22,991 nt of DNA from a virus, in IMG/VR virus record IMGVR_UViG_3300027704_000171, positions 1-22,991 of that record. The stretch is one strand, 5' to 3'. Below the pieces are notes generated by a model. That model made no database searches. It worked only from the letters and a program-made list of their open reading frames with translations, and had not been told where the DNA came from. Position numbers and translations under genes: made by a program. Numbering within the stretch: position 1 is the stretch's first letter; every line of letters starts with the position of its first letter. This document shows, one piece after another, positions 1 to 22,991 of the stretch.

Positions 1-956
1 GTCTTGGAATTAAAGACGTATAGTCTCATCATTCCAACTATTGAGATAGGATTGATGGAGACCAGTTTGTTCTCACTATCATCTTTCCTGTACTTCATTT
101 TTGCGACTTGCTTATCTGCCGACTTTACACGTGGTTTACTTACCTTACGTGTAGCAGCGCTTGCAGCTTTCAGTTTATCACAGTCATCTAGCATCACTTC
201 GACGTGAGTAATACGCCGTCTCATAACAGAACGCTTGATGTGTGAATAGCCTTCCACGGCCTGGTCACAGCGCTTGTGATAAGAATCGCTAAAGTCAAGA
301 AGCCATCCCTCAAGGATCTTTCGAACGGGTCCTGCCGCTTTACCTGTAAGACCATGGAAGCGAAGCCTGTTGTATAAATCAAACTCAGGTTCTTCACCAC
401 CGATCCATGCATCTTGCAGATCGTCCAGCTCAGTTAAAATTGTGTCATTTAACTTTTGCTGGTATCGTTGAAGTGGAGTCAAAACAATCACATTAGACTT
501 TGCACTAGTATCCTCTTTCTTATTTTTAAGAAGTTCTTTACCAGTCTTGGTCGCTTCATCAATGAAACGACGGATAGCCTCATGCCCATCATAAAAGGAC
601 TCTACTTCAACAATCTTCGTGCTGCCGTCCATTTGAAGGACGTTGCGGTTAATGATCCGCTTCTCAAACTCTAGTCCGAGATTAGACCATTCCATACACG
701 CAGCAACATGTGTCCGAACGGTAAACACCCATTCAGGACAAGCTAATATGGCGGCTGCATCTGATTTAGTGCATGTCTTTTTAACATACGACTTCATCAG
801 CTTGACAGCATCTTTACGGTCAACATCACCTTGGAAATAGCTTCTATAGTATTCGAAACCTTTGTCAACAGGTGCAGCGTTAATACCGGTACGTGCCCGG
901 CGTGGGATAACTACTTTCTTTTTCTTGACCTTTGCGATGCGTCTTGTAACCGCCAT
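1..956 (-). CDS. Conserved-looking phage protein of unknown function, 3' end cut by window edge
   Basis: The reading frame is open from an ATG at 956 to the left edge of the window (318 complete codons, no stop), so the C-terminus lies outside. The start follows a clear ribosome binding site (AGAGGAG) and an early-type promoter. The N-terminus is very basic (MAVTRRIAKVKKKK). The rest is a charged, soluble-looking protein without signal peptide or membrane segment, and the last part visible is again lysine/arginine rich. I recognise no domain. It heads a minus-strand early transcript of its own, since the promoter at 983-1011 lies in the gap to the upstream gene. Function unknown; nucleic-acid binding would fit the basic ends but is only a guess. 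Confidence 0.8.
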   Translation of the reverse strand, partial: MAVTRRIAKVKKKKVVIPRRARTGINAAPVDKGFEYYRSYFQGDVDRKDAVKLMKSYVKKTCTKSDAAAILACPEWVFTVRTHVAACMEWSNLGLEFEKRIINRNVLQMDGSTKIVEVESFYDGHEAIRRFIDEATKTGKELLKNKKEDTSAKSNVIVLTPLQRYQQKLNDTILTELDDLQDAWIGGEEPEFDLYNRLRFHGLTGKAAGPVRKILEGWLLDFSDSYHKRCDQAVEGYSHIKRSVMRRRITHVEVMLDDCDKLKAASAATRKVSKPRVKSADKQVAKMKYRKDDSENKLVSINPISIVGMMRLYVFNSK

Positions 957-982
957 GATATTCTCCTCTGATTATAGATACT

Positions 983-1011
983 ATTCTATCATAGTTGATA
1001 GAGAATGTACA
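983..1011 (-). promoter_or_regulatory. Early-type promoter, TTAACTG variant
   Basis: On the minus strand TGTACA (1011-1006) is followed after 17 bases by TAGAAT (988-983). The sequence upstream reads TTAACTG, as in four other promoters of this window. It drives the partial gene that starts at 956. Confidence 0.7.
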
Positions 1012-1025
1012 CAGTTAATTTCGCT

Positions 1026-1277
1026 TTATACGACTTTTTTTACATTAGTCATTAAGAACGATCTCCAACCTTCGGCATTAACGTCATAACATTTAATAGC
1101 GCCGATTGTAGTATCAACACCTTCAACGTAATTTCCATCGGTTTTAGGATGTGCTTCTCTAGGGATTCTTCCCATATCCAAAGTACAATCCATTTCACGC
1201 TCATCACCATTAAGTTTAGTGAAAGTAACAGTGATTACTCCTTCGCGGAGTCGGTTTAAGATTTCATCTCTATTCAT
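1026..1277 (-). CDS. WYL_2 / Sm-like SH3 beta-barrel family protein
   Basis: An 83-residue protein starting MNRDEILNRLREG, with the segment VTFTKLNGDEREMDCTL followed by MGRIPREAHP and, near the C-terminus, WRSF. This arrangement matches the small phage family annotated as WYL_2 (DUF2693), predicted to be an SH3-like or Sm-like beta barrel and common in T4-like phages; its role is not known. The ATG at 1277 is preferred over an upstream in-frame start because AGAAGG lies about 8 bases before it and it overlaps the stop of the previous gene as TAATG, a sign of translational coupling. The assignment rests on remembered family pattern rather than a search. Confidence 0.75.
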   Translation of the reverse strand: MNRDEILNRLREGVITVTFTKLNGDEREMDCTLDMGRIPREAHPKTDGNYVEGVDTTIGAIKCYDVNAEGWRSFLMTNVKKVV

Positions 1278-1678
1278 TAAATGTGTCCTTCTAAGATTAA
1301 ACGATGTTGGCAATAATCTCCATAACTTACGGAGTACTTCTCTTTATCAGCTGGCAACTCGGGGGAGTCATCTTCCAGCCATTTATCACGCAGGAATACT
1401 TTTGAATTGTATACCCGCTCTTTTAATCTCTCGCCTGCATCAATCATTGCTTGAGCAGTATTCATGATTTCATCTACGCCTTCTTCAGCATCAGATGGAT
1501 CATACACTAAATTACCGGACATTAAACAATGCATACTAAATGCAGAGTCTGTAATTGTTTCCCAATCAGAAGATTGAGACGCAGTTGGACTATCGTTTTG
1601 TCCGATATAAAAATCAGTAGTGATTCCTTCTAAATCAGCACTGATGTCTAGATCCACATCTAGGTTGACTTGTTGCAT
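1277..1678 (-). CDS. Acidic phage protein of unknown function
   Basis: A 133-residue acidic protein with an N-terminus rich in alternating aspartates (NLDVDLDISADLEG) and a more balanced C-terminal half with a likely helix (NTAQAMIDAGERLKERVY). No signal peptide, membrane segment or known motif. The start has a good ribosome binding site (GAGGAG) and overlaps the stop of the upstream gene by one base (TAATG); its own stop overlaps the downstream start in the same way, so three genes (2103 to 1026) form a coupled operon. Function unknown. Confidence 0.8.
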   Translation of the reverse strand: MQQVNLDVDLDISADLEGITTDFYIGQNDSPTASQSSDWETITDSAFSMHCLMSGNLVYDPSDAEEGVDEIMNTAQAMIDAGERLKERVYNSKVFLRDKWLEDDSPELPADKEKYSVSYGDYCQHRLILEGHI

Positions 1679-2103
1679 TAGTTTCTCCTCATTTGAGCTA
1701 TATCTATTGCTTGGCTTGTGCCACGCATGATTGGGACTGCATTGGATTTGTGCATTTGACCGATTCCGACGATGAGGTCTCCTGTATATTTTGGGACTTC
1801 TTTTCTGGAACAGGCGCCTGGAATTGAATCCGACGTTTGGAGGCTTCTATACTCCTTTGTGTTGCGGACATACGATTTGGTTGGCGCATACTCTACAAAT
1901 TCCTTTTTGATTTTTGGCATGTTGCCAGTGATATAGTCTACATAATTTTGTAATGTTTCGAACTGCAAACTATGCATATTTTTACGACGCATGTCTTTAT
2001 TATATTTGCGCCACTCCATCTCAACAGCTTTCATATCAAGCTTCTTAGATTTCTTTTTAGATTTGCCAAGGCCTTGTACACCTTGAATCATATGCATGCT
2101 CAT
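1678..2103 (-). CDS. Conserved marine-phage protein of unknown function
   Basis: About 141 residues. The N-terminal part is lysine rich (KSKKKSKKLD), the middle is a helical basic stretch (VEMEWRKYNKDMRRKN), and the C-terminus carries GIGQMHKSNAVPIMRG and ends DIAQMRRN. I recall similar C-terminal tails (G-G-MHKSN-VP then a helical MRR end) in conserved hypothetical proteins of marine T4-like phages, but know no function. The ATG at 2103 is chosen because AGGA lies upstream of it at usable distance; two tandem ATGs at 2124 and 2121 are in frame but have no ribosome binding site. It overlaps the next gene as TAATG. No early-type promoter is visible immediately upstream. Confidence 0.75.
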   Translation of the reverse strand: MSMHMIQGVQGLGKSKKKSKKLDMKAVEMEWRKYNKDMRRKNMHSLQFETLQNYVDYITGNMPKIKKEFVEYAPTKSYVRNTKEYRSLQTSDSIPGACSRKEVPKYTGDLIVGIGQMHKSNAVPIMRGTSQAIDIAQMRRN

Positions 2104-2173
2104 AGCTTCTTTTCCTATCATCAAAATTAAAACTACTTAAATCAGCGCTGACGCTGGTTAAAATAGTTTTCGT

Positions 2174-2201
2174 GGGAGGGGCTTACTGCAGAGCCCCTCC
2201 C
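2174..2201 (-). terminator. GC-rich hairpin, possible terminator or processing site
   Basis: Two perfect 10-base arms (GGGAGGGGCT and AGCCCCTCCC) flank an 8-base loop. It lies downstream of the minus-strand gene ending at 2330 and upstream of the one starting at 2103. The bases after the stem on the minus strand are only weakly U-rich (ACGAAAACTATTTT), so termination may be partial, or the hairpin may serve as a processing or stability element. Confidence 0.45.
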
Positions 2202-2206
2202 CTTAT

Positions 2207-2290
2207 CTGCATTTCGTATGCAGCAACCGTCTGGCTTATACGGTACCAGCTGCTCTACCGACCTAATGAAAGTGTACATTATTCACTAGG
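2207..2290 (-). ncRNA. Structured non-coding stretch, possible tRNA remnant or small RNA
   Basis: This gene-free stretch can fold into several hairpins: a 6-base stem with 5-base loop at 2207-2223; a competing longer stem-loop at 2220-2253 made of two stacked 5-base pairings (2220-2224 with 2249-2253, 2226-2230 with 2240-2244); and a third stem joining about 2260-2270 to 2280-2290. On the minus strand GGTCGGTAGAGCAG resembles a tRNA D-arm, but no matching D-stem partner, T-loop or acceptor stem follows, so it is not a normal tRNA. Its identity is open. Confidence 0.3.
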
Positions 2291-2329
2291 ATTTCCGTCG
2301 GGAACTTTGACGTCTGTCTAGGCAGGAGT

Positions 2330-2626
2330 CTATCCCCAATCGTTATCAAATTTCGTTGTCTCGCGCATTGTTTCGCCGTAGTATTCATTAGCGTATTTAG
2401 ATGCATCAGTCCACTGATTGTGGTTTTCATCCATCTTGTCAATAGCATTATAAAACCGGTTAAGATTATCCTTGTACAAATCTTTACGCTCAGCGCGATC
2501 CGTAGATACGAACACACTGCGTGTTTTGGTTTGTACTTTAGATTTAAAAGCTTTTTTAGCTTGGATCTTATCATGTACAGTTTTAATAAGTGCGAGACGA
2601 TCGGCTTTTTGTGTTTCAGTCATCAT
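2330..2626 (-). CDS. Small charged phage protein of unknown function
   Basis: A 98-residue soluble protein with many charged residues: a basic N-terminal half (KKAFKSKVQTKTRSVF) and a C-terminal half rich in Asn, Tyr and acidic residues (DENHNQWTDASKYANEYYG). No recognised domain. The start follows GAGGAG at about 9 bases and an early promoter at 2661-2689, so it is expressed early, probably alone: the next gene downstream is more than 200 bases away across the hairpin region. Function unknown. Confidence 0.75.
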   Translation of the reverse strand: MMTETQKADRLALIKTVHDKIQAKKAFKSKVQTKTRSVFVSTDRAERKDLYKDNLNRFYNAIDKMDENHNQWTDASKYANEYYGETMRETTKFDNDWG

Positions 2627-2660
2627 GTAGTTGTTCTCCTCAGAATCAATTTATATTAGT

Positions 2661-2689
2661 ATTATACCACAGTTAAAAGGGTTTGTACA
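2661..2689 (-). promoter_or_regulatory. Early-type promoter, AAATAAAGG variant
   Basis: On the minus strand TGTACA (2689-2684), 17 bases, TATAAT (2666-2661), preceded by AAATAAAGG. Close to the sigma70 consensus with TGTACA in place of TTGACA. It drives the gene starting at 2626. Confidence 0.8.
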
Positions 2690-2723
2690 CCTTTATTTTA
2701 GTTTATTTGCGTTTATTTGCAAA

Positions 2724-2969
2724 TTAAATAGTAGCATCAGCAGATTGGAACCTCTTAACACCCTGTTCCCAAAGAATCTTAGCATCATCATCAGAATCGA
2801 AACCTTCTTCAGAAGCAAAGTCCATTGAAGAAGAAGCCATAACTGAACCATCGAAACCATTCTCTTGAAGAAAGTAAGCAATCGATTTGGCAGTTGCTGC
2901 TTTAGCAACACTGTTACCATTTGAGAACATTTCGATTTGGCCATTTTGAGCTGTAATAAAGTCGATCAT
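2724..2969 (-). CDS. Small acidic phage protein of unknown function
   Basis: An 81-residue protein starting MIDFITAQNGQIEMFSNG, with a Ser/Ala-rich central part and an acidic run (EEGFDSDDDAKILW). No membrane segment or known motif. It has a strong ribosome binding site (GAGGAG) and its own early promoter at 3009-3037. Single-gene early transcription unit; function unknown. Tiny acidic early proteins in T4-like phages often act on host enzymes, but nothing here shows that for this one. Confidence 0.75.
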   Translation of the reverse strand: MIDFITAQNGQIEMFSNGNSVAKAATAKSIAYFLQENGFDGSVMASSSMDFASEEGFDSDDDAKILWEQGVKRFQSADATI

Positions 2970-3008
2970 AATTTTGTCTCCTCAGACGTTGTTTTATCTC
3001 TTGATACC

Positions 3009-3037
3009 TTTATACCACATTAGAATACGTTTGTACA
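3009..3037 (-). promoter_or_regulatory. Early-type promoter, TTAACTG variant
   Basis: On the minus strand TGTACA (3037-3032), 17 bases, TATAAA (3014-3009), preceded by TTAACTG. It lies back to back with a late promoter on the plus strand at 3124. Confidence 0.75.
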
Positions 3038-3075
3038 CAGTTAAATGCGGCTAAACGCAAATTAAATGCATTTAG

Positions 3076-3095
3076 TTTATATCATGTGATATAAA
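3076..3095. repeat. Perfect 9-base inverted repeat between divergent promoters
   Basis: TTTATATCA and TGATATAAA are exact inverted copies separated by TG. The palindrome sits between the minus-strand early promoter (3009-3037) and the plus-strand late promoter (3124). It could be an operator for a dimeric regulator or simply an AT-rich hairpin; no other copy was noticed. Confidence 0.5.
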
Positions 3096-3123
3096 TGTCA
3101 CACTATTTTAAACTATGATTATG

Positions 3124-3131
3124 TATAAATA
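3124..3131 (+). promoter_or_regulatory. T4-type late promoter
   Basis: TATAAATA, the exact T4 late promoter element, lies about 33 bases before the first possible start of the plus-strand gene at 3164. Late promoters of this type are read by host RNA polymerase with the phage late sigma factor (gp55 type) and sliding clamp. Confidence 0.8.
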
Positions 3132-3163
3132 GCCATGAATACTATAACAAAAAGGTATGTACC

Positions 3164-4141
3164 GTGCTAACACTTAAGGAGTTTATGATAATGGAGAAGG
3201 TTACCCTACCCTTTAATCCTCTGAAACACGGAGATCTTACTAAAAACCTTTCAAGGGCAGATGTCTTCTTATTAAAAATTAAAAACGGCACAGAGTTCGT
3301 GTTAACCGGTGGAGGTACTGCTACTATCAATAAGAAGCATTACATCGAGATGGAAGACGGCTTTAAGTACAAGGGCTTCTCAACAGAGTTAACAACTAGC
3401 AAGGGCAAAGTAAAATATCCTAAAGGTTTCCTCAAAACCGGTGAGTTCGGTGGACGTGGTGCTGGTTCAGGTGTAGCTGCAGAAAACGCAGCCCTATCAG
3501 CATTCAATGCAGTTCTCGGTGATATATTACTAAAAGAAAAAGCACCTTTCATTTTGCTAACCATTGGTGGACGAACCGTTGAATGTGCTCAAATGGTATC
3601 AACCGAAGGCAAGTTTCGAGGTAAAGAACCAAAGTCTGACATGTCAATCGTTGATTCCAATATGAAACCTGTTGCTTGGATATCCCATAAGGCTGGTAGT
3701 AATGCTAAAAGTTTCCAACAATATGGTGGAGCTTCTTTCGTTGAATTCACAAGGGATAAGTCTCTAATTGATTTTATGGAAAAAGTCCGTGAACTACATC
3801 CTGAAGGTTTACCTAATGCAACAACATACATGCGTAAAATGACTGACACTAAACTAATTCGAATGTCAGTCTACGGTATGGAATATGGCGGTAAGCGCAG
3901 TATTAACAATGTCGACGAGTTCCATCAAGGTCCTATGAAGTTAAAGAAATCCGGTAAAGGATATGAGATTACTTCATTACATAAAGGTACAAACGGCGAT
4001 ATTCCTAAGACCTCATACGAAGCTGTATATTTTATTCGATACGCTTCTCGAAAGGCAACAGCTGCTGGAGTCACTGTGGATAAAGCACGAGTAGGCATTT
4101 TCCCACGAGCTAAGGCCGGCAATACAACTAAAGAGATTTAG
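3164..4141 (+). CDS. Late gene product, possible PD-(D/E)XK nuclease
   Basis: A protein of up to 325 residues. The central region has a helix with Glu (AAENAAL, about 104-110), then SDMSIVD (158-164) and AWISHKAG (171-178). The spacing of E107, D159 and SHK (174-176) resembles the E-D-(S/E)xK core of PD-(D/E)XK nucleases, as in restriction-enzyme-like folds; this is inference. Two starts compete. A GTG at 3164 has AAAGG upstream and gives an N-terminus MLTLKEFM like that of other T4-like phage proteins. An ATG at 3191 has AAGGAG exactly 9 bases upstream. It is transcribed alone from a late promoter, and its stop codon overlaps the stop of the converging gene. A structural or head-associated role is an alternative. 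Confidence 0.8.
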   Translation: MLTLKEFMIMEKVTLPFNPLKHGDLTKNLSRADVFLLKIKNGTEFVLTGGGTATINKKHYIEMEDGFKYKGFSTELTTSKGKVKYPKGFLKTGEFGGRGAGSGVAAENAALSAFNAVLGDILLKEKAPFILLTIGGRTVECAQMVSTEGKFRGKEPKSDMSIVDSNMKPVAWISHKAGSNAKSFQQYGGASFVEFTRDKSLIDFMEKVRELHPEGLPNATTYMRKMTDTKLIRMSVYGMEYGGKRSINNVDEFHQGPMKLKKSGKGYEITSLHKGTNGDIPKTSYEAVYFIRYASRKATAAGVTVDKARVGIFPRAKAGNTTKEI

Positions 4142-4290
4142 TCTTGCTCGCCTACCCAAACATTCACATGTGCAATAGTACCTTCAACTTTTATAACCAT
4201 ATACTGCAAACCAGCATCAGCTAACGCACGCCGTAACTTATCCATTTTTTCCGGATCAGCCACTTGAGGCATTGGTGGGTTATAAGCCAT
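4138..4290 (-). CDS. Small phage protein of unknown function
   Basis: A 50-residue protein (MAYNPPMPQVADPEKMDKLR at the start) with a short proline-rich head, one amphipathic helix and a beta-rich tail (YMVIKVEGTIAHVNVWVG). GGAG lies 8 bases before the ATG. An in-frame extension upstream would run through tRNA-Pro and is not real. The gene is just downstream of the three tRNAs and may share their transcript. Its TAA stop overlaps the TAG stop of the plus-strand gene. Function unknown. Confidence 0.7.
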   Translation of the reverse strand: MAYNPPMPQVADPEKMDKLRRALADAGLQYMVIKVEGTIAHVNVWVGEQD

Positions 4291-4310
4291 ACAATATTCT
4301 CCATTAGATT

Positions 4311-4387
4311 TGGTCGGAGTACGAGGATTCGAACCTCGGACCTCCTGCTCCCAAAGCAGGCGCACTACCAAGCTGTGCTATACTCCG
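4311..4387 (-). tRNA. tRNA-Pro (anticodon TGG), CCA encoded
   Basis: The minus strand folds into a complete cloverleaf. The acceptor stem is CGGAGTA with TACTCCG, the anticodon stem CCTGC with GCAGG around the loop TTTGGGA (anticodon TGG), and the T-arm contains GGTTCGAATCC. The discriminator is A, and CCA is encoded. It is the last of three tRNA-type genes in a row on this strand. Confidence 0.95.
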
Positions 4388-4392
4388 TTAAT

Positions 4393-4467
4393 TGGCATAG
4401 GTGTACGGACTCGAACCGCAACTTTAGGATTTGGAATCCCATGTGCTACCATTAACACTACACCCAT
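4393..4467 (-). tRNA. tRNA-Trp (anticodon CCA), CCA end encoded
   Basis: The acceptor stem is ATGGGTG with CACCTAT (one G-U pair), the anticodon stem TGGGA with TCCTA around the loop TTCCAAA (anticodon CCA, reading UGG), and the T-arm contains GGTTCGAGTCC. The discriminator is G, as in bacterial tRNA-Trp, and CCA is encoded. Only 5 bases separate it from tRNA-Pro. Confidence 0.93.
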
Positions 4468-4468
4468 A

Positions 4469-4559
4469 TGGTATAGGTAAGAGGAATCGAACCTCAATAT
4501 TCATGAAAGACCAGTGACGCCTGTGAACTGTTTTCTTCCAATAGTGACCACACACCTAT
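4469..4559 (-). tRNA. tRNA-like gene with long variable region, isotype not assigned
   Basis: The ends are those of a tRNA: acceptor stem ATAGGTG with TACCTAT, T-arm GAGG-TTCGATT-CCTC, A discriminator and encoded CCA. At 88 bases before CCA it has class II length (Leu, Ser or Tyr type). The middle does not give a normal anticodon arm: the best stem is CAGT with ACTG around an oversized loop, and I find no 7-base loop on a 5-pair stem. It may be a diverged class II tRNA, a defective one, or one with unusual folding. Its 5' end directly follows the stop codon of the gene at 4560-4700, so it must be cut out of an mRNA. Confidence 0.65.
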
Positions 4560-4700
4560 CTATTTCTTACACAACATTTCTGTTGCTTTAGTTTCCCATA
4601 CCCAAGGAATTAAACCATGGACTATGAGGACTCCGGCGATTGATGAAGCATGCAACAAATGCTGCAGATACGTCATGTTGATATCTTTAAGATGCTTCAT
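4560..4700 (-). CDS. Small membrane protein, DUF6356-like
   Basis: About 46 residues (start MKHLKDINMTYL) with one hydrophobic segment (ASSIAGVLIVHGLIPWVW) followed by a short charged tail ending KATEMLCKK. The pattern His-x(2)-His, a glycine, HG-L-P and a downstream Ala-Thr fits my recollection of DUF6356, a family of small membrane proteins of unknown role found in phages and alphaproteobacteria. Its start lies inside the end of the upstream gene, in another frame (AAATGAAG). A second start at MTYL is possible, as ribosome binding sites are weak for both. The stop codon abuts the tRNA-like gene with no spacer. Confidence 0.55.
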   Translation of the reverse strand: MKHLKDINMTYLQHLLHASSIAGVLIVHGLIPWVWETKATEMLCKK

Positions 4701-4869
4701 TTGTTTTGACTTTCTTTCCTCCCCAGCCTTTGCGGTTAGCAATAGCATTAGCAAAAACCGGCACACTGTCGGTCATTTTACCGTATGGTATTTTTTCAAT
4801 GACACCACCACCAGCAAGGAACTCAGCAACAAGATCCTTTTCTTCGTCTTCCATTACGTCTTTACCCAT
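4687..4869 (-). CDS. Small phage protein of unknown function
   Basis: A 60-residue protein with an acidic N-terminus (MGKDVMEDEEKDLVAEFLAG) and a basic, Gly/Lys-rich end (NRKGWGGKKVKTNEAS). AAGGA lies about 9 bases before the ATG, and the start overlaps the upstream stop as TAATG. An internal ATG at MEDEEK could also be used. It is coupled to the downstream membrane protein by a 14-base overlap. Function unknown. Confidence 0.7.
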   Translation of the reverse strand: MGKDVMEDEEKDLVAEFLAGGGVIEKIPYGKMTDSVPVFANAIANRKGWGGKKVKTNEAS

Positions 4870-5036
4870 TAAAAATATTCCTTATTAGTTATATCATTTT
4901 TATCCATCTGCCAAGTATCAAGCAGATTAATAGCATTGTGATTAATAACCCATGCCATAGCTTCAGCATGCGAGTCGAATGACGCAGAGTATTCCACGTC
5001 ATTCTTTAATTTAACTTTTGTTTTAAATTGGATCAT
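4869..5036 (-). CDS. Small phage protein of unknown function
   Basis: A 55-residue protein starting MIQFKTKVKLKNDVEYSASF, with a central segment DSHAEAMAWVINHNAINLLD and the end NKEYF. The beta-beta-alpha look is like that of many small phage early proteins. It is joined to both neighbours by overlapping codons: ATGA with the upstream gene and TAATG with the downstream gene, which supports it as real despite its size. Function unknown. Confidence 0.7.
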   Translation of the reverse strand: MIQFKTKVKLKNDVEYSASFDSHAEAMAWVINHNAINLLDTWQMDKNDITNKEYF

Positions 5037-5395
5037 GCAGCAAATCTTGCCCTTGCCATGAAGTCATTAGTCTTCATCATTTTGCCAGTCTTTGCAGACC
5101 GATAAACCCAAGGCATTTTAGAAGCACGAGAGTTGTATTCAACAAGCTCATCGCCATCAGAATTCTTCATTTTCAAAGAGTAGTCAGCTACCATAACTTC
5201 AAGCATAGTATCTTTCATGGTTTTAGCACCTACGATTTTCGCAGCAACTTTGATAGTAACTTCAGCATCAGAGAAGCTCATGTTACCTACTTTGATATCA
5301 AGGTTAGACTTGACACCGTAACTAGCTAGTAGGTCCTGCATTTCAGTGCGAAGGTTTTTCAGTGTCTTGCGGTCAAATGTTGAGAATTTTGTCAT
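5033..5395 (-). CDS. Conserved T4-like phage protein of unknown function
   Basis: A 120-residue protein: MTKFSTFDRKTLKNLRTEM, then a likely helix, then NMSFSDAEVTIKVAAKIVGA, and a basic C-terminus (RSAKTGKMMKTNDFMARARF). The pattern of a TLKNLR helix followed by a VGNMSFSD-type beta segment recurs, as I recall, in hypothetical proteins of marine T4-like phages. Start supported by GGAAGA upstream and an early promoter at 5437-5465. It leads a run of overlapping small genes that continues into the tRNA cluster. Function unknown. Confidence 0.8.
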   Translation of the reverse strand: MTKFSTFDRKTLKNLRTEMQDLLASYGVKSNLDIKVGNMSFSDAEVTIKVAAKIVGAKTMKDTMLEVMVADYSLKMKNSDGDELVEYNSRASKMPWVYRSAKTGKMMKTNDFMARARFAA

Positions 5396-5436
5396 AATAT
5401 AAGATCTTCCATTTTGTTTCGTTTGATTATGTAACC

Positions 5437-5465
5437 ATTATACCATAGTAGAAATGGTTTGTACA
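5437..5465 (-). promoter_or_regulatory. Early-type promoter, AAATAAAGG variant
   Basis: On the minus strand TGTACA (5465-5460), 17 bases, TATAAT (5442-5437), preceded by AAATAAAGG. It drives the operon starting at 5395 and probably the tRNA genes downstream. Confidence 0.8.
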
Positions 5466-5503
5466 CCTTTATTTTCGTTTATTTGCAACTATTTTCAATT
5501 TAA

Positions 5504-5686
5504 TTACCATTTGCGATAGCTGCCGTCAATCTCGTGAGTACCCGAATTATGCCATGCCCATATAAAACAGTTGAGCATATTGTATTTTGCATACCAATCT
5601 AAATGAGATTGATCTTCGCCGTACATCTTTATTCCTTCTTCCTTTAATTGATAATACCAGTGTTTAAATAGAGTATATCGTCTCAT
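5504..5686 (-). CDS. Small aromatic-rich phage protein of unknown function
   Basis: A 60-residue protein, unusually rich in Trp, Tyr and His (FKHWYYQLKEEG, LNCFIWAWHNSGTHE). The start at 5686 overlaps the stop of a 17-codon upstream reading frame as ATGA, favouring translational coupling. An internal ATG at 5626 has a better ribosome binding site (AAGGA, 7 bases) and would give a 40-residue product, so both forms may be made. Function unknown. Confidence 0.55.
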   Translation of the reverse strand: MRRYTLFKHWYYQLKEEGIKMYGEDQSHLDWYAKYNMLNCFIWAWHNSGTHEIDGSYRKW

Positions 5687-5736
5687 TTTAATTTACCGGC
5701 CCAATGGGATACATCATCACATGGATCCTCTGCCAT
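5683..5736 (-). CDS. Seventeen-codon reading frame coupled to the next gene
   Basis: MAEDPCDDVSHWAGKLK is preceded by AAAGGA at 8 bases from the ATG, and its stop overlaps the next start (ATGA). It fills the gap between two genes of the same operon. It may be a true micro-protein or a leader peptide that lets ribosomes reach the downstream start, which has no good site of its own. Confidence 0.5.
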   Translation of the reverse strand: MAEDPCDDVSHWAGKLK

Positions 5737-5758
5737 TAAGCATTTCCTTTAATTGTTT

Positions 5759-5980
5759 CTATTCTATATCAATATATTGTCCATGCTCACCACAGCTAAC
5801 AACGCTTAGATTCACTTTTTCAAATTTACGTCCTGATTTATAGAACTTGATAGACTTCCGAAACATGACAAAAACACCATGAATGATGTTATAGTAAGCG
5901 TATATTGCCTCACCGTTTTTAGTCATAAAGTACGTGTGTGGTGGAAATTCTCCACCAGTTGTTTCGCGTATGCCTTTCAT
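5759..5980 (-). CDS. Small phage protein of unknown function
   Basis: A 73-residue protein with alternating beta-type segments (PHTYFMTKNGEAIYAYYN, GVFVMFRKSIKFYKSG) and a C-terminal VSCGEHGQYIDIE. No recognised motif. Its ATG overlaps the TGA of the upstream gene (ATGA), so it is the second gene of the operon that starts at 6300. Function unknown. Confidence 0.7.
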   Translation of the reverse strand: MKGIRETTGGEFPPHTYFMTKNGEAIYAYYNIIHGVFVMFRKSIKFYKSGRKFEKVNLSVVSCGEHGQYIDIE

Positions 5981-6300
5981 AGCAACTCACCCTTAGGGCT
6001 GCAATCAATTCGCCGCCCTTGTTCGTATTCGTATTCATCCTCATCTAAGCCATGAACCCACTCTTCTTCAGTGGACCAGCTTCTGACGAACTCTTTCCAA
6101 CCTAGAGTGTTCTCAGTGTACTTAGCAACCACGAATGCAACTGCATCCTGTTCCCGTTCCAAGTCATGAACGATGTATGTGTTACCACCTTTCATCTTCC
6201 AAAATGCATTACCAGTATCGAACTTACCATCCTCGCAATGTGCGCCGTAGTTCTCTAGGATTTGGGTGTGAATAGCGAATGTTTGACTTGCATAGCTCAT
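5977..6300 (-). CDS. Conserved phage or plasmid-type protein of unknown function
   Basis: A 107-residue acidic protein. The N-terminal block FAIHTQILENYGAHCEDGKF, with GNAFWKMKGGNTYIV after it, recurs in my memory in small hypothetical proteins of phages and plasmids (TQ-LENYGAH followed by a WK-KGG-TY segment). A central conserved-looking WKEFVRSWSTEEEW follows. Role unknown. It is the first gene after an early promoter at 6337-6365, with a further early promoter and a minus-strand late element upstream, so it may be made both early and late. Confidence 0.75.
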   Translation of the reverse strand: MSYASQTFAIHTQILENYGAHCEDGKFDTGNAFWKMKGGNTYIVHDLEREQDAVAFVVAKYTENTLGWKEFVRSWSTEEEWVHGLDEDEYEYEQGRRIDCSPKGELL

Positions 6301-6336
6301 AATATAATACTCTCTGTTGGTCTTGATTATGGTACC

Positions 6337-6365
6337 ATTATACCATACATGATTCTATTTGTACA
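6337..6365 (-). promoter_or_regulatory. Early-type promoter, AAATAAAGG variant
   Basis: On the minus strand TGTACA (6365-6360), 17 bases, TATAAT (6342-6337), preceded by AAATAAAGG. It drives the operon starting at 6300. Confidence 0.8.
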
Positions 6366-6411
6366 CCTTTATTTTCATTCTTTTTATATTATTTTGTTAT
6401 ATGGTAATCAT

Positions 6412-6419
6412 TATTTATA
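6412..6419 (-). promoter_or_regulatory. Possible late promoter on the minus strand
   Basis: TATAAATA reads on the minus strand in a gene-free gap, about 110 bases upstream of the gene at 6300. It could give that operon a late transcript, but the region is AT-rich and the match may be chance. Confidence 0.4.
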
Positions 6420-6457
6420 ACACTGTGTACCTCTACCCCTCAGCAGTTAACCTCTTT

Positions 6458-6486
6458 ATTATAACATGATTTGCTCACTTTGTACA
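6458..6486 (-). promoter_or_regulatory. Second upstream early-type promoter, TTAACTG variant
   Basis: On the minus strand TGTACA (6486-6481), 17 bases, TATAAT (6463-6458), preceded by TTAACTG. It stands about 120 bases upstream of the promoter at 6337, so the operon at 6300 has tandem early promoters of the two variants with no gene between them. Confidence 0.75.
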
Positions 6487-6505
6487 CAGTTAATAGCACT
6501 ATTTG

Positions 6506-6513
6506 TATAAATA
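6506..6513 (+). promoter_or_regulatory. T4-type late promoter of the curli-like operon
   Basis: TATAAATA lies 25 bases before the first gene of the plus-strand block (start 6539). No other promoter-like element was found upstream of that block, and the following genes are closely packed or overlapping, so this element probably controls the whole run to 14064. Confidence 0.8.
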
Positions 6514-6538
6514 GTCCTATAATACCAAGGAGTAGGCC

Positions 6539-6817
6539 ATGGAGTTTGTACAACTGGTTGCTGATGTTGGCTTCCCGATAGCATCCGCTTTAGCCGGCGG
6601 ATTTTTCGTGTTCCTGACTCTTCGGTTTATTTTAGCTGGGGTGCTTGATTCTATAAAGGTTCAGCGCTCCTTCGCGATTGCTTTAGACAACCGCGTTAAG
6701 ACTATGAACAATGAATTGATTAGGATTGATGTGATGATGTCTGTTGCTTTAGGATTGAAACCTGACTTGGATAGAGTGGCGAGAGCCGATGGTCAAAAGG
6801 ATGCAAGGAAAGATTAG
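6539..6817 (+). CDS. Small single-span membrane protein, holin-like topology
   Basis: A 92-residue protein. An N-terminal membrane span (about residues 10-35, FPIASALAGGFFVFLTLRFI) is followed by a helix of coiled-coil character (ALDNRVKTMNNELIRIDVMM) and a charged tail. The shape resembles small holin-like proteins of the BhlA/UviB type, but these are weak sequence families. A clear partial copy lies at 7047-7340 (same GFPI span, same D-R-xM-N-LIR motif). The start has AAGGAG 7 bases upstream and a late promoter. A role in membrane permeabilisation or in assembling the export system is inference. Confidence 0.8.
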   Translation: MEFVQLVADVGFPIASALAGGFFVFLTLRFILAGVLDSIKVQRSFAIALDNRVKTMNNELIRIDVMMSVALGLKPDLDRVARADGQKDARKD

Positions 6818-6819
6818 TA

Positions 6820-7047
6820 ATGCTTTGGAAGAATATCATGATGCTTACGTTTAAAGGTAAAGAATTAGATGGCGCGACAGTAGATGAAAATGATCATCGA
6901 AATGTCGGCGGTTTTAGAATTGTAACTGAAGAAACACCGGACAATAAGTTCTTTGTCATTGACGATGTAGATTTAAACATTGGTGACATATACAGAATAA
7001 GTCCTACAGGTTTCTTTGAACTAATAGAAAAAGGACCAGCGCTTTAA
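6820..7047 (+). CDS. Small phage protein of unknown function
   Basis: A 75-residue soluble protein, mainly beta in character (MLTFKGKELDGATVDENDHR, then GGFRIVTEE and FFVIDDVDLNIGDIYRI). Starts at 6820 and at the tandem ATGs from 6838 are possible; GGAAG lies 6 bases before 6838. Its stop overlaps the next start as TAATG. It sits between two related membrane proteins. No domain recognised. Confidence 0.65.
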   Translation: MLWKNIMMLTFKGKELDGATVDENDHRNVGGFRIVTEETPDNKFFVIDDVDLNIGDIYRISPTGFFELIEKGPAL

Positions 7048-7340
7048 TGGATATAGCAGAGGCCATCGGCCAATATGGGTTTCCTATAATAGCGGCGCTT
7101 GGCCTCGGCTACTTTATATACTACATTTGGCAATGGGTGACTGAAGAAGTCGATCCTGTTGTTAATGAATCTCATACGACTTTAATAGGTCTTATTGACA
7201 GGGTACGTATGCTAGACAATGATCTCATACGACTTAAGACGAAACTAGATATGGTAATTTCAACAGGATCGGAGAAAAATGACAATGAAGACAAAGATAG
7301 CAGTATTGATGATCCTTCTGATAGTTCCGACTATAAGTAA
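7047..7340 (+). CDS. Small single-span membrane protein, relative of the 6539 product
   Basis: A 97-residue protein: N-terminal span (GFPIIAALGLGYFIYYIWQW, about 11-30), then a helical stretch with LIDRVRMLDNDLIRLKTKLD and a very acidic, disordered tail. The layout and the motifs GFPI and D-R-V-R-M-x-NDLIRL match the gene at 6539, so the two are probably duplicates. I recall similar proteins in marine phages, without known function. The tail-coding region overlaps the start of the CsgF-like gene by 62 bases, which includes that gene's signal peptide. Holin-like or export-accessory roles are both possible. Confidence 0.8.
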   Translation: MDIAEAIGQYGFPIIAALGLGYFIYYIWQWVTEEVDPVVNESHTTLIGLIDRVRMLDNDLIRLKTKLDMVISTGSEKNDNEDKDSSIDDPSDSSDYK

Positions 7341-7743
7341 TGCAGATTTAGGATGGGGATTTAAGAGTCCGGCGTTTAATGGCAATGGATACAGTACTCA
7401 CGTATTGACCACTGAGCAACTGCAACATAATCGTAAAGAAGATCAAAAGGATGCAGCTGATGCAGAAGCTAGGCGTATCGCAAGAGAATTAGAAAATACC
7501 ACACTCAATAAGTTTGTCAAAAACCTTGAGTCTAGAATTTATGCCACATTAAGTAAGCAAATGGTTGACAACATGTTCGCCGCTTGTGGTGATAGCTGCG
7601 CAAGTAGTGGTACCACTGAAATAGAAGGCAGCACGATATACTGGTCGAAAGATGCAACCACGGGTGAGATAACTTTAACTATAACTAACGACGATGGTAC
7701 AACTACTATTACGATACCTGGAGCCGGAGACTTTACATTCTAA
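7279..7743 (+). CDS. csgF: CsgF-like curli assembly factor
   Basis: A 154-residue secreted protein. The signal peptide is residues 1 to about 22 (hydrophobic AVLMILLIVPTI, SNA before the cut). The mature start DLGWGFKSPAFNGNG corresponds to the CsgF head FxxPxFxGN, which in E. coli plugs into the CsgG channel. Then come a helix (LNKFVKNLESRIYATL, 76-91) and a C-terminal beta region (GEITLTITNDDGTTTITIPG), the same order as E. coli CsgF (about 138 residues). An insertion with two cysteines (C103, C107) precedes the beta part. CsgF couples the CsgG pore to fibre nucleation at the cell surface. The next gene is CsgG, coupled as TAATG, which strongly supports the call. Confidence 0.85.
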   Translation: MTMKTKIAVLMILLIVPTISNADLGWGFKSPAFNGNGYSTHVLTTEQLQHNRKEDQKDAADAEARRIARELENTTLNKFVKNLESRIYATLSKQMVDNMFAACGDSCASSGTTEIEGSTIYWSKDATTGEITLTITNDDGTTTITIPGAGDFTF

Positions 7744-8546
7744 TGAAACTAATTGCAGCAACATTATGTGTAGCCCTTGCTGGTTGCGCTCAAATGGGTA
7801 ACGAGATATATCCCACCGAAGAACCTAAAGTTCAGATATCACCTTTAGGTAATGGATTAAAACAATTTCATGAACTAGATGGCAAAATAATGACTATTGC
7901 CGTCTATAGTTTTACAGATAAGACAGGACAACGTAAACCTAGTGATGCTGCTTCTAGTTTAAGTAGTGCAGTTACACAAGGTGGAGAAGTTTGGGTTATT
8001 AAAGCATTGCAAGATGTTGGTAACTCTACATGGTTTGAAGTAGTGGAAAGAGTTGGCCTTGACAATTTGGTTAAGGAACGTCAGCTTGTTCGTAATACAA
8101 GGGAAGTATACGAGAAATCATTAAAGAATGGCCCAACACCTCTAAAGCCTATGGTATTTGCCGGCTTGATTTTAGAAGGAGGAATTGTTGGTTATGATTC
8201 TAATGTTGCCATGGGTGGAACAGGTGCAAGATATTTAGGCATTGGTTTAACGACGGAATACAGAACGGATACAGTGACAATAGTTATGCGATTAGTAAGT
8301 GTCTCCACGGGTAAAGTATTACTTAGTGTGGCTACGGAAAAAAGTATAGCCAGTCACCGCAGCGGCGCGGACGTATTTAGGTTCTTCGATATGGGCACAA
8401 AGTTAGTTGAAGCCGAAACTGGTTATAGTGTGAATGAACCAGTAAATTATGCAGTAAGAGCAGCAGTGGAAGCTGGCGTAATTGAGTTGATCAATGAAGG
8501 AGAAAGAAAGAAATTCTGGAAGTTTATTAAACCTTCCGGAGGTTAA
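7743..8546 (+). CDS. csgG: CsgG-like outer-membrane curli export pore (lipoprotein)
   Basis: A 267-residue protein close to the E. coli CsgG length (277). Lipobox LAGC puts the lipidated cysteine at residue 15; the next residues are Ala-Gln, not Asp, fitting the outer membrane. Family blocks are complete: SFTDKTGQRKPSD (56-68), SSAVTQGGEVWVIKALQD, WFEVVERVGLDNLVKERQ (97-114), ILEGGIVGYDSN (143-154), GGTGARYLGIG (158-168), VFRFFDMG (211-218), NEPVNYAVRAA. In E. coli, nine CsgG subunits form an ungated channel for unfolded curlin. By alignment, constriction residues N55 and F56 of E. coli correspond to Ser72 and Leu73 here. Followed by curlin-like genes, the natural cargo. Confidence 0.95.
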   Translation: MKLIAATLCVALAGCAQMGNEIYPTEEPKVQISPLGNGLKQFHELDGKIMTIAVYSFTDKTGQRKPSDAASSLSSAVTQGGEVWVIKALQDVGNSTWFEVVERVGLDNLVKERQLVRNTREVYEKSLKNGPTPLKPMVFAGLILEGGIVGYDSNVAMGGTGARYLGIGLTTEYRTDTVTIVMRLVSVSTGKVLLSVATEKSIASHRSGADVFRFFDMGTKLVEAETGYSVNEPVNYAVRAAVEAGVIELINEGERKKFWKFIKPSGG

Positions 8547-8560
8547 TAGGAACTAATTAA

Positions 8561-9262
8561 ATGAAAATATTTAAAAGACTGATACCCTTAGCTTGCGTGG
8601 GTTTAGTCGCTGCATCTATTGCAGCTGCTAATGATATTTACATTACTCAAGTCGGTGATACATTAGACTTGGACATTGTCCAAAATGGACAAAACAACGT
8701 GATCGGTACAACCGGACAAGCTGTTGTACTAAATGGTGATGCAATGACCTTTAGCATAACTCAAACAGGTGGCTCAAACTCAATTGCGGCAAATATAAAA
8801 GGCGTAAGTTACACGGGCACGTGGGTATTTACAGGTAGTAATAACTCGGTAGCCTTATTGTGTAGTAGCGCATCAGCTGCAAACTGCGATACAGTAGTAC
8901 TCAACATTACTGCAGTAGGCGATGACCAAGCATACGATATTAAAATCGGTGAAAGCGCTAGCGCAGATCAAGCAACAATTAACTTTACTGTAACAGATGA
9001 CAATAACATTATTACTACTGATGTTGATGGTACTAGTGCAGTGATCAACGTTACTATTAATAAAAACTCAAGTACAGCAGGTAATAGTACACTAGACATT
9101 GATTTAGCTGGCAACGGAGATATCAACGGACACACTATAACCTTTAACGCTCTTGGTCGTGGCCACGCTGTTGTACTTAACCAAAGTGGGATATATGATA
9201 ATGTTATCAACTTGTCGACTAATGGCGATAACCACGCTATTAATATTAATCAGTCAGACTAG
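8561..9262 (+). CDS. Curlin-repeat (CsgA/CsgB-like) secreted protein, smaller form
   Basis: A 233-residue protein with a signal peptide (MKIFKRLIPLACVGLVAASI, cut after AAA at about 23). The mature head is NDIYITQVGDTLDLDIVQNG, almost the same pattern as the second curlin-like protein at 10285. It carries degenerate curlin repeats rich in Asn, Gly, Thr, Ile and Val: VQNGQNNVIG, FSITQTGGSNSI, AVVLNQSG, NGDNHAININQSD. Such strand-turn-strand repeats form the amyloid core of CsgA and CsgB. The repeats are less regular than E. coli CsgA, so it may be a nucleator or minor subunit. AGGA lies 9 bases before the start, and the gene follows csgG. Confidence 0.85.
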   Translation: MKIFKRLIPLACVGLVAASIAAANDIYITQVGDTLDLDIVQNGQNNVIGTTGQAVVLNGDAMTFSITQTGGSNSIAANIKGVSYTGTWVFTGSNNSVALLCSSASAANCDTVVLNITAVGDDQAYDIKIGESASADQATINFTVTDDNNIITTDVDGTSAVINVTINKNSSTAGNSTLDIDLAGNGDINGHTITFNALGRGHAVVLNQSGIYDNVINLSTNGDNHAININQSD

Positions 9263-10343
9263 TCTTGCTAACATAGGTCGCATCGCCGCCGTAGATGGTA
9301 GTGGAGCGATTGAACGTGGTGTAGATGCTATTGACGCAGTAAAAGGTACGGGCATTGATTTGCTCGATACCGCTGTGACCGCAAATGCAACTATGCGCAT
9401 TGACTTCGTTGATGATACGCGAGTAGATATAACTGAACACTCACGATTAATAATCGATGATTTTGTATACGATCCTGCAACAGGAACTGGCTCATTAGGG
9501 CTCAAAGCAAGCCTGGGAACAATACGATATGCATCAGGCCAGATCGCTAAGAATAGCAGACAGAATGTAAAGATTAGAACTCCGTCAGCAACGATCGGTG
9601 TACGTGGAACTGATTTTATCATGGTAGTAAACGAAGCCGGTGGTTCTATGATTACACTGCTTCCTAGCTGCAATACTGATGGAATGTGTTATGTTGGTGA
9701 GATAACCGTCGAGACAGATGCTGGCTTTGTTATCATGAATCAAGCATTTCAAGCGACTATGGTTTCTCATAGTATGAACAAACCTTCAAACCCACTTGTA
9801 TTAGATCTCAGTGAAGATATGATTAACAGCCTTTTGATTCTTCGCAAGACTAGTCCATATGAGGAAGTAGAGAAACTCGAATTAATTAAACGACAAAAGG
9901 GTGCAGACTTTTTAGGCTTAGACTTTTTACAGTATGACGGATTAGATTATGAGATGCTCGTAGATTCTATTGAAAGTATATGGGTAACTGCTCTTGATGA
10001 GACTGATTATATGCTTCAAGATATGTTGTATGATATGCTAGACCAATTAAACCAACAACTGATGAAGCTATTTGCTGATGAACTTGCATTACAGAATGCA
10101 TTCCTATTAAGACAAGAAGGAAAGATCTACGGATTCGATCCTGACAGTGGTATTACGTTAAAGGATTCAAACGGATCCTGGACATTTATCAGAAGAGATT
10201 ATGATGAAGGCGGTTACGTTGAATTAATATTAAACAATGCCTATGGTTATTCCATAGACTTACAACAGGGAGGCTGGGAATTATATGACTATAGATTGGG
10301 CGATACTATCGTTAATAATATTAGGATTATTCAGTCCCAGTAA
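9201..10343 (+). CDS. Secreted FecR-domain protein
   Basis: A 380-residue protein if started at ATG 9201. This start gives a normal signal peptide with an Arg before the hydrophobic core (LMAITTLLILISQTSLA); an ATG at 9222 gives a shorter one. The mature N-terminal half (about 24-180) has the FecR-domain pattern: start VDGSGAIERG, strand MRIDFVDDTRVDITEHSRL, LGTIRYASGQ, and the hallmark TPSATIGVRGTDF. The C-terminal half is acidic and helical, ending in a beta-rich GYVELILNNAYGYSIDLQQG. FecR domains in other bacteria are often encoded beside CHASE2 cyclases, as here, but this protein has no membrane anchor of its own and no sigma factor neighbour. The gene overlaps both flanking genes by about 60 bases. 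Confidence 0.85.
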   Translation: MLSTCRLMAITTLLILISQTSLANIGRIAAVDGSGAIERGVDAIDAVKGTGIDLLDTAVTANATMRIDFVDDTRVDITEHSRLIIDDFVYDPATGTGSLGLKASLGTIRYASGQIAKNSRQNVKIRTPSATIGVRGTDFIMVVNEAGGSMITLLPSCNTDGMCYVGEITVETDAGFVIMNQAFQATMVSHSMNKPSNPLVLDLSEDMINSLLILRKTSPYEEVEKLELIKRQKGADFLGLDFLQYDGLDYEMLVDSIESIWVTALDETDYMLQDMLYDMLDQLNQQLMKLFADELALQNAFLLRQEGKIYGFDPDSGITLKDSNGSWTFIRRDYDEGGYVELILNNAYGYSIDLQQGGWELYDYRLGDTIVNNIRIIQSQ

Positions 10344-11460
10344 GACTGAGGCCAATGATATTCGGGTTGCGCAGATTGGAGACAACATTATATTAAACGT
10401 TACACAGGATGGTAAGGATAATAAAATAACCGGTAAAAATTGGGGTAACTCTAATGCCTACATGAATGGTAGCAACTCAGTTGTGAACTACAGCCAAACC
10501 GGTGATAATAACAGACTAGGTATATACACATATGGCAATAATACAGTTATGAGCCTGACACAAACTGGCAATAACAACACCTCGAGTATGGATGGCCATG
10601 GCTCAAACCTTATAATGTCTGTCACGCAGAACGGCAATAACAACACTTCATATTCCGAGATGGGTAATGGTGGAGATGATAATAACTCTATGACGGTTAC
10701 ACAAGATGGTAATAACAACTACACTAATCCGAATATAAACGGTGACAATAATCTTATTGTTATAGATCAGGATGGTAATAACCATTATGCAACTAGAGTT
10801 GGCACATGGTCTGGTGATAATAACTCAATAGCTATTACTCAGAATGGATCACAACATGAGAATGCTCAGCTTGGTATGAATGGAAATAGTAATACGGTGG
10901 ATATATCGCAGGGCTTTAGTGGCGAGAGTAACCTTACTAGATCAATTATAGTAGGCGATAGTAACGCATTAACAGTATGGCAAGGTAAGCGATTTAGCGG
11001 ATACACTGATACGACTGAAGGTGGTGACCACGAAGCGAATTGGACAATAACTGGCAATAATAATTTGGCACGTAGCTATCAAACAGATGATGCAACTAAC
11101 TGTTGTGCATCGGCTCATCTCACTACAAACACTATAGAGGGTGATGGCAATAGTGTTACGGTAAGACAACGTGTTAGTGAAAATGAAGGTTTTGTGCAGG
11201 TTGTTGGAGATAGTAACTTTGTTGACTTATATCAAAGTGGCGGCGGTAATGCATATGGAAATATCACGGCCACCGGCAATAACCATTCTACGACGAATAT
11301 ACAAAAGGGCGGAGGAGTTCATAGCATAACACTAAATATGACTAATGGAGGCGGAGCTTATAATATCAACACTCTTCAGGACAGTACTAGCAATCAAAGC
11401 TATACATTGGAAGGTACGTGTTTTACAGGAACCTGTGGAATATCGGTAGTCCAGAATTAA
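10285..11460 (+). CDS. Large curlin-repeat (CsgA-like) secreted protein, likely main amyloid subunit
   Basis: A 391-residue protein with a signal peptide (MTIDWAILSLIILGLFSPSK, cut after TEA, about 23). The mature head NDIRVAQIGDNIILNVTQDG matches that of the 8561 product. At least ten repeats of about 20-25 residues follow, with the core S/T-x-x-QxGxxN: NYSQTGDNN, SLTQTGNNN, SVTQNGNNN, TVTQDGNNN, VIDQDGNN, AITQNGS, then more degenerate ones. Q and N ladders of this kind are the amyloid-forming unit of curlins. E. coli CsgA has 5 repeats in about 151 residues, so this is much longer. Four cysteines near the repeats' end (two as CC) are unusual for curlin. It would be exported through the CsgG-like pore. 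Confidence 0.9.
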   Translation: MTIDWAILSLIILGLFSPSKTEANDIRVAQIGDNIILNVTQDGKDNKITGKNWGNSNAYMNGSNSVVNYSQTGDNNRLGIYTYGNNTVMSLTQTGNNNTSSMDGHGSNLIMSVTQNGNNNTSYSEMGNGGDDNNSMTVTQDGNNNYTNPNINGDNNLIVIDQDGNNHYATRVGTWSGDNNSIAITQNGSQHENAQLGMNGNSNTVDISQGFSGESNLTRSIIVGDSNALTVWQGKRFSGYTDTTEGGDHEANWTITGNNNLARSYQTDDATNCCASAHLTTNTIEGDGNSVTVRQRVSENEGFVQVVGDSNFVDLYQSGGGNAYGNITATGNNHSTTNIQKGGGVHSITLNMTNGGGAYNINTLQDSTSNQSYTLEGTCFTGTCGISVVQN

Positions 11461-11469
11461 GGAAATGAA

Positions 11470-13521
11470 ATGAAATACTTGACACATTGGGCATTAGCCT
11501 TTGTTACTGCTGCAGCAGTATTACTATTCCACTATAACGACGGAACTGTTGTACAAACTTTACGGCTTAAACAATTCGACTTATTGCAAGAGTATGATAC
11601 ACCAGTAGTAAGCGAAGATATTGCTATTCTTACTATTGATGAGAAAGCAATAGAGAAGCATGGGCAATGGCCTTGGAAGCGTGATGTGCTTGCTAACGTC
11701 ATATGGCAACTGAGAGAGGCTGGTGCCGGAGTTATAGTACTACCAATTTTATTCAGTGAGTATGATCGACTTAACGGTGACCAAGAATTATTAGATGCCA
11801 TGATAGACAATTCAGTTGTTATAGCGCAAGTCGGTTCTTTCGATGCAGATAAGAATGGAGTCCCACGTGGAGTAGCAAAGATCGGGGATCCACTGCCGTT
11901 CTTATTCGAATGGGATGGAATGCTCGGGCCAATCAGTGAGTTCGGTGATAATGCCGGTGGTGTTGGAGTGCTCAATGTCGTACCTGAGATTGATGGAGTA
12001 GTTAGGCGTATACCCTTGCTCATGCGCGTAGGGGCCGATATCTATCCAGCGCTTACAATTGAAGTTATTCGTGTAGCCGTAGGTGATCCATCATATCAAG
12101 TAAAAAGTAGTGCTGGTGGCATCGATAAGATGAGAGTGCCTGGTTATCCTACAATACAAACCGACTTTAATGGTAGGATATGGCTGCGATGGAACAAAGT
12201 TTTTAGTCATACGAGCGTAGCGGATGATCATGCGTTTAGTGAATTATCAGGTAAGATTGTTATAATAGGAACAACGGCTGCTGGTTTAGGTGGAGTTATA
12301 GCATCTCCTAAAGGTGGTCAATATAATTATATGCCTGCTGCCGTATCGTTGCAATCAATTCTAGATGGTGATACGATCTCACGTCCATGGTGGGCTAGTA
12401 TGGTTGAGTTGATTCTCACTGGTATCCTTTGTTTTGGAATGGCATTGTGTACTATATCCTCACGATATTGGATCATCGGATCTAAGATTATAGGCTTTCC
12501 TATTTTATTAGGTGGTATCTCTTGGTACGCATGGTCAGAGTATTTGTATCTAATTGATGTAACTATGCCGATTATTGGTATTGTACTAGTAAGCTTACAT
12601 GGTGTCTTTTCTAGGTTTGTCAGAGAATACACAGAGAAACAAGCAATCAAGAAGCAGTTCGCTGGTTACGCTTCTCCTACGGTTGTACGTATGCTACAAG
12701 AGAATCCTGAACTAATCAAAGAGGGCATGAAGAAAGAAGTATCGATATGCTTCTCAGATTTGCGTGGATTTACTCCACTAGGCGAATCATTTGGTGATGA
12801 TGTGAAGGGTTTAACTAAGGTAATGAATGGTTACATGGATGCGATCACTCAGCCTATATTAGATTCGGATGGAATGGTTATTAAGTATATCGGTGATGCG
12901 TCTATGCATATACACAACGCACCGTTAGATGATCCTGACCATCCTAAAACAGCAGTACGTACTGCATTAAATATGATTAAACAAGTAGAGGTATTCAACA
13001 ATGGAACCACAATGGAGGGTAAACCGCCTATTGGTATGGGGGCTGGCGTTAATACTGGCCTCGGCTATATTGGGGAAATGGGATCATCGGCACGTCATTC
13101 CTACGATATCTTGGGGGACGCTGTATCAACAGCAGCAAGATTAGAATCGGCATGTAAAGGATACGGTGTAGTGTTAATCGTAGGACCTTCAACATACGAA
13201 GTTACAAAAGATGATTTCTTTTACTTAAAGCTGGATAACCTTGCCGTAAAAGGAAAGACGGTTGGTTTAGAAATCTATACGGCTATAGATACACCACACC
13301 CACCGGTGTTTAAAAGTAGCAAAAGATTACACGATGAGATGCATAGGCATTATAGTAACCAAGACTTTAAAGAAGCAATTAGACATTGCAATCTTTTAAA
13401 GGTTAGTTTCTATGGTCAGATGCTTGGTTATTATGAAATGTGGATTGAGAGATGTGAATACATGATGACTCAAGATCTGCCCGCTGATTGGGATGGGATA
13501 TTTAGAGCTACAACTAAATGA
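11470..13521 (+). CDS. CHASE2-domain class III adenylate/guanylate cyclase
   Basis: A 683-residue membrane protein. The N-terminal span (about 7-20) is followed by a CHASE2 sensor outside the cytoplasm (about 35-300; VSEDIAILTIDEKAI and GKIVIIGTTA are typical). Three spans (about 312-330, 338-356, 361-380) follow, then a class III cyclase domain (about 420-605) and a C-terminal helical tail ending in DWDGIF. In the catalytic domain both metal-binding Asp are present (D430 in FSDLRGF, D476 in KYIGD), with K472 and D546 at purine-recognition positions, favouring ATP. Arg557 (AARLE) is kept, but the usual transition-state Asn is Ser553 (GDAVSTAARLE). The neighbouring FecR protein is the likely periplasmic partner. 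AAGGA lies 6 bases before the start. Confidence 0.92.
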   Translation: MKYLTHWALAFVTAAAVLLFHYNDGTVVQTLRLKQFDLLQEYDTPVVSEDIAILTIDEKAIEKHGQWPWKRDVLANVIWQLREAGAGVIVLPILFSEYDRLNGDQELLDAMIDNSVVIAQVGSFDADKNGVPRGVAKIGDPLPFLFEWDGMLGPISEFGDNAGGVGVLNVVPEIDGVVRRIPLLMRVGADIYPALTIEVIRVAVGDPSYQVKSSAGGIDKMRVPGYPTIQTDFNGRIWLRWNKVFSHTSVADDHAFSELSGKIVIIGTTAAGLGGVIASPKGGQYNYMPAAVSLQSILDGDTISRPWWASMVELILTGILCFGMALCTISSRYWIIGSKIIGFPILLGGISWYAWSEYLYLIDVTMPIIGIVLVSLHGVFSRFVREYTEKQAIKKQFAGYASPTVVRMLQENPELIKEGMKKEVSICFSDLRGFTPLGESFGDDVKGLTKVMNGYMDAITQPILDSDGMVIKYIGDASMHIHNAPLDDPDHPKTAVRTALNMIKQVEVFNNGTTMEGKPPIGMGAGVNTGLGYIGEMGSSARHSYDILGDAVSTAARLESACKGYGVVLIVGPSTYEVTKDDFFYLKLDNLAVKGKTVGLEIYTAIDTPHPPVFKSSKRLHDEMHRHYSNQDFKEAIRHCNLLKVSFYGQMLGYYEMWIERCEYMMTQDLPADWDGIFRATTK

Positions 13522-13670
13522 TAATTATTCTTCACAAAGGGTTTACTTTAAAACCCATAGTGAAGAAGACTCCTGTCAGACTAATCGGAGGTCAACCTAA
13601 TCCCGAATGGGAACCTAGGATATCACCGAAACCCTATGTAAAGGAAAGTAATAATGGCAAAAGTAACTGA
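13518..13670 (+). CDS. Small proline-rich protein of unknown function
   Basis: A 50-residue reading frame starting on the ATGA that ends the cyclase gene and running 17 bases into the next gene. It is basic and proline rich (GQPNPEWEPRISPKPYVK) with a short hydrophobic start (MIIILHKGFTLKP). No family recognised. The coupled start and tight fit between genes support expression; the composition alone does not. Confidence 0.5.
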   Translation: MIIILHKGFTLKPIVKKTPVRLIGGQPNPEWEPRISPKPYVKESNNGKSN

Positions 13671-14064
13671 AGGAGCTGCCTTAAAAGGACAGCAAAAAAG
13701 GTTATCTAAAAATTCTAGATATGCACATTTAGATATAGATGGCGATGGAATTGTAAGTGATGAGGAAATGATGAGTGAACAAAGAATGCTTGAATTAGAA
13801 GATATGCGCACTGATATGGAGAATGAAGATAAGAAGCAGGACGCTCAGCGTAACATGACGTGGTTTGCACTAGCAGGCTTATTGTTATATCCTGTTATGA
13901 TTATTCTTTGTAACGTTAGTGGCCAATCAGTTGCTGCAGATAATCTAACTACTATTGCGCCTACATATTGTATCGCAGTTGTTGGTATAGTTGCTGCTTT
14001 CTTTGGTGCACAAGCATACAAAGGAAAGGCTGCTGTTAAAGCTAAGAAAAAAGAAGAGTGGTAA
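13654..14064 (+). CDS. EF-hand membrane protein
   Basis: A 136-residue protein with one canonical EF-hand loop at residues 27-38 (DIDGDGIVSDEE; ligands D27, D29, D31, E38). A charged, Met-rich helix comes next, then two membrane spans (about 69-87 and 104-122), and the end is lysine rich (KAAVKAKKKEEW). I recall small EF-hand plus membrane-span proteins in other marine T4-like phages, where the role is unknown. Here it is the last gene of the late operon, and AAAGGA precedes its start. A calcium-dependent role in fibre export, lysis or virion structure is possible but unproven. The strong hairpin at 14075 follows directly. Confidence 0.85.
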   Translation: MAKVTEGAALKGQQKRLSKNSRYAHLDIDGDGIVSDEEMMSEQRMLELEDMRTDMENEDKKQDAQRNMTWFALAGLLLYPVMIILCNVSGQSVAADNLTTIAPTYCIAVVGIVAAFFGAQAYKGKAAVKAKKKEEW

Positions 14065-14074
14065 ATACTAAAAT

Positions 14075-14100
14075 GCCGGGTGTACTTTTGTACACCCGGC
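14075..14100. terminator. Hairpin between convergent operons, probably bidirectional terminator
   Basis: A perfect 11-base stem (GCCGGGTGTAC with GTACACCCGGC) with loop TTTT. It lies 10 bases after the stop of the last late-operon gene and 28 bases before the stop of the converging endolysin gene. Both flanks are T-rich but without a long T run, so it may end transcription from both sides. Confidence 0.75.
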
Positions 14101-14127
14101 TATCCATTGTTTATTTAAAGAAACACT

Positions 14128-15006
14128 TTAGCCTAATAGCTTCTCTAAAGTAGCTGGTCCGGCGATACCATCAGCAACAAGTCCATTGTCTTCTTGCCAG
14201 GTTTTAAGTGCCATTTCGGTGCCACGTCCAAAGATTCCATCAGGCGATGCTCCGAGGCCTAAAGCTTCTTGCATCATCTTGACGCCTTGACCACGAGATC
14301 CTCGACGTAAGACTGAGTTATGTTTAATCTCAAACTCATCATCTTCATCTATCATCCGATGGTCACGACCAACATCTTCTCCTAGTACTGACATAGCATT
14401 AACATAACGCTTTTGGCGATCTTCAAGACCGATTGCGCCACCATTAATCTTGCGTGTCATCATCCGCACGTCACCGGTATCAGCAATTTCGTTCAACATG
14501 TTTATGCTCCAGAACCAACATGCAGACTCAATTGCACCTGATGGTGTTGAAACATATTCTGCAGCTTCTTCGGCACTCATGTTAACACTACTACCAAATC
14601 GGGTATAGTTATCCCTACCAGTAAGTTGCTTAAGGCCACGACCACGGAAACGCCATCCGTCACCCTCTTGAGTATTGCCCATCTTGTACCTACGGAATTC
14701 ATCGTTGTACACACGATTCGCAATCATCTCAGGGTTACGTGCATACTCAGCAGCGTTTGCTTTAGGCGCATCACCAAAATACCTACCAAAGACTGCACCT
14801 AAAGCTTTCTCGCTATAGTTCAGGTTCTCGGTAAGAGATCTAAAGTTATTAGACTCATGTGCACACTGACTGATAAAATGAGCAACACGGCTCTTTGTAT
14901 TGATTTCATACACGGGCAGCTTGGCAATTATAGCCTCATGCCATCGCTCAACGGTGTCTCGATCATTACCTGGGATCATATCGTTAAGTTGTTTTGCAGT
15001 TAACAT
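14128..15006 (-). CDS. GH19-type endolysin with peptidoglycan-binding domain
   Basis: A 292-residue enzyme without signal peptide. The N-terminal domain (about 1-215) has the GH19 (chitinase/lysozyme-like) pattern. The catalytic Glu is E51 in ISQCAHESNNF, with a probable second acid E60 in LTENLNYS. YNDEFRRY and the substrate-cleft motif RFRGRGLKQLTGRDNY (119-134) follow. The C-terminus (about 235-292) is a PG_binding_1 domain (LRRGSRGQGVKMMQEAL, PDGIFGRGT, LVADGIAGPAT). It cleaves cell-wall glycan at the end of infection and needs a holin to reach it; the small membrane proteins at 6539 and 7047 are candidates. AAAGGA precedes the start. It is transcribed with the minus-strand block, unlike the late operon it faces. 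Confidence 0.92.
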   Translation of the reverse strand: MLTAKQLNDMIPGNDRDTVERWHEAIIAKLPVYEINTKSRVAHFISQCAHESNNFRSLTENLNYSEKALGAVFGRYFGDAPKANAAEYARNPEMIANRVYNDEFRRYKMGNTQEGDGWRFRGRGLKQLTGRDNYTRFGSSVNMSAEEAAEYVSTPSGAIESACWFWSINMLNEIADTGDVRMMTRKINGGAIGLEDRQKRYVNAMSVLGEDVGRDHRMIDEDDEFEIKHNSVLRRGSRGQGVKMMQEALGLGASPDGIFGRGTEMALKTWQEDNGLVADGIAGPATLEKLLG

Positions 15007-15008
15007 AA

Positions 15009-15269
15009 TTAGTCCTTTACAATTTTAGTGATCATATCTTCGAATTCCTCAACCTTACCGGTACGGTTAGGCCAATAGATATAATCCTTTTCGGGATTAG
15101 CTTTAAGATTGGATAACAGCGGAAGTATAGCGTTATACAAGTTGTTTAGTTTTTCTCTTGCATCTTCTGCAGTATGGTTTAGATCCGTAAGATCGGTTTG
15201 AGCTTTTTGCACTACTTCTAATTCATCTTCAGAAATGGCGGTGAAACCAAAATCAAATGGTATAGTCAT
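15009..15269 (-). CDS. Conserved T4-like phage protein of unknown function
   Basis: An 86-residue protein: MTIPFDFGFTAISEDEL at the start, a helical middle (REKLNNLYNAILPLLSNL) and the end NPEKDYIYWPNRTGKVEEFE. The segment NPEKDYI-WPNR followed by an E-FE helix recurs, as I recall, in conserved hypothetical proteins of marine T4-like phages. The ribosome binding site is strong (AAGGAGG). The start abuts the stop of the ClpP-like gene, so the two are cotranscribed. Function unknown. Confidence 0.8.
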   Translation of the reverse strand: MTIPFDFGFTAISEDELEVVQKAQTDLTDLNHTAEDAREKLNNLYNAILPLLSNLKANPEKDYIYWPNRTGKVEEFEDMITKIVKD

Positions 15270-15896
15270 TTAGTCCTCCTTTTTCTTTTTACCTTTAGCC
15301 TTCTTTTTGGCCTCTAGTTCTTTTACTTTTTGGCTTTTAACTTTTAATCTTTTGATAGCATTATCGCCATCCATCCAGATATCTTTGTTATCAAGTAACT
15401 GTGTAATCTCATCCGGTGTAAGGAAATCCTCATAAACCGAACGAAGAATCTTTTCTGACCAGGCACGTTCATGCTTTAATTGGTCAAACATTTCACCACC
15501 CTTACCGAATGTACCACCTGAATAGTTATGGAACATAAACATAGAATGCTCAGATACTTCATACATGTCAGCAGTCAAGAAAATCATAGTAGCTGCAGAC
15601 ATACAAGCACCTTCAACTGAACAAACAACTGTTGCATCAGTCTCAGTGAGTACACGCATAAACTGAATAGCTGTGAACATATCACCACCATAACAATTAA
15701 TATGCAATTTGATTACATCATTTTCACTGCACGATCTTATAATATCAAACCATTCCGAGTATTCCTCATTAGGTCCGATTTCACTTGTTAAATAAAACTC
15801 ATGTAAAGAGGCAAGTGGCTTTCCTAGAAAGACATCTTTAGGCTTCTTGCCTTGGCCCATTAGATTCAATATGTCGATTCCTTTAGTATTTTTCAT
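15270..15896 (-). CDS. clpP: ClpP-like serine protease
   Basis: A 208-residue ClpP/crotonase-fold protein. The ClpP pattern is visible: LHINCYGGDMFTAIQFM (64-80), the nucleophile Ser100 in GACMSAATM, and the catalytic His123 in FMFHNYSGG, 23 residues later as expected. The long helix after it (DQLKHERAWSEKI) and D-IWMDGDNAIK match the end of the fold. The tail is extremely lysine rich (KAKKKAKGKKKKED), unlike cellular ClpP. Phage ClpP-like proteins may process head proteins or take over host Clp functions; which applies is not shown. The start is coupled to the upstream stop as TAATG. Confidence 0.88.
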   Translation of the reverse strand: MKNTKGIDILNLMGQGKKPKDVFLGKPLASLHEFYLTSEIGPNEEYSEWFDIIRSCSENDVIKLHINCYGGDMFTAIQFMRVLTETDATVVCSVEGACMSAATMIFLTADMYEVSEHSMFMFHNYSGGTFGKGGEMFDQLKHERAWSEKILRSVYEDFLTPDEITQLLDNKDIWMDGDNAIKRLKVKSQKVKELEAKKKAKGKKKKED

Positions 15897-16063
15897 TAAA
15901 TAAACTCTCGTTGATGAACTACTAAAGCTTTGTAGATCTCAAGTTGTTTTTCAAGTTGCTCAATGTATTCCTGTACAACGTATTTATCACATAGCGTTTC
16001 ACAACATATGCCTAGGTTTTGTTTAGCCCTAGTTTCTAAAGACTTTTCGCCTCTTGTACTCAT
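15896..16063 (-). CDS. Small coiled-coil phage protein of unknown function
   Basis: A 55-residue protein starting MSTRGEKSLETRAKQ with a cysteine pair region (GICCETLCDK) and a C-terminal helix with coiled-coil character (QEYIEQLEKQLEIYKALVVH). The ATG at 16063 is chosen because GGAG lies 7 bases upstream; a longer frame would run deep inside the exonuclease gene. It overlaps the exonuclease gene by 35 bases and the ClpP-like gene by TAATG. Function unknown. Confidence 0.7.
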   Translation of the reverse strand: MSTRGEKSLETRAKQNLGICCETLCDKYVVQEYIEQLEKQLEIYKALVVHQREFI

Positions 16064-16715
16064 TGATTGTCTCCAATAGTTTAGGTGCCCAGTTATCACG
16101 ATGCTCTTTAAAAACTTGAGGTTCTTCATTATCTACTGCAATGATAGTAACCAAGTTAACGATAGGAATGCCTGTCCGCTCTTCCCACATAATCGCATAC
16201 GCAGATTCCTGTATAAAGTAATTAGTAATCCAGTCTAGCTTCTTAAGTTTGCCCGAAGTCTTAAAGTCAATAATTGATAATACGCCATCAAAGTAACCTA
16301 CACAATCTACACGACCTGCGAGGCCAAGATGCTCTGAGTACAAAGCAGCTTCTTGTAGACATATAGTACCAATGCGATCATCTAATACCTTCTGTACAGA
16401 CTTAAAGTTCTCAACCACATGTGGCATAAAACCTTCAGCATAGTTCTCATCATTATCAAGATACTTCTCAATAATAGAGTGAACAGCAGTACCACGTGTA
16501 GAGGCACGATGCGAAATTCTATTCGCTTCTTCTGCTCCCACACGGGCCCGCCACCTTTGAATAAACTCTTCGCTTAAAATCGAAAGTACTGTAGTAACAG
16601 AAGGATAACGATTACCATCGGGAGTAGCGTACTTTCTGCCTGAGGAAGTAGATTCTGCAATAAGATCTTCATATCCAAGATCAGTTTTTTCATGTTTAAA
16701 TATCCTTCTATTCAT
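16029..16715 (-). CDS. PD-(D/E)XK exonuclease (RecB/Cas4-like)
   Basis: A 228-residue nuclease. The motifs of the PD-(D/E)XK superfamily are in order: H79 in RGTAVHSIIEKYL, E122, D137 in LAGRVDCVGYFDG, and D150-F-K152 in SIIDFKTSGK, followed by a helix with the QxxxY-type IQESAYAIMWEE (168-179). This is the RecB-like exonuclease commonly annotated in marine T4-like phages, likely acting in recombination or host DNA breakdown. It lies in the DNA-metabolism block between PhoH and ClpP. A weak CGGA precedes the start. Confidence 0.87.
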   Translation of the reverse strand: MNRRIFKHEKTDLGYEDLIAESTSSGRKYATPDGNRYPSVTTVLSILSEEFIQRWRARVGAEEANRISHRASTRGTAVHSIIEKYLDNDENYAEGFMPHVVENFKSVQKVLDDRIGTICLQEAALYSEHLGLAGRVDCVGYFDGVLSIIDFKTSGKLKKLDWITNYFIQESAYAIMWEERTGIPIVNLVTIIAVDNEEPQVFKEHRDNWAPKLLETINEYKRRKVFRN

Positions 16716-16728
16716 AATATATCCGTTC

Positions 16729-17424
16729 TTATCCGTTAATTTTCATCATTTCTTTCGTCATAATGTAATCACGTACAAATGCCGAACGAACAATATCCTG
16801 CCAACCGAACTCAATCACTGAGAACTTTTGCAGTTGTTCTATAATAGACAAGAAGGTTACGATACCATTCTTGTCTTTCTCTTTATCAAAATCGGTTTGA
16901 TAATAGTCACCACACATAACAAACTTACAGTTACGACCAACACGGGTAATAACTGAGTCTAGCTCGTGGAAGTTTAAGTTTTGCATCTCATCAATAACAA
17001 CAATAGCATCGTTGAATGTGATACCACGTATGAAAGAAGTAGATTCAAATGCTATGGTACCTGCACTCTGTAACTTAGTCCAGGCATCTGCTTCTTCAAA
17101 CAGCTCTGCACATATAGCTCTATACGGTGCGGTGTACACATCTTTCTTTTCTTCTTCAGTACCTGGCAAGAAACCAATGTCTCGTGTAGGTACAATAGAA
17201 CGTACAACGATCACTTTGTCATACGGTGTTTCTTTATCTAGCACATCTTCAAGTGCAAGTGATAACGCCATAAACGTTTTACCTGTACCTGCAGAACCTG
17301 ACATTACAATAGAGTCTCCTCTCTCGTAGGCTTGAAATACTTCTTTTTGATTATCAGTCAAAGGATTAATTTGAATCATATCATCAAGCTTCAGTTTTAG
17401 TGATCGTGATTTAAGTGCAGGCAT
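16729..17424 (-). CDS. phoH: PhoH-like ATPase
   Basis: A 231-residue P-loop ATPase. Walker A is GSAGTGKT (43-50), preceded by the PhoH entry motif NPLTDNQKEVFQAY. VVRSIVPTRDIGFLPGT (73-89) is diagnostic, and Walker B is IVVIDEMQN (141-149), with a CGDYYQTD sensor segment after it. PhoH is very common in marine phages. Its cellular role, often linked to phosphate stress or RNA metabolism, is uncertain. The start is coupled to the upstream gene (TAATG) and has AAGGA 7 bases upstream. Confidence 0.95.
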   Translation of the reverse strand: MPALKSRSLKLKLDDMIQINPLTDNQKEVFQAYERGDSIVMSGSAGTGKTFMALSLALEDVLDKETPYDKVIVVRSIVPTRDIGFLPGTEEEKKDVYTAPYRAICAELFEEADAWTKLQSAGTIAFESTSFIRGITFNDAIVVIDEMQNLNFHELDSVITRVGRNCKFVMCGDYYQTDFDKEKDKNGIVTFLSIIEQLQKFSVIEFGWQDIVRSAFVRDYIMTKEMMKING

Positions 17425-17660
17425 TAGTAATCCTTAATAGTATGGTTCATGTGTTTGGCACCATCTTTTACTCGTGACATAACTTCGCGGAAGCCATCAT
17501 CTACTTTAATGTTAGTTCCACGTTCACCTATGATTCTAGGTGCAGTAATGACATGAATAAGATCAGGCATTGCATCGAGTTTAATCTGTAAATCATCGTA
17601 CGAGCAGATTACATCATACTCGTGTAGGGTCTTAATATCTTTTACTGTGTATGTTGGCAT
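17424..17660 (-). CDS. Small conserved phage protein next to phoH
   Basis: A 78-residue protein: MPTYTVKDIKTLHEYDVICS at the start, resembling the beginning of FmdB-type zinc-ribbon proteins but without their cysteine pairs, then HVITAPRIIGERG and KVDDGFREVMSRVKDGAK. The KVDDGFRE-L/M-S tail is, as I recall, typical of a conserved small protein in T4-like marine phages. GAGGAG precedes the start. It overlaps the genes on both sides. Function unknown. Confidence 0.78.
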   Translation of the reverse strand: MPTYTVKDIKTLHEYDVICSYDDLQIKLDAMPDLIHVITAPRIIGERGTNIKVDDGFREVMSRVKDGAKHMNHTIKDY

Positions 17661-17761
17661 TTCTGCTCCTCATATTTTTCGTCAAGTTCCTTTAGTTCGC
17701 GATACTTACGCATTATATATGCATGGTATGATTCTTGCTTTTCATACTTTTCATCGCTCAT
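17642..17761 (-). CDS. Short helical protein of unknown function
   Basis: A 39-residue reading frame: MSDEKYEKQESYHAYIMRKY, continuing as one long charged helix (RELKELDEKYEEQ). It starts on the ATGA that ends the upstream gene and overlaps the next gene by 19 bases, supplying that gene's ribosome binding site. The fit into the gap supports it as real. Function unknown. Confidence 0.6.
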   Translation of the reverse strand: MSDEKYEKQESYHAYIMRKYRELKELDEKYEEQKCQHTQ

Positions 17762-18303
17762 GCTGTAAACCAATCTGGAACACTACGACCTGTCCATATC
17801 ATTTTGAATCGGTCTGCTTTAGTCTTATAAAATGCACGGTATGATTTAACTGCACATTCGAATATGCAGTCTGGTCGTGCAGACATTGCTAGCTTGAATG
17901 GTGTCAAGCCGATTTGTGGTATATTACGTGGAGGCACTGATAGCTCCTCTTCTAAAAGCTTTTGTGTTGAATGTATCTTGTGATATCTATAGGTGTATTC
18001 TACACACAATGCCATGAAGTGGTCGTAATGCCATATATAGTTTGCAACAGACTCACGTGTCCACACAGTAGATGGATGATTAAAGTGACATGCTTTATAT
18101 AATACTGATTCGCGACGATCGTTAAGCTTGAAGTACTGCAACATGGAACCTGACTTAGAAGGTCTACGTTCCATGGTACCGTCACACATACGATGTACAG
18201 TTGATAGCATTTGTGCGGATTCTACAATCATCTTGACAACGTGCTTGTCACACTGCAGCTGAGCTGCTTTGATTGGATTCTCGTCTAGTACAAATATGTT
18301 CAT
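17758..18303 (-). CDS. Conserved phage protein of unknown function
   Basis: A 181-residue protein. It starts MNIFVLDENPIKAAQLQCDK followed by HVVKMIVESAQMLSTVHR, a block I recognise from a widely spread phage family (His-Val-Val-Lys-Met and a downstream SAQ-LST-H), then NHPSTVWTRESVANYIWHY and GLTPFKLAM. The conserved Asp, His, Lys and Trp residues suggest an enzyme, possibly acting on nucleic acid, but I cannot name the reaction. The early promoter at 18335-18363 lies directly upstream, so this gene opens the transcription unit that includes phoH and the exonuclease. Confidence 0.82.
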   Translation of the reverse strand: MNIFVLDENPIKAAQLQCDKHVVKMIVESAQMLSTVHRMCDGTMERRPSKSGSMLQYFKLNDRRESVLYKACHFNHPSTVWTRESVANYIWHYDHFMALCVEYTYRYHKIHSTQKLLEEELSVPPRNIPQIGLTPFKLAMSARPDCIFECAVKSYRAFYKTKADRFKMIWTGRSVPDWFTA

Positions 18304-18334
18304 GCTATGAAGTCCTTTAGGTTATTATTACTAT

Positions 18335-18363
18335 ATTATAACACGTTTGAATGTGATTGTACA
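18335..18363 (-). promoter_or_regulatory. Early-type promoter, AAATAAAG variant
   Basis: On the minus strand TGTACA (18363-18358), 17 bases, TATAAT (18340-18335), preceded by AAATAAAGA. It drives the gene at 18303 and probably the coupled phoH, exonuclease and clpP genes behind it. Confidence 0.8.
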
Positions 18364-18384
18364 TCTTTATTTTATAAAATGGTT

Positions 18385-18597
18385 TTAGTTTTTAATATAG
18401 TCGAAAGGTAGGTTAAGTAGAATAGCGATTTCTTCGATATCGGTGAGGTTATTAGAGGTGAATTCGACGAGATGATTTCCGCCGGCGGGTCCGTTAGTTT
18501 GGAATTTTGAAACGGATGAGTTGTTTTCGGAAGCGAATTTTAGAATTTCGGTTTTAGTACAATTATAATCGATGTCCGATGAGATGGTATAAGTCAT
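18385..18597 (-). CDS. Small phage protein of unknown function
   Basis: A 70-residue protein starting MTYTISSDIDYNCTKTEILK, with a Ser/Asn-rich middle and the end IEEIAILLNLPFDYIKN. The ATG at 18597 is chosen over one further upstream because AAAGGA lies 8-9 bases before it. Its own early-type promoter at 18628-18656 makes it a single-gene unit. No known motif. Confidence 0.72.
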   Translation of the reverse strand: MTYTISSDIDYNCTKTEILKFASENNSSVSKFQTNGPAGGNHLVEFTSNNLTDIEEIAILLNLPFDYIKN

Positions 18598-18627
18598 GAT
18601 ATTTTCCTTTTTTGTTATCATATTAAC

Positions 18628-18656
18628 AGTGTACCACACACAAACCTATTTGTACA
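18628..18656 (-). promoter_or_regulatory. Early-type promoter with weak -10, TTAACTG variant
   Basis: On the minus strand TGTACA (18656-18651), 17 bases, TACACT (18633-18628), preceded by TTAACTG. The -35 side matches the family; the -10 is the weakest of the set. Confidence 0.6.
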
Positions 18657-18698
18657 CAGTTAATTTAGCGAAATTAATAATAATTATACTTGTAACAA

Positions 18699-18992
18699 TT
18701 ATGTTACACTGCTTATTTTTAAAATGTATTCGCTCTTGCCACGGACGTTAGGATCTTTCAATGGTAGGAAAGCACCTGACGCACCGGTCCATCCATGGAA
18801 CTCGGAGTCATAGAACTTAATATTACATGCTTTGGGATTATCGTTTTGGAGTTGAGCTAGTTCGTCAGCCCATTTTTGCCAGGTATAATCATCTACAATT
18901 GATTCATCCATCTCATAATACAAGCATGAGTGAACCAACATCTGTGATCTACGTTGACGGATCTTTTGGCGTATTGTTTGCTTTCTAGGCAT
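18699..18992 (-). CDS. DNA ligase LigA-related small protein
   Basis: A 97-residue protein starting MPRKQTIRQKIRQRRSQML, with LVHSCLYYEMDESIVDDYTW, then WADELAQLQNDNP. This resembles the N-terminal Ia domain of NAD-dependent ligase LigA (the YY-LD-P-ISD segment), and small phage proteins of this type are annotated as LigA-related. The catalytic ligase domains are absent, so it cannot be a ligase itself; NAD or nucleotide binding is only a guess. A GTG at 19004 is an alternative start. It overlaps the end of the membrane-protein gene upstream by 8 bases. Confidence 0.75.
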   Translation of the reverse strand: MPRKQTIRQKIRQRRSQMLVHSCLYYEMDESIVDDYTWQKWADELAQLQNDNPKACNIKFYDSEFHGWTGASGAFLPLKDPNVRGKSEYILKISSVT

Positions 18993-19221
18993 TACAAGAT
19001 CCACATGTTAGGTGAGTTTGTATAAACTCTATTGGTGTTGGGGTAAGTCCGCTGTAAAGAACATACCAACATGCCGCTAATAATACGAGGAACAATAATC
19101 CCCACCAGGTTAAAAGAAGCTTACCTATTCTTAATACTATTAAAGCAAATAGAAAAAGCGAAGCGGCACTCATTAATACCTGCATTGCAAATATAAAAGT
19201 GTTTATTAAATTTTCATCCAT
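18985..19221 (-). CDS. Small membrane protein, two spans
   Basis: A 78-residue protein with two hydrophobic spans (about 9-30 and 35-57, the second WWGLLFLVLLAACWYVLYSG) and a short tail with two cysteines (LTCGSCNA). GAGGA precedes the ATG, and an early promoter lies at 19250-19278. Early membrane proteins of T4-like phages can act in superinfection exclusion or lysis timing, but no family match supports either here. Confidence 0.72.
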   Translation of the reverse strand: MDENLINTFIFAMQVLMSAASLFLFALIVLRIGKLLLTWWGLLFLVLLAACWYVLYSGLTPTPIEFIQTHLTCGSCNA

Positions 19222-19249
19222 TGGTAATCCTCATTCTGTATATGTACTT

Positions 19250-19278
19250 ATTATAACACAGAATGAGGAGTTTGTACA
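19250..19278 (-). promoter_or_regulatory. Early-type promoter, TTAACTG variant with short spacing
   Basis: On the minus strand TGTACA (19278-19273), preceded by TTAACTG. A perfect TATAAT lies 15 bases downstream (19257-19252), or TAATAA at the usual 17. It drives the membrane-protein gene at 19221. Confidence 0.7.
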
Positions 19279-19286
19279 CAGTTAAT

Positions 19287-19496
19287 TTAGTATTTTCCTA
19301 CATCATGCATATCATTAATTCGTGATGAAAGATACATTTGTTTTTTCTGCAGCTTAAAAGCCAAAAGTTCGTTCCCTTCTTTTTCTAATCGTCTTATGTA
19401 ATGTTTGAGCTCTTTAGAGTCTTTTTTGAGCCGTTCTATTGGAGGACCATATATCATTTGATTCAGCCTATTGTTTGATTTACGACGGGATAAGAT
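19287..19496 (-). CDS. Small helical protein with a possible non-standard ATC start
   Basis: An open frame of up to 69 codons with a long charged helix (ERLKKDSKELKHYIRRLEKE) and the end INDMHDVGKY. A strong ribosome binding site (AAGGAG) lies exactly 8 bases before an ATC codon at 19496-19494, and no ATG, GTG or TTG exists in frame between the preceding stop and that point. The first ATG is at 19457 and would give 56 residues with only a weak site. The part between ATC and ATG (LSRRKSNNRLNQ) reads like coding sequence. Function unknown. It follows the terminator at 19529-19563. Confidence 0.55.
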   Translation of the reverse strand: MLSRRKSNNRLNQMIYGPPIERLKKDSKELKHYIRRLEKEGNELLAFKLQKKQMYLSSRINDMHDVGKY

Positions 19497-19528
19497 TAGT
19501 GTTGCTCCTTGTTTCTAATGCAGAAAGT

Positions 19529-19563
19529 AAAAAAGGACCAAACCCACTTTCGTGGATTGGTCC
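19529..19563 (-). terminator. Rho-independent terminator
   Basis: On the minus strand GGACCAATCCAC, loop GAAA, GTGGGTTTGGTCC, then six T. A classic intrinsic terminator after the DUF6433 gene (ending at 19620), with a GNRA-type tetraloop and one bulge or mismatch in the stem. Confidence 0.88.
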
Positions 19564-19606
19564 CAAGGTCTCTATATGAAAATGTTTCTTATTCTTTTCA
19601 TAAAAG

Positions 19607-19614
19607 TATTTATA
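19607..19614 (-). promoter_or_regulatory. Possible late promoter just before a terminator
   Basis: TATAAATA reads on the minus strand between the stop of the gene at 19620 and the terminator. A transcript from here would stop after about 70 bases or read through into the gene at 19496. Confidence 0.4.
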
Positions 19615-19619
19615 GAGAA

Positions 19620-20057
19620 CTACTTCTTGATTAGTCCCGGAAATGCATCCATTACCAACTTTTTTGTAAACCCTTTGTACTTACCTGCCAGATCGCCGTT
19701 CTTCATGTCACAGAGAAGATAGGCATCTTCCCAGGTAATTGACTCTAGCATACGAATCCACATCAACTCACGCTTCGCTTCTTTAACAGGAGGTCCGCCT
19801 TTAACAAAGTACTTAAAGCGTGGAACAACATGTGTGCGAACATGTTCAGCATCACGATATTTGTTCTCTTTAAAAGGTGGAGTACCCTTAGGTAACATCC
19901 ATTCAATAGTATCGTCAAACGAACCTTTTAAAAAGTAGCGTAATGTTTTAGTATCATAGTGTTTCAGCACATCGCGTTTAGCACTAGTGTCTTTAGCAGC
20001 ACCAACCTTTTCCAATATCTCATGGAGATTGACTCTGTTTATATTTTCATTAATCAT
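19620..20057 (-). CDS. DUF6433 family phage protein
   Basis: A 145-residue protein. The blocks DTKTLRYFLKGSFDDTIEWM (35-54) with PKGTPPFKEN, the middle KYFVKGGP with KRELMWIRMLESITWEDAYL, and the end KYKGFTKKLVMDAFPG match DUF6433, a family of T4-like phages of unknown function that I know by pattern. It is coupled to RNase H (TAATG) and closed by a clear terminator, so it is the last gene of the transcript. A role with the replication or repair genes is suggested by position only. Confidence 0.85.
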   Translation of the reverse strand: MINENINRVNLHEILEKVGAAKDTSAKRDVLKHYDTKTLRYFLKGSFDDTIEWMLPKGTPPFKENKYRDAEHVRTHVVPRFKYFVKGGPPVKEAKRELMWIRMLESITWEDAYLLCDMKNGDLAGKYKGFTKKLVMDAFPGLIKK

Positions 20058-20908
20058 TAGAAATCCTCAATACATTCAATTAGTAATTTACAGCGATTCT
20101 TAATAAAGTAGTTCAAGATTTTCATACGAGGAACAACTTTGATAGATTCAGCTGTATTTATAATGTTAGATTTAATAGCTTCTGGTATATAAGCAAGGTC
20201 AACTAACAGCTGATTACGCTTGAAGTTACGAAAAACCTCACTACCCATATGAGACTCTAGGTTCTCAGCGTTATCAACATAGCCTTGGATCTTCTTCTTA
20301 GTCATAGGAGACTGACGAATGCTTTCAACAAACGTGTCATCACCACTAAGAACATTAGGAATGCCGTCAGAGCTATCACCTTTACAGATGTGCTCAAATA
20401 AGTAACTAACAGGATTAGGATCCACAATGAATTTCTTAGTCATAGGAGAATACTGCTTAACGTTACCATACTTCTGTAGTTGAATAAAGTCTTTATCAGC
20501 AGAGATAATCATTACCTTTTCATGCTGACCGAACTCTTGAGTCTGCTCAACAAGAACACCGATAATATCATCAGCTTCTACATTACGAATGTAGACTACT
20601 TTGTATGGCATATTCGCAGAGATCTCTTCACGTACTTTATTAAGAGCAGTGAAGATCATATCAAAATCAAGCTTAGACTCTGTACGGCTATTACGACGTG
20701 ACCATTTATATTGGGGGAATACGTCACGTCTCCACGAGCCACCGTCACAGGCAATAACAACTTGGCCGTATTCATCCTTATGCTTTTTAACATGCATACG
20801 AATAGAGTTGAGGATCATATGACGAATAGTATCTTCGTTCAATGGTCCGTGGTTTGAATTAACAATGATGTTACCCATTGCAATACCGTTAAAATCAATT
20901 ATAATCAT
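20057..20908 (-). CDS. rnh: T4-type RNase H (5'-3' exonuclease, FEN family)
   Basis: A 283-residue nuclease of the T4 Rnh type (T4 protein about 305 residues). Acidic metal-binding motifs are in order: IIIDFNGIA (D5), ACDGGSWRRDVFPQYKW, RNVEADDIIGVL, ISADKDFIQLQKYG and CKGDSSDGIPN, followed by the helix-hairpin region. It removes RNA primers of lagging-strand fragments. Its ATG overlaps the stop of the upstream gene (ATGA). An internal TATAAATA on the minus strand at 20155-20162 might give late transcription of the downstream gene, but this may be chance. Confidence 0.93.
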   Translation of the reverse strand: MIIIDFNGIAMGNIIVNSNHGPLNEDTIRHMILNSIRMHVKKHKDEYGQVVIACDGGSWRRDVFPQYKWSRRNSRTESKLDFDMIFTALNKVREEISANMPYKVVYIRNVEADDIIGVLVEQTQEFGQHEKVMIISADKDFIQLQKYGNVKQYSPMTKKFIVDPNPVSYLFEHICKGDSSDGIPNVLSGDDTFVESIRQSPMTKKKIQGYVDNAENLESHMGSEVFRNFKRNQLLVDLAYIPEAIKSNIINTAESIKVVPRMKILNYFIKNRCKLLIECIEDF

Positions 20909-21207
20909 GCTTTAGCTTCCATTATCATTTCGTGTATAACATCTAGTACTTCCACAAAGGGATAGTCTGGATGCGTGCTTCTTACTAATGCTGCGTATAT
21001 TAGATTTAACACACAGCCCATATCTTTATAAAACACTTCATCATCCTTGGCATTAAAGCCATACTCGGATAATAATATTACAATCTCTTGCATACATTCT
21101 CCAGCAAGATCCATCTCTTCATTGGCCGAAGGGCCTGGATCTATGAGAGGATTTCTGATCTCGCCATAGGGGAATTGTATTACATTGCTTTTAGTTTTAT
21201 CTGTCAT
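20905..21207 (-). CDS. Small acidic phage protein, probably near-leaderless
   Basis: A 100-residue acidic protein: MTDKTKSNVIQFPYGEIRNP, then helices (GECMQEIVILLSEYGF and VLNLIYAALVRS) and the end VLDVIHEMIMEAKA. No enzyme motif recognised. The promoter TATAAT ends only 9 bases before the ATG at 21207, so the mRNA should have a leader of about three bases and no ribosome binding site. An extension upstream would cross the promoter and is rejected. It leads the transcript with rnh and DUF6433. Confidence 0.75.
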   Translation of the reverse strand: MTDKTKSNVIQFPYGEIRNPLIDPGPSANEEMDLAGECMQEIVILLSEYGFNAKDDEVFYKDMGCVLNLIYAALVRSTHPDYPFVEVLDVIHEMIMEAKA

Positions 21208-21216
21208 TATGGTACC

Positions 21217-21245
21217 ATTATACACTATTGCTAAAGGGATGTACA
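21217..21245 (-). promoter_or_regulatory. Early-type promoter very close to the start codon, AAATAAAGG variant
   Basis: On the minus strand TGTACA (21245-21240), 17 bases, TATAAT (21222-21217), preceded by AAATAAAGG. The expected transcription start is near 21210 and the ATG is at 21207. The promoter begins 9 bases after the stop of the upstream gene. Confidence 0.8.
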
Positions 21246-21253
21246 CCTTTATT

Positions 21254-21679
21254 TTACTTTATTTGTAGATTTTTTACATGATTGCGATGTATCTTGCCGC
21301 CTACAAAGGCGTTATAATACTCGTCAGGTTTAAGTAACACATCTCTAGTGATCTGTTCTTTCATTTCAAGGTAGGACATTTCACCCTTACCCATGCACAA
21401 ATGTAGTATCTCACGGCCGAACCGTTTATCACCATGTTCTTCAAGAAGCATTCTTACTTCGTCTGAACTGCCATGGTAAATCTCCCAGTCTGATGAGGAT
21501 ACTTTTGTGCGTTTGCGTTTTTGACCTTTTAAAGGTTTCAACTTAACTCTTGAGTGGAAGTTCTTTTTACCAATGTACTTCATTCCATTGGTGAGATCGG
21601 TGACTATATAGACGAATCCTTCATAGTCACCGATATTATCTAATGTAAAGGGTTTCCCCTGATATTGCCATTTCTTCAT
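21254..21679 (-). CDS. GIY-YIG-like nuclease
   Basis: A 141-residue protein. FVYIVTDLTNGMKYIGKKNF (22-41) fits the GIY-YIG core (VYI followed by YIG at the usual distance). The basic segment RVKLKPLKGQKRKR comes next, and then SSDWEIYHGSS, FGREILHLC, YLEMKEQITRDVLL with a possible catalytic Glu, and a C-terminal NAFVGGKIHRNH. Small stand-alone proteins of this pattern are common in T4-like phages and may be Seg-type homing endonucleases or repair nucleases. No clear ribosome binding site precedes the ATG, so translation may depend on the upstream gene, whose stop is 8 bases away. Confidence 0.8.
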   Translation of the reverse strand: MKKWQYQGKPFTLDNIGDYEGFVYIVTDLTNGMKYIGKKNFHSRVKLKPLKGQKRKRTKVSSSDWEIYHGSSDEVRMLLEEHGDKRFGREILHLCMGKGEMSYLEMKEQITRDVLLKPDEYYNAFVGGKIHRNHVKNLQIK

Positions 21680-21687
21680 ATGGCTAT

Positions 21688-21840
21688 TTATTCGTCTCCC
21701 CCAAAGTCCAATTGGTACTGTTCTTTATGTGATTGTGCTTCATCCACATCAACTCCACATGATGGACAGTGTTGCACTGTTGCATCATCGTCATCAAACT
21801 TAACTTTGTATTCAACCCCACAGTGGTAGCATTGCGTCAT
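21688..21840 (-). CDS. Small zinc-ribbon protein
   Basis: A 50-residue protein with two Cys-x2-Cys knuckles: CYHC at residues 4-7 and CPSC at about 29-32, separated by an acidic segment (KVKFDDDDATV). It ends in an acidic tail (HKEQYQLDFGGDE). This is a typical rubredoxin-like zinc ribbon of the kind often encoded next to glutaredoxin in phages. AGGAG precedes the start, which overlaps the glutaredoxin stop (ATGA). Partner or target unknown. Confidence 0.75.
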   Translation of the reverse strand: MTQCYHCGVEYKVKFDDDDATVQHCPSCGVDVDEAQSHKEQYQLDFGGDE

Positions 21841-22097
21841 ATTGTCATTTCTCCTAGTGACTTAGATAACACCCAGTTCTTAAACTCGGCGTGTCCACCT
21901 ATATATTCAATATAACCGGTACTGATTTTATTGGTAATCTGTGGAACAGTACGGGCATTAGGAAATTCTGTCTTAAATTCGCCCTCACTAATATCCTTAC
22001 CAATTTTCATTACGGTATGTTTCATTTGTTTTTCCTCTGCTAACGCAATAGCTGCGCTGCAGAAGAAACAGCTTTCTTTACTGTATATTGTTATCAA
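21837..22097 (-). CDS. Glutaredoxin, TTG start
   Basis: An 86-residue glutaredoxin: MITIYSKESCFFCSAAIALA with the active-site CFFC, ARTVPQIT (cis-proline loop) and IEYIGGHAEFKNW (glutathione-binding end). It supplies electrons to ribonucleotide reductase, whose small subunit gene is directly upstream. The start is TTG at 22097, overlapping the nrdB stop as TTGA, with AGGA 8 bases before it; no ATG is available nearby. The rare start may keep its level below that of NrdB. Confidence 0.93.
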   Translation of the reverse strand: MITIYSKESCFFCSAAIALAEEKQMKHTVMKIGKDISEGEFKTEFPNARTVPQITNKISTGYIEYIGGHAEFKNWVLSKSLGEMTI

Positions 22098-22991
22098 AGT
22101 GATAATCCTACGAAGGTATCTTCGGTTACGTCTTGCTTAACTCCACCAATGACATAAGAACTGATTTCGGTTTCTTGTGGAGCAACTTGTACATTGCCTC
22201 CGCCGATCCATTTCTCAGTCCACGGTAGTGGGTTAGCTTGAGGTGTATTATATGGTGAAGAAACTTGAAGAGTCTTCATCCGCTTGTTTGCGATCCACTC
22301 AATATAGTTAGATAGCAACATAGAGTTTAGACCAATCATAGATCCGTCTTTAAACAGATAATCAGCCCATTCTTTTTCTTGATCAACTGCTGCTACAAAC
22401 ATACTAGTCACTTGCTCAGCACATTCTTCACGAATCTTAGCGAAGTCAGGATCCTCTTTAGGAAGAGCTTTGATGATAGTTTGTGATGCAGCTAGGTGAG
22501 TATTTTCGTCACGTGCAATAAACTTAATAATCTTTGCATTGCCTTCCATCTTCTTCAATTCAGCGAATGCCCATGAACAAGCAAATGACACATAGAAACG
22601 TACACCTTCAAGAATGTTAATAGAATTGAGTGCAATCCATAAACGCTTCTTTAGCTCATACTTTGTAATGACAACAGTCTTACCATTAACCTTATGTGTG
22701 CCTTCACCTAGTAGATCATACCATTTCTGATAGTCAATAAAGCTATCGTAATAGCCTGAAATGTCCTTTGCGCAATCTACAATCTCATCGATATCAAGCA
22801 TCTCATCAAATATCTTTGATGGATTGGCATACACATTACGAATAATATGCGTGTATGAACGTGAGTGAATTGTCTCAAAGAATGCCCATGCCATTACCAA
22901 CGGCTCTATTTCAGGAACAGAAGCTGCAGACATAAAGGTTTCAGTTGGACCACGACCTTGTACAGAGTCCAATAGGATCTGACGTTTTAGG
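22094..22991 (-). CDS. nrdB: Class Ia ribonucleotide reductase small subunit, 5' end cut by window edge
   Basis: The frame is open to the right edge, so the N-terminal part is missing; about 298 codons remain. Visible are WAFFETIHSRSYTHIIRN, the helix LEGVRFYVSFACSWAFAELK (iron-ligand Glu), FIARDENTHLAASQTII (ligand Glu and His), and a C-terminal tail DVTEDTFVGLSL of the kind that docks into the large subunit. With the large subunit (not in the window) it makes deoxynucleotides for replication. Coupled to the glutaredoxin gene. Confidence 0.95.
   Translation of the reverse strand, partial: LKRQILLDSVQGRGPTETFMSAASVPEIEPLVMAWAFFETIHSRSYTHIIRNVYANPSKIFDEMLDIDEIVDCAKDISGYYDSFIDYQKWYDLLGEGTHKVNGKTVVITKYELKKRLWIALNSINILEGVRFYVSFACSWAFAELKKMEGNAKIIKFIARDENTHLAASQTIIKALPKEDPDFAKIREECAEQVTSMFVAAVDQEKEWADYLFKDGSMIGLNSMLLSNYIEWIANKRMKTLQVSSPYNTPQANPLPWTEKWIGGGNVQVAPQETEISSYVIGGVKQDVTEDTFVGLSL

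Follow-up and report, generated by a model that had tools for sequence, protein, structure and literature searches.

The 22,991-nucleotide stretch of viral DNA analysed here (IMGVR_UViG_3300027704_000171; hereafter the window) carries a curli-type export cassette that is discrete, tightly bounded and self-contained, and that includes two extra obligatory genes, S1 and S2. The best explanation for this cassette, held tentatively and with a little less than even confidence, is a late, sensor-monitored export system of the curli type that would place fibres on the cell surface. The module is already known from marine SAR11 and OM43 phages (2020–2022), and the window is a further example. As the initial annotation of this sequence had stated, csgF and csgG homologues occur in marine phages: they were reported in pelagimyophages, where 'sibling capture' was suggested as their role (PMC7029224, 2020), and in the Methylophilales phage Melnitz, where the curlin genes were called absent and a lysis pore was proposed (PMC9004378, 2022). 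A longer module, comprising one or two 'HK' genes followed by genes for CsgF, CsgG, CsgA/B, FecR, a second CsgA/B and an adenylate cyclase, was subsequently described in pelagiphages of two families (PMC9599517, 2022). A check of gene order in marine phages, as the annotation had proposed, found the order of the window in both HTVC008M, whose module lacks CsgE, CsgC and CsgD, and Melnitz, which holds the whole cassette and a cyclase 61% identical over its full length. While the Melnitz paper covers csgF and csgG alone (PMC9004378), a FecR gene and a pair of curlin-repeat genes are annotated as well in the GenBank record of a Melnitz strain. The annotation's view that the full set is poorly understood is right only in part: the gene order has been published (PMC9599517), and the view still holds for its purpose.

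The window encodes T4-type genes (RNase H, PhoH, NrdB and a SegE-like gene), tRNA-Pro and tRNA-Trp. Its plus-strand operon (positions 6506–14064) contains the genes for CsgF and CsgG, for a pair of curlin-type proteins, and for a FecR-domain protein and a CHASE2-class III cyclase, all of them where the initial annotation had placed them (Table 1). Several of these genes overlap or almost touch, namely S2 and csgF, csgF and csgG, A1 and R, and R and A2.

Table 1 Features of the curli-type operon in the window, with the matches that support them.
Feature	Position	Strand	Evidence or remark
T4-type late promoter TATAAATA	6506..6513	+	25 bp 5' of first gene; kept upstream in relatives
S1, 92 aa, one TM, conserved tail helix ending DARKD	6539..6817	+	PHROG 18771, 3.4e-29
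X, 75-aa small protein, in a minority of loci	6820..7047	+	
S2, 97-aa S1 paralogue	7047..7340	+	PHROG 18771, 2.8e-28
CsgF, secreted CsgG-pore partner	7279..7743	+	Pfam CsgF 1.8e-13, model positions 4-132 of 132
CsgG, outer-membrane lipoprotein pore	7743..8546	+	Pfam CsgG 5.7e-51; profile match to E. coli CsgG structures 1.3e-65
A1, first curlin-type substrate, signal peptide	8561..9262	+	Homologues match Curlin_rpt; all-beta model
R, secreted FecR-domain protein	9195..10343	+	Pfam FecR 5.9e-9; AlphaFold model
A2, second curlin-type substrate	10285..11460	+	Curlin_rpt 2.5e-12, six stretches
C, CHASE2 sensor and class III cyclase	11470..13521	+	Pfam CHASE2 6.9e-41, Guanylate_cyc 1.1e-16
E, EF-hand two-TM protein	13654..14064	+	
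Terminator-like hairpin, 11-bp stem	14075..14100	-	Scored on minus strand, facing plus-strand operon end

The breadth and borders of the cassette were assessed with CsgG- and S-directed scans of viral contigs, which yielded at least 171 loci with distinct CsgG proteins. In IMG/VR, the scans matched at least 600 stretches, at least 577 of them encoding CsgG relatives, in a sample that is biased towards relatives of the window. Among the matches listed, the families found around CsgG in the 171 loci were the curlins (163), CsgF (163), R (154), S (144) and C (117), with CsgG itself in all 171, and the next commonest neighbour family after these six was present in 32. In the 43 loci that were flanked fully on both sides, S, CsgF, CsgG, the curlins and R were always encoded; C was encoded in 41 of them and a second curlin in 37 (among the matches listed). 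The cassette was also recovered in single contigs of 285, 349 and 357 kb, exceeding the genomes of HTVC008M and Melnitz. Labels of Rhodobacteraceae, Flavobacteriaceae and Pelagibacter attached to phage-like contigs in a genome collection probably reflect binning.

S1 and S2 belong as paralogues to a single family (PHROG 18771). Both have a conserved polar helix and a single hydrophobic segment, and they form an obligatory pair found essentially only with the curli module. Across 50,697 phage records, they were confined to strains of HTVC008M and Melnitz, all of which carry csg genes. Of 50 viral contigs retrieved with S1 or S2, 48 hold CsgG; in the remaining two (loci L148 and L211), the examined stretch stops 1–2.5 kb past S2, at the contig end. 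Among the matches listed, the pair lies before csgF in 106 loci and runs convergently from beyond the cyclase gene in 43. From their position, number and shortness, we infer that these genes are the 'HK' genes of PMC9599517; those of the window, however, encode one-TM proteins without a kinase match. Identification as histidine kinases was rejected, given lengths of 92 and 97 aa and no HisKA or ATPase Pfam match in the 24 members scanned. The first description of the genes at 6539 and 7047 as a holin-like pair was likewise abandoned: neither matched a Pfam holin above threshold, the PHROG holin hit was weak and partial (0.035), and the family occurs essentially only with csg. The EF-hand membrane protein E is only weakly holin-like. 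Several loci have its gene inside the module or next to it, but it also occurs in phages that lack csg genes, which rules it out as a specific curli part; E is probably a membrane protein of phages in general that shares the curli operon.

The export core has the sequence hallmarks of a type VIII (curli) system, with a CsgG bearing a lipoprotein signal, CsgF, and curlin-repeat substrates with signal peptides. The lipobox cysteine of CsgG (Cys15) is invariant, and the window protein is only ~51% identical to that of HTVC008M. A1 itself had no Pfam match, whereas 22 of 36 aligned homologues matched Curlin_rpt; its predicted model is all-beta (pLDDT 84, pTM 0.78), and a Foldseek search with this model reached E 0.11 at best, which is not significant, with the E. 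coli CsgA fibril 8enq at E 1.1. A2 matches the solved curlin-repeat protein 8c50 at 1.5e-4. With E. coli as the positive control, neither the window nor any of seven large related contigs yielded CsgE, and CsgC was looked for and not found, in agreement with the initial reading that neither is visible. CsgE is a periplasmic cap present in E. coli; it is missing in many lineages and is not strictly defining of curli systems. As CsgE was not found, the phage pore may be ungated or reliant on a host factor. A specially leaky CsgG was considered and rejected, since the pore loop is common to several bacterial CsgG proteins and is not specially opened. A strict CsgF N-terminal motif occurred in 79 of 163 phage proteins among the matches listed versus 3 of 24 bacterial ones, a count that is uninformative. 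In the CsgG tree, 70 of 71 phage tips were separate from all bacterial tips, with weak support (0.57). CsgG-like genes of Brevundimonas jumbo phages are distant (27–29% identity) and have no neighbour annotated as a curli component, and no paper in the literature searched ties jumbo phages to a curli module.

In the AlphaFold model of R (pLDDT 83.6, pTM 0.54), a helical linker joins a FecR domain to a C-terminal beta domain. The FecR fold resembles the PupR anti-sigma regulator (Z 15.6) and the surface-anchoring domain of an antifreeze adhesin (Z 10.5), while whole-model structure searches barely probed the C-terminal region. Over the last 20 residues, 83 of 86 divergent homologues among the matches listed show a curlin-like strand pattern, versus 16 in shuffles, and the C-terminal profile of R matched the C-terminus of A2 (P 1.5e-4) and, more weakly, the first curlin (P 0.006), with controls at P ≥0.03. 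Pfam Curlin_rpt gave no match on the tail, and a curlin-repeat HMM trained on the phage curlins could not tell the FecR tails apart from shuffles, so that the case for an arch is confined to the strand pattern and the profile–profile comparison. On these grounds, R is predicted with moderate confidence to end in a curlin-like arch.

The catalytic residues of the cyclase are strongly conserved. Among the matches listed, the metal-binding Asp pair and the Arg are invariant (123/123) and the Lys is present in 122 of 123, the exception being one unread X. The window cyclase keeps Asp, Lys, Asp, Asp and Arg and replaces the transition-state Asn by Ser, which could lower its activity. In cyclases of the window's kind the base-recognising position is an Asp and the usual Asn is a Ser, two changes that occur together in 59 of the 123 homologues listed. 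Together with established knowledge, these residues suggest that C is an adenylate cyclase.

Bacterial curli operons, such as csgBAC/csgDEFG of E. coli and the alphaproteobacterial csgFG–curlin clusters, share CsgF, CsgG and curlin substrates with the phage module. In contrast to the latter, none of the 39 bacterial csg loci searched with phage-built profiles had FecR, a CHASE2 cyclase or S1/S2 near csg. Pfam models applied to 30 of these genomes located FecR and CHASE2 genes away from csg, as neighbours of each other: FecR lay within 4 kb of 9 of 23 bacterial CHASE2 genes versus 0.14 expected by chance, and in several genomes the FecR gene was directly 5' of the CHASE2 gene. The likeness consists of a secreted FecR-domain protein beside a CHASE2 protein, often a cyclase; in the phages, however, a second curlin gene intervenes and FecR has a curlin-like tail, which was absent from the bacterial FecR partners sampled. 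Given this pairing away from csg, the phage cassette looks like a bacterial FecR–CHASE2 pair joined to a curli export set. A FecR–CHASE2 pair was also observed a few kb beyond a csg–curlin cluster in one bacterial genome.

Five exact copies of TATAAATA were found in the window versus 2.7 expected, and a single match alone is therefore weak. Across relatives, the motif recurred at particular places. Among the matches listed, 50 of 104 distinct loci had it in the 120 bp before S1 (2.8 expected from shuffled sequence), and 9 of 40 had it before a convergent S1 (0.7 expected); before csgF it was present in 11 of 40 loci with S convergent (0.8 expected) and 9 of 18 with no S seen (0.5 expected). 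It was absent upstream of the internal genes csgG (0/163) and R (0/148) among the matches listed. The late promoter noted in the initial annotation is thus borne out by its conservation upstream of the operon. We take TATAAATA to correspond to T4-type late promoters, a match that would place the module with virion and lysis genes.

Under the favoured reading of late, sensor-monitored export, the phage would switch on a type VIII (curli) cassette late in infection, CsgG and CsgF would form an outer-membrane pore, and A1 and A2 would leave through it and assemble as surface amyloid on the dying cell or on what is left of it. R, which would be periplasmic or attached to the outer membrane, may contact curlin subunits or the fibre base through its predicted curlin-like arch and would act together with the CHASE2 sensor that the inner-membrane cyclase carries, as the bacterial FecR–CHASE2 neighbours probably do, with cAMP reporting curlin export or periplasmic build-up; S1 and S2 may be small inner-membrane partners of the export system. 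The likeliest benefit is speculative: the fibres could bind the burst cell, together with its progeny, to hosts nearby, as in 'sibling capture' (PMC7029224). The initial proposal that the phage encodes a curli-like export system driven by a late promoter is supported by the family matches and the conserved promoter. The reading as a whole is favoured by the retention of S, CsgF, CsgG, the curlins and R in 43/43 fully flanked loci among the matches listed, the late promoters before S1 and csgF, the invariant metal residues of the cyclase, the bacterial FecR–CHASE2 pairing (9/23 versus 0.14), the strand pattern at the R C-terminus (83/86 among the matches listed) and reported sea-water transcripts of the module's genes (PMC9599517). 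It is weakened by the failure to find CsgE, by infected OM43 cells, in which no clumping was seen (PMC9004378), by the no more than moderate profile evidence for the R arch and by the Ser in the window cyclase. A new type of fully sensor-coupled amyloid machine, in which the R tip is templated by or caps the amyloid and signals to the CHASE2 cyclase, the phage-specific inner-membrane pair S1 and S2 is a further working part, and cAMP reports completion before lysis, is possible but fairly unlikely.

Other roles would use the same genes differently. Fibres could shield the infected cell from other phages (superinfection exclusion; PMC9599517), which would suit the constant co-occurrence of curlin substrates and pore among the matches listed and the finding that curli restricts phage entry in other bacteria (PMC9599517). 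Exclusion would, however, be less useful when expression is late, a point that is indecisive, as late genes may be expressed well before lysis, and we consider this role unlikely. Quite unlikely is the proposal that CsgG, with CsgF, is mainly an outer-membrane pore that leaks or times lysis in the manner of a pinholin or secretin (PMC9004378). The late promoter before the module fits such a pore, as do the weak resemblance of the two-TM EF-hand protein E to holins and, in the window, a peptidoglycan-binding endolysin encoded directly downstream on the opposite strand. However, curlins are kept in 43/43 fully flanked loci, with two copies in 37, and a hydrolase-like family lies near the module in only 22 of 171 loci, no endolysin being a constant neighbour (all among the matches listed). 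The CsgG pore loop is moreover as in bacterial CsgG, and the paper held the curlins to be absent (PMC9004378), yet the GenBank entry for a Melnitz strain includes two. Among the roles first suggested for the operon, fibres on the infected cell fit best, and help with lysis is weakened by the constant curlins and the lack of a constant endolysin neighbour.

Assembly of the curlins on the virion, as decoration or adhesive fibres, would be consistent with late expression alongside structural genes and with the baseplate genes that adjoin the module in HTVC008M and Melnitz. It is nevertheless very unlikely, as signal peptides and an outer-membrane exporter would remove the curlins from the cytoplasm, where virions are assembled, leaving contact only after lysis. 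CsgG is a non-selective diffusion channel, and the name of FecR derives from iron transport, both of which would accord with an importing pore. A role in the uptake of nutrients or cofactors, in which FecR would be a regulator linked to iron (PMC7029224, PMC9599517), would however leave the invariant curlins unexplained and sits poorly with late expression; bacterial FecR pairs with CHASE2, and FecR domains occur in anti-sigma regulators and an adhesin anchoring domain, so that iron is not implied. We regard this role as the most improbable.

Relative to the earlier papers, the new elements are the discrete borders of the cassette, the obligatory S1 and S2, the late promoters, the bacterial FecR–CHASE2 pairing, the predicted R arch and the invariant metal residues. 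The system is common, with at least 577 IMG/VR stretches encoding CsgG relatives and contigs of up to 357 kb, and its comparison across loci points to two obligatory, unstudied genes and to late control. It also offers a sensor hypothesis for FecR and CHASE2, a pair that is frequent in bacteria as well. If the favoured reading of late, sensor-monitored export is true, phages would be converting dying cells into particles coated with amyloid, which would revise the picture of infection, aggregation and particle formation in water.

The two small one-transmembrane proteins encoded ahead of csgF, S1 and S2, are paralogous, strongly conserved and obligatory as a pair, with S1 ending in DARKD and S2 carrying the motif RIRMLDNDxIRL; PHROG 18771 is the sole family described for them. 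Of the 123 cyclase homologues compared, the 59 that have Asp at the base-recognising site all carry Ser at the transition-state position, and the other 64 pair Thr or Ser at the former with Asn at the latter, residue pairings that divide one phage family into two predicted catalytic types. The EF-hand protein closing the operon also has relatives in Roseobacter and Limnohabitans phages that lack csg genes, and is possibly a calcium-linked holin.

Features discussed and their coordinates
Feature	Record	Position
S1	window	6539-6817
S2	window	7047-7340
CHASE2 cyclase	window	11470-13521
EF-hand, two-transmembrane protein	window	13654-14064
Two curlin-repeat genes and FecR, as annotated	Melnitz-3 (L003)	12845-15639

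The annotation of the Melnitz record is at odds with its paper, according to which curlin genes are missing (PMC9004378). One bacterial genome (loci L343 and L342) has a FecR-CHASE2 pair a few kilobases past its csg-curlin cluster, in which there are five or more curlin-like genes. The curli cassette is also carried by viral contigs of 235-357 kb (L133, L178, L215, L165 and L225), which are probably jumbo phages. The CsgG tree, which covered all of these but L178, places four of the five large-contig CsgG proteins in a single 11-tip clade (support 0.80).

Follow-up and report, generated by a model that had tools for sequence, protein, structure and literature searches.

The window analysed here is the whole 22,991-nt IMG/VR virus record IMGVR_UViG_3300027704_000171, with position 1 as its first letter. 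On its plus strand, at 11470..13521, we found a gene for a 683-aa CHASE2/class III nucleotidyl cyclase, which matches phrog_35576 over its full length (E 2e-198) and closes a curli module. The CHASE2 sensor domain spans residues 14-320 (11509..12429, plus strand; Pfam 140.9 bits, cut-off 26.3) and the Guanylate_cyc domain residues 421-597 (61.4 bits, cut-off 21.9); both score well above their Pfam cut-offs, so the make-up given in the original prediction, CHASE2 plus a class III cyclase, holds. In an AlphaFold2 model of the protein (mean pLDDT 88), membrane-type helices were placed at residues 8-23, 309-330, 333-358 and 365-397. The CHASE2 domain and these helices precede the catalytic domain, as in a CHASE2 sensor cyclase. 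The PDB folds that best matched the catalytic part were the class III catalytic domains 3r5g, 2w01 and 1wc1 (TMt 0.85-0.89). From this model, a monomer of a class whose active site forms only in the dimer, the cyclase fold is predicted to be intact. The Guanylate_cyc score, the metal Asps, the base Lys, the transition-state Arg and the fold all assign the protein to class III, and the Asn of the class motif GDxVNxAAR is replaced by Ser553. This Asn is usual but not strictly defining for class III, as the cyclase Ma1120 is active with Ala according to passages of PMC4215837. Other genes of the window match phage families (T4-like), among them a ClpP-like protease, PhoH and exonucleases, and genes for tRNA-Pro(TGG) and tRNA-Trp(CCA) lie on the minus strand at 4311-4467.

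The module upstream of the cyclase lies entirely on the plus strand. It opens with a pair of small membrane-type proteins from the same PHROG family (phrog_18771), tm92 (92 aa; 6539..6817) and tm97 (97 aa; 7047..7340), neither of which has a Pfam match at E<=0.1; a 75-aa ORF at 6820-7047 sits between them and overlaps the start of tm97. A CsgF-like protein (7279..7743; Pfam CsgF 51.3 bits, cut-off 25.8) and the outer-membrane curli pore protein CsgG (7743..8546; 173.2 bits, cut-off 20.8) follow. The next gene, curl1 (8561..9262), has no Pfam curlin match and was assigned as the first curlin-like secreted repeat protein by its position and by homology to curlin-associated genes of the phages Melnitz and HTVC008M. 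Then come a FecR-domain protein with a signal-peptide-like N-terminus (9195..10343; Pfam FecR 36.6 bits, cut-off 24), which starts at the ATG at 9195 within a listed TTG ORF of 9153-10343, and the second curlin-repeat protein, curl2 (10285..11460; Pfam Curlin_rpt 46.9 bits over three stretches, cut-off 20.7). From CsgF through the cyclase, neighbouring genes overlap or are separated by gaps of at most 14 nt. The FecR neighbour and the exported fibre that had been proposed from the letters alone thus have their counterparts in Pfam FecR, CsgG, CsgF and Curlin_rpt matches beside the cyclase, and its place at the end of a csgF-csgG-curlin-FecR-curlin series makes it the cyclase of a phage curli (T8SS) module.

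This arrangement is shared widely. Upstream sequence of 7.5 kb or more was available for 57 viral loci, and in 56 of them csgF, csgG, curl1 and fecR lie upstream on the same strand; in the exception, L016, the block is inverted. These 57 loci and the full set of 64 hold some duplicate contigs (e.g. L018 = L214, L019 = L160). In both L015 and L016 the csg-FecR-curlin genes run opposite to the adjoining cyclase, and the cyclase can therefore be uncoupled from the operon. Proteins of the tm92 and tm97 type are both present in 52 of the 57 viral loci with 7.5 kb upstream. The passages of PMC9599517 on the pelagiphage module give the label 'histidine kinases' to one or two proteins in this place; compared by position, and with no Pfam match at E<=0.1 for the proteins of the window, that label looks doubtful.

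At 6506..6513 on the plus strand, 25 nt before the first module gene, stands the word TATAAATA, which we take to be the T4 late promoter consensus. The word was found near the first module gene in 25 of 64 viral modules, against 0.027 expected for each, with the exact word absent in the other 39; across the entire window it showed no enrichment (5 occurrences against 2.69 expected). Melnitz carries an annotated late-transcription coactivator. Expression late in infection, which had been suggested at the outset, is plausible in the light of this word and its enrichment at the same place in relatives.

The Ser-type active site

All the residues singled out in the original prediction (D430, K472, D476, D546, R557 and Ser553) are found where it placed them. 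Since it had also asked whether Ser recurs at site 553 in relatives, we aligned the window with 64 viral loci, drawn from at least 64 relatives and fetched from IMG/VR with peptides outside site 553; of the resulting 65 rows, 7 are too short for that site and 58 cover it. The first metal Asp, D430 (12757..12759, plus strand, as are all sites below), is present in 59 of 59 viral rows covering it, and the base-specifying K472 and the second metal Asp D476 (12883..12897) each in 58 of 58, as is the transition-state Arg, R557 (13138..13140). Ser553, in the context G549-D-A-V-S553-T-A-A-R557, does recur: D546 (13105..13107) goes with Ser553 in 43 of the 58 viral rows and Ser or Thr at 546 goes with Asn553 in 15, a ratio biased towards Ser through search peptides of which some are typical of the Ser type. 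The nearest published phages are split, with Melnitz being Ser-type and HTVC008M Asn-type.

We then compared alignment columns across 102 distinct Ser-type domains (including the window, Melnitz (L066) and L118, with 7 rows lacking the site set aside), 12 viral Asn-type domains and 79 bacterial ones. Five further residues are fixed or nearly so in the Ser type only. Ile471 occurs in 97 of 97 Ser-type domains, against Asp in 79 of 79 bacterial ones; Ser478 occurs in 95 of 98; and His480 and His482 (12907..12915) occur in 99 of 99, against Ala480 in 77 of 79 and Trp482 in 79 of 79 bacterial sequences. Thr554 is the fifth, the pair S553-T554 (13126..13131) standing where bacteria mostly have Asn-Leu. 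The invariance of residues 546, 553 and 554 (102/102) is partly by construction, as 66 of the 102 domains were retrieved with a DNA pattern in which these residues are wholly or almost wholly specified. In the 36 domains defined by Ser553 alone, residues 471, 478, 480, 482, 546, 553 and 554 are identical in all 36. The fixed changes I471, S478, H480, H482 and T554 could alter the substrate.

Among the bacterial CHASE2-cyclases in the matches listed, mainly from Alphaproteobacteria, Ser or Thr at 546 was combined with Asn553 in 79 of 79, and the same held for the 30 closest further bacterial catalytic domains, drawn from 120 genomes (30/30; at most 42% identical). We also scanned 754 genomes, in a search that had no Asn-type positive control, for the DNA pattern D-x-x-G-D-x-V-[S/T/C]-T-A; this gave 2 matches in 385 alphaproteobacterial genomes, neither of which encodes a cyclase, and 0 in 369 gammaproteobacterial genomes. 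A bacterial Ser-type example, and with it the ordinary bacterial relative with Ser that had been named as the case against an unusual enzyme, was thus found neither among the 79 CHASE2-cyclases (0/79) nor among the 30 further cyclases (0/30) nor among the pattern matches in the 754 genomes, and we rejected an origin of the Ser in bacterial CHASE2-cyclases. One more locus had entered the bacterial set as its 80th member: L118 (11511 nt), binned in a Pirellulales MAG, carries a phage-like FecR gene, a curlin gene, a Ser-type cyclase gene and genes for both small membrane-type proteins, and represents phage DNA that was binned as bacterial.

The surroundings of the bacterial genes resemble the phage module in part. 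Of the 79 bacterial CHASE2-cyclases, 23 have a FecR ORF no more than 500 nt away, and FecR beside a CHASE2-cyclase is therefore in part a bacterial arrangement, found in a minority of loci. No csgF, csgG or curlin gene was detected near the 79 in BLASTP searches with phage queries, many of these loci being short; CsgG was found in 2 of 24 genomes holding CHASE2-cyclases, a count that says little.

Domain exchange and spread among viruses

In trees of the catalytic domain, the Ser type forms one side of a branch with SH-aLRT support of 99 (105 rows) or 100 (27 rows). Because of this single origin, the concerted change at these residues counts as one evolutionary event and is no evidence for repeated co-evolution. 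The sensor domains tell a different story. The window and HTVC008M (L042) are 58% identical in CHASE2 and 38% in the catalytic domain, whereas for the window and L023 the figures are 33% (CHASE2) and 86% (catalytic domain), with the jump in identity at about residues 392-396, the end of the last membrane helix. We examined this with AU tests on 27 chosen rows (14 Ser-type, 7 Asn-type viral and 6 bacterial, two long-branch bacterial rows being left out), in which the Ser group was named from residues and the CHASE2-like grouping was named after the CHASE2 identities had been seen. With CHASE2 data, holding the Ser-type rows together was rejected (lnL 154 lower, p-AU 8e-56); with catalytic data, the CHASE2-like grouping was rejected (lnL 141 lower, p-AU 9e-41). 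The trees and the identity profile thus point to a catalytic module of residues 385-605 (12622..13284, plus strand) that, judged from these sequences, is swapped in one piece among CHASE2 sensors of very different kinds. This exchange is judged to be old, because synonymous sites between the window and L023 are near saturation.

The exchanged domain is under strong purifying selection. Its dN/dS was 0.031-0.073 in five Ser-type pairs, and in four of these pairs the catalytic values of 0.063, 0.031, 0.066 and 0.073 compare with higher sensor values of 0.087, 0.115, 0.117 and 0.146, all of them rough figures with dS high in some pairs. Together with the recurrence of D546 and Ser553 in the viral rows, this selection led us to reject a broken or one-off gene. 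The best reading of the comparisons is that Ser553 is a stable alternative to Asn in what would be a re-tuned active site, and not a defect.

How unusual such a gene is in phages depends on the collection. The claim of rarity stands for a collection of phage records, in which 9 of 50,697 match the cyclase, and fails for IMG/VR, where we found the relatives described above and, with the Ser-type DNA pattern plus one Ala codon, more than 120 stretches among the matches listed. A class III cyclase was encoded in all 80 viral loci kept from that pattern scan. Two of the nine phage records, from GenBank and named 'Acinetobacter phage MD-2021a', look like bacterial contigs; the one we examined (L068) has mfd, isc and hsc genes around the cyclase and looks like a contig of a bacterial chromosome.

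Ser-type loci were also present on contigs of 245, 344, 357 and 364 kb. The T4 prohead protease family PF03420 was found on all four of these and in 0 of 14 control genomes, and the Ser type is therefore not confined to pelagiphages; four smaller records (128-141 kb) searched alongside them gave no PF03420 match. The ribonucleotide reductase subunit of the window is closest, within the phage collection, to those of 349-378 kb phages, a likeness that on its own is not enough to classify the window virus. Our literature search yielded no paper that treats both jumbo phages and curli or CsgG.

Putative signalling role and rival readings

Going by sequence and predicted structure, we think it reasonably likely that the gene encodes a functional class III cyclase of the inner membrane, with adenylyl cyclase as its most likely activity, and that this enzyme provides the signalling output of the phage curli module. 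The curli module would be made late; CsgG and CsgF would form an outer-membrane pore through which the curlin-repeat proteins pass; the CHASE2 domain in the periplasm would read the state of the envelope or the fibre, probably together with the FecR-domain protein encoded next to it; and the dimerised cytoplasmic domains would make a cyclic nucleotide, probably cAMP, that may act on a host receptor. An envelope-coupled sensor is made plausible, by inference, by S. meliloti, where CHASE2 cyclases are activated through the outer-membrane protein NsrA according to parts of PMC13001267. No cNMP_binding domain was found in 20 viral records (a control matched in 10 of 14 genomes), and the receptor, if the product is cAMP, would therefore be the host's; the literature we searched gave no cAMP receptor for SAR11.

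The choice of cAMP follows from the pair K472 and D546, which corresponds to the Lys-Asp pair described as conserved in adenylyl cyclases in passages of PMC4215837 and makes cAMP the probable product of the Ser type. The same passages give Ma1120 as an active enzyme with Lys, Asp, Ala for Asn, and Arg, in which the change A164N drastically lowers adenylyl cyclase activity and abolishes guanylyl cyclase activity. A residue other than Asn can thus be the working state.

A bolder form of the argument is rather unlikely in our view. It would have phages evolve a class III subtype of their own with a rebuilt active site (I471, S478, H480, H482, D546, S553, T554). Its product would be either some cyclic nucleotide different from cAMP or cAMP itself, controlled in a way not known from bacteria; as an exchangeable output cartridge it would move from sensor to sensor among marine and jumbo T4-like phages and report late in infection on the curli envelope. 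Also unlikely is that the Ser-type domain simply makes another product (cGMP, cCMP or cUMP), a signal that the cAMP receptors of the host would leave unread. This would fit the set of fixed, Ser-type-specific catalytic residues, the absence of a cNMP receptor from the 20 viral records, and a match to the PADLOC PycC models (best E 3.8e-15). However, the PycC models are class III domains, so such a match is expected for any class III cyclase; the base-reading residues of PycC (PMC11224242) differ by position relative to the metal Asps; and K472 with D546 is the adenylyl cyclase pair.

A role in lysis can also be considered. Directly downstream of the cyclase (13654-15006) lie genes for a 136-aa protein (13654-14064) and an adjoining endolysin (14128-15006); the small protein has hydrophobic segments, an EF-hand-like stretch, DIDGDGIVSDEE, and a weak holin-like Pfam match (17.0 bits, cut-off 28.4). 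In passages of PMC9004378, Buchholz et al. put forward that CsgGF of Melnitz serves as a pinholin or a gated secretin. That the module in its entirety serves to time lysis or to form a pore, with the cyclase tuning lysis and not fibre display, nevertheless seems distinctly unlikely to us, because the two curlin-like genes of the module, here and in most relatives, fit fibre export better than a bare pore.

The usually conserved catalytic Asn has been lost, and a 1997 title by Yan reportedly has Asn and Arg as essential in mammalian cyclase, which would suit a degenerate cyclase that binds nucleotide and serves as a regulator or scaffold. This we hold to be very unlikely, and the slower or binding-only enzyme of the original prediction is not supported either, given a single clade, metal-binding, base-specifying and Arg residues that do not vary in any viral row long enough to show them, a catalytic domain that evolves more slowly than its sensor (dN/dS 0.03-0.07), and the activity of Ma1120 without Asn in the cited passages of PMC4215837.

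Curli modules are widespread among phages of the sea. An active site that is fixed, phage-specific as far as searched, and moved between sensors shows the signalling output of these modules to be under selection. The Ser-type catalytic module is a soluble domain and as such directly assayable, and the Ser type offers a natural test of which change class III tolerates at the Asn position with the rest held.

Relation to known systems

The PycC pyrimidine cyclases of Pycsar have the class III domain in common with the window cyclase, which their PADLOC models match. We rejected an identity with PycC, as the pyrimidine-reading residues of BcPycC, EaPycC and AnPycC (Y50/D94/R97; F100/R142/Q144; F60/K104/F109; PMC11224242) differ, a comparison made by position relative to the metal Asps and with no superposition. 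Ma1120 of Mycobacterium avium shares, by residue role and with no alignment, the Lys-Asp pair, the Arg and a small residue for Asn, going by the same passages of PMC4215837, and differs in that its small residue is Ala, whereas the phage Ser type has Ser. The bacterial CHASE2 adenylyl cyclases, which by the literature include CyaD1, CyaD2 and CyaK of S. meliloti, share CHASE2 and class III domains and in some cases a FecR neighbour; they differ in having Ser or Thr at 546 with Asn at 553, no curli genes near the 79 loci, and catalytic domains at most 42% identical.

Closest of all is the T8SS (curli) module of pelagiphages, which includes FecR and adenylate cyclase genes. It is already described in PMC9599517, whose passages on it give the same gene set and order, and HTVC008M and Melnitz carry its relatives; parts of PMC7029224 and PMC9004378 also describe, in part, a pelagiphage-type curli module. 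The terms 'active site' and 'catalytic' have 0 occurrences in PMC9599517, whose passages on the module leave the active site of the cyclase untreated, and our literature search found no paper on a phage Ser-type cyclase subtype traded between sensors. Against the published module, what is new here is the Ser type, its occurrence on 245-364 kb contigs and the domain exchange. Set beside all of these systems, Ser553 is best taken as the hallmark of a catalytic subtype that is strictly conserved and, as far as searched, found only in phages.
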